Shown piece by piece: positions 1 through 64,000 of a stretch of 64,000 nt of DNA. Source of the DNA: Prevotella sp. (GTDB lineage: Bacteria > Bacteroidota > Bacteroidia > Bacteroidales > Bacteroidaceae). The translations under genes were made by a program, and so were the position numbers. The DNA lies in assembly GCA_017619375.1 (NCBI GenBank), contig JAFZSL010000007.1, positions 1 through 64,000 on the forward strand, written 5' to 3'. Below the pieces are notes generated by a model. That model was given only the letters and a program-made list of their open reading frames with translations. It was not told where the DNA came from and did no database searches. The first letter of the stretch is position 1; the number at the start of each line of letters is the position of its first letter.

Positions 1-148
1 CAATGTTGCGATTAAGCGAGAGAAGACCAAGCTTGCTTGAAGTCTGCCGAGCGTGAGCAACTTCGACCGCAGGTCAATGTTGCGATTAAGCGAGAGAAGA
101 CCAAGCTTGCTTGAAGTCTGCCGAGCGTGAGCAACTTCGACTGTAGGT
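1..148. repeat. 74-bp direct tandem repeat, two copies
   Basis: Copy one spans 1-74 and copy two 75-148; they differ only near the end (ccgcaggt against ctgtaggt). Read on the minus strand each copy contains CTCGCTTAATCG followed by CAACATTG, which looks like a degenerate version of the promoter repeat seen intact at 13774-13806. The copies lie just downstream of the gene at 166-645 and may belong to the upstream region of a minus-strand gene to the left of the window. Confidence 0.9.
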
Positions 149-165
149 CAATCTACTATCAAAAA

Positions 166-645
166 TCACATTTCGTTGAGTTCCCTCACGGCCTTGGCGT
201 GTTTCTTTTCTGCCTTGATCCTTTCTTTTTCGGCTTTTTCAGCCTTTTTCATCAGTTTCTCCTTTTTTTTCAATTCTTTCTCTTGCCTTTTGGCTTCTTT
301 CTCTGCAGCCTTGGCTTGTTTCTCTAATTTCTTCTGTTCTTTTTTGGCTTCTTTAGCAGCCTTCTCTTGCTCTTTTTGTGCCTTTTTCGCTGCTTTTTCT
401 TGCTTTTCAGCTTCTTTTTCGGCTTTTTTAGCCTCTTTTGCTCGCTCTTCTGCTTCTTTCTGCATCTGGGCGGCTTTTTCTTTCTCCCGTTGTGCTTCTT
501 TCATTTGGGCTTCACGTGCTGCCTGTTGCTCAGGGGTCAGCTCTCCTTGTGGAATGACGCCGCTTTCAACATTGCTTTGCGCTGTTGCACTGATGTTGCA
601 GAACAGGGCGGCAAGCAACATGATGAATAATGCTCTAGTTTTCAT
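166..645 (-). CDS. Secreted Lys/Glu/Ala-rich coiled-coil protein
   Basis: The 159-residue product begins with a clear signal peptide (MKTRALFIMLLAALF, cleavage near ATAQ), so it is exported. From about residue 40 to the end it is almost entirely Lys, Glu, Ala and Gln in heptad-like order (EKAAKKAQKEQEK and similar), predicting one long charged coiled coil. No enzymatic motif is visible. The charge pattern resembles the helical linkers of TolA or Lpp-like periplasmic proteins, but there is no TonB/TolA terminal domain and no lipobox. A structural or cell-envelope spacer role is inference. A -7-like box lies at 676-683 on the minus strand. The antisense reading frames here are shadows of the low-complexity sequence. 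Confidence 0.75.
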   Translation of the reverse strand: MKTRALFIMLLAALFCNISATAQSNVESGVIPQGELTPEQQAAREAQMKEAQREKEKAAQMQKEAEERAKEAKKAEKEAEKQEKAAKKAQKEQEKAAKEAKKEQKKLEKQAKAAEKEAKRQEKELKKKEKLMKKAEKAEKERIKAEKKHAKAVRELNEM

Positions 646-675
646 GTCTAATGTTTTTTAGGTTATACAATGTTG

Positions 676-683
676 CAAAAATA
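676..683 (-). promoter_or_regulatory. Candidate -7 box for the coiled-coil gene
   Basis: On the minus strand this reads TATTTTTG, matching the Bacteroidota -7 consensus TAnnTTTG, about 30 bp before the start codon at 645. No convincing -33 TTTG is found at the right distance, so support is limited. Confidence 0.35.
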
Positions 684-795
684 GTAAATAATTCGTATCT
701 GACACCATTAGTGGCTCACATTTTTGATTTTTTTTTGTGTTTTTGCCATTTTAGTGATGATGTCTTATCATATATGGATGATTAGCTTTATGCCA

Positions 796-2619
796 CTATA
801 TAAGGTACCCTATGCTTTTCAGCCGATTTTCAAATTTCGTGTGATTGGCATTCGGCACCAGGATGATGTAGTTTTCCGCCCTGATGATGAGTTCTTGCAA
901 GACGGGGTCCGACGAAAGAAGTTTGACAAGTTCTTTGTTGTCGGGAGATATGCTGTAGAGGTGGTATTTGCTTAAATCCAACAACGTGAGTGGTTTGCAT
1001 CGCTTCAGCAGGCTTTCGAAGAACTCTTCCCACAAGGGACTTAACTCACCGCTGATGTATCGCTTAAAGAAGGCTATCTTGTCTTCTACATCTTTTCGGC
1101 GGCAGCATCGTGCGAGGAAAGTTTCGGCATTCATCTTGTATCTATGGTTGCCTATGGAGGTGCAGGTGTCTGTTAGAAGGCTTTCATAGGGATTGTTCTC
1201 GTTGAGGGAGCGGATGATCAGACGTTCTGGGTCGAGTTCGAAAAGCACCTCCTCGTTATTCGTAAACTGCGCCTCATAAGTGGGGGAGAGGTCGTAGACG
1301 TATTCCCCAAGGCGGGTGAGGCGGATGTAGAGTAGACTGTCGTAAGGACTGACATCGTCCTTGTTGTAATCCCTGCAGCCTGCTTCAAGGATGCCCCATG
1401 AGGCAAGAAGGAACAACAAACCTTTTATATAGGGTTTGCCCAATTCGTTGATTTGATTGAAGTAGTCTATTTCGTGCTCGATTCGAGCAAACTTGTTGTT
1501 GATTTTTGCCCCGGAGTTGGAACGATAGAAGAAAGTGAGGTGGTTGTGATAAGGCTTGCTGTCAAATGAGTGACGAATGAAAGACTCGACAGATATCCAT
1601 TTGCCAGTAGGCAAACCCATGAGATTGGAGATGGTGTGTTCGATGAGGGAGGCACCGTAGCAGTTGTAATAATGGTTTGGACGCAAACCACTGATGTAAT
1701 TCATCACCATTGGGTAGGTTTGAGCAGTGAGGGGCATCATTTTTCGAACATAGTGCTTGACGGCGTCTTCTGCTGAGTTTGGTTTTGTTCCTTTTTTGGT
1801 CAATTTGTCGACGAAACCGGCAGTTTGCAACAAGAATGAGTTGCGCATCTGTGTCAGTTCCTTGGGGAGGGCGTTGCTGGTGAAAAATTCCTTCGCACCA
1901 AGTTGCTTGGCGGCTTTCTTGATGGATGCAGTAGTGAAGCGGGCGCCATTGAACTCCAGAATGTCTCGTTCAAGCAATGCTTCCACCACTGGAACGATTT
2001 GAAGCGAAGAGAGTTCGTTGTCGTGTGTGTGAATGGATTTGGGCAGCTCATCATAAATCTCCAGTTGACTCATACCTGGAAGCAAGGGCTCGTAGATGAA
2101 CTCTCGAAAACCATCTTGAATGCGTACATTGTAGGTGTAGCTCCATTTGTTGTCGTAGCCGGAAAAGAGGTATTCGACGAATGGGAGGTCAAGTGTTGCC
2201 TTGTTTCTCCATCCATAACTATTGTTGTTGCCGTTGCTGACGAGGGGGATGCCGTATTTGGCCTCCAGGTCTGACAAGGGGATGTATTGTAACAACAAAA
2301 GGTCTCTCAGGGCTTTGATTTGCTTTTCGGGCAACAAGGAGAAAAAGGCTTGCATGTTGCGTTTTTCGCAGAGCATCATGGCACAAAATTGGGTGTATAC
2401 CAATTTGATTTGGTTGCGTGATGACTGCAGGCAGGAGACATACGTTGGTGTGGCGGCAAGCTGTTCATTGTTCCAAAACACGATGGGGGAATCTCCAAAG
2501 GCTTTGAGAAAGACTTCTGCCACCTCTTGCAAGGTGTCTTTGTTGTTGTGGTATTCGAGTCGTTCACGCAAGGTTTGGAAAGCCTTGGATTCGGGTATGT
2601 ATAAGTCGATGTTTGGCAT
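796..2619 (-). CDS. Uncharacterised protein paired with SNF2 ATPase
   Basis: This 607-residue protein has no signal peptide and no motif I can name securely. It lies 9 bp downstream of the SNF2-family gene, so the two are almost certainly co-transcribed and probably work together. The region around residues 205-250 (paired short helices, then FNGARFTTASIKKAAKQLG) looks like a winged-helix module. The C-terminal end (IILVPNANHTKFENRLKSIG) resembles the end of XPB/Ssl2-like helicase-associated proteins, where such a segment closes a DNA-binding domain. These are resemblances read by eye. An accessory DNA-binding subunit of the SNF2 motor is the simplest hypothesis. Confidence 0.6.
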   Translation of the reverse strand: MPNIDLYIPESKAFQTLRERLEYHNNKDTLQEVAEVFLKAFGDSPIVFWNNEQLAATPTYVSCLQSSRNQIKLVYTQFCAMMLCEKRNMQAFFSLLPEKQIKALRDLLLLQYIPLSDLEAKYGIPLVSNGNNNSYGWRNKATLDLPFVEYLFSGYDNKWSYTYNVRIQDGFREFIYEPLLPGMSQLEIYDELPKSIHTHDNELSSLQIVPVVEALLERDILEFNGARFTTASIKKAAKQLGAKEFFTSNALPKELTQMRNSFLLQTAGFVDKLTKKGTKPNSAEDAVKHYVRKMMPLTAQTYPMVMNYISGLRPNHYYNCYGASLIEHTISNLMGLPTGKWISVESFIRHSFDSKPYHNHLTFFYRSNSGAKINNKFARIEHEIDYFNQINELGKPYIKGLLFLLASWGILEAGCRDYNKDDVSPYDSLLYIRLTRLGEYVYDLSPTYEAQFTNNEEVLFELDPERLIIRSLNENNPYESLLTDTCTSIGNHRYKMNAETFLARCCRRKDVEDKIAFFKRYISGELSPLWEEFFESLLKRCKPLTLLDLSKYHLYSISPDNKELVKLLSSDPVLQELIIRAENYIILVPNANHTKFENRLKSIGYLI

Positions 2620-2628
2620 GGGGTAAGG

Positions 2629-5415
2629 TCAGCTTAGGATGAATTCAATATCTTCTTCTGTCAGTACCTTGGTGGAGGAAGAGTCACTGCCTATTAGGCC
2701 GTTGAAAAGTTCGGATTTTTGCTGTTGCAACAATTGTATCTTTTCCTCTATGGTGTCGCGAGTGATGATGGAGTAGCTCATCACTTTCTGTTTCTGCCCG
2801 ATGCGGTGCAACCTGTTGATGGCTTGCTCCTCGGCGGCTTTGTTCCACCAAGGTTCAAAGATGAACACGGTGTCTGCAACAGTGAGGTTCAGGCCTACGC
2901 CTCCTGTTTTCAGCGTCATCAGCATTACATGGCAGGTGGGGTCGTTTTGGAAACGCTCCACCACGCTCCTCCTGTCTCTCGTGGAGCCTGTCATGGTCAC
3001 GAAGTAGATGCCTTCGTGGTCCAAGCGTTCGCTCACCAGTTCGATGCCCGCGATGAAGTTGAAGAACACCACCACTTTGTGACCGTTGCCAACGGCGTCG
3101 AGAACGTTCTCCATCAATTGCTCTATCTTGGGGGATGACACTTGTCCGTCGCTGAGGCTCTCCGGCACGGAGGCGATGCGTCTCAATTCACTGAGAGCTT
3201 GAAACATCACAAATTGGCTCTTGGCGATTCCTTTGTCGTGAATCTCTGAGCGCACAATGCCATGATAATAGCGCCTGCGCTCTTCGTAGAAGCGTTGTTG
3301 CTCTGGCGTCATCTCACAATATAGTATCTGCTCCGTACGGTCGGGCAGTTCTTTGAGCACGTCCTTTTTCAAACGCCTCAACAAGAATGGGAAGATCTTG
3401 TGCCTTAGGGCGGCCATGACGACCTTGTCGCCTTGCTGTATCGGGTATGTGTATTCTTTGTTGAAATCTTCCAACTGGCCGAACATGGCTGGGTTGAGGA
3501 AACGGAAGAGGGAGTAGAGTTCGGTGAGGTTGTTTTCGATGGGCGTGCCGCTCAGTGCCAACCTGTGCTTGCCTTGAAGGAGCATGACGGCCTGGGTGGT
3601 TTGAGAACCAACGTTCTTGATGTTTTGGCTTTCGTCAAGGATGATGTAGTGGAATTGTTTCTTGCAGAGCGTTTCGATGTCGTTGCGTACCAATGCATAG
3701 GTGGTGAGGAGCAATTGGCTTTTCAGTGCTTCGTCCAGGTCGCGCTGATTGCCGTAGTACACGCTGAAGGTCAGTTGAGGGGCGAATTTCTTCAATTCAT
3801 CTTGCCAGTTGAACAACAGCGTTCGTGGCATCACAATAATGGAAGGTGTCTTCGTCTTGGGATAGATGCGTGCCAGCATGGCGATGGTTTGCAGGGTCTT
3901 GCCCAAGCCCATGTCGTCAGCAAGGCAGCCACCAAGAGAATTCTCGTGAAGGTAGTTGATCCATTTCACCCCCTCTGCCTGGTAGTTGCGCAGCTTGGCT
4001 TTCACCTGTGGGAATTTCATCTTTTGCTCTTTCAGATGGTTGAATCCTTCAAACACTTCCCTGTGGTGCTCGAACACCGCTCCTTCCATACGCTGCTGCA
4101 TGAGTTCCTCCACTTCAGGGAGATCGAAGAAGGAGATGCGCAAGGTGCCGTCTTTCTTAGCACCGTGTTTGTAGATGCGTTCAAGGCGGCGCATGTAACC
4201 CTCATCGACAATGGCACGGTTTCCGTCTGCCAAGGTGATGTATTTGTTCTTCTTGTATTGCGCGATGAATTGGCGCAAGGAAAACTCTTCTTCATCGATG
4301 GTGATGCTGGCGGCACCTTCCAGAAAATCTATGCCGGAACCTATGTTCATCTTTAGTTTGGGCATGGCGTTACGCACCTTGTATTTGCCCAACTCGTCGG
4401 AGCCCACCAGGCGGTATTCGCGCACCAAGTCGGGGAGCGACCCCAATAGGAAAGGACCGGCGGTATCTTCAGGGATGATGAATAGGTCGCCTTCTTGATA
4501 GATGTCCTTTTTCCCTTTCGGGGTGGCGTATTGAATGATTTTCTTATAAAGGGTGTTGATTTGCTCAATGTTGTCGTGTTGGGTGATGCGCTGCAACAGG
4601 ATATGGTGCTCCATGGTCAGGCGGGCTACATACACAAGGTCGAAGCGTTGGACGAAATCGTAGTCCAGCCCATCTATGCTTTGCACCAGGCGGAGGTAGA
4701 GCGACATATCATCATCCACCTTTTCAAAGATGATGGTGGGGACAGTCTCTATGAGGTTGTCGCTGACCACAAGCTTGTAATCGTCCATGACAGGAACGAT
4801 GTTTTCCATATAGGAGTAGAAAACGGAAAGGAACGACTCAAGCCATGCTTCGGGGAAATGGATGAGGAAAAAGTTAAGGGAAGAGAAATTGTCACCGATG
4901 GGGTGGATGGGATGTATCGTGTTGGATGCCAAAACATAGCTGTCGGAAAGTAACTTGAATTGCTGGATGCTGGTTTCTCCCAACACGTCGGCATGGGTGG
5001 AGCACTGGCCTGGAACGCCTTTTTCTATGATCAGACGCACTTGAAGTGTCTCTTCAGATACGTTGATTTTTTGCATCCTTTCGTCTACGATGTTGTCGCA
5101 GCGCATCAATTCGTAGAGCAACCAACGGTATTCATGGAGATAGACGCGTTTTTTCTCTGTGCCCCATGTGATTTTCTCTTGCATGTCTTCCTTGGCTCTT
5201 TCAATGGAACGAAGGACGTTGAAGTTGCTGTCTGTATAAAGGCGGTAGTCGGTTTCCACCTCGTTGCCATTTTTATCCACCACTTTGACGTATGCAAGGC
5301 CTTGTTCGTTGAAGTTGATCATGAAAAAGATGTTGTCGGGTCTCTTGCTCTTGGAAGTGACGCTGATGGCTTTGTTGCGTGTGAAATGTTGTAAGAAGAT
5401 TGATTTGTCGTCCAT
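2629..5415 (-). CDS. SNF2/RapA-family DNA-dependent ATPase
   Basis: About 928 residues from the ATG at 5415. The SNF2 motor is complete: Walker A DDMGLGKT near residue 500, motif II DESQ near 590, motif III SGTPIENNLTELYS, and in the second RecA lobe GGVGLNLTVADTVF near 840 followed by NRLHRIGQ near 870. The first about 450 residues are a divergent N-terminal region without recognised motifs. An open frame continues upstream to 5514, but that stretch is encoded by a 38-bp intergenic tandem repeat (5431-5506) and gives low-complexity Tyr/His-rich sequence, so I take MDDKSIFLQ as the true start. SNF2 proteins translocate on double-stranded DNA to remodel protein-DNA complexes; the bacterial role here is unknown. 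It is followed 9 bp later by its likely partner. Confidence 0.9.
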   Translation of the reverse strand: MDDKSIFLQHFTRNKAISVTSKSKRPDNIFFMINFNEQGLAYVKVVDKNGNEVETDYRLYTDSNFNVLRSIERAKEDMQEKITWGTEKKRVYLHEYRWLLYELMRCDNIVDERMQKINVSEETLQVRLIIEKGVPGQCSTHADVLGETSIQQFKLLSDSYVLASNTIHPIHPIGDNFSSLNFFLIHFPEAWLESFLSVFYSYMENIVPVMDDYKLVVSDNLIETVPTIIFEKVDDDMSLYLRLVQSIDGLDYDFVQRFDLVYVARLTMEHHILLQRITQHDNIEQINTLYKKIIQYATPKGKKDIYQEGDLFIIPEDTAGPFLLGSLPDLVREYRLVGSDELGKYKVRNAMPKLKMNIGSGIDFLEGAASITIDEEEFSLRQFIAQYKKNKYITLADGNRAIVDEGYMRRLERIYKHGAKKDGTLRISFFDLPEVEELMQQRMEGAVFEHHREVFEGFNHLKEQKMKFPQVKAKLRNYQAEGVKWINYLHENSLGGCLADDMGLGKTLQTIAMLARIYPKTKTPSIIVMPRTLLFNWQDELKKFAPQLTFSVYYGNQRDLDEALKSQLLLTTYALVRNDIETLCKKQFHYIILDESQNIKNVGSQTTQAVMLLQGKHRLALSGTPIENNLTELYSLFRFLNPAMFGQLEDFNKEYTYPIQQGDKVVMAALRHKIFPFLLRRLKKDVLKELPDRTEQILYCEMTPEQQRFYEERRRYYHGIVRSEIHDKGIAKSQFVMFQALSELRRIASVPESLSDGQVSSPKIEQLMENVLDAVGNGHKVVVFFNFIAGIELVSERLDHEGIYFVTMTGSTRDRRSVVERFQNDPTCHVMLMTLKTGGVGLNLTVADTVFIFEPWWNKAAEEQAINRLHRIGQKQKVMSYSIITRDTIEEKIQLLQQQKSELFNGLIGSDSSSTKVLTEEDIEFILS

Positions 5416-5430
5416 GGTTGGTTTCGTTAG

Positions 5431-5506
5431 GATAGTGAGTTGATGATAGTGAATGATAGTAAGTTGATGATAGTGAGTTGATGATAATGAATGATAGTAA
5501 GTTGAT
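5431..5506. repeat. 38-bp tandem repeat between ttcA-like and SNF2 genes
   Basis: Two adjacent 38-bp units (5431-5468 and 5469-5506) differ by a single base and are themselves built from shorter gatagt/gttgat words. They fill most of the 100-bp gap between the TtcA-like gene and the SNF2 start, in what otherwise looks like one operon. Confidence 0.9.
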
Positions 5507-5515
5507 GATGGCAAG

Positions 5516-6250
5516 TTATGGGTCGGTCATTTTGCCTTCCTTGTTGAGTGCACGCCATATGCAGGAGCGTGCTTCAGGATTCATTCTCTCAATTTGTTCA
5601 AATAGTTTCTTGATTTCGCTGCGGTGTGAGGAGTGCTCGTAGGGACAGTGCTTGATTTGTTTCTGATAGTCACGCATTTGGGCGTAGGCTACTATGTCCT
5701 CCTCTTTTTCCATGCACAGCGGACGGATGATGGATAGTGGCATCTTCCTCATCCGGAGGAGGGCTGGCATGGAACCGAACTGCCCTTGGTAGAATAGTCC
5801 CATCAGCGTGGTTTGGAGTATGTCGTCCTGATGGTGTCCTAATGCTATCTTGTTGCATCCTAACTCTTGGGCGACATTGAAGAGGACTTTTCTTCGATAC
5901 CAGCTGCAGAGGAAGCATGGGGAGCGCCGCGTGTCGGTTGATGGGTCGAAGCCCGTCGTCCTGACATGAAAGGGCACTCCCAAGGCTTGTGTAAACGACA
6001 CCAGGTAGGAGAGGTCGGTCTCATATTCGATGTTGTCCATGCGGACGTGTATGGTCTCCATTTCAAATCTGGGATGTTGTATCTTCTGCCTTTGGGAGAG
6101 AAGTTCCAACAGGCATAGGGAGTCCTTGCCGCCCGAAAGTCCCACGAGGATGCGGTCGTCGTCCTCGATAAGGTTGTAAGTAGCCATGGCCTTCACCAAA
6201 CGATCCTTCAACCGTTTCTCGAGTTGTTGGATGTCACTGAGTCTTGGCAT
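5516..6250 (-). CDS. ttcA: TtcA-family tRNA 2-thiolation PP-loop protein
   Basis: This 244-residue protein has the PP-loop ATP pyrophosphatase motif GLSGGKDSL near residues 35-43. It also has a CxxC (PCFLCSW) near residue 112 and the following GCNKIALGHHQDD, typical of TtcA rather than TilS. TtcA activates cytidine 32 of tRNA with ATP for insertion of sulfur using an Fe-S cluster. A further Cys (KHCPYEH) sits near residue 210, though the second CxxC of E. coli TtcA is not obvious. Its start lies 3 bp after the stop of the DUF486 gene, so the two are translationally close. Substrate assignment is by family only. Confidence 0.75.
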   Translation of the reverse strand: MPRLSDIQQLEKRLKDRLVKAMATYNLIEDDDRILVGLSGGKDSLCLLELLSQRQKIQHPRFEMETIHVRMDNIEYETDLSYLVSFTQALGVPFHVRTTGFDPSTDTRRSPCFLCSWYRRKVLFNVAQELGCNKIALGHHQDDILQTTLMGLFYQGQFGSMPALLRMRKMPLSIIRPLCMEKEEDIVAYAQMRDYQKQIKHCPYEHSSHRSEIKKLFEQIERMNPEARSCIWRALNKEGKMTDP

Positions 6251-6253
6251 GAC

Positions 6254-6622
6254 TCATTCCATGAAGACCAAGTACACCGCGCAGATGATAAGCAGGAATG
6301 CAAGCATGTGGTTCCAATTGAGATGCTGGCCTTGGAACATGATGTTGGCCACAATGGCGAACACGATGATGCTGATGCATTCTTGCAGCACTTTGAGTTG
6401 CACCAAACTGAAGGGTCCTCCGTTTCCGTTGAAGCCCAAACGGTTGGCTGGAACTTGGCAGCAATACTCCATGAAAGCGATGCCCCAGGAGAAAGCTATG
6501 ACTGCAATCAGGGGCCAGTCTTTGCTGGCTCCTGATTGTTGAAGTCTCAAATGCCCATACCAAGCGAGTGTCATGAACACGTTGCTGGTGATGAGGAGGA
6601 TGATGGTGTATAAGCCGTTCAT
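6254..6622 (-). CDS. DUF486 (DMT-like) small membrane protein
   Basis: A 122-residue protein with four predicted membrane helices (residues about 4-22, 35-55, 75-95 and 102-120). The conserved central WGIAFMEYCCQVPANR and GPFSLVQLKVLQE stretches are typical of the DUF486 family, which resembles half-size drug/metabolite transporters. The ATG overlaps the stop of the upstream oxidoreductase by 4 bp (ATGA), indicating translational coupling. The transported substrate is unknown. Confidence 0.8.
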   Translation of the reverse strand: MNGLYTIILLITSNVFMTLAWYGHLRLQQSGASKDWPLIAVIAFSWGIAFMEYCCQVPANRLGFNGNGGPFSLVQLKVLQECISIIVFAIVANIMFQGQHLNWNHMLAFLLIICAVYLVFME

Positions 6623-8967
6623 TCCGTCTTGCTGAGTTGCTCGTGCATGTTGGCTGCTGCAGCACGTCCGTCACCCATGGCGAGAATGACGGTGGCGCCA
6701 CCGCGGACAATGTCTCCTCCGGCAAACAAGCCGTGCCTTGATGACTGCATGTGTTCATCCACGACGATGGTGTTCTTTCTGCCCAGTTCCAATCCTTCCA
6801 CGCTCTTGGGTACAAGGGGGTTGGGGGAGACACCGATGGCAACTATCACTTGGTCCACATCAATTGTTTTCTGTTCACCGGTTGGCTCCGGACGGCGTCT
6901 TCCACTGGCGTCTGGCTCGCCCAACTGCATCACTTCCAGGACGGCTTGCTTCACAGCGCCGTTCTCGTCGCCGATGTAGGCAATCGGATTGTGCAATGTG
7001 AGGAAGTCGATGCCTTCTTCCTTCGCATGCTTCACTTCTTCCAGACGGGCAGGCATTTCTGCTTCGCTGCGACGATAGACCAAGGTCACTTGGGCACCGA
7101 GGCGTTTTGCAGTGCGGACGGAGTCCATGGCCGTGTTGCCACCACCTACCACCATGACGTTCTTGGCTGGGTTGATGGGAGTGTCCGTGGTGGGGTTGGC
7201 CGCATCCATCAAGTTGACGCGTGTCAGGTATTCGTTGGAGGACATGATGTTGATCAGGTTCTCGCCGGGGATGCCCATGAAGTTGGGAAGACCGGCACCG
7301 GACCCCACGAAAATACCCTTGAAACCATCCGACTCCAATTCTTGGATGCTGATGGTCTTGCCGATGATGCAGTCGGTCTGGAAATGTACGCCCATCTTGC
7401 GGAGGTTGTCGATTTCCACGTCTACGATGTGGTTGGGAAGACGGAATTCGGGGATACCGTATTTCAACACACCGCCGATCTCATGGAGTGCCTCGAACAC
7501 ATAGACGTCGTAGCCCAGTTTCACCATGTCGCCGGCGAAACTCAGACCTGCCGGGCCTGAACCGACGACAGCAATCTTGATGCCGTTGGAGGGAGCGATT
7601 TCGGGGATGCTCATATTGCCGCTCTCACGTTCGAAATCGGCGGCAAAGCGCTCCAGGTAACCTATGGCAACAGCGGGCTCGTTCATTTTCAAGTGGATGC
7701 ACCTGGCCTCGCATTGTTTCTCTTGGGGACAGACACGGCCGCAGACGGCGGGTAGGGCGGAGGTGTCTTTCAGCACTTTGGCAGCTGCGAGGAATTGACC
7801 GCGCTCGATGTTCTTGATGAAGGAAGGGATGTTGACGCCGACAGGGCAACCTTCCACGCAGGTGGGCTTGGCGCAGTCGAGACAGCGTTTCGCCTCTGTA
7901 AGGGCCATCTCCTTGGTGAGCCCGGTGTTCACCTCCTCTGTGCGTGTCGTGGCGCGATAGACAGGATCGAGCTCGGGCATCTTGACTCTTGGGATGGAGG
8001 TGCGCTCTTTCGGTTTCATCTGCTTGCGTAATACCTGACGCCACTCAGCGTTCCTGTCGGTGAGAATCTCTATGGTGTCGTTGGTGGAGTCGTCGTCCAT
8101 CACGACATCGGTGCTTTCCACAACGGCGGCCTCTTCCGTATTGCCCATATGCTCCTCAAAATGTTCCAACTCTTCCTGCTCTGCACGTTTGAATGTGCCC
8201 ATGCGCTTGAACATTTCGTCCCAGTCGACCAAACTGCCATCAAACTCAGGGCCATCGATGCACACGAACTTCGTCTTGCCGCCAATGGTCAAGCGGCAGG
8301 CACCACACATGCCGGTGCCGTCAACCATGATGGTGTTGAGCGATACGTCGGTGGGGATATCGTATTTCTGGGTGAGAAGGCAGCAGAATTTCATCATGAT
8401 GGGAGGGCCGATGGCAAACACTTTGTCGATATGCTCTTGGTTGATGAGCTTCTCGATGCCGATGGTCACGACGCCTTTCTCACCATAACTGCCATCGTCG
8501 GTCATGATAATGGTCTCGTCGCTGCTGGCCCTGACGGCGTCCTCAAGGATGATGAGGTCTTTGCTGCGCCCGGCGAGGACGCTGAGCACGCGGTTGCCGG
8601 CAGCTTTCAATGCGCGGATGATGGGTAGCATCGGAGCAACGCCGACACCGCCGCCAGCGCATATCACGGTGCCGTAGTTCTCAATGTGGGTGGGATTCCC
8701 AAGTGGGCCCACCACGTCGGTGACATAGTCTCCCTCGTTGAGGTTGCACAATTTGATGGAGGAGAGACCCACTTTTTGCACGACGAGCGTGATGGTGCCT
8801 TTTTCGATGTCGGCATCGGCGATGGTCAGTGGCATGCGCTCACCTTTCTTGCCAACGCGGACAATGACGAAATTACCGGCTTTGCGACTTTTGGCAATGA
8901 GTGGAGCTTCTATCTCGAAAAGATAAACTTTCTCTGAGAATTGCTCCTTCTTGATGATTTTGTTCAT
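6619..8967 (-). CDS. Fused NfnA/NfnB-type NAD(P)H flavoprotein (PyrK-like + GltD-like)
   Basis: The 782-residue protein joins two subunits that are separate in many bacteria. Residues 1 to about 285 form a ferredoxin-NADP reductase-like unit with ICAGGGVGVAPM (pyridine nucleotide binding) and a [2Fe-2S] Cys set (GMCGACRLT plus a later FVCIDG) near 215-235, as in PyrK or NfnA/SudB. After an acidic linker, residues about 330-782 form a glutamate-synthase small-chain-like unit. This has the FeS Cys set CLDCAKPTCVEGCP near 365, an FAD dinucleotide fold VGSGPAGLSF near 470 and a second fold VVGGGNTAMDS. Such proteins exchange electrons between NADH, NADPH and ferredoxin; automated pipelines often label them glutamate synthase. 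No large glutamate synthase chain is adjacent. It heads the operon running down to 796. Confidence 0.9.
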   Translation of the reverse strand: MNKIIKKEQFSEKVYLFEIEAPLIAKSRKAGNFVIVRVGKKGERMPLTIADADIEKGTITLVVQKVGLSSIKLCNLNEGDYVTDVVGPLGNPTHIENYGTVICAGGGVGVAPMLPIIRALKAAGNRVLSVLAGRSKDLIILEDAVRASSDETIIMTDDGSYGEKGVVTIGIEKLINQEHIDKVFAIGPPIMMKFCCLLTQKYDIPTDVSLNTIMVDGTGMCGACRLTIGGKTKFVCIDGPEFDGSLVDWDEMFKRMGTFKRAEQEELEHFEEHMGNTEEAAVVESTDVVMDDDSTNDTIEILTDRNAEWRQVLRKQMKPKERTSIPRVKMPELDPVYRATTRTEEVNTGLTKEMALTEAKRCLDCAKPTCVEGCPVGVNIPSFIKNIERGQFLAAAKVLKDTSALPAVCGRVCPQEKQCEARCIHLKMNEPAVAIGYLERFAADFERESGNMSIPEIAPSNGIKIAVVGSGPAGLSFAGDMVKLGYDVYVFEALHEIGGVLKYGIPEFRLPNHIVDVEIDNLRKMGVHFQTDCIIGKTISIQELESDGFKGIFVGSGAGLPNFMGIPGENLINIMSSNEYLTRVNLMDAANPTTDTPINPAKNVMVVGGGNTAMDSVRTAKRLGAQVTLVYRRSEAEMPARLEEVKHAKEEGIDFLTLHNPIAYIGDENGAVKQAVLEVMQLGEPDASGRRRPEPTGEQKTIDVDQVIVAIGVSPNPLVPKSVEGLELGRKNTIVVDEHMQSSRHGLFAGGDIVRGGATVILAMGDGRAAAANMHEQLSKTE

Positions 8968-9070
8968 TATGATTGATGTTTTGCTAAATTTCCCAATGTT
9001 TTTGGTTTCCCTGGCTCCCCTGCTCTTCCTAATGTGGAAATACTAAGACTTATAGTAAGACGAGGGATGC

Positions 9071-10363
9071 TTATTCAAAATTGTTGTCGTCGAGCATTTC
9101 GAAACCGCAATAGGGGACGAGCACCTTGGGTACGCGGATGCCGTCGGGGGTCTGGTTGTTCTCCAAGATAGCGGCCACGATGCGTGGCAAGGCAAGGGCG
9201 GAACCATTGAGGGTGTGACACAATTCTATCTTCTTGGTGTCGGTGCGGCGGAATCGGCATTTCAGACGGTTGGCTTGATAGCTCTCGAAGTTGGAAACAG
9301 AAGAGACTTCCAACCAGCGTTGCTGGGCTGCACTCCAAATCTCAAAGTCATAGCATAAGGATGAGGTGAAACTCATGTCGCCACCACAGAGGCGAAGGAT
9401 GTGGTAGGGTTGCTCCAACTTTTTCATTAGACCTTCCACATGGGTGAGCATCTCGTCCAGGCTTTGATAAGAGTGTTCCGGCTTGTCGATGCGCACGATT
9501 TCAACCTTGTCAAACTGATGGAGACGGTTAAGACCGCGAACATCCTTGCCGTAACTGCCGGCCTCTCGGCGGAAGCATCCGGAATAGGCGCAACGCTTGA
9601 TGGGCAGTTGGCTCTCTTCAAGAATCACGTCACGGAAAATGTTGGTTACAGGGACTTCGGCGGTGGGGATGAGGTAGAGGTTGTCCAGATTGCAGTGGTA
9701 CATCTGGCCCTCTTTGTCGGGCAATTGTCCGGTGCCATAACCTGAGGCCTCGTTGACAACGTAAGGAGGTTGCACCTCAAGGTAGCCGCTCTTGCGGGCC
9801 TCGTCGAGGAAGAAGGCTTCCAAGGCGCGTTGGAAACGGGCCATCTTGCCAATGTATACGGGGAAACCGCTGCCGGTGATCTTCACGCCAAGGTCGAAAT
9901 CAATCAGGTTGTATTTCTTGCAAAGGTCCCAATGGCAAAGGGCGTCAGCAGGAAGTATGGGCTTCACACCGCCTTCCTTCACCACTACGTTGCTGCTGGC
10001 ATCCCTCCCCTCTGGAACGGACTCGTGAGGGATGTTGGGGATGGTGCAGAGGAAAGCGTTCAATTCCTTCTCTGCTTGGTCCATGGTTTCTTGGAGTTCC
10101 TTGTCCTTGGCTTTGAGTTGGCTCACTTCAAGCTTGGCTTGTTCTGCCTCCTCGCGCTTTCCTTCTTTCATCAACGCACCAATGCGGGATGCCATTTGTT
10201 TGGCTTGCTGCTTGGTACTGTCAAGTTCGCGCTGTGCCTCGCGTCTGCGCTTGTCGATTGAAAGGGCTTTCTCCACAGCTTCGCGCGCACCTTCGAAATG
10301 TTTCTTCTCAAGACCTTTCACCACTCTCTCGGTCTCTTCACTGATAAGTTTTAGTGTAAGCAT
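9071..10363 (-). CDS. serS: Seryl-tRNA synthetase
   Basis: This 430-residue class II synthetase has the N-terminal antiparallel coiled coil that contacts the tRNA long arm (residues about 25-105). Class II motifs follow: TAEVPVTN, FRREAGSYGKDVRGLNRLHQ (motif 2 loop) and a C-terminal motif 3 region with LNGSALALPRIVAAILENNQ. Length is standard. It charges tRNA-Ser in the cytoplasm. A well-formed Bacteroidota promoter precedes it (-33 TTTG at 10447-10450, -7 TAATTTTG at 10419-10426). Confidence 0.98.
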   Translation of the reverse strand: MLTLKLISEETERVVKGLEKKHFEGAREAVEKALSIDKRRREAQRELDSTKQQAKQMASRIGALMKEGKREEAEQAKLEVSQLKAKDKELQETMDQAEKELNAFLCTIPNIPHESVPEGRDASSNVVVKEGGVKPILPADALCHWDLCKKYNLIDFDLGVKITGSGFPVYIGKMARFQRALEAFFLDEARKSGYLEVQPPYVVNEASGYGTGQLPDKEGQMYHCNLDNLYLIPTAEVPVTNIFRDVILEESQLPIKRCAYSGCFRREAGSYGKDVRGLNRLHQFDKVEIVRIDKPEHSYQSLDEMLTHVEGLMKKLEQPYHILRLCGGDMSFTSSLCYDFEIWSAAQQRWLEVSSVSNFESYQANRLKCRFRRTDTKKIELCHTLNGSALALPRIVAAILENNQTPDGIRVPKVLVPYCGFEMLDDNNFE

Positions 10364-10418
10364 ATTTTTATACTAATGTTGAATTGATTTCCAAAATACC
10401 AAAAAGGATTTCAAACTG

Positions 10419-10450
10419 CAAAATTACATCAATTTCCACAAACACCCAAA
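10419..10450 (-). promoter_or_regulatory. serS promoter, Bacteroidota -33/-7 type
   Basis: Minus strand: TTTG (10450-10447), 20 intervening bases, then TAATTTTG (10426-10419). Both boxes and spacing fit the primary sigma-factor consensus of Bacteroidota. The start codon is at 10363. Confidence 0.7.
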
Positions 10451-10481
10451 ATATTATGAGGTTAATTGCAAGAAAGCAGAA

Positions 10482-10505
10482 ATCCCATCTCCGGGGAGAT
10501 GGGAT
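10482..10505 (-). terminator. Hairpin terminator after rpmA
   Basis: An 11-bp perfect stem (ATCCCATCTCC / GGAGATGGGAT) with a tiny loop lies 34 bp after the rpmA stop. On the minus strand it is followed by a T-rich tract (TTCTGCTTTCTT). It separates rplU-rpmA from the serS promoter. Confidence 0.8.
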
Positions 10506-10538
10506 GCTGTTGTTTGTTTGGAATAGTTGCTTGATTAA

Positions 10539-10796
10539 TTAGGCCTCGGGGATGACCGATACCACGCTCTTGTCACGAGCGCCTTTGTGGAAATTCACCA
10601 CACCGTCTACGAGTGCATAGAGGGTGTCATCCTTGCCGATACCAACATTTGCACCGGGGTTGTGCTTGGTGCCGCGCTGGCGAACGATGATGTTGCCGGC
10701 GACCACTTTCTGGCCACCCCAGATTTTTACGCCGAGTCGCTGAGAAGCTGACTCACGGCCGTTCTTAGAACTACCTACACCTTTTTTATGTGCCAT
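10539..10796 (-). CDS. rpmA: Ribosomal protein L27 (bL27)
   Basis: The 85-residue protein begins [22 protein letters not shown] and contains [19 protein letters not shown], the hallmark L27 signature. It belongs to the 50S subunit near the peptidyl transferase centre. It begins directly at the Ala-His-Lys-Lys-Gly end, without the cleavable N-terminal extension of Firmicutes L27. It lies 19 bp after rplU, the usual gene pair, and is followed by a terminator hairpin. Confidence 0.99.
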
Positions 10797-10815
10797 TTCT
10801 TGGTTCTCCTACGTT

Positions 10816-11133
10816 TTAGCCGATGATTGATTTGATTTCAACTTGTGTGAACTGGGCGCGATGGCCGTTCTTCTTGCGAGAGTCCTTGCGACGCTTCATC
10901 TTGAACACGATTACCTTGTCGCCCTTAACCAGTGGTTTTACCACTTCACATACTACTTTCGCACCCTTGATTGTCGGGGTGCCTACGGTCACGGCTCCCT
11001 CATTGTCCATAAGGAGCACTTTTTCAAACTCAACAGACTGGCCTTCTTCCACATCCTTCATGTGGTGAACGAACAATTTCTTTCCTTGTTCGGCCTTGAA
11101 CTGTTGACCCATAATTTCTACAATTGCGTACAT
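10816..11133 (-). CDS. rplU: Ribosomal protein L21 (bL21)
   Basis: This 105-residue protein has the L21 start ([19 protein letters not shown]) and the conserved basic [19 protein letters not shown] near the C terminus. It binds 23S rRNA in the 50S subunit. It is the first gene of the rplU-rpmA operon. The leader of about 85 nt between the -7 box (11217-11224) and the ATG contains a small TCCGC/GCGGA hairpin and could be an autoregulatory site, which is inference. Confidence 0.99.
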
Positions 11134-11216
11134 TATTTATTGTATAACAGGTTGTTCCGCAAGGCGGACAGCACCGCGCCGCCACTTGTTAGAGCCTCCA
11201 CGGAGTAAATCGGATG

Positions 11217-11224
11217 CAAAATTA
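11217..11224 (-). promoter_or_regulatory. Candidate -7 box of the rplU-rpmA operon
   Basis: Minus strand TAATTTTG followed by C, about 85 nt before the rplU start. No TTTG box is found 20 bp upstream. An inverted repeat CCACT-N7-AGTGG lies just upstream (11234-11250) and could be a protein-binding site. Confidence 0.5.
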
Positions 11225-11350
11225 CTACTTTTTCCACTAATAATCAGTGGAGTTGATGGCAATTTTTGATTTTTTAACATCTGCCTTTTGTTATTTTCTT
11301 CATAGGCACTCCTGTATGTTTCCTATATATGTTTTCATGCCATGCATTCT

Positions 11351-13744
11351 TCAATCTACTGTGATTTTGGTTTCTGCTGCCAATAGGGTGTTTTTACTGT
11401 CTTTCACCTTGAGCGTGAGCACACCCTTTTCCTTGCCTGCTTGCACGACAACCACGAGCTGTCCGTTGAATAGGCGCATGGTGGGGGAGGTGAAAGGCTC
11501 AAGCGAGGTGGCGTCACCGTTGCAGGCTGCCTTGAAACACCCTGCCCCTTCTACTTCGAATTCCAATTGGTTGTCTGCAAAAGGCAAAAGTGTGCCGTTC
11601 TTGTCTATCAGACTCACAGTAACAAAGGCCAGGTCGGTACCATCGGGAGAAAGGCTCTCACGGTCGCATTCCAATTTCAGTGATGCGGCTTTTCCTGCAG
11701 TCTTGACGCTCTGCTCGCCTACGGCATTTCCCTTGTTGTCATATACGACGACACGCAATTCCCCTGGCTGGTATTTCACGTCGTTCCATCTCAGGCGGTA
11801 TCTGTCAAGGCGGGATGACACATCTTTGAAAATGCGCCCTTGGCTTTGGCCATTGACAAACAACTCTGCTGACGGGCAGTCTGTGTAACAATATACAGGT
11901 GTGGTCATTCCCTTGCGGTCGGGCCAAGTCCAATGGGGGAGGAGATGGATGGTATGCTCCTTCGTATTCCATTTGCTGCGATAGAGGTAGTAACGGTCCT
12001 TGGGAAGTCCGGCGAGGTCGCAGATGCCAAAATAACTGCTCCTTGAAGGCCAGTATTCATCATATGGCGTAGGTTCGCCCAGATAGTCATACCCTGTCCA
12101 TACAAACTCGCCAATGACCCACGGGAAATCGTCTTGCATGCACCAGTCGTCGTCGGGAAGGTTGCTCCATGAGCAATATTCCGTGTCGTAACTTGAACAT
12201 TGTCCATCTGGGTAGACGGCGTGATTGGAAACTTCGACAGGAAATTTGTAAACTCCTCTTGAACTCACCGTTGAGGCGGTCTCCGAACCTAATAGGAAGC
12301 CTTGTGGCAGTTGCTTGATGTTATTCTCGTATTTGTGGACTCGATAGTTGAATCCCGGTACGTCCATCACCTGGGCGAATCCTGACTTCAAGGCTTGTTC
12401 GGCACGGTCCATTCCTTGGGTGACAGGACGGGAAGGATCGAGTTGGTGGCAGAGGTCTTGCAGGTGACGTGATATTTCGCGGCCTTCTTCGCTCCATTGC
12501 TCAGGTATCTCGTTGCCTATGCTCCACATGACGATGGAAGGATGGTTGCGGTGGTTGAGCACCAGGTTTGTAATGTCTCGGTCTGCCCATTCCTTGAAAA
12601 AACGAGCATACCCGTTCTTGCATTTAGGATAAATCCACATGTCAAAACTTTCTGCCATTACCATCATGCCCAGAGAATCGCATATCTCCATCTGTAGGGT
12701 GGAAGGCATGTTGTGTGCCGTGCGTATGGCATCGCACCCCATTTCTTTCATCGTTTTGACCTGTCGGATGAGTGCGGCTTTGTTGACTGCGGCACCCAAC
12801 GGACCTAAGTCGTGGTGTAGGCAGACGCCCTTGATCTTCCTTGTAACGCCATTGAGGGCGAATCCTTTCTCCTTGTCTACAGTGATGGTGCGAACGCCCA
12901 CCTTGACATCTTTTTGATCTATCAGTCGCAAATTACGGAAAAGTTTGACTTCAAGCGTGTAAAGGTAAGGGGACTCTGGTGACCAAAGGCGTGGGTTGTT
13001 GACGTGCATCACGTCCTTGTGGCATCCCTTGTCATCCAACGGTGAATGGACAGATGCGACGGTCGCCCCTTTTGCATCAAGAAGGGAAATGTCGATGGAC
13101 ACCGTACCGGTGACGATGTCGCCGATGGTTCCTGCCTCGACAGCCAACTCGGCCTTTTTCCCATCGATTTTGACGGTACGTAAGAATATGGACCAATCGT
13201 CGATTGCTGCGTCTCCTCCGAGGATGAGTGTGACCGGCCTGTAGAGGCCGCCGCCAGGATACCAACGGCTACTCTCTTCCATATTGCTCAAGCTCACTTC
13301 TATATCGTTGGTGCCTGCCTTGAGAAAGGGGGCGGCGTCGATGCGGAAGGCGTTGTAGCCATATTTCCAATAACCTGCAACCTTGCCGTTGATGCGCACA
13401 ATAGGTTCGCTCATAGCGCCATCGAAGACAAGAGTGGCTGTTTTAGGCTTGTCTTTTAGTTGGATGGTGTTGCGGTAGTAGCCTTTTCCTATCCAAGGAA
13501 GGGCGCCGGAACGACCTGATTTCTCTGTCTTCTCTTTTTCTCCGTTTTGTTCTATAGCGACATATTGAAGGTCCCATTGCTTGTCGAAGGGACCGCTGAT
13601 GGCCCAGTCGTGAGGGACGGTCACACTCGTCCACTTCAAACTGTCACGTGAGAACAACCACCCGTCGGACAAGATGATTTCTTGGCGTTGAGCATAAGAG
13701 GTCAATGGCAACAGAAATAACAATGACAAAATATTCTTTTTCAT
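11351..13744 (-). CDS. GH2 beta-galactosidase-type glycosidase, secreted
   Basis: About 797 residues from the ATG at 13744; an in-frame ATG 11 codons upstream (13777) would precede the signal peptide MKKNILSLLFLLPLTSYAQ and is less likely. Order: jelly-roll sugar-binding domain (to about 190), Ig-like domain, TIM barrel from about 290, then C-terminal DUF4982 and Ig-like domains. The barrel carries the acid/base Glu in WSIGNE near residue 411, the probable nucleophile Glu in GSETAS near 487, and GEFVWTGYDYLGEPT on strand 8. GH2 enzymes release terminal beta-galactose or related sugars; the exact substrate cannot be read off. The promoter at 13774-13806 belongs to a short repeat family. Confidence 0.92.
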   Translation of the reverse strand: MKKNILSLLFLLPLTSYAQRQEIILSDGWLFSRDSLKWTSVTVPHDWAISGPFDKQWDLQYVAIEQNGEKEKTEKSGRSGALPWIGKGYYRNTIQLKDKPKTATLVFDGAMSEPIVRINGKVAGYWKYGYNAFRIDAAPFLKAGTNDIEVSLSNMEESSRWYPGGGLYRPVTLILGGDAAIDDWSIFLRTVKIDGKKAELAVEAGTIGDIVTGTVSIDISLLDAKGATVASVHSPLDDKGCHKDVMHVNNPRLWSPESPYLYTLEVKLFRNLRLIDQKDVKVGVRTITVDKEKGFALNGVTRKIKGVCLHHDLGPLGAAVNKAALIRQVKTMKEMGCDAIRTAHNMPSTLQMEICDSLGMMVMAESFDMWIYPKCKNGYARFFKEWADRDITNLVLNHRNHPSIVMWSIGNEIPEQWSEEGREISRHLQDLCHQLDPSRPVTQGMDRAEQALKSGFAQVMDVPGFNYRVHKYENNIKQLPQGFLLGSETASTVSSRGVYKFPVEVSNHAVYPDGQCSSYDTEYCSWSNLPDDDWCMQDDFPWVIGEFVWTGYDYLGEPTPYDEYWPSRSSYFGICDLAGLPKDRYYLYRSKWNTKEHTIHLLPHWTWPDRKGMTTPVYCYTDCPSAELFVNGQSQGRIFKDVSSRLDRYRLRWNDVKYQPGELRVVVYDNKGNAVGEQSVKTAGKAASLKLECDRESLSPDGTDLAFVTVSLIDKNGTLLPFADNQLEFEVEGAGCFKAACNGDATSLEPFTSPTMRLFNGQLVVVVQAGKEKGVLTLKVKDSKNTLLAAETKITVD

Positions 13745-13773
13745 AAAGTCATGGTTTTTAGGTCTAAGTTTCT

Positions 13774-13806
13774 GCAAAGGTACGATTAAGCGAGCGAAAA
13801 GCCAAA
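13774..13806 (-). promoter_or_regulatory. GH2 promoter, member of a promoter-bearing repeat
   Basis: Minus strand: TTTG at 13806-13803, 20 bases, TACCTTTG C at 13782-13774. The spacer (GCTTTTCGCTCGCTTAATCG) is shared with other copies at 14963-14995 and 22015-22046. Similarity to the 74-bp repeat at 1-148 extends upstream to about 13837. Confidence 0.75.
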
Positions 13807-14053
13807 TTTATTAGAGCTTTTCCGAGCAAGGGGATCTTTGATGCCCCCTATGACCCCGTTGGTCTTCATTTCCATAGTTCCCATCATTCTCCCATTGCCT
13901 GTGGTCGGATCTGGCATTCGGCATTTAAAGGCTTGAAAATACCAGTAAATCATCGAAAAAAACGCTTTGAAATATACATTATTAGAAAAAAAAGCTAATT
14001 TTGCATTCCCATCGTAGAAAACACGTTGGAATTATTGCACATCATATCTTTCT

Positions 14054-14866
14054 ATGTCTGAAAACATCATCACCAGCACACAGAACCCGAAGGTCAGGCT
14101 ACTTCTCGCACTTCAGCAAAAATCCTCCGAGCGACGAGCGAGGGATTTGTTCGTGGTGGAGGGGAGGCGAGAGGTTTCCCACTGCTTGGAAGCAGGTATG
14201 GCAGTGGAGGCTCTCTTTTATTGTCCGACTCTCCTGGAAAATAACGAAGAGGATTTTGTCGTCTTTGACGAGGTGCCTGTTTCCCGACGTTTCCAAGTGT
14301 CGCCAGAAGTATATGCAAAAATAGCTTATAGAGGTGGAACTGAGGGAATCATGGCAGAAGTGAGGCCAAGGAGATTATCCCTCGGAGACCTCTCATTGGG
14401 CAATGCACCGCTTATCATCGTGCTTGAAAGTGTGGAAAAACCCGGCAATCTGGGGGCGGTGTTGAGGAGTGCAGATGCTGCACACGCTGACGCCGTCATC
14501 ATCTGTGACCCTCTGACAGACCTTTACAACCCCAATCTCATCCGTAGTTCGCTTGGTGCGGTGTTCACAGTCCCTTGCGTGGCTTGCACTTCCGGAGAAT
14601 GTATCAAATTCCTTGAAGAAAAGGGGGTCAGCATCCTCACTGCACAGTTGCAGGATTCACATCTGTATTATGACACGGACATGACGGGTGCCACGGCGCT
14701 GGTCATGGGAACGGAGTCGACGGGGCTTTCTGAGCAGTGGCGCCAAGCGGCCGACGCACATATTCGAATACCGATGAGAGGAAGGTTGGACTCTCTCAAT
14801 GTGTCGGTGAGCACTGCCATCTTGTTGTTTGAGGCTGTCAGGCAAAGGCTTTCCATACATGGTTGA
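14054..14866 (+). CDS. TrmH/SpoU-family RNA 2'-O-methyltransferase
   Basis: This 270-residue protein has an N-terminal substrate-binding domain (FVVEGRREVSHCLEAG) and a C-terminal SPOUT knot. The SPOUT motifs are visible: ESVEKPGNLGAVLRSADA, LYNPNLIRSSLGAVF, MGTESTGLS and IPMRGRLDSLNVSVSTAILLFE. It transfers a methyl group from SAM to a ribose 2'-OH of rRNA or tRNA; RlmB-like or TrmH-like specificity cannot be decided from sequence. It is transcribed away from the GH2 gene and is followed by a new promoter at 14963. Confidence 0.92.
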   Translation: MSENIITSTQNPKVRLLLALQQKSSERRARDLFVVEGRREVSHCLEAGMAVEALFYCPTLLENNEEDFVVFDEVPVSRRFQVSPEVYAKIAYRGGTEGIMAEVRPRRLSLGDLSLGNAPLIIVLESVEKPGNLGAVLRSADAAHADAVIICDPLTDLYNPNLIRSSLGAVFTVPCVACTSGECIKFLEEKGVSILTAQLQDSHLYYDTDMTGATALVMGTESTGLSEQWRQAADAHIRIPMRGRLDSLNVSVSTAILLFEAVRQRLSIHG

Positions 14867-14962
14867 TGAGTAAAATGGCCATCGTTTATGCTTCACGGTG
14901 ATTTATGGTGACAACTCTGCAAAAGATTATGTAGGCATATATTTGCATTCGGTGCTCCAAAA

Positions 14963-14995
14963 TTTGGCTTTTCGCTCGTTTCTTCGTAATTTTAC
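14963..14995 (+). promoter_or_regulatory. Promoter of the 15025-17574 gene set (repeat copy)
   Basis: TTTG at 14963-14966, 20 bases, TAATTTTA C at 14987-14995. The spacer GCTTTTCGCTCGTTTCTTCG is nearly the same as that of the copies at 13774 and 22015, although the downstream genes are unrelated. Confidence 0.7.
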
Positions 14996-15024
14996 ACCCG
15001 ATTTCATAAAATACTCGTTTCATC

Positions 15025-15240
15025 ATGGATAAAAGGGCTATTATTCACATATTGATAGTGCTGGTCGTCTCAACGTGTCTGTATATCATCACAAGGTCGT
15101 TTCTCATGTCGTTGGGCATCTTGATGATAATACTGCTCATTGACCAATTGCTCATACAGTATGATAGCAAGCGCCGCAGGAAATGGGAAGAAAGGCAGAA
15201 GCAAGAGAAGATGGAAGAGGAAGAAAATAGTAACGATTGA
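15025..15240 (+). CDS. Small two-helix membrane protein
   Basis: A 71-residue protein: two hydrophobic segments (residues about 6-22 and 27-43, FLMSLGILMIILLIDQLL), then a highly charged basic-acidic tail (KRRRKWEERQKQEKMEEEE). It has no known motif. It is the first gene after the promoter at 14963 and ends 18 bp before the kinase-RapZ gene, so it is co-transcribed with it. A membrane anchor or regulatory subunit for that enzyme is conjecture. Confidence 0.65.
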   Translation: MDKRAIIHILIVLVVSTCLYIITRSFLMSLGILMIILLIDQLLIQYDSKRRRKWEERQKQEKMEEEENSND

Positions 15241-15258
15241 AAATTGCACCACCAATTC

Positions 15259-16770
15259 ATGGAAGAACTAATACGTCTTTTTGAGCAACAATATGGAGAA
15301 CACCCCGTAGAAACCACTTCTATTGCAGGGGCTGGAAGCAATAGAGGCTATTACAGGATGAAACATTCCGACGGAACATCCGTCATTGGTGTGAAAGGAA
15401 CCAGTAGGGAAGAAAACCATGCTTTCATCTATTTGGCCAGGCATTTCGGTGAGCTCAATCTGCCGGTTCCCGCTGTCATTGCTGTGAACAAGGACGAAAT
15501 GTGTTATTTGCAGCAGGACTTGGGGTCGGTTTCGCTTTTCGATGCTTTGCGGCCAGGAAGGGAAGCGGGGGGACAATATAGCGAGAAAGAACAAAAACTA
15601 TTGGTGGAAACCATTAAACAACTTCCTCGTTTGCAAATATGTGGGGCAAGGGGGATGGATTGGGACAATTGTTATCCACAACCCGAGTTCAACGAAGTGA
15701 ATGTAATGCTTGACCTCAACTATTTCAAATATTGTTTCTTGAAACCTTCGGGTATGGATTTTCACGAACTTAAATTGGAGGAAGACTTTCATTTGTTTGC
15801 CAAAGATCTCTTGGAAGAACCGGTCGACAGTTTCATGTATAGGGATTTCCAAGCGCGAAACGTGATGCTCGTTGACGGACATCCTGCCTTCATTGATTTC
15901 CAAGGTGGAAGGAAAGGGCCTTACTTTTATGACCTCGCATCATTCCTTTGGCAAGCATCTGCAAAGTATTCTGACGAATTGAGAAGAAAACTTACCAGAG
16001 AGTATTATGACACTCTGAAAGAATACATTGAAGTGTCTTCCGAACGTCATTTCACCGAACGGCTCTCTTTCTTCGTGTTGTTCAGGACATTGCAAGTCTT
16101 GGGTGCTTATGGTTTCAGAGGCTATTTCGAGCGGAAGCAGCATTTCATCAACTCAATACCCTATGCCATAGAAAACCTCAGGAAATTGCTCGATAACAAG
16201 AGCTTTCCATATCCATATCTTACAAGCGTTTTGAGACAACTTGTCCAACTACCGGCTTACAAGTTTGATGACCAGGGGAGGGACGACAAAAACATTGAGA
16301 CCCATCCCCAGCAACAATACGGACCTGCTTCGATTTCAAAATATGACGGGAAAGGCCCGCTTGTCGTGAGAATTTACAGTTTCTCTTACCGCAAGGGCAT
16401 ACCTGAAGACACTTCAGGAAATGGAGGGGGGTATGTCTTTGATTGTCGCTCCACTCACAACCCCGGACGTTATGTGCGTTACAAGCAACTCAATGGATTG
16501 GATGCCCCCGTCGTCCAATTCCTCGAAGAGGATGGGGAAATCCTCACCTTCCTCGAGAGTGTTTACAAGTTGGCCGATGCTCATGTTGCACGATACATTC
16601 AGCGTGGCTTCACAAGTTTGATGTTTGCTTTTGGATGTACGGGAGGGCAGCATCGGAGCGTTTATTCCGCACAGCATCTGGCTGAGCATATACACAAGAA
16701 ATTCGGCATCGAGGTGAGAGTATGTCACCGAGAGCAAGGCATCACCCAAACATTCAATGCCAATACATGA
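15259..16770 (+). CDS. AmgK-like sugar kinase fused to RapZ C-terminal domain
   Basis: About 503 residues from the ATG at 15259 (a TTG at 15244 would add five residues). Residues 1 to about 330 are an aminoglycoside-phosphotransferase-fold kinase with MYRDFQARNVML (catalytic Asp and Asn) and IDFQGGRKGP (metal-binding Asp). This pattern fits the anomeric MurNAc/GlcNAc kinase AmgK. Residues about 365-500 match the C-terminal domain of RapZ/YvcJ, with RIYSFSYRKGIP, FDCRSTHNPGR and the signature FGCTGGQHRSVY. In E. coli that domain binds glucosamine-6-phosphate and the sRNA GlmZ (established knowledge). The next gene is MurU-like, as in amgK-murU operons of Pseudomonas. A sugar-1-phosphate forming kinase with a built-in amino-sugar or RNA sensor is inference. 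Confidence 0.85.
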   Translation: MEELIRLFEQQYGEHPVETTSIAGAGSNRGYYRMKHSDGTSVIGVKGTSREENHAFIYLARHFGELNLPVPAVIAVNKDEMCYLQQDLGSVSLFDALRPGREAGGQYSEKEQKLLVETIKQLPRLQICGARGMDWDNCYPQPEFNEVNVMLDLNYFKYCFLKPSGMDFHELKLEEDFHLFAKDLLEEPVDSFMYRDFQARNVMLVDGHPAFIDFQGGRKGPYFYDLASFLWQASAKYSDELRRKLTREYYDTLKEYIEVSSERHFTERLSFFVLFRTLQVLGAYGFRGYFERKQHFINSIPYAIENLRKLLDNKSFPYPYLTSVLRQLVQLPAYKFDDQGRDDKNIETHPQQQYGPASISKYDGKGPLVVRIYSFSYRKGIPEDTSGNGGGYVFDCRSTHNPGRYVRYKQLNGLDAPVVQFLEEDGEILTFLESVYKLADAHVARYIQRGFTSLMFAFGCTGGQHRSVYSAQHLAEHIHKKFGIEVRVCHREQGITQTFNANT

Positions 16771-16818
16771 TATGGAATCCCGATATTTAGTATCCCGAAA
16801 TCCCGAAAATTATAAGAG

Positions 16819-17574
16819 ATGAGACAAGCCATGATTTTTGCCGCCGGGTTGGGCACTCGTCTGCGACCTCTTACCGACCATATGCCCAAGGCAATGGTGA
16901 GGGTGGGAGAGAGACCGCTCCTCTGGCATGTCGTCATGAAGCTGAAAGAGGCTGGGTTCGAACGGATGGTGGTCAACGTGCACCATTTTGCAGAACAGAT
17001 AGAAGATTATCTCAGACAAAATGACAATTTCGGACTTGACATATGTCTCAGCGACGAGAGTGATATGTTGCTGGAGACCGGAGGCGGCGTCCGAAAAGCC
17101 ATCCCGCTTTTTGATGCCGACTCCCCGGTATTGATTCACAATGTGGATATCTTGAGCAATATCGACCTTGCCGGCTTTTACAAGGCGGGTGAGGAGAGTC
17201 GGGCGGAAGCGTGTCTGCTCGTGAGTAGAAGGAACACCAAGCGATATCTCCTTATGGATGCAAACCACCGGATGAAGGGATGGACCAATATTCAGACCGG
17301 AGAAGTGAAGCCTTCTCGAGAAATACTTGAAAATGGATTGGTCAAGTATTTCGCATTCAGTGGCATACATTTATTGAAGCCTTCTCTCTTCCCCTTGCTG
17401 GAGTCGTGGCCGCAACGTTTTCCCATCATGGATTTCTATATTCAGAATTGTGGCCAACACTATTTTGAGGGAAAAGAAAAGACTGACCTGCAGCTGATCG
17501 ACGTGGGAAAATTGGACACCCTCGAGGAGGCTGAGAAGTGGATGTCCATTCATCGTTTGACAACATCTAAGTAA
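16819..17574 (+). CDS. MurU-like sugar-1-phosphate nucleotidyltransferase
   Basis: This 251-residue protein starts with the nucleotidyltransferase signature [20 protein letters not shown]. It also has [14 protein letters not shown] and the metal-binding Asp region [10 protein letters not shown]. These match MurU and mannose/glucose-1-phosphate nucleotidyltransferases. MurU makes UDP-MurNAc from MurNAc-1-phosphate in a recycling route that bypasses fosfomycin-sensitive de novo synthesis. Placement 48 bp after the AmgK-like kinase favours this role over a sugar-nucleotide enzyme for LPS or heptose. No left-handed beta-helix acyltransferase domain follows the catalytic domain. Confidence 0.82.
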
Positions 17575-17596
17575 TCATTATTCCATCATATCAACC

Positions 17597-19141
17597 ATGC
17601 AACAAAAAATCATCATCCTTGACTTTGGGTCGCAGACCACACAACTAATCGGAAGGCGCGTTCGTGAATTGGATACCTTCTGTGAAATCTTGCCTTATAA
17701 CAAGTTTCCTGAAAACGACCCCTCTGTCATAGGGGTTATTCTCAGTGGCTCGCCTTATTCCGTACACGATCCGAAGGCTTTCAAAACCAATCTCTCTCTC
17801 TTCGTTGGAAAAATCCCCGTTCTTGGCATCTGCTATGGAGCACAGTTCATCGCTCATTCCAATGGTGGAAAGGTAGAGAAGACCAACACGCGCGAATATG
17901 GTCGGGCGAAACTTACTTCCATCGATACGGCCAACCCTCTCTTCAAAGGTTTTAAACCTGATTCACAGGTGTGGATGAGCCATGGCGACACTATTACGGC
18001 CATTCCGTCTGACTGCCATGTAGTCGCCTCAACAAACGATGTGAAATTTGCTGCATACGCCAGCGATGCAAATCCCTTGTGGGCCGTGCAGTTCCATCCT
18101 GAGGTGTTCCATACCTTGCAGGGAAAACAGTTGTTGCGAAACTTTGTGGTGGACATATGCGGGAGCAGACAGGAGTGGAGTCCTGCTTCCTTTGTTGAAA
18201 CCACCGTTGCAGAACTCAAGGACCAATTGGGTGACGACAGGGTCATCCTTGGACTAAGTGGGGGAGTGGACTCCTCCGTCTGTGCCACGTTGCTCAACCG
18301 AGCCATCGGCGACCGACTCACTTGCATCTTCGTTGACCATGGCATGCTCAGGAAAAATGAATTCCAAAAAGTGATGGATGCCTACAGAGGTCTGGGACTT
18401 AACGTGGTGGGAGTGGATGCCAGCGAAAAATTCTTCAGTGACTTGAAAGGTGTGGTGGACCCCGAACAGAAACGCAAAATCATAGGCCGTGATTTCGTGG
18501 AGGTGTTCAATGCTGAGGCGAAAAAAATCACTGATGCCAAATGGTTGGCACAGGGCACCATCTATCCTGACCGCATCGAAAGTCTCAGTATTACAGGCAT
18601 GGTCATCAAAAGCCACCATAATGTAGGAGGACTTCCAAAAGAGATGCATTTGAATCTCTGCGAACCTTTGAAATGGTTGTTCAAAGATGAGGTGCGTCGA
18701 GTGGGGTATCAATTGGGCATGCCGGAGAGACTTATCAAGCGCCACCCGTTCCCGGGACCGGGACTCGCCGTGCGCATCCTTGGTGACATCACTCCTGAAA
18801 AAGTGCGTATCCTGCAAGATGCAGACGACATCTACATTGAGGCTATGCTGAATTACATTTGTGAGGATGGGGAAGTCCTATACGACAAAGTGTGGCAAGC
18901 CGGAGCCGTACTCCTTTCCACCATACGTAGTGTGGGAGTGATGGGTGATGAGCGCACCTACGAGCATCCGGTTGCATTGAGGGCTGTTACCAGCACAGAT
19001 GCCATGACTGCCGACTGGGCGCATCTCCCTTACGATTTCCTGGCGAAGGTCTCCAATGAGATTATCAACAAGGTGAAAGGCGTCAACCGCGTATGCTACG
19101 ACATCTCTTCAAAACCACCTTCAACCATCGAGTGGGAATAA
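17597..19141 (+). CDS. guaA: GMP synthase (glutamine-hydrolysing)
   Basis: 514 residues with the full architecture. The class I glutamine amidotransferase has Cys in LGICYGAQ near residue 80 and His/Glu in [10 protein letters not shown]. The ATP pyrophosphatase has the P-loop [10 protein letters not shown] near 220. The C-terminal dimerisation domain ends [10 protein letters not shown]. It converts XMP to GMP. It begins 22 bp after the nucleotidyltransferase and may share its transcript. A strong hairpin follows at 19175-19210. Confidence 0.99.
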
Positions 19142-19174
19142 GATGCAAAAGTTAATCCTTTAAAAAGAAAATGG

Positions 19175-19210
19175 TTTTAGGAGGCTTGGATGTCCTATAG
19201 CCTCCTAAAA
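19175..19210 (+). terminator. Hairpin after guaA
   Basis: A 12-bp perfect inverted repeat (TTTTAGGAGGCT / AGCCTCCTAAAA) with a 12-nt loop lies 34 bp after the guaA stop. No clean T-run follows. Its right arm is the first unit of the CCTCCTAAAA repeat array that runs to the next gene. Confidence 0.6.
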
Positions 19211-19258
19211 CCTCCTCTTCATTACTAAGACTTCCTGTTCTCTCCTAAAACCTCTTAC
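19199..19258 (+). repeat. CCTCCTAAAA repeat array before the fucose-isomerase-like gene
   Basis: Degenerate copies of CCTCCTAAAACCTC separated by short pyrimidine-rich spacers, ending 12 bp before the start codon at 19271. A closely similar array precedes the next gene (20488-20528). The word CCTCC equals the anti-Shine-Dalgarno core of 16S rRNA. Confidence 0.8.
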
Positions 19259-19270
19259 TCAAAAAACACC

Positions 19271-20485
19271 ATGAAAAAAGACATTGCTATCTACACGCTT
19301 ACTTCAGGCTTGCACGACGAACAGTCCGTAGCGGCTGTAACGGAAGATTTCTTGAACAGTCTGGGGTTGGCTCATGCATTGCAAGGGGCCGATTTCCGCA
19401 CTTACGGCTCTCATCTACTTGACCTTATTTATGTTCGCACGGGTGGTACCGAAGGCATTTTTAAGAAACTGTTGCCTCAAATGCAACAGATTTCCGACAA
19501 GCCTTTCTTCTTGCTCACATCGGGGAAAAGCAATTCTCTCGCAGCTTCCATGGAAATCTTGTCTTACCTCCATTTGGTAGGCGGCAAAGGGGAAATCATC
19601 CATGGCGACATAGCTTTTGTAAAGCAAAGGATAGACTCTTTGTTGAAAGTGGAAAAGGCTTTGCATAAGTTGCGTGGATGCCGCCTTGGAGTCATCGGGA
19701 AACCTTCCGACTGGCTTATTGCAAGCATGGTTGATGCTGATGTCGTAAAACAAAGGATGGGGGTGGAGTTGGTTGACATCCCTATGCAGGTGTTGATGGA
19801 GGCCATTGATGGCCTTCCATTGGAGCCGGCTCCTTTTACCAATGCCTCGCCAATAGTGAAACAGGCTCTGCCTGGAGCCTCCCGAATCTTAAGGGGATTG
19901 GAGATTGTCGTCAAGGATTTCAACCTACAGGGATTAACGTTAAGGTGCTTTGATTTGTTGGAAACCATCCATAACACCGGGTGCCTGGCTCTTGCCAGAC
20001 TCAACGAGGGCCTTGTGGCATCTTGCGAAGGCGATGTGCCTGCCATGCTTTCCATGTGCATTGCACGACAGCTCATCGGGGTGTCGGGGTTCCAAGCCAA
20101 TCCTTCACGTATCGATGCCTCAAAAGGGGAAATGGTGCTTGCTCATTGCACCATACCTCTTGATATGGTGGACAGCTATGAATTCGACACTCACTTCGAG
20201 TCGGGCATTGGTGTGGGAATACGAGGGCGCATGCATCCGGGGCCGATAACCATTTTCAAGGTTTCCGGTGACCTCTCACGAGTGTTCATCGCAGAAGGCA
20301 TGCTTGTGGAAAACCTTTCGCATCAAGACCTTTGCCGCACACAATTACTCATCCAACTGAATGATGCCTCACAATGCCGATATTTCCTTATCAATCCAAT
20401 AGGCAATCACCATATCGTCTTGCCTGGACATCATCAAGCATTGTTGGAGGATTTTTTCACTCAAATGAATAATATCGAGAAATAA
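19271..20485 (+). CDS. L-fucose/L-arabinose isomerase-like protein
   Basis: The 404-residue protein has an N-terminal Rossmann-like part (IAIYTLTSGLHDEQSVAA) and a C-terminal part with GIGVGIRGRMHPGPITIFKVS. This resembles the fucose/arabinose isomerase C-terminal fold (COG2407-type). Classical FucI uses Glu, Asp and His to bind Mn; a clear set could not be assigned here, so isomerase activity is not assured. There are no sugar catabolism genes next to it. It is flanked on both sides by CCTCCTAAAA arrays, in line with guaA and a HAD phosphatase. Confidence 0.6.
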   Translation: MKKDIAIYTLTSGLHDEQSVAAVTEDFLNSLGLAHALQGADFRTYGSHLLDLIYVRTGGTEGIFKKLLPQMQQISDKPFFLLTSGKSNSLAASMEILSYLHLVGGKGEIIHGDIAFVKQRIDSLLKVEKALHKLRGCRLGVIGKPSDWLIASMVDADVVKQRMGVELVDIPMQVLMEAIDGLPLEPAPFTNASPIVKQALPGASRILRGLEIVVKDFNLQGLTLRCFDLLETIHNTGCLALARLNEGLVASCEGDVPAMLSMCIARQLIGVSGFQANPSRIDASKGEMVLAHCTIPLDMVDSYEFDTHFESGIGVGIRGRMHPGPITIFKVSGDLSRVFIAEGMLVENLSHQDLCRTQLLIQLNDASQCRYFLINPIGNHHIVLPGHHQALLEDFFTQMNNIEK

Positions 20486-20487
20486 TC

Positions 20488-20528
20488 ATTCACTCCTAAA
20501 ACCTCCTATTCTCTCCTAAGACCTCCTA
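20488..20528 (+). repeat. CCTCCTAAAA repeat array before the HAD gene
   Basis: Three degenerate units (CTCCTAAAACCTCCTATT, CTCCTAAGACCTCC and a partial) fill nearly the whole 44-bp gap between two genes and end one or two bases before the ATG at 20530. Related to 19199-19258. Confidence 0.8.
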
Positions 20529-20529
20529 T

Positions 20530-21243
20530 ATGAAAACCAAGCTCATCATATTCGATTTCGACGGCACCCTGGGTGACACCAGGCGCAATATTGTCACTAC
20601 CATGCAGATGACCATCGCGGAATTGCGACTGCCTAAGCGTAGTGAAAACGAATGTGCCTCTACCATCGGACTCCCTCTTGGTGGATGCTTTCAAGCTCTC
20701 TTTCCTGACATGCAGGCGGATATGGTGCAATGTTGTGTTGACACATATCGGAGAATCTTTGACGAGAACCTGAAAGACATCAAGCCGGAAGCGTTTCCCT
20801 TGGTCGTGGAAACTTTGTCTGCCTTGAAGAGGCGGGGATGCATGCTCACCATTGCTTCGTCACGTTCCAATGCTTCTTTGGTAGAACTTGTCAGGGATAT
20901 GGGGATTGCGGATTGTTTCTCATTACTGATAGGAGCCAATGATGTGGAAAAAGCAAAGCCTGATCCTGAACCAGTCTTGAAAACACTTGACATCCTAAAT
21001 CTTCTCTCCTGCAAGAACTTGATTGATAAAGGCCATGTCGTGAATCAAGAAAGCAAGGCGTATGTCCATGCTTGCCAGGCACTTGTCGTTGGAGATATGG
21101 CTGTTGACATTCTGATGGGTGCCAATGCAGGAGCAAAGACGTGCGGCGTCACCTGGGGTAATGGAACTAAAGAGGAACTTCAACAGGCTGGGGCTGATTA
21201 TCTCATTGACAATATGGATGAACTCTTGGAGATAATTACTTAG
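20530..21243 (+). CDS. HAD-family phosphatase (Gph/PpaX-like)
   Basis: 237 residues. Motif I IFDFDGTLGDT carries the nucleophilic Asp at about residue 10, motif II is in TIASSRSNASL, motif III is Lys in EKAKPDPEPVL, and motif IV is GDMAVDILMGANAGAKTCGV. The helical cap lies between motifs I and II. This is the phosphoglycolate phosphatase-like branch. A slightly long insert (DKGHVVNQESKAYVHACQA) lies before motif IV. The substrate is unknown. It follows the repeat array without a normal ribosome binding site. Confidence 0.88.
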   Translation: MKTKLIIFDFDGTLGDTRRNIVTTMQMTIAELRLPKRSENECASTIGLPLGGCFQALFPDMQADMVQCCVDTYRRIFDENLKDIKPEAFPLVVETLSALKRRGCMLTIASSRSNASLVELVRDMGIADCFSLLIGANDVEKAKPDPEPVLKTLDILNLLSCKNLIDKGHVVNQESKAYVHACQALVVGDMAVDILMGANAGAKTCGVTWGNGTKEELQQAGADYLIDNMDELLEIIT

Positions 21244-21253
21244 AGGCCAACTT

Positions 21254-21889
21254 ATGTCTTTCTTATATGATACTATGACAACAAAGCTGATAACGGCTGC
21301 CAATGCTGATGAACATATAAAACTACTCTACGAGACTGCTTTCCCGGAAGGTGAACAAATCCCATGGGAGGATTTAATGCGGCTTGTAGAGGAAATGCCC
21401 CTTGAATTCACCGCTTTCTATGATGAAGATGAGTTCATAGGTTTCACCATCATATATCTACGAACGTCATACGATTGGTTTTGGTACTTCGCCGTTCGTG
21501 AGGATTTGCGAGGTAAGGGGTTTGGCCAGCAGATTTTGTCTTTGTTGATAGAGCGTCAAAAAGGGCGAACTTGCGTGTTGGATATGGAAGCGATAGAGCA
21601 GCCTGTGTCTTCAGCATGTATGGAAGGTGAGCGTCCCGATGGATTACAACAAAGTCGAAGTTCGTCCCAAACAAGCGGCAATAGGCAACAACGGATACGT
21701 CGCCATGCATTCTATCTCCGCAACGGATTCCGTGACACCCATGTCTATCGCACTTATAATGATATCACCATGACCATCATGATGTTGGGTGAAGGTGTCT
21801 TTACCATGAATGATTGGGATGAGTTGGTTGGTGAATTGAAAAGTTTTTGGTGGCCGGATGATATCAAAGAACAGCCGATTGGCTCATGA
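21254..21889 (+). CDS. GNAT-family acetyltransferase with internal insertion
   Basis: 211 residues (or 204 from ATG 21275). The acetyl-CoA binding motif is FAVREDLRGKGFGQQIL. In related proteins the EAIEQP segment runs directly into a QQRxRRxxFYLRNGF segment. Here about 24 residues rich in Ser, Gln and Gly (around residues 118-142, coding bases about 21610-21685) separate them without breaking the frame. This looks like an in-frame insertion into the fold. The acetylated substrate is unknown. Confidence 0.8.
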   Translation: MSFLYDTMTTKLITAANADEHIKLLYETAFPEGEQIPWEDLMRLVEEMPLEFTAFYDEDEFIGFTIIYLRTSYDWFWYFAVREDLRGKGFGQQILSLLIERQKGRTCVLDMEAIEQPVSSACMEGERPDGLQQSRSSSQTSGNRQQRIRRHAFYLRNGFRDTHVYRTYNDITMTIMMLGEGVFTMNDWDELVGELKSFWWPDDIKEQPIGS

Positions 21890-22014
21890 AGGATTGCTGC
21901 CATCAGAGCTTCCCTTCTTTGATAGATGATTGAGAAAACGACTCATCCCTTGTTTTGACGTAAAAGAAGTGAAATGAAGCGTAAAAGCCCTCTTCGTCAT
22001 TTGCTCGTAAAAAA

Positions 22015-22046
22015 TTTGGCTTTTCACTCGCTTATACGTATCTTTG
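22015..22046 (+). promoter_or_regulatory. Promoter of the nitroreductase gene (repeat copy)
   Basis: TTTG at 22015-22018, 20 bases, TATCTTTG at 22039-22046: an excellent consensus match. The spacer GCTTTTCACTCGCTTATACG is the same repeat spacer as at 13774 and 14963. Confidence 0.8.
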
Positions 22047-22112
22047 CGGTGCGACCGGATTATAATTATGACTTCTACACTTGAAGAACCTCACATAATA
22101 AAAAAATAAGTG

Positions 22113-22799
22113 ATGACAATACAAGAAGCTATAGAAGCCCGCCATAGCGTTAGGGCATATAAGGAGCAACCTCTGGCAGACGAAGTCGTCAAGGTGCTTG
22201 AAGAGGAAATCGCAGTAGTGAACCATGATGCCCAATTGCATGTTCAGTTGATCATGAACGAGCCGAAGGCATTTCTGGGACCTTTCGCCAAATATGGAAA
22301 GTTCAGAGGCGTATCCAACTATCTCGTCATGGCAGGGAAAAAAGCTGATGACCTTGACGAGCGAATCGGCTACTATGGTGAACATCTCGTGTTGTTGGCA
22401 CAGACGCTTGGATTGAACACTTGCTGGGTGGGACTGAGCTACACCAAGGTGCCGGGTACTTATGTGTTGGATGAAGGAGAGAAGATAGCTTGCTATATTG
22501 CCATTGGTTATGGCGAAACTCAAGGGAGTTCTCATAAGATCAAGACAATCGAACAAGTGAGTAGCACCCGGGCCATCTCTCCGATATGGTTCAAGAAGGG
22601 TGTGGAAGCGGCTTTGCTTGCACCTACTGCCGTGAATCAACAGAAATTCTCATTTGAGTATGTAGGCATGGAGAACGGAATTCACAAAGTGCATGCCAAA
22701 AAGGGATTTTCTTTGGTGGGGTATACTCAAATGGATTTGGGCATCGCCAAATACCATTTTGAAATAGGGGCAGGAAAAGACCATTTTGAGTGGGTATGA
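22113..22799 (+). CDS. Nitroreductase-family flavoprotein
   Basis: 228 residues from ATG 22113 (a GTG lies one codon earlier). The FMN-binding start is typical: IQEAIEARHSVRAYKEQPL. It also has GLNTCWVGLSY and a C-terminal LAPTAVNQQKFSFEYV block, placing it with the TM1586-like nitroreductase subgroup. It would reduce a quinone, nitro compound or similar acceptor with NAD(P)H. It is led by its own consensus promoter. Confidence 0.88.
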   Translation: MTIQEAIEARHSVRAYKEQPLADEVVKVLEEEIAVVNHDAQLHVQLIMNEPKAFLGPFAKYGKFRGVSNYLVMAGKKADDLDERIGYYGEHLVLLAQTLGLNTCWVGLSYTKVPGTYVLDEGEKIACYIAIGYGETQGSSHKIKTIEQVSSTRAISPIWFKKGVEAALLAPTAVNQQKFSFEYVGMENGIHKVHAKKGFSLVGYTQMDLGIAKYHFEIGAGKDHFEWV

Positions 22800-22835
22800 A
22801 GACGATGGCATCGTGAGGTTGTAATTTGGCTTTTT

Positions 22836-23363
22836 ATGGCGATAGCAAGAGAGAGGCTGAGGCAGACGTTTAGCGAGGGAGGAGCACAGGAAATCTATCA
22901 AGAGGTGAAGGAGGGGGGCGACTTCTTCGGGTTTGCCAAGAAGTATGTGTTCGATCAGGATTCCATGGTGGCAAGGAGTGCGCTGTGGGGATTGACAAAG
23001 GCAAGCAAGGCGGAGCTGGCCCCGTTGAAGGTGATGCTCGATGAACTGATAGACCTTGCCATGCATACGGAAAACTCTTCCGTAAGAAGACTTTCTTTGA
23101 ATATCATCGAACGTCTGAAAATGGATGTCGATGACTTGAGAACGGACTTCTTGGACTTCTGTCTCGAACATATGGCCAGCCTCAAGGAATTTTCCGGTAT
23201 ACAGTCGGTATGTATGAAACTCGCCTTTCACATGTGCACATTCTATCCAGAGTTGATGGAAGAGTTGATTCGAACCTTGGAAACTATGGAGATGGACTAT
23301 TATAAACCTGCTGTCAGAAGCATTAGAAACAAAATCTTGTGTGGAAAACTGAAACGCGAATAA
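22836..23363 (+). CDS. Helical HEAT-like protein of unknown function
   Basis: 175 residues, predicted almost all helical, with paired amphipathic helices of HEAT-like spacing (for example VARSALWGLTKASKAELAPL). No signal peptide and no catalytic motif. It ends one base before the DUF5131 gene, so the two are surely co-translated. The role is unknown; a scaffold for its neighbour is possible. Confidence 0.65.
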   Translation: MAIARERLRQTFSEGGAQEIYQEVKEGGDFFGFAKKYVFDQDSMVARSALWGLTKASKAELAPLKVMLDELIDLAMHTENSSVRRLSLNIIERLKMDVDDLRTDFLDFCLEHMASLKEFSGIQSVCMKLAFHMCTFYPELMEELIRTLETMEMDYYKPAVRSIRNKILCGKLKRE

Positions 23364-23364
23364 T

Positions 23365-24123
23365 ATGGGTGAGGTTTGGAACTTATGGCATGGCTGCCAT
23401 AAGAAGAGCGAGGGTTGCCAGCACTGTTATGTGTTTCGGCGCGATGCGGAGTTTGAGAAAGACTCCAACGTCGTGACCAAGACTGCCAGTTTCAACCTGC
23501 CCATCAGGCGTAACCGAAAGGGAGAGTGGAAGGTGCGGCCTGGGACACTCATTTGGACATGCTTCACATCGGATTTCTTTATAGAGGATGCCGACGAATG
23601 GCGTGGAGATGCCTGGCGTATGATACGGCAAAGAAACGACCTGCATTTCTTCATGGTTACAAAGCGGCCAGAAAGGATTCTGCAATGTCTTCCGGAGGAT
23701 TGGAACGATGGGTTGCGGATAGGAGGGCAGGGCATAGGGAGTGGTTATCAACACGTCACCATCTGCTGCACGATGGAAAACCAAAGGCGCACGGATGAAC
23801 GACTGCCCCTGTTCCGCGACCTGCCCATCAGGAATAAGGCCGTCGTTTGCGAACCTCTGTTGGAGGCCATTGATTTCCGTGGCGAACTTGGTTCATGGTG
23901 CGAACAAGTGACAGTCGGTGGAGAGTCGGGGCGTGACGCCCGTATCTGCGATTATGCCTGGGTGCTTGGCATCCGTGAGCAATGCATGGCTGCCAATGTG
24001 CCGTTCCACTTCAAGCAGACGGGGGCACATTTCAGAAAGGATGGCCGACTCTACAACATCCCGCGAAAACTTCAGATGGCGCAAGCGCATCGAGCAGGAA
24101 TAGACTTTAGCACTAATTTATAA
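23365..24123 (+). CDS. DUF5131 (phage Gp37/Gp68-like) protein
   Basis: 252 residues. The N-terminal NLWHGCHKKSEGCQHCY provides three closely spaced Cys (about residues 11, 19 and 22) in the radical-SAM-like arrangement seen in DUF5131. Further family segments are LIWTCFTSDFF, FMVTKRPERIL, VTICCTMENQ and VTVGGESGRDAR. The family is common in phages and bacterial chromosomes and its biochemical function is not established. It directly follows the helical protein at 22836. Confidence 0.85.
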   Translation: MGEVWNLWHGCHKKSEGCQHCYVFRRDAEFEKDSNVVTKTASFNLPIRRNRKGEWKVRPGTLIWTCFTSDFFIEDADEWRGDAWRMIRQRNDLHFFMVTKRPERILQCLPEDWNDGLRIGGQGIGSGYQHVTICCTMENQRRTDERLPLFRDLPIRNKAVVCEPLLEAIDFRGELGSWCEQVTVGGESGRDARICDYAWVLGIREQCMAANVPFHFKQTGAHFRKDGRLYNIPRKLQMAQAHRAGIDFSTNL

Positions 24124-24143
24124 CTTGATAATAGGACGATAAG

Positions 24144-24707
24144 ATGAAAAGTTTCAAATCTACAGCGTGGATACTTCCACAACCCGTGCTGATTATCGGC
24201 ACTTATGACAAGAACGGCAAACCCAATGCCATGAATGCCGCTTGGGGTGGTCAATGGGATATGCATGAGATCATCATCTCTCTCGGGGCTCATGCCACCA
24301 CCGACAACCTCGCCGTCAACCCTGATTTCACAGTGGCTTTCGCTACTGCTCAGACCATGGTGGCTGCCGATTATGTGGGCATTGTAAGTGGCAGGAAAAC
24401 ACCCGACAAGATGGAGAAGGCCGGATGGACAATGGAGAAGGCACCAAATGTGAACGCGCCGGTTTTCAATGAATTCCCTATGACTCTTGAATGTAGGGTG
24501 AAGCAAAAAATCGATGAGAGCGAGACAGGATTTTATCTCGTTGCAGAAATTGTGAACATCCTGTGTGATGAAAAGTTCCTGGCCGAAGATGGCAAGCCTG
24601 ACGTGGAAAAGATGGAACTGATCACCTTCGACCCCGTCCACCACACTTACATCCAATTGGGAAAGACTGTGGGGAAGGCTTTCTTTGACGGCAAGCAAAT
24701 CAAGTAG
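24144..24707 (+). CDS. Flavin reductase-like (flavoredoxin) protein
   Basis: 187 residues of the FMN-binding split barrel: LPQPVLIIGTYDKNGKPNAMNAAWGG at the start, then HATTDNLAVNPDFTVAF. This matches the flavoredoxin/flavin reductase-like family. It has no signal peptide, unlike the related exported protein at 27524. It is 20 bp after the DUF5131 gene. It binds FMN; the electron partner is unknown. Confidence 0.9.
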   Translation: MKSFKSTAWILPQPVLIIGTYDKNGKPNAMNAAWGGQWDMHEIIISLGAHATTDNLAVNPDFTVAFATAQTMVAADYVGIVSGRKTPDKMEKAGWTMEKAPNVNAPVFNEFPMTLECRVKQKIDESETGFYLVAEIVNILCDEKFLAEDGKPDVEKMELITFDPVHHTYIQLGKTVGKAFFDGKQIK

Positions 24708-24752
24708 ATTGGTCCCCCCCTATGTCTATGACCAAGGTTTGAAGTCTTGAAC

Positions 24753-25094
24753 ATGAATATAGAGGACTATCGGGAGTTTTGCCTTTCATTGGGTGAGGAT
24801 GTGGAAGAGAAACTGCCTTTCGCGTCCTTCCGACACGCCGGCGCCGTGTTGGTGTTCTATGTGCATGGACATATGTTTTCATTCTTTGATTGCGATGACT
24901 TCAGTGTCGTCACGTTGAAATGCCAACCTGACCGAATAGAGGAACTCCGTGCCAACCACGACTGTATCGGAAAACCGCATAATATGTCGGCCAAGCATTG
25001 GATAGGCATCTGTCCGCAAACAGCTCCAGATAACCTTCTTCAGGACCTGACACGAAACTCATACGAAACCGTCAAGGCAAAATACAAATCATGA
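24753..25094 (+). CDS. MmcQ/YjbR-family DNA-binding-like protein
   Basis: 113 residues from ATG 24753. Family features are EDYREFCLSLGEDVEEKLPF at the start, FYVHGHMFSFFDCDD, and LKCQPDRIEELRA with a downstream KHWIGI block. The fold is CyaY-like with an MmcQ/YjbR surface. DNA binding has been proposed for the family but no in vivo role is firm. It is the last plus gene before a convergent terminator. Confidence 0.88.
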   Translation: MNIEDYREFCLSLGEDVEEKLPFASFRHAGAVLVFYVHGHMFSFFDCDDFSVVTLKCQPDRIEELRANHDCIGKPHNMSAKHWIGICPQTAPDNLLQDLTRNSYETVKAKYKS

Positions 25095-25096
25095 TA

Positions 25097-25124
25097 TGGC
25101 CAGAAGGAATCGACCTTCTGGCCA
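25097..25124. terminator. Convergent hairpin terminator
   Basis: An 11-bp perfect stem (TGGCCAGAAGG / CCTTCTGGCCA) with loop AATCGA lies between two convergent genes. The plus strand continues AATAGGGTTTT. It can serve both directions. Confidence 0.85.
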
Positions 25125-25154
25125 AATAGGGTTTTAAAGAATCCGGGGGATGCC

Positions 25155-25859
25155 TTACTTCTCTTCAACGATAGGATAGAGTTCGATAAACTCTCCTTGG
25201 TGATTTTGACCGTCATTGATGAGTTCGGCCATCTTTTGTCCAACTGTCTCTATGTCATGAAAGCCGGGGAGGCTCATGTTGCCGTTCAAGTCAGTCGTCG
25301 TGGGGCCGGGATGGACGGAGAAGATTTCGATAGGTATGTCCTGTTGTTCGAATTCAATCGCCATCACACCCATCATGGCATTCTGTGCCGCCTTGCTGGC
25401 CACGTAGGCCAGGGGATGCCAGTAGGGACTGATTTCCGATGGGACGGTGACGTTGACCACCCTCCCTCTGTTATTGCTAATCAGCGGTGCCAATGCCTTG
25501 GTAAGAGCGAAAGTGCCGATGAAATTCACTTCGAGTGTCTCCTTGATGACATCGATTTCAGAGTGCAAACTGTCAACGCTCATATCCCCTGGAATGCCGG
25601 CGTTGTTCACCAACAACGATGCTTCTGGATATTTCTCGATGATTTCCTTGGCTGCCTTGTCAACACTTGCAAGGTCGGCCAATTCGATGTTCACCCAACC
25701 AGGGACATCAATGCCCAATGCTCGCAGTTCGCTGATCGCTTTCTCGGCACGTTCTTGATTGCGAGCGCCGAGAATGATTTTCCAACCATTGAGTCCCAAA
25801 TGCTTCGCTATACCGAAGCCAATGCCTTTGTTGGCACCTGTAATAAATACTGTCTTCAT
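25155..25859 (-). CDS. Short-chain dehydrogenase/reductase
   Basis: 234 residues. NAD(P)-binding TGANKGIGFGIAKHLG at the N terminus, the NNAG motif (LLVNNAGIPG), and the catalytic YxxxK as YVASKAA, with Ser supplied by the preceding VTVPSEIS region. The first-strand pattern and following GARNQERA favour NADP. The alcohol or ketone substrate is unknown. It has its own promoter-like sequence at 25893-25923 and is the last gene of the 31-25 kb minus-strand run. Confidence 0.93.
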   Translation of the reverse strand: MKTVFITGANKGIGFGIAKHLGLNGWKIILGARNQERAEKAISELRALGIDVPGWVNIELADLASVDKAAKEIIEKYPEASLLVNNAGIPGDMSVDSLHSEIDVIKETLEVNFIGTFALTKALAPLISNNRGRVVNVTVPSEISPYWHPLAYVASKAAQNAMMGVMAIEFEQQDIPIEIFSVHPGPTTTDLNGNMSLPGFHDIETVGQKMAELINDGQNHQGEFIELYPIVEEK

Positions 25860-25892
25860 TTTTAATTCTTAGTAAATCTTTGATTTCGCAGG

Positions 25893-25923
25893 CAAAGGTA
25901 ATATTAATTTGAAATCTATGAAA
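25893..25923 (-). promoter_or_regulatory. Candidate promoter of the SDR gene
   Basis: Minus strand: TTTC (one mismatch to TTTG), 19 bases, TACCTTTG at 25900-25893, about 35 bp before the ATG. Confidence 0.5.
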
Positions 25924-25977
25924 TAACACGATAAGAGTAAATGGCATACCGCATATTCGGTATTTTGTCAAATATTT

Positions 25978-26481
25978 TCACGGTTTCACGGCTCCCGGTG
26001 TCCATTTTTTGAAAAAGCGAAGCACTTTCTCTTGGTTGTAACTCTGACCCTCTTCTAAAAAACTTGAATCTTGGATGTGGAGGACCTTGCCCTCTTCATC
26101 AAGCACAACGAAAACGGGAAAACCGAATCGTGCTGGGTTGTTCAGGCGCTCCAGCATTCTCTTTGCCAACTGCATCTTCTCCTCTCCCTCGGACTTCTTG
26201 GGATTGTAGTTCACATGGATGAAGACGAAGCTCTCGTCTATGACATTGCTGATGGCATTGTCCTTCTTGATGAAGTCTGCAAATCTCAGACACCAAGAGC
26301 ACCAGTTGCCTCCTACCTGACAAATGACAAACTTGCCTTCCGACTTCGCTTTATTTACAGCTTGGTTGATTTGTTCGATGGGGTCGATGTTCTCGTCATA
26401 GACTTTGGGCAATGCAGTTTGGGCGTTCGTCATCAAGGCGAAGAGGAAAGCCAGAAATGAAAGGAATGACTTTTTGCTCAT
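25978..26481 (-). CDS. Secreted thioredoxin-fold protein with CSWC
   Basis: 167 residues with an N-terminal signal (FLSFLAFLFALMTNAQ). The thioredoxin-like core has GGNWCSWCLRF: a CxxC redox pair in a DUF255/thioredoxin_7-like context. A cis-Pro candidate lies in RFGFPVFVVLDEEGK. It should act as a periplasmic thiol-disulfide reductase or isomerase. Its ATG overlaps the ridA stop by 4 bp. Confidence 0.88.
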   Translation of the reverse strand: MSKKSFLSFLAFLFALMTNAQTALPKVYDENIDPIEQINQAVNKAKSEGKFVICQVGGNWCSWCLRFADFIKKDNAISNVIDESFVFIHVNYNPKKSEGEEKMQLAKRMLERLNNPARFGFPVFVVLDEEGKVLHIQDSSFLEEGQSYNQEKVLRFFKKWTPGAVKP

Positions 26482-26855
26482 GTTCCTGCTATGACTTCTA
26501 TTTCCACCAATGCGCCTTTTGGCAATGTCTTTACGGCGACGGCAGATCTGGCGGGGTAGGGCTCTGTGAAAAAAGTTGCATAGACAGCGTTCATTTCCGC
26601 AAAGTCGTTCATGTCTGCCATGAAAACCATGGTCTTCACTACATCACCCATTGTCATGCCGGCTTCTTCCAAAATGGATTTCACGTTTTCCAGTGATTGG
26701 CGGGTTTGTTCCTTGATGCCTCCCTCGACAAAAGAGCCAGTCGATGGGTCGATGGGTATCTGACCGGAGGTATAGACGAGTCCCCCTATTTGTATGGCTT
26801 GGCTGTAAGGCCCTATTGCTGATGGTGCCTTTGCTGTTTTGATTTCTTTTTTCAT
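26478..26855 (-). CDS. ridA: RidA-family enamine/imine deaminase
   Basis: 125 residues from the ATG at 26855; the frame is open further upstream but the added sequence covers the end of the preceding gene. Motifs: AIGPYSQAIQIGGLVYTSGQIPIDP, ENVKSILEEAG, and the C-terminal RSAVAVKTLPKGALVEIEVIA with the substrate-binding Arg. RidA hydrolyses reactive 2-aminoacrylate and related imines. It sits between a nitroreductase lipoprotein and a thioredoxin-like protein, with ATGA coupling to the latter. Confidence 0.96.
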   Translation of the reverse strand: MKKEIKTAKAPSAIGPYSQAIQIGGLVYTSGQIPIDPSTGSFVEGGIKEQTRQSLENVKSILEEAGMTMGDVVKTMVFMADMNDFAEMNAVYATFFTEPYPARSAVAVKTLPKGALVEIEVIAGT

Positions 26856-26865
26856 ATCGTTGTTG

Positions 26866-27486
26866 TTAAAAGAATTTGACGATTTCATCCAACTCCCTAT
26901 GTGTTGGGCGTTGGGGGTCTTCCGCTCTATAGCCAAGCGAGATGACGGCCATGACGGTTTCGTTGCCAGGAATGCTGAAAAGCTCTCGCAGTTGGTCGGC
27001 ATCACGCATGCCCATGATGAGCGTGTCGAATCCCATGGCCCTGGCTTTCAAGATAAGATAGCAGTTGCTCAAGCCGTTGTCGTATGCTCCCCAGCCATCA
27101 CCGACCTCATTGGTCTGTTTGTCTTGGAAGAAACCTGATTTCCCACGTTCAAAGGTGGAGACGATGAGCACGGGCGCATTGGCAATCTTATCCTTGTTTC
27201 CTCCAACGAGTTCTTGAACGGCTTCCAACTTCTCTTTGCTGATGGCAACATAATATTTCGTCGGCTGGGTGTTTGCCCAAGAGGGAGCATCTTGAACCGC
27301 TGTCAACAATTCACGTACTTCTGCCTCTGTGATCTTCTTGGAGGCGTCATAGCTGCGAACACTTCTACGGGAGGTCAACACTTCGTCGAAAGACGGTGAG
27401 GATGGGGCATTCTTCTCTTCTTTATTTGAGCAACTTGCCAATGATAACAATGCCATTGCAGCACCAAGGAAAAATAGTTTTTTCAT
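26866..27486 (-). CDS. Nitroreductase-family lipoprotein
   Basis: 206 residues from the ATG at 27486. The N terminus has a lipoprotein signal with lipobox LASC, so the enzyme is predicted to be anchored on the periplasmic side of a membrane. The nitroreductase domain starts FDEVLTSRRSVRSYDASKKI and ends VISLGYRAEDPQRPTHRELDEIV. Extracytoplasmic nitroreductases are unusual, since FMN enzymes of this family are mostly cytosolic. Other exported flavin-related genes lie beside it. The gene is 10 bp from ridA. Confidence 0.88.
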   Translation of the reverse strand: MKKLFFLGAAMALLSLASCSNKEEKNAPSSPSFDEVLTSRRSVRSYDASKKITEAEVRELLTAVQDAPSWANTQPTKYYVAISKEKLEAVQELVGGNKDKIANAPVLIVSTFERGKSGFFQDKQTNEVGDGWGAYDNGLSNCYLILKARAMGFDTLIMGMRDADQLRELFSIPGNETVMAVISLGYRAEDPQRPTHRELDEIVKFF

Positions 27487-27523
27487 ATTGTTTTTGTTTA
27501 TTATAATTATCCGTAAACTATTG

Positions 27524-28114
27524 TTATTTTTTCCAAGCATTGACAACCTCGCCCATGTACATGGAATGGACGCCGGCAGGGAAATGGTTGTACATGTTTT
27601 TGGGAACGTCGCTTTTGAATCCCTCGGGGGCGAAAGGTGCGGCATACATGGTCTTGCATTCTATCACCATCGTTGCCTCTGTATAATAAGGGGTGCCGTT
27701 TGATGTATAGGCCGTATGGAGCCCAAGGGCTTGAGCCTTGTCGCCATCACGGCCGCTCTTGGTGCCCATATAGGTCAACACCTTGCTGTTCTCCACGTCA
27801 AAAGACATGACGGTGAAGTATTCTGATTTGTCCATGAACTCCTTGGTGTAACGTTTCTCTGCTACATAGACGGTAAGGGTAGGGCGCTGCCATAACATCC
27901 CGACTGACCCCCAGCCGATGGTCATGGCATTGCTCTTCTCCTTGTCGCCGGCTGCCAGCAATTGTGCGTCGCGGAACCATTGGAAACCATTGTCTGCGAA
28001 GTCTTCCACAACGTTGAATTTCTTGAAACCGTGTTCTTCCTGAGCAGATGCAGGAGTGGCTGCAAACAACAATGCAGCCAAGAATATGAAGATAAATCTT
28101 TTTCTTTTCATCAT
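27524..28114 (-). CDS. Exported flavin reductase-like protein
   Basis: 196 residues (195 from the second ATG) with a signal peptide ending ATPASAQ. The mature part resembles the FMN-binding split barrel: NAMTIGWGSVGMLWQRPTLTVYV, then EYFTVMSFD and LHTAYTSNGTPYY. It probably binds FMN and acts outside the cytoplasm. It lies 37 bp from the nitroreductase lipoprotein, suggesting a shared electron pathway. Confidence 0.85.
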   Translation of the reverse strand: MMKRKRFIFIFLAALLFAATPASAQEEHGFKKFNVVEDFADNGFQWFRDAQLLAAGDKEKSNAMTIGWGSVGMLWQRPTLTVYVAEKRYTKEFMDKSEYFTVMSFDVENSKVLTYMGTKSGRDGDKAQALGLHTAYTSNGTPYYTEATMVIECKTMYAAPFAPEGFKSDVPKNMYNHFPAGVHSMYMGEVVNAWKK

Positions 28115-28121
28115 TTTTTTA

Positions 28122-28167
28122 TCGTTATATTGTTATATCGTTATTCCGTTATTCCGTTATATCGTGA
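28122..28167. repeat. Degenerate 8-9-bp tandem repeats
   Basis: Six or so copies of cgttatat / cgttattc in a row fill the gap between the esterase gene and the flavin reductase gene. A simple-sequence expansion just upstream of a start codon. Confidence 0.75.
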
Positions 28168-28194
28168 TTAAGTCATCATGCCATGCCATCATAT

Positions 28195-29661
28195 CTAATC
28201 CTTGATCTTCAAATCCTTCAGCTTCTTCATTTCTTGATTGCTAATGGCATGGTCGTATATGCGGAAATCTGCCACATCTGCCTGAGTCAGGTATTTGTCG
28301 CCACGGAATGGGGCGCGTCCTATCCAACAGTTGGCCGGGGCCTCTTTGAATAATTCTGAGAGGATGGGCATGTGTTCGTTCCGTCCAATCAGTTTTCCGT
28401 CCAAGAAGAGTTCGCCTTTGTGGCCTTCCTGGCGGTAGAGGGCGTGCACCCAGATGTCACGCTTGGGTGAACTTCCCTGCATGATGATTTCTTCGTGTTC
28501 ATATCCTCCTGTTGAAATCTCGAATCGCTGTTCGTTCAAGCGCATGGCCATGTATGGACCTTCGTTGGCACTGTTTTCGGCCAATTGGGAAAAGGCAAAA
28601 AGGAAATGGCCGTACCCGTCAAGTTTGTTTTCTGAACTTACCTTGAACCAGACGGACACGGTGAAGTCTTTTAAGTCCTTGATGAGCGACCCGGTCTCTG
28701 AAGTGAGGTCGTAGTAGCCGTTGTCTTTTCCAAGATGGAGAATGCAGGAGTTCCGCTCGTCTATCTTGGCATCTCGTTTCAGATAGGCAGGTTGCCAGGC
28801 AAAACGGTATTCCGACTCCTGCTTGGTCTTTATCATTGGGGCGGGAAGGGCGGAGGACATCTTGGCGGTAAGACGCTTGATCTGTTCTTTCAAGATGTGA
28901 TAGGCGGGATGTGCCATGGCTCCATGGTCGTAGCCTTGCATCTCGTAGAGAGTGACATCCTTGTGACCCACAAGTTTCAGCATGCGCCAGAAATAGGTCT
29001 GCTCCTCGTATCGGCCGAACAATTCCAGTTCCCTGTCGCCAGAGATGATGACAATAGGTGGGGCGTCGGGGCGGATGAAGGCGAGTGGGGCATATTGGTC
29101 GATGGTGGGTAGCAAGGGGCCGATGCCTTGCTGCTTGCGCACGTTGTAATGGGTGATGCACTGGCCGCTGAAAGGTATGAGGGCTGCCAGGGAGTCGGCG
29201 TCGACATCGTATTTGGCAAGCCATTTTTTGTCAAGGCCGATCATGTCCAGAAGATAGCCTCCTGCAGAGTGACCGGCAACGAAGATTTTACGCTTGCTAC
29301 CGCCGTATTTCTCAATGTTTTTATTGGTCCATGCGACGGCCGCGGCAGCATCGTCCAGGCATTGGTCGATGCTTGCTTTAGGCAGCAGCCTGTAATTCGC
29401 CGAAACAACTACGATACCGCTGTTCTCCAGTTCTTGGTCGATGTGTTTGCTGCCTCCTTCCAAACCGCCACCGTGGAACCACACCACTACGGGCGCGTCA
29501 GTGCTGTTGGTGGGATGGTATACGTCGAGCTTGCAGCGTTCTTGTGCATAGGCATCTGACGATTCCGTGTACGGGATGTCATTGACTCGTTGGTATTGAG
29601 CCTTTGAGATGGATGTGCATAGCAGAAGCGAGAGGACGAGAAAAATGTTTTTGTTGCTCAT
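28195..29661 (-). CDS. Secreted alpha/beta-hydrolase esterase with LamG-like domain
   Basis: 488 residues with signal peptide (VLSLLLCTSISKAQ). The hydrolase part has the oxyanion motif WFHGGG, nucleophile GHSAGG near residue 132, and a His in GYDHGAMAHPA near 245, as in BD-FAE/acetyl esterase enzymes. Residues about 295-488 form a concanavalin A-like (LamG) domain (FTVSVWFKVSSENK, WIGRAPFRGDKYLTQADVADFRIYD), probably binding glycan. The two together suggest deacetylation or ester cleavage on a polysaccharide. It sits within a redox gene run rather than a polysaccharide locus. Confidence 0.88.
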   Translation of the reverse strand: MSNKNIFLVLSLLLCTSISKAQYQRVNDIPYTESSDAYAQERCKLDVYHPTNSTDAPVVVWFHGGGLEGGSKHIDQELENSGIVVVSANYRLLPKASIDQCLDDAAAAVAWTNKNIEKYGGSKRKIFVAGHSAGGYLLDMIGLDKKWLAKYDVDADSLAALIPFSGQCITHYNVRKQQGIGPLLPTIDQYAPLAFIRPDAPPIVIISGDRELELFGRYEEQTYFWRMLKLVGHKDVTLYEMQGYDHGAMAHPAYHILKEQIKRLTAKMSSALPAPMIKTKQESEYRFAWQPAYLKRDAKIDERNSCILHLGKDNGYYDLTSETGSLIKDLKDFTVSVWFKVSSENKLDGYGHFLFAFSQLAENSANEGPYMAMRLNEQRFEISTGGYEHEEIIMQGSSPKRDIWVHALYRQEGHKGELFLDGKLIGRNEHMPILSELFKEAPANCWIGRAPFRGDKYLTQADVADFRIYDHAISNQEMKKLKDLKIKD

Positions 29662-29777
29662 TTTGTCTAATGGTATGATGTATTACGAAAATGTTTTCAT
29701 CGGCCATGATGGAGTTATCCTTTCTTACTGGCATGTTGGGGCTTGCTTTGAACAATTTTCCTTCAAGGCATGCCGCC

Positions 29778-30605
29778 TTACCAAGGGAATGTCTCCGGGT
29801 CGTTGAGCTCGTTCGAGCGTAGGTTCTTGTTAAGGGAATTGACCGATGCCATGTCCTCCTCGCTCAAGGTGAATGACATGATTTCCAGATTTTCGGCGAA
29901 GTGATTGGGCTTGGCCCTGGGAATGGTGATCAGTCCACGTTGTACTAACCAGCGGAGCACGATTTGGGAAGCCGTTTTTCGATGTTTCTTTGCCAGTGAC
30001 TGCAAAACCGGATGGCCCACCACGTCGATGTCGCCCTGGCCGAAAGGTCCCCAAGCTTCCACTTGGATGCCCAACTGATGGTTGTAGGCGATGTTCTCTT
30101 CCTGCGTCATGAAAGGGTGCACCTCTATTTGGTTGACGACAGGGCGTATCTTGGCATATGAGAGCAACTCGTCCAGATGATGGCTGTTGAAGTTGCTCAC
30201 ACCGATTGACCTCACCTTGCCTTGGCTCACGCTTTCCTCCATCACCAGCCATGTGCCCTTCACACAATCCTTCACGGGCCAGTGGATGAGCAGCAGGTCG
30301 ATATAGTCAGTCTTCAACTTGGTAAGACTCTCATCAATCGACTGGCGGATGGCATCACATCCTTCACGCATGACGTTGGTGTTCACCTTGGTGGTGACGA
30401 AGATGTCTTGTCGTGATACACTGCTGTCGGCGATGCCCTGGCCCACCTCTACTTCGTTCTCATACATTTGTGCCGTGTCGATGTGGCGGAAACCTGCTTC
30501 CAAGGCCAAGCGTACATTCTGGCGTGCCGTATCTCCGCGCAACGTCCATGTACCGACGCCTATCTGTGGTATTTCATAGCCGTTGCTCAGTCTTATTCTC
30601 ATCAT
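29778..30605 (-). CDS. Aldo/keto reductase
   Basis: 275 residues, AKR5-like. Catalytic tetrad elements: FRHIDTAQMYENE (Asp, Tyr), DLLLIHWPVKD (His) and the intervening Lys in FVTTKV. The NADPH-binding end has ITIPRAKPNHFAENLEIMSF. It reduces aldehydes or ketones with NADPH. Its start overlaps the DUF2271 stop by 4 bp, so the two are coupled. Confidence 0.95.
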   Translation of the reverse strand: MMRIRLSNGYEIPQIGVGTWTLRGDTARQNVRLALEAGFRHIDTAQMYENEVEVGQGIADSSVSRQDIFVTTKVNTNVMREGCDAIRQSIDESLTKLKTDYIDLLLIHWPVKDCVKGTWLVMEESVSQGKVRSIGVSNFNSHHLDELLSYAKIRPVVNQIEVHPFMTQEENIAYNHQLGIQVEAWGPFGQGDIDVVGHPVLQSLAKKHRKTASQIVLRWLVQRGLITIPRAKPNHFAENLEIMSFTLSEEDMASVNSLNKNLRSNELNDPETFPW

Positions 30606-31222
30606 TTTAGCACGGCTTTCACGTTGGTCACCATGTTCTTGTGCGACTCGTCTTCTTTGGTGATTGTTGAGGTGAGGGCGATGGCACCGGCTTTATCCTT
30701 GGTGGAGAAGGTGCCGGAATAGATGATGTCGCTGTCAAAAATCAGGGTAGCTTCGATATTAACTGTGTAGGTGCCCTTTGGCACGGCCTTTCCCTGTTGG
30801 TCTGTGAAATCCCATGTGAAGGTTTGTGTGCCGTCGGTTTGAGGAGTGGCACCAGTGAAGGCGTCCAACTGTTGGTCGGTCTGCTCCTGGGCTTTCGACG
30901 CTTTCACCCATGTCGGAACACAGGCGGGGCGCTTGACATAGCCACGAACGGGTTCCTCGCCGGGACGGGTGCGTCCCTTTGTCGTGTAAGAGGTGACAAA
31001 GAGAGTCTTCACCACTTCGCCTTTCTCATTTCCTATCCATACGGCATACTGGTTGGAACCTGGGCCAGCCTGACGTTGGTAGTTGAAGGATATCTCAAGG
31101 CTCTTGGCTGAGGCTGATTGGACTTGTTCTTGTTCTCCCGAAGCCTTTATGCCTAAGACAATGACGGGTACCGATAGCAACATGGTTGCAAGAAGGGCGA
31201 TAAATAACTTCTTTTGTCTCAT
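30602..31222 (-). CDS. DUF2271 exported protein
   Basis: 206 residues with an N-terminal hydrophobic signal (IALLATMLLSVPVIVLG). The rest matches DUF2271: LEISFNYQRQAGPGSNQYAVWIGNEKG, then VKRPACVPTWVKAS and a FlgD-like Ig part (GTQTFTWDFTDQQGKAVPKG). The family often sits beside flavin-dependent or FMN-transfer proteins in Bacteroidota and its function is not settled. It is the first gene of the run that ends at 25155; a -7-like TATATTTG lies at 31273-31280 on the minus strand. Confidence 0.82.
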   Translation of the reverse strand: MRQKKLFIALLATMLLSVPVIVLGIKASGEQEQVQSASAKSLEISFNYQRQAGPGSNQYAVWIGNEKGEVVKTLFVTSYTTKGRTRPGEEPVRGYVKRPACVPTWVKASKAQEQTDQQLDAFTGATPQTDGTQTFTWDFTDQQGKAVPKGTYTVNIEATLIFDSDIIYSGTFSTKDKAGAIALTSTITKEDESHKNMVTNVKAVLK

Positions 31223-31444
31223 TTTCTATGATTTTGTCGGGGTTGATAAGATAGATGTAAAAAATCTGGCTACAAATATAGTGAATAATCCTCTTTTTTT
31301 CGTATTTTTGCCGTGGAATTTTAATAAGTTTTGTAAAGATTATAGAAATTGGAGACAGTCAAGGTTTGCCCTCCGCCTGAAAACCATTGGATCGGACATG
31401 GGCGGATGACTGAAGGTGAGATGGATATGAAAAAACGATGAATT

Positions 31445-32089
31445 ATGCCAAAGGAGAGGAGCAAGGCTGACTTGTATCGTGAAAAAGCTTATGAAGGCGA
31501 CACCAGGGCGATGAACAACCTTGGCGTATGCTATGAGAGGGGGACTGGGGTCAAGGTCTGCTTGGAGATGGCTTTTGAATGGTATATGAAAGCTGCTGAG
31601 ATGGGTGATGTCTACGGCTGTTTCAATGTCGGGGAGTGCTATTATCATGGGAAGGGAGTGGAAAAGAATGACGAACTCGCTTTCGAATGGTATATGAAGG
31701 CCGCCGAAAAGGGAGACATGCAGTCGCAGGTGAATGTGGCCAATGCCTATTACCTCGGTCAAGGCATCGGGCAAGACCATCATAAGGCTTTTCTTTGGTA
31801 TCGTGAGGCTGCTTTTCAAGGCCATGTCTTGAGTCAGAAAAACTGTGGCGCGGCCTGTTGGAATGCCGACGGAGTAGAGAAGAATTTGGTGGATTGCGCA
31901 TTTTGGTATGAATTGGCCGCCAATGCCGGTGATGCACAGGCGCAGTTTGCCATTGGTTGGTTCCATATGACGGGCAACGGCGTTCCTGTTGATGAGAAGG
32001 TGGGCTTGAAATGGATACGCAAGGCTGCCTTCCAACTCTATCAGCCTGCTATCGACTATTGCAAGGAACATGGTCATAGGTGGTATTGA
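31445..32089 (+). CDS. Sel1-repeat protein
   Basis: 214 residues made of about five Sel1-like repeats, each with the pattern A-x-x-x-L-G-x-x-Y/C...G-x-G-V...A-F-x-W-Y-x-x-A-A (for example GNGVPVDEKVGLKWIRKAA). No signal peptide, so it is cytoplasmic. Sel1 repeats are alpha-helical scaffolds for protein-protein contacts. Nothing shows the partner. The gene stands alone, followed 69 bp later by a carbonic anhydrase. Confidence 0.92.
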   Translation: MPKERSKADLYREKAYEGDTRAMNNLGVCYERGTGVKVCLEMAFEWYMKAAEMGDVYGCFNVGECYYHGKGVEKNDELAFEWYMKAAEKGDMQSQVNVANAYYLGQGIGQDHHKAFLWYREAAFQGHVLSQKNCGAACWNADGVEKNLVDCAFWYELAANAGDAQAQFAIGWFHMTGNGVPVDEKVGLKWIRKAAFQLYQPAIDYCKEHGHRWY

Positions 32090-32158
32090 AATGGAATCAA
32101 ACGAGACTGCATAACACGGAAAAATTCATATAAAACGAATAGGACATACCTTAAATTA

Positions 32159-32713
32159 ATGAAAATAGTTATGATTGACCAAATTATCGATTTCAATAAG
32201 ACTTTTGTGGCACAAAAGGGCTACGAGAAGTATGTCACGGACAAGTACCCTGATAAGAAATTGGCGGTGCTCTCGTGCATGGACACAAGGCTGACTGAAC
32301 TGTTGCCTGCTGCGCTCGGACTGAAGAACGGGGATGCCAAAATCATTAAGAACGCAGGTGGATTGGTGATTTCTGCTTTCGACTCTGCCATACGTAGCTT
32401 GATTGTTGCCATCTATGAACTGGGCGTGGAGGAAATCATGGTGGTGGCTCACTCGCATTGCGGAGCTTGTCACATGAGCTTCGACCATTTCCATCACGAA
32501 ATGTTGGCACGTGGCGTGAAGGAGGAGACGCTCGCCACCATCCGTAAGTGTGGCATTGACCTCGATGCTTGGTTGGAGGGTTTCAAGGACACTCCGACAT
32601 CTGTACGCACGACTGTGGCGACCATCACGTCCCATCCGCTCGTGCCAAAGGATATCGTCGTCAGGGGATTCATCATTGATTCTGAGACCGGGGCGTTGGA
32701 GGAAATAAAATAG
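32159..32713 (+). CDS. Beta-class carbonic anhydrase-like protein
   Basis: 184 residues. Zinc ligands are visible: Cys and Asp in SCMDTR near residue 40, and His and Cys in HSHCGAC near residue 98. KNAGGLV follows the first set, as in small type II beta-carbonic anhydrases. It would interconvert CO2 and bicarbonate in the cytoplasm. A later in-frame ATG (32171) could be the start, costing four residues. Confidence 0.92.
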   Translation: MKIVMIDQIIDFNKTFVAQKGYEKYVTDKYPDKKLAVLSCMDTRLTELLPAALGLKNGDAKIIKNAGGLVISAFDSAIRSLIVAIYELGVEEIMVVAHSHCGACHMSFDHFHHEMLARGVKEETLATIRKCGIDLDAWLEGFKDTPTSVRTTVATITSHPLVPKDIVVRGFIIDSETGALEEIK

Positions 32714-32773
32714 CATGGTGGTGCTCTGTCGTGGCGACGTTGACGATTTGGTATTGATGAAACACACTTTTGG

Positions 32774-33529
32774 ATGGAAACGAATGGTTTGAAAAGCGAA
32801 AAGGATCCGATGGGCAGGGCCATTTTCGACTATGTCAAGCGACAGGCTTTGGGGAACGACGTCCATGTGACGACTGACAAACTCAGGGTGTTCTCCCCGA
32901 TGTTTGAGGAGGACGAAATTCCTTTGGAAACACTTTTCCGACAATTTGATGACATGCCCTTGATTGAAAGGGCAGCTCTTGGTTTGGTGAAAGGGAAGAC
33001 GTTGGACGTGGGGGCTGGCTCTGGTTGCCATTCTCTTGTCCTTCAAAATAGGGGTGTTGACGTCACAGCCATCGACATTTCTCCTCTGGCCGTGGAGGCC
33101 ATGAAGCTGAGGGGAGTGAAGAATGTGGTTGAACAGGATTTCTTCGCACACGAGGGACGGTATGACACCATTCTCATGCTGATGAATGGCATAGGGATTG
33201 TCGGTTCTTTGGAACGACTGTCCGACTTTTTCCGGCACGTTGACCATATCCTCTCACCTGGAGGCCAACTATTGTGTGATTCGTCGGACATCAGCTATGT
33301 CTTTGAGGATGAAAACGGAAAAATAGACTATCCTGATACCGGTCACTACTTTGGTGAATTGAACTACACGATGCAATACAAAGAGACCACAGGAGAACCT
33401 TTCGCGTGGCTTTATGTCGATGCCGGCACGCTAAGGCAAGAAGCAGGGAAAAGTGGATTTGATGTCGAAATCATCGTAGAAGGCGAGCATTACGACTACT
33501 TGGCAAGAATATCAAAAAGAGATGGTTGA
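32774..33529 (+). CDS. Class I SAM-dependent methyltransferase
   Basis: 251 residues. SAM-binding motif I LDVGAGSGCHSLVL, the acidic end of strand 2 in VTAIDISPLAV, and later LMLMNGIGIVGSLERL. The substrate is unknown. The N-terminal 75 residues form a helical lid. A short inverted repeat (33571-33595) lies downstream and may be a terminator. Confidence 0.9.
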   Translation: METNGLKSEKDPMGRAIFDYVKRQALGNDVHVTTDKLRVFSPMFEEDEIPLETLFRQFDDMPLIERAALGLVKGKTLDVGAGSGCHSLVLQNRGVDVTAIDISPLAVEAMKLRGVKNVVEQDFFAHEGRYDTILMLMNGIGIVGSLERLSDFFRHVDHILSPGGQLLCDSSDISYVFEDENGKIDYPDTGHYFGELNYTMQYKETTGEPFAWLYVDAGTLRQEAGKSGFDVEIIVEGEHYDYLARISKRDG

Positions 33530-33570
33530 ACTTTCCCATATGTGCCTAACCATGATTATTGAATCATATT

Positions 33571-33595
33571 TGCCCTTGTCACTACTTCAAGGGCA
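33571..33595 (+). terminator. Possible hairpin after the methyltransferase
   Basis: Perfect 8-bp stem TGCCCTTG / CAAGGGCA with a 9-nt loop. No T-run follows, so a terminator role is uncertain. Confidence 0.35.
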
Positions 33596-33624
33596 TACGC
33601 AATCATTGTAATACGCAAAATAAT

Positions 33625-33921
33625 ATGCAAATATTGTATCAGTTAAAAGACCTCGTTTTCCAACATCCCGTGCAGTCTTACCTCGTTGCCATCAACGTGG
33701 TCACATTCTTCATTTATGGTGTTGACAAGTGGAAGGCAATACGGCGAAAATGGCGAATTTCTGAGGCTACGCTATTGATGTTGGCGGCCATTGGAGGCAG
33801 CATTGGGGCGTGGCTGGGAATGAATGTCTGGAATCATAAGACGAAGCATAAGAAGTTCTTGTATGGTGTCCCTGCGATTCTGATTGCACAAATCGCTCTG
33901 GCATATTGTTTGATGAAGTAA
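33625..33921 (+). CDS. DUF1294 small membrane protein
   Basis: 98 residues from ATG 33625. Three membrane segments and the family signature FFIYGVDKWKA, RISEATLLMLAAIGGSIGAWLGM and WNHKTKHKKF. DUF1294 is widespread in bacteria and functionally uncharacterised. The frame is open upstream to 33559, but the added residues have no family match. Confidence 0.9.
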   Translation: MQILYQLKDLVFQHPVQSYLVAINVVTFFIYGVDKWKAIRRKWRISEATLLMLAAIGGSIGAWLGMNVWNHKTKHKKFLYGVPAILIAQIALAYCLMK

Positions 33922-34057
33922 CGATGGCGCTATTTGGCCACCCATATTCTCTTTTCCAAACCACATTTTAAGTTCCTTTTGGGGGATATGGTGTTCATTT
34001 GATACTCAAAATATACAAAATTCTCACTAAAAAGGGACATTATTAAGAAGAATTCAT

Positions 34058-34065
34058 TAATTTTG
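34058..34065 (+). promoter_or_regulatory. Candidate -7 box of the carboxylesterase gene
   Basis: TAATTTTG followed by C, 47 bp before the start codon. No clear -33 TTTG at the expected distance. Confidence 0.4.
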
Positions 34066-34112
34066 CATGGTAATACTTTAAACGTTAAAGAACAACAATC
34101 TAACTATTCATT

Positions 34113-35618
34113 ATGAGAAAAATTTTGATGCCTCTTCTGCTTATGGTGGCAGTGTCTGCCTATGCACAAGAAAACCCAGTGTTAACTATTGAGGGCGGGC
34201 AGGTCAAAGGCGTGTTGGCCGACGACCACCCTGACGTGTATGTTTATCGTGGCATTCCTTACGCAGCACCTCCTATCAAGGAAAATCGTTGGAAGGAGCC
34301 TCAACCTATCGTGCCTTGGAAAGGTGTGAAGATTTGCGACACCTTTGGACATCCCAGTTATCAGGCTATCCAATATCCTGGAGGGTACTTCACGGAGTGG
34401 GGCTATGGAAAGGAGGCTCCATACAGCGAGGACTGCCTCTATCTTAACGTATGGACGAAGGCGCCAGGAAAAGTGTCGAAGAAACTGCCTGTCGCTCTAT
34501 GGATACATGGTGGCGGCTATCGCGAAGGATGGGGCTCGGAACCTGAGTTCGACGGACAGGAATGGGGCGCAAAGGACGTGGTGCTCGTTTCCATCAACTA
34601 CCGTCTTGGAGTGTTCGGATTCCTGACTCACCCTTTGCTTTCAGAAGAGAGTCCTCATAAGGTGTCCGGCAACTATGGCATCCTCGACCAAATCGAGGCA
34701 TTGAAATGGATTAAGAAGAATATCGAACAGTTTGGCGGAGACCCCAACAACGTCACGATTTTCGGACAGAGTGCCGGTGGTGGAAGCGTACGCACCCTCT
34801 GCGAGTCTCCATTGGCTCGCGGCCTTTTCCACAAGGCGGTCATCATGAGCGCACAAGGGCTCAGCATCCCCAATCCTAATGGAGGCGGTATGATGGGTGG
34901 TCGTTACAGTGGTGGTTCCATTGCCGATGCCGCCGCTAATGCCAAGAAAGTATTTGACTGGGCCGGTCTGACCGACTTGCAGAAGATGCGTCAGGCTTCC
35001 ACTGAGACAGTCTTCGCTCTCAGCAACCTCTACGGACAGGTCACCGGCGAACGTATGATGTTGCCATACATGCCGTTGATTGATGGTTATGTCAGTTTGA
35101 AGAGCTTTGACGATGCCACCCGTGAAGGAACATTGGCGGATGTCCCATATATGATAGGTTTCACACTCAACGATATGGGAAACATGGCTCCCAACATCGC
35201 GGAGTTCTGCAAGGTACGTCAGAGCAAGGGCGGAAAGGCTTGGGCCTATGAGTTTGCCCGCCCGCTGCCAGACGATGGCTCTCATCCGGAGGTGACTCAG
35301 CGTCTGAGGGGCGCGTTCCACTCTTCCGACCTTTGGTTCGTCTTCAAGTCGCTGAAGCACTGCTGGCGTCCTTGGGCAAAGGGCGACTGGGACCTCTCGG
35401 AGAAGATGCTGACGGCATGGACCAACTTCGTCAAGTACAGCGATCCCAATGGCAAGAATGGCGGAGCATGGGCTCCTTGCACGGAAAAGAAGCCTCATTT
35501 CATGGTGTTCAAACTCAATGACCAAGATGTTGAGGCATCCTTCTTCGGTGAACCTGAAATAGCACCTCAGCAGGGTTTAAGACCTTTCGGCCCTGGACCA
35601 GCAGGTGGTAGAAGATAA
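34113..35618 (+). CDS. Secreted type B carboxylesterase
   Basis: 501 residues with signal peptide (MPLLLMVAVSAYAQ). Type B carboxylesterase features: YRGIPYAAPP, SEDCLYLNVW, WIHGGGY oxyanion motif near residue 130, VSINYRLGVFGFL, nucleophile Ser in GQSAGGGS near 221, and the His in FHSSDLWFVF near 402. It would hydrolyse esters outside the cytoplasm. The C terminus ends in a Gly/Pro/Arg-rich tail. A hairpin follows. Confidence 0.95.
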   Translation: MRKILMPLLLMVAVSAYAQENPVLTIEGGQVKGVLADDHPDVYVYRGIPYAAPPIKENRWKEPQPIVPWKGVKICDTFGHPSYQAIQYPGGYFTEWGYGKEAPYSEDCLYLNVWTKAPGKVSKKLPVALWIHGGGYREGWGSEPEFDGQEWGAKDVVLVSINYRLGVFGFLTHPLLSEESPHKVSGNYGILDQIEALKWIKKNIEQFGGDPNNVTIFGQSAGGGSVRTLCESPLARGLFHKAVIMSAQGLSIPNPNGGGMMGGRYSGGSIADAAANAKKVFDWAGLTDLQKMRQASTETVFALSNLYGQVTGERMMLPYMPLIDGYVSLKSFDDATREGTLADVPYMIGFTLNDMGNMAPNIAEFCKVRQSKGGKAWAYEFARPLPDDGSHPEVTQRLRGAFHSSDLWFVFKSLKHCWRPWAKGDWDLSEKMLTAWTNFVKYSDPNGKNGGAWAPCTEKKPHFMVFKLNDQDVEASFFGEPEIAPQQGLRPFGPGPAGGRR

Positions 35619-35638
35619 ACAGACCAGGGTTTCTTAAG

Positions 35639-35680
35639 ATATGTAATTGAGTCGGCAATTATGTCGGCTCAATTACATAT
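35639..35680 (+). terminator. Hairpin terminator after the carboxylesterase
   Basis: A 13-bp perfect stem (ATATGTAATTGAG / CTCAATTACATAT) with a 16-nt loop starts about 20 bp after the stop codon. The right arm is followed by TTG rather than a T-run. Confidence 0.7.
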
Positions 35681-35803
35681 TTGTCGCAATGAGGTTGCTT
35701 GATTCGTAGTGAAAATGCTTTTAATTATTTCACTTTTTTGCATCACGGCTTTTAACCTTTCTCTTTTTCATCCGTCAAATCAGCATTAGACTTAAATATT
35801 TTT

Positions 35804-37456
35804 ATGAAATTATATATTTTATCTGCATTGCTCTTAATTACGGGCAGCGTGTGTCACGCACAAGACATCACTATCCGCTATGATGGTGCGACGGTGAAGG
35901 TGAAACAAAAGACAAAGGACAGTGTGAATGTTTATGTCGATGGCGCCAAGGTGAGCATTGAGAGTTTGTACAAAAGTCGTCAACTCTCTCTCCGTATGAC
36001 AGGCAATAGCGATGACGGACTGCTTAACCTGAAATCAGATGGAAAGATGAAGATAACGCTCGATGGTTTGACGCTGACCAGCCAGGAGGGGGCTCCAATC
36101 TGCCTGAAGAACAAGAAAAAGGTGGAGATAGCAGTTGCAAAAGGGACAAAGAATACACTTGCCATCACCGCGTGTAATGACACAGCCAATCATAAGGCGG
36201 CTGTCATTTGGGCGAAAGACAAACTCTTGTTTTCTGGCAAGGGGTCTCTTAATATCATCGCCACTGGTGACGGATGCCGTGGCATCAAGACCAAAAAGGA
36301 CATCATTATCGAGGACCTTACGCTCAACGTGACGACATCGGGTGACAACCTCGGAGAAAAACCCTTCGGTTTCGGTGGTTTCCCTGGCTTCGATGGCGAG
36401 ATGCCCGATTTCAGCAGTTTCCCTCCCTTCGGCAATGACAGCACACGGCAAGGTGGATTCCAAATGCCAGACTTCGGTGGCGGTTTCCCTCCCTTCGGCA
36501 ATGACAGCACACGGCAAGGTGGATTCCAAATGCCAAATTTCGGCGGTGGCTTCCCTCCCTTCGGCAATGACAGCACACGGCAAGGTGGATTCCAAATGCC
36601 AAATTTCGGCGGTGGCTTCCCTCCCTTCGGCAATGACAGTACTCGGCAAGGTGGATTTCAAATGCCCGACTTCGGTGGTGGTTTCCCACCTTTCGGAAAT
36701 GACAGTACAAGCGAGGGTGGATTTCTTGATTTTGGTGGCGGCTTCGGCGGCAAACACAAATATGTCGCTTCCACCAAGGGCATTGCTTCGAAAGGCAAAA
36801 TCACCATCAACAGCGGCAATGTAACCGTCAGGACCTCCACCGCAGGTGCTGAAGGCATAGAGGGAAAGGAGGGCATAGTCTTCAATGGCGGCAAAGTGGA
36901 TGTCTTCGCCACCGATGATGCCATTAACACCAATGCCACCATAGAGTTCAATGGGTCGCACGTTATCGCCAGAAGTTCGACAAACGATGCCGTCGATTCC
37001 AATCCCCAAGGTGGGTTCTTCATGCCTTTCGGTGGAAATAGTGAGCAAGAAACTAAACCTGCTGTCGTCATTACAGGTGGCACTGTATATGCTTGGAGTC
37101 AAGTGGGATCACCTGAAGAGGGAATCGACTGCGACTTCGCGCCACTCGTTATCCAAGGGGGCACCATTTTCACAGTCGGTGGCGGCATGGGGGAGATGCC
37201 ATCTGTGCCCACCAATGAGACGGCAAAGCAGCCCGCGGTCTTACTCATCGGTCTCGACATCGTAAAGGATGAACCCATCAACATCTTTGATGACAGCGGC
37301 AAACTCATTGACTCTGTCACCATTCCTTTTGCCATGCGTCGCAGTGCCAGCCTCGTAGGAAGTCCCGCATTCAAACTCGGCAGCACTTACACAGTGAAAA
37401 CAAAGGGATACGAAAAGTCTTTCACCCTCAGCGAGCCTTTCACCGCTGTTCGCTAA
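35804..37456 (+). CDS. Cthe_2159-type carbohydrate-binding protein with 22-residue repeats
   Basis: 550 residues with signal peptide (ILSALLLITGSVCHAQ). The flanking sequence is the beta-helix-like Cthe_2159 family: LTLTSQEGAPICLKNKKK, AVIWAKDKLLFSGKGSL, GDGCRGIKTKKDI, TSTAGAEGIEGKEGIVF and VTGGTVYAW-like turns. Members bind cellulose or acidic plant polysaccharides. Residues 206-315 are an insert of five tandem 22-residue units (FPPFGNDSTRQGGFQMPDFGGG), probably a flexible surface linker. Strong DNA identity between units suggests recent expansion. A cell-surface or secreted role in glycan binding or adhesion is inferred. Confidence 0.85.
   Translation: MKLYILSALLLITGSVCHAQDITIRYDGATVKVKQKTKDSVNVYVDGAKVSIESLYKSRQLSLRMTGNSDDGLLNLKSDGKMKITLDGLTLTSQEGAPICLKNKKKVEIAVAKGTKNTLAITACNDTANHKAAVIWAKDKLLFSGKGSLNIIATGDGCRGIKTKKDIIIEDLTLNVTTSGDNLGEKPFGFGGFPGFDGEMPDFSSFPPFGNDSTRQGGFQMPDFGGGFPPFGNDSTRQGGFQMPNFGGGFPPFGNDSTRQGGFQMPNFGGGFPPFGNDSTRQGGFQMPDFGGGFPPFGNDSTSEGGFLDFGGGFGGKHKYVASTKGIASKGKITINSGNVTVRTSTAGAEGIEGKEGIVFNGGKVDVFATDDAINTNATIEFNGSHVIARSSTNDAVDSNPQGGFFMPFGGNSEQETKPAVVITGGTVYAWSQVGSPEEGIDCDFAPLVIQGGTIFTVGGGMGEMPSVPTNETAKQPAVLLIGLDIVKDEPINIFDDSGKLIDSVTIPFAMRRSASLVGSPAFKLGSTYTVKTKGYEKSFTLSEPFTAVR
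36419..36748 (+). repeat. 66-bp in-frame tandem repeat, five units
   Basis: Units start at 36419, 36485, 36551, 36617 and 36683. The first four are nearly identical in DNA and the fifth has diverged in its second half. Each encodes 22 residues, so copy-number change keeps the reading frame. Confidence 0.95.
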
Positions 37457-37463
37457 CACCGAA

Positions 37464-37503
37464 TGTAGAGACGAGATTCTTCCAGATTCTTCCCGTCTCT
37501 ACA
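37464..37503. terminator. Convergent hairpin terminator
   Basis: A 10-bp perfect stem (TGTAGAGACG / CGTCTCTACA) with a 20-nt loop, followed on the plus strand by TATATTTTTTG. It lies between the convergent Cthe_2159 and PARG-like genes. Confidence 0.85.
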
Positions 37504-37556
37504 TATATTTTTTGTGATTCCTCCCTCTTTTCACAAGCCCCGAAGAGGGGGCTGAC

Positions 37557-38363
37557 TCATTCCCATAGTGCTCGTGCAAACGCAGAACTACTGACATCAT
37601 TAGTTGTTGCCAATGCGAATTCGACAATTTCAAAATCGTAGTTCTTCAATAGTTCAACAAACGTCTTCGACACAATCTCAATAGAATTATTGAAAGCCCC
37701 ACATCCCCATGCACCAAGAATGACAACTTCATTGCCTTCCTTGGTTGCCACGTCAAGAATTTTCTTGATTCTTGAGCGTATCACGGCCTCGTAATTGTCT
37801 GGGCGTGTGTTGACGCGGCTCATCTGAGGTGCTGCGCACGTGATGACATTCACCTTGTACCATTCATCATGGTTCATCATCTTCGGATAGACAGGGTCGG
37901 TGCGCTCATCCGTCTTGAACACAATCACGTCGGGTGTATAGATGAGGTCGTCGTTGCCCATGAAGTCCATCTCGCCTGCATGGTACATATCGCTGTGTTT
38001 CTCGTAGAAAGGCTTTTTCATAGCCTGAAGGCAAGGGTACAAGGTGGAACATCTGCAAAGGGACTCCTCCTGTGCGCCCGCGCTGAACGGAGCGCCTCCT
38101 ATGAAGTGGTTGTTCGCATAGTTCAACACGGCAGTTTTCTTGCCCGCATAACCTTTGGCCGCCTCGAAACTTCGTTTGCCAGATACGATGTATCTTGTGC
38201 TTGTCTTCTCTGCGATAGGTTGGTCGATACATTCCTCTTCTGCAACCATGAACTGTCTTGCTATGGAGTCCTCCACGGCTTCCTTCAGTTCAGGCATTGA
38301 CTCATAACATCGCTTGGTGTCAATCATCACATCATAATTGATTTTCCTGTAATTGAATGCCAT
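37557..38363 (-). CDS. TIGR02452-family PARG/macrodomain-like protein
   Basis: 268 residues of the bacterial poly(ADP-ribose) glycohydrolase-like family. The key block VLNYANNHFIGGAPFSAGAQEESLC (in two parts: IGGAPFSAGA, then QEESLCRCSTLY) lies at about residues 80-110. It holds the QEE pair carrying the catalytic Glu, and a later VILGAWGCGAFNN phosphate-binding loop typical of macrodomains. The usual GGG of the signature is GGA here. It would remove ADP-ribose chains or process ADP-ribose derivatives. No ADP-ribosyltransferase or defence gene is adjacent. Confidence 0.88.
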   Translation of the reverse strand: MAFNYRKINYDVMIDTKRCYESMPELKEAVEDSIARQFMVAEEECIDQPIAEKTSTRYIVSGKRSFEAAKGYAGKKTAVLNYANNHFIGGAPFSAGAQEESLCRCSTLYPCLQAMKKPFYEKHSDMYHAGEMDFMGNDDLIYTPDVIVFKTDERTDPVYPKMMNHDEWYKVNVITCAAPQMSRVNTRPDNYEAVIRSRIKKILDVATKEGNEVVILGAWGCGAFNNSIEIVSKTFVELLKNYDFEIVEFALATTNDVSSSAFARALWE

Positions 38364-38719
38364 AATTAGATTATTTTTATTACAAAATTTATTGTAGAAA
38401 TAAATGCTTAGTTGGGGAGATATATGTCCATCCCCATATTGCCATACAGCAATGAAAGGCTTCTCTTTTTTCTCTTGTTATTAATCCCTATTGTCTATTT
38501 TGGTAAACAAAGTTACAAAAGCTTTCCAATAATTTCATCTAATTATAGGTGAAAATTTAATTCCTCATCATCAATCAACTTTATCACTCTAACTTTTCTT
38601 GATTTTTTTTGACGTTCAATACAAAAAAACTATATATTGTACTAATAAATCCCAAATCATTGCTATCTTTGTGCGTGATATCAAAATCATGGCAATAAAC
38701 AACTTATAATATCACCATT
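38364..38719. other. Divergent intergenic region
   Basis: About 356 bp, AT-rich, between the minus PARG-like gene and the plus GH43 gene. A -7-like box TATCTTTG occurs at 38664-38671 on the plus strand, fitting the GH43 gene. I see no ORF, tRNA or stable hairpin. Confidence 0.6.
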
Positions 38720-40384
38720 ATGAAACATTTATCTGCATTTCTGCTATTGAGTTTGATGTGCACCTTTGGCTTTGCCCAAACGATGAAGGAAGCACCCATC
38801 AAGAACCCGATGTTGTGGGCCGATGTGCCCGACCCTGATGTCATACGCGTAGGTGACACGTTCTATCTGGTCAGCACCACCATGCACTTGATGCCTGGTG
38901 CTCCTGTGATGGCATCGAAGGACTTGAAAAATTGGGAGACCGTGGGCTACATCTTCGACAAACTGACTGACTCTCCGAAGTACGACTTGGCATTCTCCTT
39001 GCCTCTTGACCAGCAAAAGGGCGAGGGTGTCGGCACCGTTTATGGACGAGGACAGTGGGCCACGTCGCTGAAATATCATGATGGCAAGTTCTGGGCGCTC
39101 TTGGCTCCAAACGAGCAGGGTGCAATGGGCGACACCTATATCTTCACCGCACCCAAGGCCGAGGGACCGTGGACCATCCATTCACGTCTACGCCACTTCC
39201 ATGACGCCACCTTGTTTTTCGATGATGACGGTACGCCATACGTGTTCTTCGGAACGGGCGAGGTGTGCCAATTGACTCGTGACCTGAAAGGTGTCGTCGA
39301 GGGGAGCCTGCGCCACTATTTCCAACGTGAGGAAGAAGAGCGTGGACTGCTGGAAGGCACTCGCGTCATCAAGCACAACGGCACATATTACGCCATGCTC
39401 ATCAGCCAGTCTTTTGGTGGCGGACTCAATCGTCGTGAGGTATGCTACCGCACGAAAGATTTGAACGCCAAATGGGAGAAGAATGTCATTTTGGAAAGCC
39501 CTTTCGGCGGTTTCTCCTATCTTGCGCAAGGCACCATTGTCGATACCGCGGAGGGCGACTGGTATGGCATTATGTTCCAAGACCGTGGGGGAGTGGGGCG
39601 TGTGTTGACACTCTCTCCAGTACGCTGGATTGATGGATGGCCGATGCTGGGTGACGAGAATTACAAAGTGCCTGACATCATGCGACCCTACAAGAGCGGA
39701 CAACCTGTGAAGGGAATCGTCCTGCCCGATGACTTCGATGACACGAAGCTGGGACTGCATTGGCAGTGGAACCACAACCCCGTGGATAATGCATGGAGCC
39801 TTGCGGAACGTCCGGGATTCCTTAGACTCAAGACTTGCCGTATAGTCCCCAACCTCTATTTGGCCCCCAACACGCTGACGCAGCGAATGGAGGGACCGGC
39901 TTGCAGCGGATGCATTTGCATGGACTTGTCGAAAATGAAAGACGGCGACTGCGCCGGATTGGCTGCTTTCAATGGCGACAGTGGTGTGCTGACTATCATT
40001 AGGAACGGCAAGAAATTCACTCTTGTGATGAGTGAACAGAAGGTGACCTTGACAGAGCGCGAGAAGGCCGTGACCAAGGTCGATGTGAAGGAAATTGAAA
40101 CTGTCGACCTGACCAAGCTGCTCAATGCCAAACAGCCTAAGATATGGCTGAGACTGGATGGTGAATTCCGTCCCGGGCAGCGCGGCGGGCGTGATGCGGC
40201 CAATTTCTTCTATAGCCTCGATGGTGCGCAATGGACGCAAATTGGCACGAAGGATTATCGCATGGTGTTCGACTATCGCCGTTTCTTCATGGGGACGAAA
40301 TTCGGCATCTTCAATTACGCCACAAAGAAGACGGGTGGATATGTCGACGTGGATTTCTTCAAATATCAATGTGAAGAGAAGTAA
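38720..40384 (+). CDS. Secreted GH43 glycosidase
   Basis: 554 residues with signal peptide (LLSLMCTFGFAQ). The five-bladed propeller has the catalytic base Asp in VPDPDVIRVGDTFYLV near residue 37, the pKa-modulating Asp in HDATLFFDDDGTPYVFF, and the acid Glu in LLEGTRVIKHNGTYY near 211. Residues about 330-554 form a C-terminal beta-sandwich (GH43_C2 type). GH43 enzymes act on arabinan, xylan or related chains; the subfamily cannot be fixed by eye. It lies 41 bp upstream of an Ntn-hydrolase gene, so they probably share a transcript. Confidence 0.93.
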   Translation: MKHLSAFLLLSLMCTFGFAQTMKEAPIKNPMLWADVPDPDVIRVGDTFYLVSTTMHLMPGAPVMASKDLKNWETVGYIFDKLTDSPKYDLAFSLPLDQQKGEGVGTVYGRGQWATSLKYHDGKFWALLAPNEQGAMGDTYIFTAPKAEGPWTIHSRLRHFHDATLFFDDDGTPYVFFGTGEVCQLTRDLKGVVEGSLRHYFQREEEERGLLEGTRVIKHNGTYYAMLISQSFGGGLNRREVCYRTKDLNAKWEKNVILESPFGGFSYLAQGTIVDTAEGDWYGIMFQDRGGVGRVLTLSPVRWIDGWPMLGDENYKVPDIMRPYKSGQPVKGIVLPDDFDDTKLGLHWQWNHNPVDNAWSLAERPGFLRLKTCRIVPNLYLAPNTLTQRMEGPACSGCICMDLSKMKDGDCAGLAAFNGDSGVLTIIRNGKKFTLVMSEQKVTLTEREKAVTKVDVKEIETVDLTKLLNAKQPKIWLRLDGEFRPGQRGGRDAANFFYSLDGAQWTQIGTKDYRMVFDYRRFFMGTKFGIFNYATKKTGGYVDVDFFKYQCEEK

Positions 40385-40425
40385 AGATGGACGGTCGCCG
40401 TTTATTTGAGAAATAACCAAGTAAA

Positions 40426-41505
40426 ATGAAATTGTTGAAGAAATTACTGAAAATCACCCTGCTGTGCCTTCTATTGCTCCTTGTGGTTGCCGGGGGGTAT
40501 TTGTGGATGGTTTTCGGTCCACTCGTCAAGGGAGCGATGTCGGCCGAGAAACTCGACGACGGCCTTTATTACATGGAGTATCGAGGTGACGACGGATTTG
40601 ACGCCCTGATGGAGAAAGGTGGTTTCGAAACTGCAGACCAATTGGGAAGCTATGCGATGGAGTTCCTGTCGAAAGGCCACTACAAACCTGAAGTAAAAAC
40701 GGAAAAAGCGGATTTCGGATGTTCGGCTCTTACGGTCGCCACGCCTGATGGTGGTGTGATGATGGGACGCAACTTCGACTTCCCGTCTGCCGTAGGTGTG
40801 ATCATGCATTCCATTCCAGATCGTGGATACGAATCGATCACCACCTTCAACGTGGAGTTCTATGGATTCGGTGAGGATTACAAACCTGAAGGATTTGCCA
40901 ATCAATATATGGCTCTTACTGGACTGTTTGTCGCCCTCGATGGCATCAACGAGAAAGGGTTCGCCATGGCCGACTTGATGGCTGGAGACTCGGTAGTGAC
41001 CAACCAACGCACAAGCAAACCCGATCTCACGACGACGGGGGCCATACGCTACCTCCTGAACAATGCTGCCAACGTCGGTGAGGCTTTGGAACTGTTGAAA
41101 GGCATCGATATGCACTCCGATATAGGATCCGCCCATCATTATGCCATGGCCGACGCATCAGGCAGAAGTGTGGTGGTGGAATATGTAGACAACCAGATGG
41201 TGGTGACGGAGTCGCCCGCTTTGGCCAACCACTACTTGTGCGAGGCCAAGAACGGGGTCGGATTGGTAGAAGGCGACCATCGTTACGACATGCTTTGTGA
41301 ACGATATGAACAGACTGGCGGAGTGATGGACGAAAAGACGCTTACCGAAGCCATCAAAGCTGTGTCGCAGGAAGAAGTGAAAGGGAAATTCCTCGGAACG
41401 GCATGGACCATGGTGATGGACCTGAAAAATCCTTCTGTCACTTACTATTCACGCCGTCATTTCGACAAACCATTTCACTTCAAACTCTCACGAACAAAAG
41501 ATTGA
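40426..41505 (+). CDS. Linear amide C-N hydrolase (choloylglycine hydrolase-like, Ntn)
   Basis: 359 residues with an N-terminal membrane segment (LLCLLLLLVVAGGYLWMVF). The candidate Ntn nucleophile is Cys in DFGCSALTV near residue 101, followed by GGVMMGRNFDFP. Also present are a substrate-region Asn in QYMALTGLF context and GLVEGDHRYDML. Cys at 101 means that autocleavage of about 100 N-terminal residues would be needed, as in acyl-CoA:6-aminopenicillanate acyltransferase-like enzymes, rather than Met removal as in bile salt hydrolase. The substrate is unknown. It is downstream of GH43. Confidence 0.8.
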   Translation: MKLLKKLLKITLLCLLLLLVVAGGYLWMVFGPLVKGAMSAEKLDDGLYYMEYRGDDGFDALMEKGGFETADQLGSYAMEFLSKGHYKPEVKTEKADFGCSALTVATPDGGVMMGRNFDFPSAVGVIMHSIPDRGYESITTFNVEFYGFGEDYKPEGFANQYMALTGLFVALDGINEKGFAMADLMAGDSVVTNQRTSKPDLTTTGAIRYLLNNAANVGEALELLKGIDMHSDIGSAHHYAMADASGRSVVVEYVDNQMVVTESPALANHYLCEAKNGVGLVEGDHRYDMLCERYEQTGGVMDEKTLTEAIKAVSQEEVKGKFLGTAWTMVMDLKNPSVTYYSRRHFDKPFHFKLSRTKD

Positions 41506-41523
41506 TTCAAGTCACCATGTGGC

Positions 41524-42858
41524 TTAGACAAACCCTTTGTCGCGCCATTTGCCTGACCGCCAGCGGCGTAGGAGGATGACTCCACGGATGTTCTCGTCAA
41601 GTGCGAAGCCGACCCACATGCCTACAAGGCCATAACCGAGCGGAATGCCGATGACGTAGCTCACGCCTACTGCGATGCTCCATTGGAAGATGACTCCCAC
41701 GACGAAGGGATAGATGGTGTCGCCGGTGGCACGAAGTGTGCTGCCGGCGAATATGTTTGACGTGCGGCCTATCTCCAAGAAGATATCGACAACGAGTACC
41801 CAGACTCCCATTCGGATGATTTCTTCGTTGTCAGTGAAGGCTCGGAGTATGTTTGGCCCGGCGATGGCGAGAAGGACGGAGCCTGTGAGTGTGATGATCA
41901 TTGACCAACGGAAGAAGTAGTTGCCAAGGACGTAGGCGGCTTGATGGCGCCATTGCCCGACAAGATGCCCTACGAGTATGTCGCCTCCTTGTGTGATGCT
42001 GATGCAGAACAGGTAGACAAACATGATCATGTTGTGGCAATAGGTGCGGGCGGCCAGTGCCTCGTTGCTGATTTGGTTGATGAAATAGGTGATTGCCACT
42101 TGGGACAGGCTGTAACTGATGTTCTCGCTCATCGCTGGTATGCCGATGCGTAGCAGGTTCTTGAGTTCCTGCCATGGCATCGGGCGGAAATAGCTCAGAG
42201 GGAAACGGCGGATATGAACACGGAAATGGATGATGGCAAGCAGCACCATGGAAACGGCGCGGCTCGCTGCCGTAGCGATGGCTGCGCCCTCTACGCCCAG
42301 CCGGGGGCAGCCCCAATGCCCGAAGATGAGGGCGTAGTTACCAAGGATGTTCAATACGTTGACGACACCCGTTACGGCCATTGGCCAGACCACCTTGTCG
42401 GCACTGCGCAATGAGGCGGAGAACGTCAGCGACAGGGCCTGAAAGAATGATAATGCACCTGTCAGTCGCAGATACACCACTCCATCGCCCATCAACTCAG
42501 GGCGGAGACCCATGAGAGACAACAAACTCTCGGCAAAGAAGAACAGCAAGACGCTGACCGTCAGCCCAAGCATCAGATTCACCACCAGAGCCATTCCCAC
42601 CACCTGTACCAGACGCTTGCGAAGACCCGCTCCTATGTATTGGGCGCAGAGTATGGCTGCACCCATCGAGAAAAACTGGTAAACGAGGAAAACAAGCGAA
42701 ATCAACTGGTTGTCCAGCCCCACCGCTGCCACGCTGTTGTCGCTATAGCGGCTCAGCATCACGGTGTCCACCGCACCGAGCAGCATCACCAAGGCGATCT
42801 CGATGAACACCGGGATGGTGAGTACTTTCAGTTGTTGCTTCAGGGAATTGCTGGACAT
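41524..42858 (-). CDS. MATE-family multidrug/Na+ antiporter
   Basis: 444 residues with about twelve membrane helices in two related halves. Typical MATE segments: LGAVDTVMLSRYSDNSVAAVGL in helix 1-2, then AAILCAQYIGAGL and a second-half equivalent GGDILVGHLVGQW. It exports cationic compounds with Na+ or H+. The final GYGLVGMWVGFALDENIRGVILLRRW is common in Bacteroidota members. The gene runs opposite to the Ntn-hydrolase and ends 18 bp from it. Confidence 0.95.
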   Translation of the reverse strand: MSSNSLKQQLKVLTIPVFIEIALVMLLGAVDTVMLSRYSDNSVAAVGLDNQLISLVFLVYQFFSMGAAILCAQYIGAGLRKRLVQVVGMALVVNLMLGLTVSVLLFFFAESLLSLMGLRPELMGDGVVYLRLTGALSFFQALSLTFSASLRSADKVVWPMAVTGVVNVLNILGNYALIFGHWGCPRLGVEGAAIATAASRAVSMVLLAIIHFRVHIRRFPLSYFRPMPWQELKNLLRIGIPAMSENISYSLSQVAITYFINQISNEALAARTYCHNMIMFVYLFCISITQGGDILVGHLVGQWRHQAAYVLGNYFFRWSMIITLTGSVLLAIAGPNILRAFTDNEEIIRMGVWVLVVDIFLEIGRTSNIFAGSTLRATGDTIYPFVVGVIFQWSIAVGVSYVIGIPLGYGLVGMWVGFALDENIRGVILLRRWRSGKWRDKGFV

Positions 42859-42897
42859 TTCTCTTTCAGTCCATCATTGAACTATGAATGGGGCGAA

Positions 42898-44478
42898 TCA
42901 ATGTAGATAATCCAACTCGATTTTGTCGATGTCTGGCATCCAATCTCTGTCATTGCTGAGGCGGATGCTGTTGCGCCCTTTCTTGAGCTCCACGTCCATG
43001 GTGATGGTACCAGGCTTTTCCCATTCGCCCGAATTGGCTTTCAAGGTGGCTATACGTTGACCGTTGACCGTGAGATCCATGGTGCGGTCATCACCAGAGA
43101 AATAGGTGATGGTCAAACGGCGGGTTCCGGCTTTACTTGCATAGACTTCATTCCATTGGATGTCGTTGCCTTCACGGCCGCCGAGCCATCCGGCCTTGTA
43201 ACCACCACTGGCATAGGGTACGGCAGTGAAGACCCCCGACTTCTCTTCCTGGTTGTTGCGTAGTTCCTGATAGGCGGGGAGAAATGCGGTTTCTGCTTCA
43301 TAGACCTTTCGCTCCAGGCGTTTCTGCCCTCTCACGCGGAAAATCTTGGTGCCGTGGGCAGGTATTTTCAAGGGAATGGGATTCATGTCGTAGAGATAGT
43401 CTTGTTGGGCAAAGCAGTCGTAGTATTGCACGGCACCGCCAAGGTCAATCGTGGCAGGGTAGAACTTTATAGTCTGATCGTTGTCGCTTGGGTTGTAGAT
43501 GGCTACGGCGCGCTTTTTGCCTCTTGGCTTCTTGATGTCTTTCACCATGATGAAGCATTCGCCTTGTTTCTCTGCCACGTAGGCTTGCAAGTGCAACGGA
43601 TCTTGGTTCAGGGCGATTAGGTCGCGGTTGCAGAGCAGTTTCAGGGACTCTGGACGTATGTTGCGCGTATCGCAACCGATGAGGAGCGGCGAGGACATGA
43701 TGCACCACATGCCGAAATGTGTCTCGTCTTCCACTTGCGACATGGAGCGCCCCACTTCCAGCATGTCCATGTCGTTATAGTGTCCGTCGTGACAGTAGGC
43801 GCTGAGGTAGAGGTTCTCGGCCAAGATGCCGCGAACACTTCTCCAAGCATCGAAGATATCGCCCGTGGTACGCCAGCTGTCGCAGATGTCGGCTCCCCAT
43901 GTTCCGGGGAAAGCCCAACGGCACATGTTAAATACAACATCCTTCTTGCCGCAGTTCTTGATGGCGTTCGATATCTTGGTATACTGTTCGCGCTCGTCAA
44001 GATGCATATGGTGTCCTCCGCAGAAATCCACCTTGATGAAATCGAAGTCCCAATCGATGAAGTAGAGCTTGCAGTCCTGTTCCTCGTGACCCGCAAGCCC
44101 CACGCCGATGCCCCATGCGTGTTGATTGCCGCTTCCACAGGTGTTGTCGCCGGCGTCGGAATAGATGCCGGCTTTCAGGCCGAGTTGATGGATATGGTCT
44201 ACCAATGGGCGCATGCCGTTGGGAAACAATTTGGTGTTCAGACGCAGATGGCCGTCCTCTCCACGGCCGTCCCAATAGCCATCGTCGATGTTCACATAGT
44301 GATAGCCTGCCTGCTGCAGTCCATTCTGGTGCATGGCGTCAGCTTGACCTTTGATGAGGTCCTCGTTGATGTCTAATGCAAACGTGTTCCATGAACTCCA
44401 GCCCATGGTGGGAGTCCGTTGGGCGAAAGCTGACACTGCAACGCATGCCAGTATCGCCAGTAGCATCATCTTGCGCAT
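42898..44478 (-). CDS. Secreted GH27 alpha-galactosidase with CBM-like domain
   Basis: 526 residues with signal peptide (AILACVAVSAFAQ). The GH27 barrel begins TPTMGWSSWN. The nucleophile Asp is in FIKVDFCGG near residue 150 and the acid/base Asp is in ICDSWRTTGD near 200; MCRWAFPGTW and MSSPLLIG are also typical. The last about 130 residues are a CBM35-like beta-sandwich (YEAETAFLP...). It cleaves terminal alpha-galactose from galacto-oligosaccharides or galactomannan. Promoter-like sequence at 44508-44515. Confidence 0.95.
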   Translation of the reverse strand: MRKMMLLAILACVAVSAFAQRTPTMGWSSWNTFALDINEDLIKGQADAMHQNGLQQAGYHYVNIDDGYWDGRGEDGHLRLNTKLFPNGMRPLVDHIHQLGLKAGIYSDAGDNTCGSGNQHAWGIGVGLAGHEEQDCKLYFIDWDFDFIKVDFCGGHHMHLDEREQYTKISNAIKNCGKKDVVFNMCRWAFPGTWGADICDSWRTTGDIFDAWRSVRGILAENLYLSAYCHDGHYNDMDMLEVGRSMSQVEDETHFGMWCIMSSPLLIGCDTRNIRPESLKLLCNRDLIALNQDPLHLQAYVAEKQGECFIMVKDIKKPRGKKRAVAIYNPSDNDQTIKFYPATIDLGGAVQYYDCFAQQDYLYDMNPIPLKIPAHGTKIFRVRGQKRLERKVYEAETAFLPAYQELRNNQEEKSGVFTAVPYASGGYKAGWLGGREGNDIQWNEVYASKAGTRRLTITYFSGDDRTMDLTVNGQRIATLKANSGEWEKPGTITMDVELKKGRNSIRLSNDRDWMPDIDKIELDYLH

Positions 44479-44748
44479 AAAGTTGGTATCTTTGATAAAT
44501 GATGCCGTAAAGGTACGAAAAAATCATTGAAGCGAGCAAGAAAGAAACGCATTTCTTTCCTTGAGTGTGAAATAACTGACGAATGACAGACCACTTGAAA
44601 CACCAGGCAGTGGGCTAAAGGGCGGGGAGACGCGCACTGTCTCCCTCCCAAAATTTCACACAAACAATGCAAAACAGATGAGTTTTGAAACATATGTTTG
44701 CAAAAGTTTGATGTAAAAGCGGTTGAAACTAAGAATATTTGAAAAATA
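44479..44748. other. Divergent intergenic region with diverged promoter repeat
   Basis: Contains TACCTTTA on the minus strand at 44515-44508 for the GH27 gene. The following GAAGCGAGCAAGAAAG and TTTCTTTCC, on the far side of an inverted repeat (44541-44561), look like a diverged copy of the promoter repeat at 13774. A second hairpin GGGAGAC/GTCTCCC lies at 44625-44645. No ORF. Confidence 0.5.
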
Positions 44749-44780
44749 TTTGGCGTTTTAATTATTTTTCTTTTACTTTG
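44749..44780 (+). promoter_or_regulatory. Promoter of the DUF4923 lipoprotein gene
   Basis: TTTG at 44749-44752, 20 bases, TTACTTTG at 44773-44780, 36 bp before the ATG. The -7 box has one mismatch to TAnnTTTG. Confidence 0.65.
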
Positions 44781-44815
44781 TAACGATAATATATTTACTT
44801 AATGTCAATAACCAT

Positions 44816-45448
44816 ATGAAGAAAACTATTTTTACACTTCTCACAGCTATGACACTGATGCTGTCGAGCTGCATGAACACGGGACTTGGAACGGGAATCG
44901 GAACTACATCTAACAATTCAACCGGCGGTGTGCTGACAAGTATCCTTGGCAGTGTATTGGGTAGTGTGTTGTTCGGTGGTTCCACATTTGACCAATCTGG
45001 CATTCTTGGTAGCTGGAACTACGCAGCTCCAAGTGCTGCTTTTACCACCGAACAAGCTCTGACAAATGCAGGAGGTGCTGCTACAATTGCCAATATGGCA
45101 TCGTCGCTGGCAAGTAATTACGGCAACATAGGCATCAATCGTAACAACACTTCTTTCTCGTTCCTTGATGGTAATAAGTTCTCTGCCAAGGTGAATGGCA
45201 TCCCATTTAGCGGAACCTATACCTATAACCCACAGAACGGTGAAATCGCCCTCAAGACGGCTACGGAAACCATCAAGGGCAACGTAACAAAGACCGAAAA
45301 AGGAATGGGGTTGATGTTTGACTCTACACAGATGGTCAACATCCTTCAGAAAGAAGGCAAGGTAAGCAACACTGCTGCAGTCCAGGCTGTCAGCAAGCTT
45401 GCCAAGAGTGCCAACGGTGCTCGTGTAGGCTTTGAGCTTACAAGATAA
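44816..45448 (+). CDS. DUF4923 lipoprotein
   Basis: 210 residues. Lipoprotein signal with lipobox LSSC near residue 20. After a Gly/Ser/Thr-rich linker (GILTSILGSV-like sequence) comes ILGSWNYAAPSAAF and a beta-rich C-terminal domain (FSFLDGNKFSAKVNGIPFSGTYTYNPQNGEIAL), as in the DUF4923 family of Bacteroidales. Function is unknown; the domain resembles lipocalin-like sheets. Own promoter upstream and strong hairpin downstream. Confidence 0.88.
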   Translation: MKKTIFTLLTAMTLMLSSCMNTGLGTGIGTTSNNSTGGVLTSILGSVLGSVLFGGSTFDQSGILGSWNYAAPSAAFTTEQALTNAGGAATIANMASSLASNYGNIGINRNNTSFSFLDGNKFSAKVNGIPFSGTYTYNPQNGEIALKTATETIKGNVTKTEKGMGLMFDSTQMVNILQKEGKVSNTAAVQAVSKLAKSANGARVGFELTR

Positions 45449-45475
45449 GAGTAATTGATTTTACTTTTCTTCGCC

Positions 45476-45540
45476 AAATCCGAAAGAAAACTCCCAAGTA
45501 TGCAAATAATCTGCAAAATTTGGAGTTTCCTTTCGGATTT
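45476..45540 (+). terminator. Large hairpin element, copy A
   Basis: Stem AAATCCGAAAGAAAACTCC pairs with GGAGTTTCCTTTCGGATTT (one mismatch) around a 27-nt loop, then TT. It starts 28 bp after the lipoprotein stop, so it can act as a terminator. A close relative lies at 54927-54992, and the similarity includes loop and flank. Confidence 0.85.
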
Positions 45541-45800
45541 TTGATATTTTGACGAATTCAGCCGCTATTTCGCTTTGATTGGGAATAGGATGCTTTTTAA
45601 AGGTAGTTAGGATTCGCAGATTTTTTTTCCATGCCTACCTTTTTCTCATACAACGCCTCCGAGCCATGCTTAATCAGAGACTTGGAATCTCTGTTGCAGA
45701 AAAACAAACCATTCTCTTTATAGGGGAGATGGCATCCAAGACCGACGCCGACCCAAAAGACTTTGCACCGCCATTCCTGTCAAATGGTGCAAAACATGAG
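45541..45800. other. Intergenic region after hairpin copy A
   Basis: Contains two further small inverted repeats (AAAGGTAG/CTACCTTT at about 45599-45650, and CAGAGA/TCTCTG near 45675). An open frame of 78 codons exists but lacks family features and promoter. No supported gene. Confidence 0.5.
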
Positions 45801-47960
45801 TTAGAGATAATGTAAGTAATTGTTTCTTTTTTTCATAAAATCGTGAATCCCGGCTTGCCAAGAAAATTGAATATCCTCGATGCTCTGGTCGGCAATAATG
45901 GAATCCTTAAGGATTGTATCACCCATTAAAGTAGTGAAATATGGCTTGAAAAATGGTTGGTTACTCAGTTGGAAATAGGCATCGCGAAGCCACTCAATGT
46001 GCAAGCGTTCCTCCACAATCGCATAGTCATTGGCAAAGGAAACAAGGCTTTCACCATTACAACGAGTGTTTTTATGCAATGGGTTGGTAGCACCTCTCAT
46101 AGATTTTGGAGTGAAAGAATAAGAACCGCGCATTTGGGGATGGCCGAAACAACAGAAAGGATGATTAGTGCCACGGCCAACACTCACAATTGTTCCCTCG
46201 AAAAGGCACAATGAAGGATAAAGATAAACCGACTGCCAATCAGGTAAGTTGGGGGATGGTTTTATTGGTAGTTCGTAGATGGCGCGTCGATTGTAGTTGT
46301 CCATCCAGACCACGGTCAAGTCACATTTCATGCCATTTTTCAGCCACCCTTCGCCATTCACCATCATAGCGTACTCTCCGATAGTCATACCATAGACAAT
46401 GGGAACAGGATGTCTGCCGACTGGGTTTTTCCTATCTCTGGCAGCGGTTGACATAATGGGGCCATCTACATAAAAACCATTGGGGTTAGGGCGGTCGAGC
46501 ACGATGATTTGCTTGTTGTTCACGGCAGATGCCTCCATCATGTCTGTCAGATTGGAGAGATAGGTGAAAAAACGCACACCCACATCCTGAATGTCAAAAA
46601 GGATGACATCGACTTCATTTAAGTCGTCGGGCGATGGGAGAAGCGTATTGCCGTTGTAAATGGAGATGATAGGGAGTTGGGTTTTTGAATCTTTGTCATC
46701 ATTGATTCTTGCACCTGCATCAGCATCGCCTCGGAATCCGTGTTCGGGTGCGAAAATCTTTTTGACTTCAATCCCTTGGGATAATAGGAAGTCAACAAGA
46801 TGACAATTCTTGACCCTGCTGGTTGGATTGCAAACCACACCAATCCGCTTGCCTTGCAGAAGCGGAAGATATTCTCTCGGATGGTCGGCTGCAGCATCAT
46901 ACTTTTCTGCTGGTACGAAAGCCAGGGAAGGCAGTTGGCGGACTTCCCCACCATCATCAAGCCGTTTCGACAAGATGGACTTCGTATGGGCCTTGAGCTT
47001 CCTCACTTCAGATTTGAAAGTCTCGAAGTCGAAGTGAATACCGGGACTTGAAATATCGGCGAACTCGCCATGCTGGTGTGTCTTGGCCCGATACTGCATC
47101 TCCAAAAGAGCGGCCAATTTCACGCAAGCCTCCCACTGCTTGGCACCAATGGTTTCCTTGTTGAAATTGCCTTCGAGACAAATGCCAATTGCACGATTAT
47201 TGATACAAGGTACAAGAGCACCTTTGCTGTCCCGCGGACGTCCCTCAAACACCTTTCCATCCTTCTGGATGAAATAATGGTAGCCAATGCCATCCATGCC
47301 CCTGTTGAGATGCCACTGATGTACTTCTTCAACTGTTTGGTGATTCGGAACGGTAGAATGGTGAATGACGATGTAGTCGGTTTTCTCTCGGGAATCCAAG
47401 GGTGCCTTGAAGGTCAAACGGGAGGAGAAGATGGGAAGACTTATGGCTTCATTTTGCAGCAGGATGAATTTCGTTTCATCGACCAAGCGTTTGAGGCTTT
47501 TCATTGGGAATTTGAGGCCGGGACATAGTTTGTCCACAAATGGAAAATCGCGATGACAACGCAAGGGGGCATCATAAACAACCTGCAGCGTCGCCAGCAA
47601 TTCAACAGGGGCAAGAAGTTGATTGACACTGATATCCTGTCCCTTATATATTTTATTCCCAAAATGACCATCGAAGCAAACCCCTAAGGTACAGTCGTTG
47701 TAGGCCTTTACATGCGAACCTTCGGTGTTTCGTTGCCGTCCTTGGTAGATTTGGCAGTCTTTTTGGTCTATATAATAGTGATAGCCGAAGCCGATCCATT
47801 TCGGTCTATTGAGATGCCACTGATGGACTTCTTGTATAGTGTGATGCGTATTGTGCGTATTGTCAATATTGGGTTCGGAATGGTGGATGACAATGTAGCG
47901 TGTCCACGGGCGGAGAGTGGGCTCCTTTTTGAACTTGAGTTTTGGCCGATGAATGAGCAT
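45801..47960 (-). CDS. PGRP-PGRP-NamZ peptidoglycan-degrading protein
   Basis: About 719 residues from the ATG at 47960; an open frame continues to a TTG at 48032. Residues about 20-180: amidase_2/PGRP domain with YIVIHHSEPN, YHYYI and CHRDFPFVDKLCPG (His and Cys zinc ligands intact). Residues about 190-345: a second PGRP domain with YIVIHHSTVPN, but HGEFADISSPG replaces the zinc Cys by Ser. Residues about 365-719: DUF1343/NamZ (GH171) with GVVCNPTSR, APEHGFRGDADAGA, LFDIQDVGVRFFTYL and RPNPNG. NamZ releases MurNAc from the non-reducing end and amidases remove the peptide, so one protein could convert muropeptides to free MurNAc. Neither start gives a signal peptide, which is odd for such an enzyme. 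Confidence 0.9.
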   Translation of the reverse strand: MLIHRPKLKFKKEPTLRPWTRYIVIHHSEPNIDNTHNTHHTIQEVHQWHLNRPKWIGFGYHYYIDQKDCQIYQGRQRNTEGSHVKAYNDCTLGVCFDGHFGNKIYKGQDISVNQLLAPVELLATLQVVYDAPLRCHRDFPFVDKLCPGLKFPMKSLKRLVDETKFILLQNEAISLPIFSSRLTFKAPLDSREKTDYIVIHHSTVPNHQTVEEVHQWHLNRGMDGIGYHYFIQKDGKVFEGRPRDSKGALVPCINNRAIGICLEGNFNKETIGAKQWEACVKLAALLEMQYRAKTHQHGEFADISSPGIHFDFETFKSEVRKLKAHTKSILSKRLDDGGEVRQLPSLAFVPAEKYDAAADHPREYLPLLQGKRIGVVCNPTSRVKNCHLVDFLLSQGIEVKKIFAPEHGFRGDADAGARINDDKDSKTQLPIISIYNGNTLLPSPDDLNEVDVILFDIQDVGVRFFTYLSNLTDMMEASAVNNKQIIVLDRPNPNGFYVDGPIMSTAARDRKNPVGRHPVPIVYGMTIGEYAMMVNGEGWLKNGMKCDLTVVWMDNYNRRAIYELPIKPSPNLPDWQSVYLYPSLCLFEGTIVSVGRGTNHPFCCFGHPQMRGSYSFTPKSMRGATNPLHKNTRCNGESLVSFANDYAIVEERLHIEWLRDAYFQLSNQPFFKPYFTTLMGDTILKDSIIADQSIEDIQFSWQAGIHDFMKKRNNYLHYL

Positions 47961-48127
47961 ATAGGTTTGGGTGAATGAAATCAGTATGTTTGATGGTACT
48001 TCTCCTGCCTGGAGATTGATTGTTTTGAGCAAACATACAATTTTTTCTTAATTAACAACCGATAATGGCATTTTTTTAAGAAGATTTAACTGTTCTTTCT
48101 AAGTAAAATTTTAAGTTCCGCATTTGC

Positions 48128-48238
48128 TCAACTTTCAAGTTGATATGAATTATCTTGAAAAGACCCGTATGTTTCATCTTCATAAAGGTGGAATTCTGCA
48201 TAAACTCCCGAACTGAAATAATGTTTCAAGGAGTAGTC
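48128..48238 (-). pseudogene. Possible coding remnant (36 codons, no start)
   Basis: A minus-strand frame reads DYSLKHYFSSGVYAEFHLYE and then DETYGSFQDNSYQLES before a stop. It has protein-like composition and an in-frame stop at its upstream end, and continues the intergenic stretch that also holds the HAD remnant. I cannot name a family. It may be a decayed gene between the HAD remnant and the NamZ gene. Confidence 0.3.
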
Positions 48239-48285
48239 CTATATAACGTCTAAAGTCCCAATGGATTTACAATGGCATCTCTATT

Positions 48286-48423
48286 CTACAGTCTGAACCA
48301 GAATGCACATTTTTGTTTCTTTGCATAGCCCCATTTGTCTCTGGGTGTATCTTCGTCCATCTTGCCATACCAAAGATTGGTGTTCTGAACACCGTCTATA
48401 TCCAAGAACATTTTTTTCATCAT
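48286..48423 (-). pseudogene. Truncated HAD hydrolase remnant
   Basis: A 45-codon frame starts ATG ATG and reads MMKKMFLDIDGVQNTNLWYG followed by KMDEDTPRDKWGYA, then a frame change to a stop. FLDIDGV is HAD motif I, and the next residues match the start of Swiss-Army-Knife/HAD proteins (FLDIDGVLNT...). Everything beyond motif I is lost. The start lies one base past the stop of the HExxH gene at 48425, so it was the third gene of that operon. Confidence 0.6.
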
Positions 48424-48424
48424 A

Positions 48425-48766
48425 TCACTTGTAACGATAGTGTTTCCTCTTTTTCAGATATTGATAATCGCTTTCGTGCCGATAAGCTTCTTGTTCAAAG
48501 CGGATATGGTAGTACGCTTGCGTCCAATCTCGATATTTGAAGTATAAGACCAGCCACTCGATGCCATACCATATGAAGAAAGGGATGTATAGCAGTTCCT
48601 TTTGCTGGGCCGCATGGATTAGTTCGTGATTCAATTCTCTTGTGTTCAATGGTCTGATGGAGAATACAAAGCCGAATAGGCAGATGGCCAGATAATTCTT
48701 GCCCATCGGATGCTTTTTGACCAGATACACCTTATGTCGCTTTCTGTCTTTCATATAACTCGTCAT
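48425..48766 (-). CDS. Small membrane-associated protein with HExxH motif
   Basis: About 113 residues from the ATG at 48766, which overlaps the upstream stop by 4 bp (ATGA); a later ATG at 48754 is possible. A hydrophobic stretch (YLAICLFGFVFSI) is followed by LNHELIHAAQQKELLY (HELIH, a zinc-metallopeptidase-like motif), another hydrophobic segment, and FEQEAYRHESD, where a downstream Glu could be a third ligand. The family is unnamed to me. Coupling to the NAGPA-like lipoprotein suggests a common role. Confidence 0.65.
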   Translation of the reverse strand: MTSYMKDRKRHKVYLVKKHPMGKNYLAICLFGFVFSIRPLNTRELNHELIHAAQQKELLYIPFFIWYGIEWLVLYFKYRDWTQAYYHIRFEQEAYRHESDYQYLKKRKHYRYK

Positions 48767-49500
48767 TTGAAAAAAGTAATCCAGTTGGTGCAATAGTTAT
48801 GTAGCTTTGGGTGAAGTACAACGATATTCCCTTTGTCGCGATACCAGGCGTGATTCCACCCCGGCCCCATATCAAGATAGATGGCATCGGATATGCCGAT
48901 GTTCAGCAGTTGTTTCTTAAAATCTCCGAAGGATATGATTCCTTTTGATTCAACGATGCAAAGTTTCCCATCGTGATTGCACAAGGCTCGGAACTGGTTT
49001 TTGTTATTGTCTTTCCTCGCACTTTCAACCACTTTGCCTTTATGAATCATCATTTCCTGACCGAATGCAGCACCTCCGTTTTCTGCCGCCTTATCCATCT
49101 CTTGGGAATAATCCTTATAACAGAATTTCCATGTACCATCATAATAGACAAATGCACCAGTATTCCTGTTGCATTTAAATCCTTTGTAACGTTTGCCTTG
49201 CGACACATGGTCACCAGCTACGTTTGAATGTTTAAACTCATCCAACAATTCTCCCGTATATGCCGCTTCCGCAAAAAGGATGACGCTACTATCACTCTTC
49301 TCCGGCATCGTGCCACATATAAGGTCTATTGACGAAAACTGCGGATATAGTACAACCATCCCTGATGTGTCCTTCCGTATAACGCATACAGGCTCCTCTT
49401 TGGAGACTTCTTCTTTTGAAAGATCTCTATTCTTGTTGCCAGTATTACAACTAACCAAAAACAACACTATGCTTAAAAGTATCAGTCTGACAAATCCCAT
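48763..49500 (-). CDS. NAGPA-like phosphodiester glycosidase lipoprotein
   Basis: About 245 residues from the ATG at 49500 (another in-frame ATG at 49521). Lipobox LVSC. The C-terminal half resembles the NAGPA/phosphodiester glycosidase family: NGGAAFGQEMMIHKGKVVES, then LCIVESKGIISFGDFKKQL and AIYLDMGPGWNHAW in place of the usual LDGGGS turn. Members remove N-acetylglucosamine from phosphodiesters. The changed active-site loop makes substrate and activity uncertain. First gene of a three-gene set with the HExxH protein and the HAD remnant. Confidence 0.68.
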   Translation of the reverse strand: MGFVRLILLSIVLFLVSCNTGNKNRDLSKEEVSKEEPVCVIRKDTSGMVVLYPQFSSIDLICGTMPEKSDSSVILFAEAAYTGELLDEFKHSNVAGDHVSQGKRYKGFKCNRNTGAFVYYDGTWKFCYKDYSQEMDKAAENGGAAFGQEMMIHKGKVVESARKDNNKNQFRALCNHDGKLCIVESKGIISFGDFKKQLLNIGISDAIYLDMGPGWNHAWYRDKGNIVVLHPKLHNYCTNWITFFK

Positions 49501-49521
49501 AAAAGTATCCTTTCTGTTCAA

Positions 49522-49790
49522 TCCGATTATCTGATTAACTTCACCACTATCATTAAATTAGCATCCCCACATTATCCTCCAAATTATTATATAGTTCTTC
49601 TACTATGATTCTATCAAAAACACTCTTTTATAGCTTAGTTGTTTTTCATGCCTATTATACACCATATAAAAACTTTTATTCGGGGCTTCATTTTGTGTGT
49701 TGCCCAATTCGTTACTCAGGAACGAAATTTGAGCCCCCAAAATTATAAATAATCGAAACTACCAATAACCAACCAAGAGGTGTTAAAAAG
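49522..49790. other. AT-rich intergenic region
   Basis: About 270 bp of AT-rich sequence between two minus-strand genes, upstream of the NAGPA-like gene. No convincing promoter boxes, ORF or RNA structure apart from the terminator that follows. Confidence 0.5.
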
Positions 49791-49814
49791 AAAAGCCCCT
49801 GAAAGTCAGAGGCT
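49780..49814 (-). terminator. Rho-independent terminator after prolyl aminopeptidase gene
   Basis: Stem AGCCTCTGA / TCAGGGGCT (one mismatch, 3-nt loop), then TTTTCTTTTTA on the minus strand, 9 bp after the stop codon at 49823. A classical intrinsic terminator. Confidence 0.85.
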
Positions 49815-49822
49815 TGTTGGAT

Positions 49823-50704
49823 TTAGTCATTCTCTTGCAGCCACCGAGTGAGTACCTGGCAATACTCCTCGAAAGCATCTATGAAGCAGGTGTGACGAGA
49901 ATGACGGAACAGATGCCATTGACTATTAGGTATGTTTTCGTAAAGCGAGGCGGCGACAACGGGGGTGCAGATGTCGCGTGTACCGCTGCAGATGAGTGTC
50001 GGTTGGGAGATTTGATACAGTCTGTCAGTGTACTCGAAGTCCTTCAGACTACCAAGGGGCTGATACTCATTGGGCCCCCAACCATAGAGGTAGGCTTCTG
50101 TGCCGGAACGTTTCGGACGTTTGATGCACTCGGGCGAGTTTTCATCGACACTGATGACATATTGCTCGAAGTAATGATCGTTGGCATGCAAGTATGCAGG
50201 ATCGTCCCACTTTCCAGTGGCTTCCGCATGTTTTATCGCTTCTTGGTCTTCCTTCGGCAGATATTTGATGAGCCGATGCTGCTCGCTCGCCCACAGACTG
50301 CTGGAGGCGTGGCCGGAAGAAAGAATCAGCGACTTGACCCCAGAAGGGTCATGGTCTATGACATAGGCAATGGCTTGCATGGCTCCCCACGACTGTCCGA
50401 GTATGTGAACGGTATCCAGATTGAGAAATTCTCGTATGGCGATGAGTTCGTCAATCCAAGTCTTCTGTGTCCATAGTTCGGGGTGCCCGTCAAGATAGGA
50501 ATTACCACAACCTAACTGGTCGTATGATATGACTTGTCGCCCGGTGTCGGCAATGCAATCGAGCACCTCAAAATAGTTGTGTGTGCTTCCCGGACCACCG
50601 TGGAGTAGCAGCAAAGGTGTTTTCTCTGATGCTTTGCCTACAACCCGGTAGTAGGTTTGGTATTCCATAAAAGGCATATAACCCTCAGTGACGATGTTAT
50701 GCAT
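49823..50704 (-). CDS. pip: Prolyl aminopeptidase-like alpha/beta hydrolase
   Basis: 293 residues, S33 family. Oxyanion LLLLHGGPGSTHNYF, nucleophile Ser in GQSWGAMQA near residue 107 (the usual GGQSWG context), Asp in CSGTRDICTP near 245 and His in RHSRHTCFIDA near 270. It cleaves N-terminal proline from peptides in the cytoplasm. No signal peptide. A possible minus-strand -7 box (TAAATTTG) lies about 35 bp upstream. Substrate could also be another amide or ester, as with several family members. Confidence 0.88.
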   Translation of the reverse strand: MHNIVTEGYMPFMEYQTYYRVVGKASEKTPLLLLHGGPGSTHNYFEVLDCIADTGRQVISYDQLGCGNSYLDGHPELWTQKTWIDELIAIREFLNLDTVHILGQSWGAMQAIAYVIDHDPSGVKSLILSSGHASSSLWASEQHRLIKYLPKEDQEAIKHAEATGKWDDPAYLHANDHYFEQYVISVDENSPECIKRPKRSGTEAYLYGWGPNEYQPLGSLKDFEYTDRLYQISQPTLICSGTRDICTPVVAASLYENIPNSQWHLFRHSRHTCFIDAFEEYCQVLTRWLQEND

Positions 50705-50956
50705 GATGATTGTATTTGATGATGTAATAGCGTATTTTTTGCAAATTTACTATTTTTCATTTTATTATAAGGCAGCAAGAGGAAAAACTTTTCAGATGTA
50801 CTTCAGTTAATGGAAGTTGCTATTTCGTGATGAAAACCTACATTTTTAAAACAATAAAGATAAAACCGTCGTTTTGTTTCCATCAAATCCATACTTTTTG
50901 TTCCGATGTGGCAAGAATAGATAGAAAAATGGTTATCTTTGCAACTGGTGGAGAAG
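50705..50956. other. Divergent intergenic region
   Basis: About 250 bp. A minus -7-like box TAAATTTG near 50745 serves the peptidase gene; a plus -7-like box TATCTTTG at 50934-50941 would start a leader of about 200 nt for the SDR gene. No -33 partner is clear for either. Confidence 0.45.
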
Positions 50957-51137
50957 ATGGACTTTGGGCGGCTTGGATCTGAGTTTGTAAAGGTGGCACC
51001 CGTGGATAGCTTTGCAGGATGATATGGAACTGACAGATGTGGTACGCTCACGCAGCTTCATGTTTACCGCAGTGGGAAGAAGGTTGTCTTGGTTCGCAGC
51101 AGTATTTAAAGCCTTCATATATTTCATAAACAAATAA
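50957..51137 (+). other. Leader with two short overlapping reading frames
   Basis: Frame one (50957-51022) encodes MDFGRLGSEFVKVAPVDSFAG. Frame two (51024-51137) begins one base later and encodes 37 residues starting MELTDVVRSRSFMFTAVGRR, ending 5 bp before the SDR start at 51143. They could be leader peptides, or one decayed gene split by a frameshift. I do not recognise a family. Confidence 0.3.
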
Positions 51138-51142
51138 GAGAT

Positions 51143-51955
51143 ATGGTTGATTATGGATTAAAGGGTAGGGTAGCTCTGATTACGGGTGCCAATAACCCGC
51201 AGGGCATTGGAGCAACCACGGCGTTTGCCTTTGCATGTGAAGGGGCAAAGGTCGTATTGGTCTATAAAAGAATCCCAAGGCCCTTTGACAAGACGAAGAT
51301 CGACAGGAATGGAGCTGACAGATACTTCCAAGCCAATGCAGGAAATGCAGATGTCGTAAAAAGCAAGCTTCAGGAAATGGGTGCCGACTATCTTATTGTC
51401 GAGAGCGACATCTCCAACGAGGATGCTGTAAAAGAGATATATTCCGCAGTCCTGGAACGATACGGAAGAGTTGATATTCTCGTCAACAATGCGGCAGACG
51501 GCGACATGGATGGACTTGATACCATCGAGAAAATCACTCAGAATGTTATCGATGACACCTTTGCAGTAAATGTCCGTGGAAGCATTCTGATGACGAGGGA
51601 GTTTATTAAGCATCGTGGCGATTACGGCAGAATTATCAATCTTTCCACCGATGCAGCACAGGTATTTGCTGGTCAGATTACATACGGTGCAAGCAAAGCG
51701 ACTCTGGAGGCACTCACCCGTAGTATCGCACTTGAAGTCGCGAAGTATGGCATTACCGTGAACTCTGTGGCTCCTGGTCCAACCCAGACAGGATGGATTG
51801 ATGATGATTTTGCAAAAGAAGTCATACCGATTATTCCGATGGGTAAACTGATCCAACCGCAGGATATTGCAGAAACCATCCTGTTTTTGGCAAGCGAACA
51901 AGCAAGATTGATTACGGGACAAGTCATTAAGGTGTCTGGCGGACATGCCCTCTAA
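51143..51955 (+). CDS. Short-chain dehydrogenase/reductase (FabG-like)
   Basis: 270 residues. Cofactor loop LITGANNPQGIGATTAFAFA, NNAA in place of NNAG (ILVNNAADGD), catalytic Ser in IINLSTDAAQ, Tyr/Lys in TYGASKATLEAL, and the C-terminal LITGQVIKVSGGHAL. The extended cofactor loop and a long insert after strand 2 (KRIPRPFDKTKIDRNGADRY) are more usual in Firmicutes-type 3-ketoacyl reductase-like SDRs than in Bacteroidales, suggesting transfer. The substrate is unknown. Confidence 0.9.
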   Translation: MVDYGLKGRVALITGANNPQGIGATTAFAFACEGAKVVLVYKRIPRPFDKTKIDRNGADRYFQANAGNADVVKSKLQEMGADYLIVESDISNEDAVKEIYSAVLERYGRVDILVNNAADGDMDGLDTIEKITQNVIDDTFAVNVRGSILMTREFIKHRGDYGRIINLSTDAAQVFAGQITYGASKATLEALTRSIALEVAKYGITVNSVAPGPTQTGWIDDDFAKEVIPIIPMGKLIQPQDIAETILFLASEQARLITGQVIKVSGGHAL

Positions 51956-52098
51956 TGGTAAACAATACAGGTTTGGTTTTGACATTTGGGGACTACTTGT
52001 CTTTCTGGCAGTAATGATTCCCAACTTGAACAGGTTTGCCGTTCTTGATTTGGAATCGCAGATTTTGATTGGCTTGAATATAAATAAAATATAATCAC

Positions 52099-54750
52099 AT
52101 GAAGACAAAAGCACTTTTGGCAATAGTCTTGTTTACATTGCCGATGAGCATTTATGCACAAAGAAAAACAAGTTTCGAAACAGGATGGAAATTCCATCGC
52201 AATGGAGTGATAAACGCAGAGATGGCAGATTGTGACGATTCCTCTTGGCGCACTGTGACACTTCCGCACGACTTTAGCATCGAACCGTCAATGACTATCC
52301 GAGACTCCCGAGCTTCTCTGGAGGAATGGGATAATGTACAGGTTGGACCATTCACACGACTCAACATCGGCAATTCAGACCAAGGGCAAATTCCTGGCGG
52401 CGAAGGATGGTATAGAAAAACCTTCCATCTGCCGTTAGCTACAGGCCAGTCGCTCGATGACTATCTCAGCAAGAACGAGGTGAGCATACAGTTTGATGGC
52501 GTATATAACAATGCGGAGGTATGGGTAAATGGTCAGAAGACGGTGATGAACATGCATGGCTATATGCCGTTTGTGGCCAACCTCAACGACGTGTTAAAGA
52601 ACCAATCCTATCGTCTAAAGGACGAGAAAGAGGTATGCATAGCCGTACGGAGCCTTAATGTGGACCACAACTCTCGCTGGTATTCCGGCAGCGGCATTTT
52701 CCGACGCGTTTGGCTCATCACTACCGGCAAGCAGCATCTCAACCAGTGGGATGTCTTTGTTGATGGTTCGGAGGTGTCGGCAAAGAAGGGAGCAAACGTG
52801 AAGATTACCGCCAAGGTGTTCAACGATGACATGAAAGCTGCTTCAGGCGAGGTGGTTTTCGACATTCTGGATGTCACAGGCAAAATTGTGGCAAACACGA
52901 CAAAGCACTACCAGGCACCAGCAACGACAATGGGAAAACGCGACAAGAAGGGAGTGGAAGTAAATACCGAGATTCTCGTCAAGTCGCCACACCTATGGTC
53001 GGACGTAGACCCATATCGTTACACAGCTCGCATAAGCGTGATGAGCGGAGGAAAGCAATGCGACCAAATGGAGATACCTTTCGGTATTCGCACAATAGAG
53101 TTTAGCGCCAAGGAGGGTTTCAAACTCAATGGCCGTCAAGTTAAGTTAAGGGGAGGATGTGTACACCACGACAACGGACTTCTCGGTGCTGCAGCCATCG
53201 AGCAGGCGGAAATCCGTAAGGCAGAACTCCTCAAAGCACAGGGATACAATGCTGTGAGATGCAGCCACAACCTTCCGTCGGAGGCATTCCTCAACGCTTG
53301 CGACAGTATCGGACTTCTTGTCATGGATGAAGTGTTCGACCAATGGGAGAAGACAAAGAGCCCCGATGACTATGGGACTCTCTTCTCCAAGGAAAAGCTT
53401 CAGATTGAGGATGGCAAGATCATGCCTCAAGGAATAACCAACTTCGAATACGATGCCGCCTTGATGGTTCGACGAGACCGCAATCACCCAAGCGTCATCA
53501 TCTGGAGCATCGGCAACGAGATATACCAACGAGATGATCCTCGTGGTCAGGAGATAGCAAGAATAATCTGCAAGGTCATCAAGAGCGAAGACACTACACG
53601 CCCCACCATATTGGCCAACTGCGACTATTGGGATCAGCCGGGAAAAACTTGGGACAAGGATTCTTACCGAGCCTTCGAGAATGTGGATCTTGGCGGATAT
53701 AACTATGGCGTACAGTTTTACGAGAACGACCATGCCAAGTATCCTGAGCGCATCATCGTGGGAACAGAGAATTATCCAAGCGCCATCGGTGGAACATGGA
53801 AGTTCGTTGAGGAGCATCCATACGTCATCGGCGACTTCGTGTGGACTGCCATCGACTATGTGGGCGAAGCAGGCGTAGGACACACTTTCGAGCGCACTAA
53901 CGATGCATGGGTACAACTCATGTCGTGGCCTTGGTTCAACGCATGGTGTGGCGATATTGACATCACGGGCAACAAGAAGCCACAGTCATACTACCGCGAT
54001 GTGGTTTGGCGTCGTAGCAACATCGAAATGGCAGTACGTCCTGCCATCCCAAAAGGTGAACATGAAGAAGTGCGTGGCTGGGGATGGACAGCAGAGGAGC
54101 GCCACTGGAACTGGGGCAATTACCTGCCTTTCGAACTTCGTCCGGAGAACTATCAGACAGAGACCATGCGCCGTTTTGTTCGGCACGACATCAATGCCCA
54201 TCGCAGCGACTCCCTGCGCGTCAATGTTTATTCGCGCGAGAAGAGAGTCAGACTCCTTGTCAACGGTAAAGTGATAGGCGAAAAGGACGTCAATCCAGAT
54301 AACTTCACAGCCACATTCTGGGTAGCATACGAACCGGGCGAACTCAAGGCGGAGGTAGTGGGCAAAGTGAAAAACGGAAAGCCGACAAGTATCTCATTCC
54401 ATACGGCAAAGACACCAGCTGCCATACAGATGCAGCCATTGAAGGCATGCATCACGGCTTCGCATAATGACCTCGCATACATCTATATAGACGTGGTGGA
54501 TGAAGATGGCAATCTATGTCCTACAGCCGAACTTCCTCTTAAGGTTGAAACATCGGGCACAAAGCATATCGCGATTTGTGGTACAGGACATCCATACGAC
54601 ATGAAGTCATTCCGTACTCTCACTCTGAAATCTTTCCGTGGCAAGGCGATAATCATCATTCAGCCTCAGGATGAAGCAGGAGAGGTCACCATCAAGGTCA
54701 CTTCCCCAAATCTCAAGTCCGCAGAATACAAATTGAGTATTACAAAGTGA
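52099..54750 (+). CDS. GH2 beta-galactosidase-type glycosidase, secreted (second copy)
   Basis: 883 residues with signal peptide (IVLFTLPMSIYAQ). Domain order as in the GH2 at 11351: sugar-binding domain to about 215, Ig-like, TIM barrel from about 340, C-terminal DUF4982 and Ig-like domains. Acid/base Glu in IWSIGNE near residue 472; probable nucleophile Glu in IIVGTENYP near 556; strand 8 VIGDFVWTAIDYVGEAG. The two window copies are clearly diverged (nucleophile motif GSETAS against GTENYP), so different substrates are likely. Hairpin element copy B lies downstream. Confidence 0.92.
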   Translation: MKTKALLAIVLFTLPMSIYAQRKTSFETGWKFHRNGVINAEMADCDDSSWRTVTLPHDFSIEPSMTIRDSRASLEEWDNVQVGPFTRLNIGNSDQGQIPGGEGWYRKTFHLPLATGQSLDDYLSKNEVSIQFDGVYNNAEVWVNGQKTVMNMHGYMPFVANLNDVLKNQSYRLKDEKEVCIAVRSLNVDHNSRWYSGSGIFRRVWLITTGKQHLNQWDVFVDGSEVSAKKGANVKITAKVFNDDMKAASGEVVFDILDVTGKIVANTTKHYQAPATTMGKRDKKGVEVNTEILVKSPHLWSDVDPYRYTARISVMSGGKQCDQMEIPFGIRTIEFSAKEGFKLNGRQVKLRGGCVHHDNGLLGAAAIEQAEIRKAELLKAQGYNAVRCSHNLPSEAFLNACDSIGLLVMDEVFDQWEKTKSPDDYGTLFSKEKLQIEDGKIMPQGITNFEYDAALMVRRDRNHPSVIIWSIGNEIYQRDDPRGQEIARIICKVIKSEDTTRPTILANCDYWDQPGKTWDKDSYRAFENVDLGGYNYGVQFYENDHAKYPERIIVGTENYPSAIGGTWKFVEEHPYVIGDFVWTAIDYVGEAGVGHTFERTNDAWVQLMSWPWFNAWCGDIDITGNKKPQSYYRDVVWRRSNIEMAVRPAIPKGEHEEVRGWGWTAEERHWNWGNYLPFELRPENYQTETMRRFVRHDINAHRSDSLRVNVYSREKRVRLLVNGKVIGEKDVNPDNFTATFWVAYEPGELKAEVVGKVKNGKPTSISFHTAKTPAAIQMQPLKACITASHNDLAYIYIDVVDEDGNLCPTAELPLKVETSGTKHIAICGTGHPYDMKSFRTLTLKSFRGKAIIIIQPQDEAGEVTIKVTSPNLKSAEYKLSITK

Positions 54751-54926
54751 TAGTTTTTTCATGAAAGGAAAAGGGGACCTCATTTCTGAGATTCCCCGGA
54801 GCTTTCTTGCGAGGCTGTTGGTGGACATAAAGTGTCATTAAACAGGTTCAGTTCATACATGAATTGGTAATGGAATTGAACAAATAGCTGTAAGTAAAAA
54901 AACAGAATATTTGTAGTTATACTCGC
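54751..54926. other. Intergenic region after the second GH2 gene
   Basis: Contains an imperfect hairpin (about 54769-54799, GGGGACCTCA against TGAGATTCCCC) and a short open frame of 26 codons without family features. No supported gene. Confidence 0.4.
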
Positions 54927-54992
54927 AAAACCGAAAGAGAACTCCCATTTATGCAGATTCTTTACATTTAGGCGAGTTTTCTTTCGGTTTTG
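54927..54992 (+). terminator. Large hairpin element, copy B
   Basis: AAAACCGAAAGAGAACTC pairs with GAGTTTTCTTTCGGTTTT around a loop containing TATGCA. Stem, loop words (CTCCCA, TATGCA) and the following GATATTTGACGAA match the element at 45476-45540. About 175 bp after the GH2 stop, so a terminator role is possible but distant. Confidence 0.75.
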
Positions 54993-55107
54993 GATATTTG
55001 ACGAAATATTTATTTCCGCTTGGGTAACTTAGAAATCGTCGTTGTTTCTTAATTGATAAAAAAGGTTAGAGCCTGACGTTTTTTACTTGACACGCTCTTC
55101 TTTTTAC

Positions 55108-55857
55108 TTAAAAATCATAAATCCTATACATATATCTTCCATTATCATCAATGAAAGGTATAGGATTTTCTAATTCTTTACCATTGTAATATGCATATTG
55201 TATAGATCTTGCTTGCGGTGATAATTCTTTGCAATTGTTAGTAGATAGGTATATTCTACCGTTAAGACTTAGATATTCTCTACGTTTGTGAAGTTTGTTC
55301 TGATTACCAGGCTGCGGTTGATGTATGGCATTCAGAATTATATCGCTTCCTTTTAAAACATTTCTAAATCTCCGTTCAACGGATTTGTCATCAATCCTTA
55401 TGATTACATTATTGTTGTCAGATTGGACATTCTTCAAAATATTGTTTTCTCCGCACTGCAACACCAAACAATTGTACCCATTGACTTCAAATTGTCTTCT
55501 TGTTTCCAATTCATAAACAAATGCTTCTGCAAGAAATGTATTGTTTTCTATAGTTTCTGAAGTTGTAAAATGCTGAAACGTATGCATGTTTATAAGTTGA
55601 CCTTTCTTTATCAAGAATGGGCAATGGATAATTTCTTCATTAAGGTCTCCTATCGATAATTGATGGACTTCTATCAACGCTGTAGTATTTTTGTTTTTTA
55701 TGAGATCTGCTAATTCAAATCCATCATTAATACTATCAAGCGTATTACCAGGGAATAAGATCAGGTCTGACTTTGATTTATTGATTATATCTGCAGTGAT
55801 TCCTATTTTTATGTCAGAGTCCAAATCTACAATGAAAGATACTAATTGAATTTTCAT
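55108..55857 (-). CDS. Nitrilase-like protein lacking catalytic Glu
   Basis: 249 residues, AT-rich and accessory-looking. The layout follows carbon-nitrogen hydrolases: a first strand MKIQLVSFIVDLD, LILFPGN where family members have FPE (Gly replaces the catalytic Glu near residue 37), a possible Lys in LIKKGQL near 86, Cys in VLQCGENN near 133, and GSDIILNAIHQPQ followed by KRREYLSLNGRIYLSTNN as in the family C-terminal core. The assignment is by eye. If correct the enzyme is probably inactive and may be a binding protein. It stands alone between the GH2 and mnmE. Confidence 0.5.
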   Translation of the reverse strand: MKIQLVSFIVDLDSDIKIGITADIINKSKSDLILFPGNTLDSINDGFELADLIKNKNTTALIEVHQLSIGDLNEEIIHCPFLIKKGQLINMHTFQHFTTSETIENNTFLAEAFVYELETRRQFEVNGYNCLVLQCGENNILKNVQSDNNNVIIRIDDKSVERRFRNVLKGSDIILNAIHQPQPGNQNKLHKRREYLSLNGRIYLSTNNCKELSPQARSIQYAYYNGKELENPIPFIDDNGRYMYRIYDF

Positions 55858-55936
55858 AACTATTACTTTTAGACTATATTACTTAAAAATGTTTTTAAAA
55901 AAGTGAAATCTCTTTTGCTTGTTATACCATACAGCA

Positions 55937-57322
55937 TTATTTCCCCACGCAAAAATTTTTGAAGATGTTCCCCAGCGTCTCGTCAGGGGTGATGGCGCCA
56001 CCTACGATGGTGGCGAGGTGGTCGATGCAGGCGCGGAGGTCTTCGCTCAGCAGGTCGCCGCTTAGTCCCTGGGACATTCCTGCGATGACGGCTTCGATGT
56101 CGGAATGGGCTTTCGTCAATGCTTCGTAATGGCGGGCGTTGGTGACGATGACGTCGTTTTGGGTCACTTCGGGGATGTCGGCGGCGTGATAAAGGGCCTC
56201 TTCCAACGGGAAGAGGTCTCGGTCGTGTTTGGCACTTATACGCACCACGGGGATTTCGGAACGGGGTAGGGTGGCGGTGGGGTCGTAGGTCGGTGATGCC
56301 AGGTCGGTCTTGTTCACAATGGCGATGACCTTCTTGCCTTCAGTGCGTCGGGCTATCTCCTCAGCCTCCTCGGCAGTTGGGGGAGTGTCGGTCAGCCAGA
56401 GCACGATGGTAGCCTCGTCGAGCTTCTTGAAAGTGCGCTCGATGCCCATGCGTTCGACGGTATCGGTAGTCGAGCGGATGCCGGCAGTGTCGATGAAACG
56501 GAAGGTGACGCCGTTGATTTGCGTAGTGTCCTCTATCACGTCTCGAGTGGTGCCGTGGATGTCGCTTACGATGGCTTTATCATCGTGAAGCAGGCGGTTG
56601 AGTAAAGTGCTCTTCCCCACGTTGGTCTTGCCGATGATGGCTACTGCGATTCCTTGGCGCAGGGCGTTGCCGGTCTCGAACGATCGCGCCAGTTCACTAA
56701 TGCGACGCTCTGTCGATTCGGCTATCTGCAACAACTCGCTGCGGTCGGCAAACTCCAGGTCCTCATGGTCGCTAAAATCCAACTCCAACTCCAACAGTGA
56801 TGTCAGTCTCAGCAGTTCTTCGCGGAGTATGCCCAGTTCGTTGCTGAAGTTGCCCCGCAACTGACTCAATGCCATCTTGTGCGTGGCGCTGTTGGTGGCG
56901 TTGATGAGGTCGGCCACCGCCTCGGCCTGGCTGAGGTCGAGCTTGCCGTTCAAAAAGGCACGCTGGGTGAACTCTCCAGGAAGGGCTTGACGGCAACCTT
57001 TTTGAGTGAGCGCATGGAGGATGAGCGTGATGATGTATCGCGAACCGTGGCAGCTGATTTCCGCCGTGTCTTCACCTGTATATGAACGGGGGGCGCGCAT
57101 CACCGTCACCACCACGTCGTCTATGACCTCGCCGTCCTCTTTTCTGAGAGTGCCGTAGTGGGCGGTGTGGCTGCGAACATCAAGAAGCCGATGCCCTGTT
57201 GGAGATACAAACAGGGCATCGGTGATGAGGATGGCTTGGCTGCCCGACACTCTGATGGTGGCCATCGCGCCGCCGGAGGCGGTGGCAAGGGCGCAGATGG
57301 TGTCGTCGTTCAGATAGGCCAT
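55937..57322 (-). CDS. mnmE: tRNA modification GTPase MnmE
   Basis: 461 residues. N-terminal formyl-THF-binding domain (DDTICALATASGGAMATIRVSG), helical domain, and an inserted G domain: G1 GKTNVGKSTLLNRL, G2 GTTRD, G3 DTAG, G4 NKTD. It ends in the invariant C-terminal FCVGK, whose Cys is conserved. With MnmG it makes cmnm5U at the tRNA wobble position. It starts 3 bp after the nucleoside phosphorylase gene. Confidence 0.98.
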   Translation of the reverse strand: MAYLNDDTICALATASGGAMATIRVSGSQAILITDALFVSPTGHRLLDVRSHTAHYGTLRKEDGEVIDDVVVTVMRAPRSYTGEDTAEISCHGSRYIITLILHALTQKGCRQALPGEFTQRAFLNGKLDLSQAEAVADLINATNSATHKMALSQLRGNFSNELGILREELLRLTSLLELELDFSDHEDLEFADRSELLQIAESTERRISELARSFETGNALRQGIAVAIIGKTNVGKSTLLNRLLHDDKAIVSDIHGTTRDVIEDTTQINGVTFRFIDTAGIRSTTDTVERMGIERTFKKLDEATIVLWLTDTPPTAEEAEEIARRTEGKKVIAIVNKTDLASPTYDPTATLPRSEIPVVRISAKHDRDLFPLEEALYHAADIPEVTQNDVIVTNARHYEALTKAHSDIEAVIAGMSQGLSGDLLSEDLRACIDHLATIVGGAITPDETLGNIFKNFCVGK

Positions 57323-57325
57323 AGA

Positions 57326-58198
57326 TTACATCCTGTCAAGCACCTTTTCAATCAAGGTGTCGATGGAATTCTTGTAATTGGTGTTCATCTCCTTGGCATA
57401 GCGGTTGGCGATGACCATGCAACAGGTCATGGCGCGGTGGCCGAGGAGGGAGGCGAGGCCAGCAAGGGCGGACGACTCCATTTCGAAGTTGCATACACGC
57501 ATGCCTTCGTACTCGAATGACTCCACTTTCTCGTTCTGGCGTGGGTCGGCGATGTCGGCGCGGAGCACACGGCCTTGAGGGCCATAGAAGCCGCCACAGG
57601 AGATAGTGTAGCCACGCACCATGTCGTCTTGGGCAATCTGGTCGATGAGGGCGGCGTCGGCCACAGAAACGTAAGGTGCTCCCTTGATGGGATTCCATTC
57701 CATATGCTTCTTGAAGGCCTCTTCGAGGGCAAGGTCGCAAACCTTGTTACGGTCGGCATAGAAATTCAGAAGACCGTCGAAACCAATGCTCTTCACAGAA
57801 GCCACGAAGCATCCCGTGGGGGTGAAGGGCTGAAGGCCGCCGCAAGTGCCTATGCGGACGCATGTCAATGTGCGGTGCTCCTCACGCTCGGAGCGGGTGG
57901 CGTAGTCAATGTTGGCCAGCGTGTCGAGTTCGTTCATCACGATGTCGATGTTGTCGCAGCCGATGCCATGGCTCTGGCAGGTGATTCGCTTGCCTTTGTA
58001 GGTACCGGTGATGGTGTGGAATTCACGGCTCTGTACTTCGCACTCGATGCTGTCGAAATGGTTGGCCACTGTGTTCACGCGAGCAGGGTCACCTACAAGC
58101 ACCACGCGGTCGGCCAGTTGTTCAGGACGAAGATGCAGATGGAAACATGAACCATCAGAGTTGATGATCAGTTCGGATTCTGGAAATGTTCTTTTCAT
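57326..58198 (-). CDS. Nucleoside phosphorylase (uridine phosphorylase-like)
   Basis: 290 residues from the ATG at 58198 (the frame is open to 58246). It has VVLVGDPARVNTVANHF near the N terminus, a phosphate-binding CVRIGTCGGLQPF and the ribose/base-binding NFEMESSALAGLASLLGHRA. This is PNP/Udp-superfamily. Residues around the base site fit a pyrimidine or uridine phosphorylase but this is not certain. An inverted repeat CAACAA-AGG-TTGTTG (58216-58230) lies just upstream of the ATG and could be an operator. Confidence 0.92.
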   Translation of the reverse strand: MKRTFPESELIINSDGSCFHLHLRPEQLADRVVLVGDPARVNTVANHFDSIECEVQSREFHTITGTYKGKRITCQSHGIGCDNIDIVMNELDTLANIDYATRSEREEHRTLTCVRIGTCGGLQPFTPTGCFVASVKSIGFDGLLNFYADRNKVCDLALEEAFKKHMEWNPIKGAPYVSVADAALIDQIAQDDMVRGYTISCGGFYGPQGRVLRADIADPRQNEKVESFEYEGMRVCNFEMESSALAGLASLLGHRAMTCCMVIANRYAKEMNTNYKNSIDTLIEKVLDRM

Positions 58199-58215
58199 AA
58201 TCGTTGTTTTTTGTA

Positions 58216-58251
58216 CAACAAAGGTTGTTGGGTTCTGAAAACACAAATATA
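58216..58251 (-). promoter_or_regulatory. Candidate promoter and operator of the phosphorylase-mnmE operon
   Basis: A -7-like TATATTTG lies on the minus strand at 58251-58244. A perfect inverted repeat CAACAA-N3-TTGTTG lies between it and the start codon (58216-58230), in the position of an operator. No -33 TTTG is seen. Confidence 0.4.
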
Positions 58252-58324
58252 CGCATTATTTGCATAGGGTGTTCTCGAAAAAGAGGTTTTTAACAATTTT
58301 TACGAAGTCCGCCTTTGTTTTATG

Positions 58325-59542
58325 TCATCTTTGGTAGCAAAGAAAGTATTTGCTTACTTTTTTTGAAAGTAGTGAGACATTGAGTATTTCAGATGCTTCA
58401 GCGATATCTTTCATGGTGCCGTCCTTGAAAAGGATGGTGATGTGGTCCTCATGGATGTCATACATATCCTTTTCTATCCTGCTCACTTTGTACAGATATT
58501 TCACATCCTCGCGATTCACTCCGTGGGTTTGCATCAAATGGTTCTCCAATTCCTCCAAGCGTTCTTCGGTGATGGGTTGCTCGTGCACTTCCACCTTGAA
58601 GGGACGCCTTGCCACCACGTTGCTGGCAAGAAGCGAGAGCACTTTGTCGCTGCTGCGTGACCATTCCTTGATGGAACAATGGATGTCTGTGTCGTCAAGG
58701 CGGCTGTAGTGTTCCAAGGCTTCTGGATGGTTGACGAAGAAGGCTTTGTCGATGGGTTGGGTGAGGAAATAGTGGAGGGAGGGGGTGGCAAAAAGACGGA
58801 TGCCCGACTGCATGAGACGTTTGGCGCGGAGCAGCAGGTTGACGAGCATTTTTTCCGTGGCCACGGTGGTCTTGTGCAGATAGACCTGCCAGTACATCAG
58901 GCGGCGGGAAGTGAGATAGTTCTCTATAGAGTAGATGCCTTTCGAGTCCACTACCAGGTTGTCGTCCACCACGTTGAGCATCTTGATAATGCGGGCACTG
59001 CCGATATTGCCTTCCGTCACGCCGGTGAAAAAACTGTCGCGACGCAGGTAGTCGAGACGGTCCATGTCGAGTTGGCTGCTGATGAGCTGGTGAAGGAAAT
59101 GCTTGGGGTAATGGTCTTTGAAGATGTTAAGGGCGAGGTTGAGGCTGCCGTTCATCTCGGCGTTGATTTTCTCCATCATCATCAGCGAGACATCCTCGTG
59201 GGACACGCCATCCATCAAGGTGTGTTCCAACACGTGTGAGAAGGGACCGTGACCGATGTCGTGCATCAGGATGGCGGCTTTCACCGCCTCCGCCTCGCTG
59301 TCGAAAATAAAAATGCCTTTTTGTCCTAAGGTCACAACGGCCTCGCTCATCAGGTGGAACGCACCGAGGGAGTGTTGGAACCGGGTGTGCTGTGCACCGG
59401 GATACACCACGGATGCCAGCCCCAGTTGCTTGATGTTGCGAAGTCGCTGCATCAAGGGATGATCCACAATGTCCATCAAGGGACCACCGGGGATCTTGAT
59501 GAAGCCGAAGACGGGGTCGTTGATGATCTTGCCTACAGCCAT
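58325..59542 (-). CDS. HD-domain phosphohydrolase (dGTPase/YwfO-like)
   Basis: 405 residues. HD motif residues: His in HTRFQHSLGAFH near 53-58, HDIGHGPFSHVLEH near 94-107, and a later Asp in QLDMDRLDYLRRDS. This is the SAMHD1/dGTPase-like subfamily (YwfO in Bacillus). It hydrolyses phosphate from nucleotides, often dNTPs. Its ATG overlaps the pyrF stop by one base (TAATG), so they are coupled. Confidence 0.93.
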   Translation of the reverse strand: MAVGKIINDPVFGFIKIPGGPLMDIVDHPLMQRLRNIKQLGLASVVYPGAQHTRFQHSLGAFHLMSEAVVTLGQKGIFIFDSEAEAVKAAILMHDIGHGPFSHVLEHTLMDGVSHEDVSLMMMEKINAEMNGSLNLALNIFKDHYPKHFLHQLISSQLDMDRLDYLRRDSFFTGVTEGNIGSARIIKMLNVVDDNLVVDSKGIYSIENYLTSRRLMYWQVYLHKTTVATEKMLVNLLLRAKRLMQSGIRLFATPSLHYFLTQPIDKAFFVNHPEALEHYSRLDDTDIHCSIKEWSRSSDKVLSLLASNVVARRPFKVEVHEQPITEERLEELENHLMQTHGVNREDVKYLYKVSRIEKDMYDIHEDHITILFKDGTMKDIAEASEILNVSLLSKKVSKYFLCYQR

Positions 59543-60369
59543 TACAAGCCTTTTTTCTCTAGTTCGACGGCCATCTCCTGTTGCAAGGCTTTTGCGCTAG
59601 CTGCTGCTGCTTCAGCGAAGTCGGTGTCTTTGCTGGCGTAGATGATGCCGCGGGAGGAGTTCACCAACAATCCGCAGTCGCTATTCATCCCGTAGTGGCA
59701 CACCTCGCTGAGGCTACCGCCTTGCGCGCCCACACCAGGCACGAGGAGGAAATGGTCGGGGGCGAGGCGACGGATATCCTCGAACATGGCCCCTTGCGTT
59801 GCACCCACTACATACATCATCTTGTCGGGACCGGCCCACTGTTGCGAAAGGCGTATCACGCGTTCGAAGAGGCGCTCTCCATCCATGCTCTCTGTCAGTT
59901 GGAAGTCGTGGCTGCCCTTGTTGCTGGTGAGGGCGAGCAGGATGACCCATTTGCCCTCATATCCCAAGAACGGGGTAACGCTGTCCTCTCCCATGTAGGG
60001 GGCGACGGTGAGCGAGTCGATATCGTATTCCTCAAAGAACGTACGGGCGTACATGGCCGAGGTGTTACCGATGTCGCCGCGTTTGGCATCGGCGATAATG
60101 AAATGAAGAGGATAGAATTTCTTCAAGTATTTCACCGTCTGTTCAAAAGCGGCCATCCCGCTCACCCCAAGGCTCTCGTAGAAGGCGAGGTTGGGCTTGT
60201 AGGCCACGCAGTAGGGGGCGGTGGCATCGATGATGGCCTTGTTGAAAGAGAAGATGGGTGAGGCTTCCTCCAACAAGTGGGTAGGTATTTTCTTGATGTC
60301 AGTGTCAAGGCCCACACACAGAAAACTGCGTTTGGTTATGATTTGATTGATGAGTTCTTTTCTTGTCAT
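59542..60369 (-). CDS. pyrF: Orotidine-5'-phosphate decarboxylase
   Basis: About 275 residues from the ATG at 60369. Type 2 OMP decarboxylase: [14 protein letters not shown], catalytic Lys and Asp block [13 protein letters not shown], and [11 protein letters not shown]. It produces UMP from OMP, the last step of pyrimidine synthesis. The upstream prfA is 32 bp away. Confidence 0.98.
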
Positions 60370-60401
60370 GGTGAAATCTTCAATTTTCAATCTTCAATCT
60401 A

Positions 60402-61511
60402 CTAAAGTTCACTTTCTTTCATTCGTTCTGCGTTTTCAGCAACGGTGAGGGCGTCGATCATTGCTTGGATGTTGCCGCCGAGAAAACCTTGCAGGTCGTG
60501 CGTTGTATATCCGATGCGATGGTCTGTGACGCGTCCTTGGGGGAAGTTGTAGGTGCGGATTTTGGCAGAACGGTCGCCTGAGGACACAAGACTTTTGCGG
60601 CGTGAGGCGATGTCGTCAATGTATTTCTGGTGCTCCTTGTCGTAGATGAAGGTATAGAGGCGGGAGAGGGCGCGTTCCTTGTTCTTCGGTTGGTCGCGGG
60701 TCTCCGTGCATTCAATGAGGATTTCCTCTGTCTCGCCTGTGTTGGGGTTCTTCCACATGTAGCGCAGACGGACACCCGATTCCACCTTGTTGACATTCTG
60801 GCCGCCGGCGCCGCTGGAACGGAAAGTGTCCCATTTGATTTCGCCCTCGTTGATGTTAACCTCGAACTTGTCGGCTTCGGGCAGGACAGCTACGGTGGCG
60901 GCCGACGTGTGCATGCGGCCTTGAGTCTCTGTGGCAGGCACGCGTTGCACGCGGTGGACGCCAGATTCATATTTCAGCGTACCGTAGACATCGGAACCGC
61001 TCACTGCGAAGTCGATTTCCTTGTAACCGCCGACTGCCCCTTCGCTGACGCTGGTGACGGAGAGTTTCCAACCCTTGGAGTCGCAGAAGCGCTTGTACAT
61101 CTGGAACAGGTCGCCGGCGAAAAGACACGCTTCGTCGCCTCCGGTGCCGGCACGGATTTCCATCTGCACGTTTTTGGCATCTTCAGGGTCTTTGGGCACG
61201 AGGGCCATCTTGATTTCTTCCTCGAGCTTTGGCTGCAACTCCTCGTTCACGGCAAGTTCCTCACGGGCCATCTCACGCATGTCAGGGTCGCTTTCGTTGG
61301 CGATGATGTCCTTTGCCTCCTTGATGGTGTTCAGACACGCGATGTAGCGCTTCCGGGCATCCATGATGTCGCTTAGGTCCTTGTATTCCTTGGTGAGTTT
61401 CACAAAACGTTGCTGGTCGCTGATCACATCTGGGTCGGTTATGAGGGTGGATACTTCCTCGAACCTTGCTTCCAGCCCGTCGAGTTTTTGTAATATGCTG
61501 TTGTTGTCCAT
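60402..61511 (-). CDS. prfA: Peptide chain release factor 1
   Basis: 369 residues, RF1 type. GGQ motif in SSGAGGQNVNKVESG, the IRTYNFPQGRVTDHRIGYT block, and a domain 2 specificity loop of the RF1 kind (region around SGVHRVQRVPATETQGRMHTS). It releases peptides at UAA and UAG. It lies one base downstream of the small membrane gene and 32 bp before pyrF. Confidence 0.98.
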   Translation of the reverse strand: MDNNSILQKLDGLEARFEEVSTLITDPDVISDQQRFVKLTKEYKDLSDIMDARKRYIACLNTIKEAKDIIANESDPDMREMAREELAVNEELQPKLEEEIKMALVPKDPEDAKNVQMEIRAGTGGDEACLFAGDLFQMYKRFCDSKGWKLSVTSVSEGAVGGYKEIDFAVSGSDVYGTLKYESGVHRVQRVPATETQGRMHTSAATVAVLPEADKFEVNINEGEIKWDTFRSSGAGGQNVNKVESGVRLRYMWKNPNTGETEEILIECTETRDQPKNKERALSRLYTFIYDKEHQKYIDDIASRRKSLVSSGDRSAKIRTYNFPQGRVTDHRIGYTTHDLQGFLGGNIQAMIDALTVAENAERMKESEL

Positions 61512-61512
61512 T

Positions 61513-61689
61513 CTATTTCTTGCGTTTGTATGTCTTGTAGGATGAGTATGCTGTGGCCAGCATGGCTATGCTCAACAGGACATGCACCCAATAAGGTTGG
61601 GCGTGATTCCAATTGTAGTATACCATGAAAAGGTTGGTTATCAATAATATGATGCTGGCGACGAAGATGAAAAGGGTGAAATACTTCAT
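61513..61689 (-). CDS. Small two-helix membrane protein between purM and prfA
   Basis: A 58-residue frame, too short for usual ORF cut-offs. It starts MKYFTLFIFVASIILLITNL and has a second hydrophobic segment (VHVLLSIAMLATAYSS) and a basic tail (YKTYKRKK). Stop is one base before the prfA ATG, and the start is 14 bp after the purM stop, so it fits tightly in the purM-prfA-pyrF transcript. The sequence is coherent with no internal stop. Function unknown. Confidence 0.7.
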   Translation of the reverse strand: MKYFTLFIFVASIILLITNLFMVYYNWNHAQPYWVHVLLSIAMLATAYSSYKTYKRKK

Positions 61690-61703
61690 GTCTTTTGTAT
61701 GGC

Positions 61704-62879
61704 TTAATAGTTGAACACTCCATATGGGGAACGGATGGTGAGGCTCTTTGCACCTTCCTCGATATGGCCCACCACTTGGGCATCGATGTTGAACGACTGG
61801 GAGATGGCGATGATGTCGTCGGCCAAGGAGGGGGCGACATAGATTTCCATTCGGTGACCCATGTTGAACACTTGATACATCTCCCTCCAGTCGGTGCCGC
61901 TGGCTTCTTGGATGAGGCGGAAGAGGGGAGGAGTGTCGAAAAGATTGTCCTTCACCACGTGGCAGTTGTCGCCTACGAAATGGAGAACCTTGGTCTGTGC
62001 ACCGCCTGTGCAGTGCACCATGCCGTGGATGTCGGGGCGGTGAAGGTCGAGGATGCGCTTGATGACAGGCGCGTAGGTGCGTGTAGGGGAAAGCACCAGG
62101 CTGCCGGCGTCTACACCTGTTCCCGGCACGGGGTCGGTGAGACGGTGCTTGCCGCTATAGACCAGTTCGTCGGGGACGGCATGGTCGTAACTCTCAGGAA
62201 ATAGTGATGCGAGATATTTGGCGAAGACGTCGTGACGGGCGGAGGTGAGGCCGTTGCTGCCCATGCCGCCGTTGTAACGATGCTCGTAAGTGGCTTGGCC
62301 TGTGGATGACAATCCTACGATGACGTCGCCGGGGCGGATGTTGGCATTGTCGACCACGTCGCTGCGCTTCATGCGGCAGGCTACCGTGGAATCGACGATG
62401 ATTGTGCGCACCAGGTCGCCCACGTCGGCCGTTTCACCTCCTGTGGGGTGGATGCCGATGCCCATGGAGCGCAACTCGCCCAACAGCTCGTCGGTGCCGT
62501 TGATGATGGCGGAGACCACTTCTCCCGGAATGAGGTGCTTGTTGCGGCCAATTGTGCTCGACACCAGGATGTTGTCGGTGGCGCCCACACAGAGCAAATC
62601 ATCGGTGTTCATGACGATGGCGTCCTGGGCGATGCCTTTCCAAACGCCGAGGTCCCCGGTTTCTTTCCAATACATGTAGGCCAGTGAGGACTTCGTTCCG
62701 GCACCGTCGGCGTGCATGATGTTGCAGTATTCAGGGTCGCCGCCGAGGATGTCGGGGATGATTTTGCAGAACGCACGAGGGTAGAGACCCTTGTCGATGT
62801 GCTTGATGGCATCGTGCACATCCTCTTTCGCGGCAGAAACGCCTCTTTGCATATAACGGTTGGTGCTGTTTTTTTCCAT
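61704..62879 (-). CDS. purM: Phosphoribosylformylglycinamidine cyclo-ligase
   Basis: 391 residues, AIR synthetase. Starts RYMQRGVSAAKEDVH, contains MHADGAGTKSSLAYMY, TDDLLCVGA, GIHPTGGETADVGDL and a C-terminal MGHRMEIYV block. It makes AIR in purine synthesis. The length is close to that of Bacteroidota PurM. Confidence 0.97.
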   Translation of the reverse strand: MEKNSTNRYMQRGVSAAKEDVHDAIKHIDKGLYPRAFCKIIPDILGGDPEYCNIMHADGAGTKSSLAYMYWKETGDLGVWKGIAQDAIVMNTDDLLCVGATDNILVSSTIGRNKHLIPGEVVSAIINGTDELLGELRSMGIGIHPTGGETADVGDLVRTIIVDSTVACRMKRSDVVDNANIRPGDVIVGLSSTGQATYEHRYNGGMGSNGLTSARHDVFAKYLASLFPESYDHAVPDELVYSGKHRLTDPVPGTGVDAGSLVLSPTRTYAPVIKRILDLHRPDIHGMVHCTGGAQTKVLHFVGDNCHVVKDNLFDTPPLFRLIQEASGTDWREMYQVFNMGHRMEIYVAPSLADDIIAISQSFNIDAQVVGHIEEGAKSLTIRSPYGVFNY

Positions 62880-62926
62880 TGAAGGTTCTTTCTGTTGAGG
62901 GGTTTACAAATCTGACTCTTTTTCTA

Positions 62927-63670
62927 TTACCTATCGTGCCAGAATTCCCAACTGGCAAAGGCTTGAAGCAGGAGCATCTCAAGCCCGTTGACCACTGTGG
63001 CGCCTTGTTTCGCGCCTTTGTGCATGAACAACGTCTCGTCGGGGTTGTAGATGAGGTCGTAGAGCAGGTTGTGGCTATCCATCGCCTCATAGGGCAGATT
63101 CGGACATTCATTGGTGTGGGGGTACATGCCGCAAGGGGTGCAGTTCACTATCACATTGTATTCGCGGATGTCGTCCCCTGTCAACTTGTCATATTGGATG
63201 GTGCCGGGGCGCTCGTAGCGGCTGACGAACACAGTCTCCAATCCCAAGGATTTCAGACCATAATTGATGGCCTTGGAAGCACCGCCAGTGCCGAGGATGA
63301 GGGCTTTCTTGTGGAAAGACTCAAGCCTTGGTTCTATGCTCTGGGTGAATCCTATCACGTCGCTGTTGTAACCTTTCAACAGGATGTTCTTGCCCTTGTG
63401 GATGACACTGATGACATTCACGGCGCCGATGGCCCTGGCTTCGGGACTGATGAAATCGAGGTAGCTCATCACTTTCTCCTTGTAGGGGATGGTGACGTTG
63501 AGGCCGATCAGTTCAGGGTTGGAGGCTATCACTTCTGTCAGCAACTCTATGGACGGAATCTCGAAGTTCACGTATTCCGCATCTATTCCCTCGTTCTCAA
63601 ACTTCTCATTGAAATATCCGATGGAAAACGAGTGGGTGAGGGGATAGCCTATCAGTCCGTATTTGTCCAT
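62927..63670 (-). CDS. aroE: Shikimate dehydrogenase
   Basis: 247 residues. Shikimate-binding N terminus YGLIGYPLTHSFSIGYFNEKF, LNVTIPYKEKV (catalytic Lys), and the NADP-binding GTGGASKAI. Catalyses dehydroshikimate reduction in aromatic amino acid synthesis. It lies between ubiE/menG and purM, in the same orientation. Confidence 0.97.
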   Translation of the reverse strand: MDKYGLIGYPLTHSFSIGYFNEKFENEGIDAEYVNFEIPSIELLTEVIASNPELIGLNVTIPYKEKVMSYLDFISPEARAIGAVNVISVIHKGKNILLKGYNSDVIGFTQSIEPRLESFHKKALILGTGGASKAINYGLKSLGLETVFVSRYERPGTIQYDKLTGDDIREYNVIVNCTPCGMYPHTNECPNLPYEAMDSHNLLYDLIYNPDETLFMHKGAKQGATVVNGLEMLLLQAFASWEFWHDR

Positions 63671-63746
63671 TTCTTTCCTTTTTTTTAGGTGATGTTGTTC
63701 TCGCTAAATGATGCAGTTGACTTCTCTTTTAGAGGGGGCTTGACTC

Positions 63747-64000
63747 TTATTTTGTGGCGAAATACATGGTGCAGACGCCAAAGGTCAGGCGCTTGAAAGA
63801 GCATTCGCGGAATCCCGCCTTGCCCATGATCTCCATCATCGCCTCGCCTTGAGGGAAGGCCTTGATGGTGGCGGTGAGGTAGTCGTAGGCGAGGGTGTCC
63901 TTGGACACCAGGCGGCCGTATAGGGGAAGGATGGTGTGGCTGTACAGCCAGAACAACTGTTTCATCGGGAATCGGGTGGGGTGGGTAAGTTCCACGATGC
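63747..64000 (-). CDS. ubiE: Menaquinone/ubiquinone methyltransferase UbiE (MenG), 3' part
   Basis: The window ends inside this gene. The visible C-terminal 84 residues include [30 protein letters not shown] and [21 protein letters not shown], a typical UbiE/MenG C terminus ending CTMYFATK. It methylates demethylmenaquinone. The 5' part is outside the window. Confidence 0.95.

Follow-up and report, generated by a model that had tools for sequence, protein, structure and literature searches.

Within the window, i.e., the whole 64,000-nucleotide stretch of Prevotella DNA that was analyzed, the forward strand carries a gene for a fusion of an AmgK-like sugar kinase with the C-terminal domain of RapZ (RapZ_C). 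A gene for a small membrane protein lies upstream of it and a gene for a MurU-like enzyme downstream. The fusion is encoded by one open frame, which is longest (15244-16770) when read from a TTG start; translation from the first ATG, at 15259, gives a protein of 503 aa (15259..16770, plus strand).

The gene for the MurU-like MurNAc-1-phosphate uridylyltransferase (16819..17574, plus strand; 251 aa) starts 48 bases past the stop codon of the fusion. Its product matched the NCBIfam model NF045761 (1e-39) with 136.7 bits, missing the equivalog cut-off of 250. Its best solved structures were 4y7t (1.3e-23; titled “Nucleotidyl transferase”), which we take to be P. putida MurU, and 8hhd (5.7e-20), named N-acetylmuramate alpha-1-phosphate uridylyltransferase. 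The MurU-like neighbor proposed in the initial annotation is thus borne out by the NF045761 match and by 8hhd as a close solved relative.

The 71-aa membrane protein with a charged tail (15025..15240, plus strand) had no Pfam or NCBIfam family above cut-off. Its homolog was located directly upstream of the fusion in 24 of 80 close loci (the best 80 of 230 relatives, see below) and in one of 59 wider loci (L167, from the same genus). A small hydrophobic ORF precedes the fusion in 26 of 78 loci, a few of these ORFs being probably spurious or due to chance. As an accessory of the module, the membrane protein is optional: the suggestion that the module is led by such a protein holds here and in a part of Prevotellaceae but not elsewhere.

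Domain composition of the fusion protein

The N-terminal half (15259..16260, plus strand) is an APH-fold, MurNAc/GlcNAc-1-kinase-like domain, as judged from Pfam and NCBIfam matches, conserved motifs, and fold. It matched Pfam APH (1.5e-12, 48.2 bits; cut-off 23.2) and the NCBIfam AmgK model NF045759 (4.7e-22), in the latter case with 78.5 bits, missing the equivalog cut-off of 550; a fold match to 3csv was also obtained (E 7.8e-12). Asp196 and Asn201 of the RDFQxRN motif and Asp213 of IDFQ, presumably the catalytic/metal-binding residues of APH-type kinases, are invariant in 16 diverse kinase homologs. Hence, the kinase half displays the AmgK hallmarks, an APH fold with conserved Asp/Asn and a DFx-type motif, and is a probable cell-wall sugar salvage kinase with predicted anomeric MurNAc/GlcNAc activity. 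Since the AmgK and MurU matches stay below the equivalog cut-offs, we infer the substrates and use the names AmgK-like and MurU-like. A linker (16267..16350, plus strand; residues 337-364), modeled with low confidence (pLDDT <50), connects this half to the next domain.

The RapZ C-terminal domain (16363..16737, plus strand; residues 374-498) matched Pfam RapZ_C PF22740 with 1.5e-31 and 109.6 bits (cut-off 27). The NCBIfam RapZ model NF003828 was matched at profile positions 157-277 of 278 only (6.2e-26, 91.5 bits; equivalog cut-off 244), so that the fusion lacks the hallmarks of full-length RapZ, the N-terminal P-loop domain and an equivalog-level score. The 4.26 Mb genome yielded a single RapZ_C match, the one within the fusion; therefore, no separate canonical RapZ was found. 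The AF2 model of the domain has a mean pLDDT of 90.4, and all 17 of its Foldseek matches at E <= 0.001 were E. coli RapZ chains. Taken together, Foldseek and VIA-align returned RapZ followed by weak phosphofructokinase and P-loop folds, with no protein tyrosine phosphatase (PTP) among the matches listed. The AmgK-RapZ_C fusion claimed initially is real, since APH and RapZ_C both exceed their Pfam cut-offs within one frame. A frame artefact, a local oddity, and a chimera are ruled out as explanations: kinase and RapZ_C share a frame in all 80 of the best 80 of 230 relatives.

The putative anion-binding loop C-T-G-G-Q-H-R-S (16636..16659, plus strand) is situated between a strand and a helix in the model and matches C-x5-R-S, the pattern of cysteine phosphatases. 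Conservation was counted in 138 sequences, after removal of L001, L082-L110, L146, and L147, which repeat places covered under other loci. Every position of the CTGGxHRS loop except x is invariant in 138/138; in the numbering of E. coli RapZ, all the sequences keep D182, R184, N188, C247, T248, G249, G250, H252, R253, and S254. In the E. coli RapZ structures, an anion sits at the place of this loop (PMC5737377), and the C247S replacement inactivates the protein (PMC9841335).

The N-P-G-R ligand loop (16459..16470, plus strand) is class-specific: Gly takes the place of His190 in 138/138 sequences and Arg or Lys that of Trp191 in 137/138. With His190 lost, the GlcN6P site is remodeled and its ligand may differ from GlcN6P; hence, GlcN6P as the certain ligand of the fused domain was dropped. 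The H190A replacement is reported to abolish RapZ activity in E. coli (PMC9841335). Other RapZ proteins also have Tyr or Phe at position 190, so the loss of His190 alone does not exclude RapZ function. For the outgroup alignment, 10 non-Bacteroidota loci were taken from 85 records with matches, and one, L179, was left out because its annotation is in pieces. Two Streptomyces plasmids (L176 and L177) encode RapZ_C on its own, in proteins of 160 and 127 aa, respectively, that bear the annotation RNase adapter RapZ; this is another sign that RapZ_C can exist without the P-loop half.

Occurrence in Bacteroidota and relation to MurNAc metabolism

A scan of genome contigs revealed 230 relatives of the fusion; the best 80 come nearly all from Prevotella or other Prevotellaceae, and the closest ones belong to Prevotella-type genomes. 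Across the phylum, RapZ_C was detected in 36 of the 296 sampled genomes and a strong kinase match (258 bits or more) in 37, i.e., in all the 36 RapZ_C genomes and in G009, where RapZ_C is missing and MurU comes immediately after the kinase. The kinase and RapZ_C are, then, co-inherited. The clade f17 (63 genomes matched) possesses a weaker kinase homolog (70-150 bits) and lacks RapZ_C. At the family level, RapZ_C is present in 123 of 151 genomes (93 of the 107 good ones).

Gene arrangement is variable. Fusion-length frames were found in 27 of the 36 RapZ_C genomes; in seven, kinase, RapZ_C, and MurU form three adjacent genes, and in the other two (G180 and G271) the kinase and RapZ_C genes lie apart. 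Within the 80 close loci (best 80 of 230), MurU is a separate neighboring gene in 45, part of the same frame in two, and not adjacent in 33; three of these 33 loci end less than 800 bases from the fusion, and five contain a MurU-like gene farther away. Of 35 wider loci, 27 have MurU next to the module. A search of genomes with no MurU beside the locus, or with a kinase lacking RapZ_C, turned up a MurU-like gene in 15/15, including G009, the match in G271 containing an in-frame stop; it recovered 3/3 positive controls. Kinase, RapZ_C, and MurU are joined in single frames of ~760 aa at L006, L011, L150, and L151. The extra N-terminus of an 860-aa frame at L152 looks like a spurious frame extension. 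In 35 loci, no other neighbor of at least 100 aa recurred across families besides kinase, RapZ_C, and MurU.

Based on 62 kinase-domain sequences (45 fused, 13 split, four triple), to which the close loci contributed 8 of their 80, the tree requires five changes for the split state and three for the triple fusion, and the well-supported branches alone force the same numbers; the root, and hence the ancestral state, is left free. Collectively, the architecture that the initial annotation had put forward as an undescribed system is real, but it is not confined to the window, being encountered in many Bacteroidota families.

Several individual records deserve mention. Lone RapZ_C genes with the kinase elsewhere were located at 5935-6336 of L140 and at 5983-6393 of L144; in one case there is a 4-base overlap with an endonuclease I gene, and in the other a gene for an MFS transporter follows after ~30 bases; the transporter had no NCBIfam family match at E 0.01 and so gave no lead. 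A Parabacteroides distasonis record contains the same gene pair under the names RNase adapter RapZ and nucleotidyltransferase family protein. A full fusion with 67% identity (L195, 1402-2940) is found on MT837446.1, an unannotated, unverified “Bacteriophage sp.” fecal contig, in all likelihood a piece of bacterial DNA deposited under a phage name.

The MurNAc-6P etherase MurQ (E <= 1e-20) was detected in 212 of the 296 phylum genomes, in 205 of them above the curated cut-off. It is present in 17 of the 36 genomes with RapZ_C, the window genome included, vs. 195 of the 260 without (counts by RapZ_C state were tallied by hand from the result tables). The 65 MurQ-negative genomes without RapZ_C are the 63 of f17, for which the lack of MurQ and AnmK means absence from the positives listed, G009, and one further genome. 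Outside f17, MurQ is absent from 19/36 RapZ_C genomes vs. 2/197 others (Fisher p 4e-16), and at the family level it is present in 25/123 genomes with RapZ_C vs. 20/28 without (p 4.5e-7), although these tests count related genomes as independent and thereby overstate their independence. Thus, the module and the MurQ etherase tend to replace each other, and this inverse relation ties the kinase to MurNAc. Together with the MurU partner, it supports the role in the recycling of a cell-wall sugar, MurNAc, that had been suggested for the locus. In the window genome, the MurQ-like gene adjoins a gene for a PfkB-family sugar kinase (L194, 3078-5015), a candidate MurNAc 6-kinase.

AnmK was found neither in the window genome nor in most of its family (5 of 151 genomes have it), so it fails there as a general source of MurNAc-6P. 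In the phylum sample, it occurs in 25/36 RapZ_C genomes vs. 182/260 others; outside f17, genomes with RapZ_C have it less often than the others (25/36 vs. 182/197; Fisher p 4e-4, subject to the same overstated independence). The best match of the window genome to the model of MupP, the MurNAc-6P phosphatase, reached 81.8 bits vs. 359 and has a stop inside. The model separates poorly, since it also matched 11/14 controls and no match attained the cut-off. A HAD phosphatase gene 3 kb downstream of the module (20530-21243, plus strand) is PpaX/phosphoglycolate-phosphatase-like; it was rejected as MupP, its best NCBIfam model being PpaX and its MupP score 52.7 bits vs. 359.

Two further genes of the window were noted. 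The minus strand encodes, at 45801-48032, a protein of 743 aa in which the exo-beta-N-acetylmuramidase NamZ comes after two amidase_2 stretches; a single chain could thus remove stem peptides and release MurNAc, and might thereby supply the module with free MurNAc. A 404-aa protein (19271-20485, plus strand) shows weak matches, far below cut-off, to the C-terminal model of L-fucose isomerase and to that of sulfoquinovose isomerase.

Possible roles of the RapZ C-terminal domain

The AmgK/MurU pathway is known from Pseudomonas. The explanation we favor, with somewhat better than even confidence, is a MurNAc salvage module in which RapZ_C most likely senses a sugar phosphate in cis, the substrates, the ligand, and the direction of control being inferred. 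Acting on free MurNAc, the AmgK-like domain would place a phosphate at C1; the MurU-like enzyme would then convert the MurNAc-1P into UDP-MurNAc, bypassing MurA/MurB. RapZ_C would represent a metabolic rather than an RNA-adaptor version of the domain, holding an amino-sugar phosphate on the CTGGxHRS loop and tuning the kinase to the bound ligand. The occurrence of the fused form across the phylum suggests that the C-terminal half of RapZ is able to serve in metabolism. Feedback by a metabolite acting via RapZ_C, in line with the initial suggestion, is plausible. GlcN6P should occur in any cell making its own wall; this expectation and the tight binding of GlcN6P by the E. coli RapZ C-terminal domain (KD 10 nM; PMC7073468) are the grounds for the sensor reading. 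Taken separately, the role of RapZ_C as a sensor of the kinase has a little less than an even chance, and another role, e.g., in assembly, is unlikely. The retention of MurQ in 17 of the 36 module genomes and the non-adjacency of MurU in 33 of the 80 close loci (best 80 of 230) count against the module explanation as a whole; the invariant Cys, seemingly dispensable for a pure sensor, would count against the sensor.

This cysteine is central to a rival explanation, less likely than the sensor, in which RapZ_C is a cysteine-dependent phosphatase of MurNAc-6-phosphate (or a related amino-sugar-6-phosphate) and replaces MupP functionally. MurNAc-6P would then be processed via MurNAc and MurNAc-1P to UDP-MurNAc, in triple fusions within one chain. 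The invariance of the pocket, C247, R253, and S254 included, and the succession of strand, C-x5-R loop, and helix in the model would be in line with catalysis. Khan and Gorke regarded the RapZ pocket as homologous to the PTP loop and suggested GlcN6P hydrolysis (PMC7199280); likewise, Islam et al. proposed a catalytic -SH and described the density of a probably transformed ligand. Among the matches listed, the fold searches gave RapZ and no PTPs. The lactyl group of MurNAc could be accommodated by Gly190 together with Arg/Lys191. The genomic evidence is divided. AnmK (along with the kinase and MurU) is present in 12 of the 19 MurQ-less RapZ_C genomes, where MurNAc-6P should therefore be made and would need a phosphatase; eight of the 12 had no MupP-model match at E <= 1e-10, but four did, among them the best of all (101 bits, G087), and other HAD phosphatases could serve, the MupP model being of low resolving power. 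For G009 and the 63 genomes of f17, which have the kinase but no RapZ_C and count as two independent points, no AnmK was among the positives listed. On the other hand, AnmK is not enriched with RapZ_C outside f17, and the source of MurNAc-6P is not evident in the window genome and its family, where AnmK is so scarce and RapZ_C so common. An extension of the phosphatase idea, which we consider rather doubtful, envisages RapZ_C as an ancient amino-sugar-6-phosphate phosphatase, the Bacteroidota equivalent of MupP fused to AmgK and sometimes to MurU, with the enteric RNA adaptor as its late reuse.

It was also conceived at the outset that control might operate through RNA. In the corresponding rival explanation, RapZ_C would be an RNA binder like its enteric counterpart, and the kinase would take part in RNA-based control of amino-sugar genes. 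Besides the homology itself, three of the seven basic residues with which E. coli RapZ contacts RNA remain mostly basic in the 138 sequences (R184 in 138, R196 in 134, K170 in 113). The basic character of the other four is mostly gone (K194 in 11, R211 in 12, R238 in none, K251 in four), and His190 is replaced throughout. K270, one of four residues whose joint replacement abolishes RNA binding, is basic in 0/138; the other three (281-283) fall outside the aligned stretch, and the 12-residue tail after H276 contains a median of 2 Lys/Arg. Within the window, Rfam gave no match at gathering score, and PMC7073468 describes the RNA-binding domain as restricted to Enterobacteriaceae, which was counted against RNA binding as well. 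Control through RNA is thus not supported, and we regard it as very improbable. Scarcely more probable is a purely structural role, in which RapZ_C only assembles the enzyme, as a dimer or a kinase-MurU complex, around a vestigial pocket: the E. coli domain can dimerize (PMC7073468) and MurU is often adjacent or fused, but a vestigial pocket is not expected to stay invariant over such a range.

Relation to known systems and significance

The salvage module with a metabolic RapZ_C, our preferred reading, resembles the AmgK-MurU systems of Pseudomonas, Caulobacter, and Tannerella forsythia in the APH-fold kinase, the MurU-like enzyme often adjoining it, and the inverse relation to MurQ. It differs in the RapZ_C attached or located beside, in the sub-equivalog scores, and in that the window genome lacks AnmK and a clear MupP. 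E. coli furnished with T. forsythia AmgK and MurU becomes labeled with a MurNAc probe (PMC13041923), and the loss of amgK in Caulobacter increases fosfomycin sensitivity (PMC13046382). With the RapZ/YvcJ family, the fusion shares the C-terminal domain with its CxGGxHRSV loop and D-x-R motif, whereas a sugar kinase replaces the N-terminal P-loop half, Gly190 and Arg/Lys191 are characteristic, and four of the seven RNA contacts are mostly lost. Likeness to MupP is limited to the proposed reaction, as MupP has a HAD fold and belongs to a different family; cysteine-dependent PTPs have in common the C-x5-R-S loop between strand and helix, with no overall fold match among those listed. A search of titles and abstracts retrieved no paper on the fusion and none featuring both AmgK and RapZ, although the T. 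forsythia work may hold an earlier description.

Overall, the fusion is a real, widespread domain architecture within a known salvage pathway, and the public name “RNase adapter RapZ” carried by one such fusion hides a likely cell-wall salvage enzyme. RapZ has been studied as an RNA adaptor, and whether its pocket hydrolyzes the ligand has already been asked by those working on it (PMC7199280). Since the fusion keeps the pocket loop, alters a part of the RNA-contact surface, and ties the domain to a salvage kinase phylum-wide, a single protein would suffice to test this question. If RapZ_C is a phosphatase, a gap in the wall recycling of Bacteroidota would be filled; if the ancient-phosphatase reading is true, one polypeptide would turn MurNAc-6P into UDP-MurNAc.
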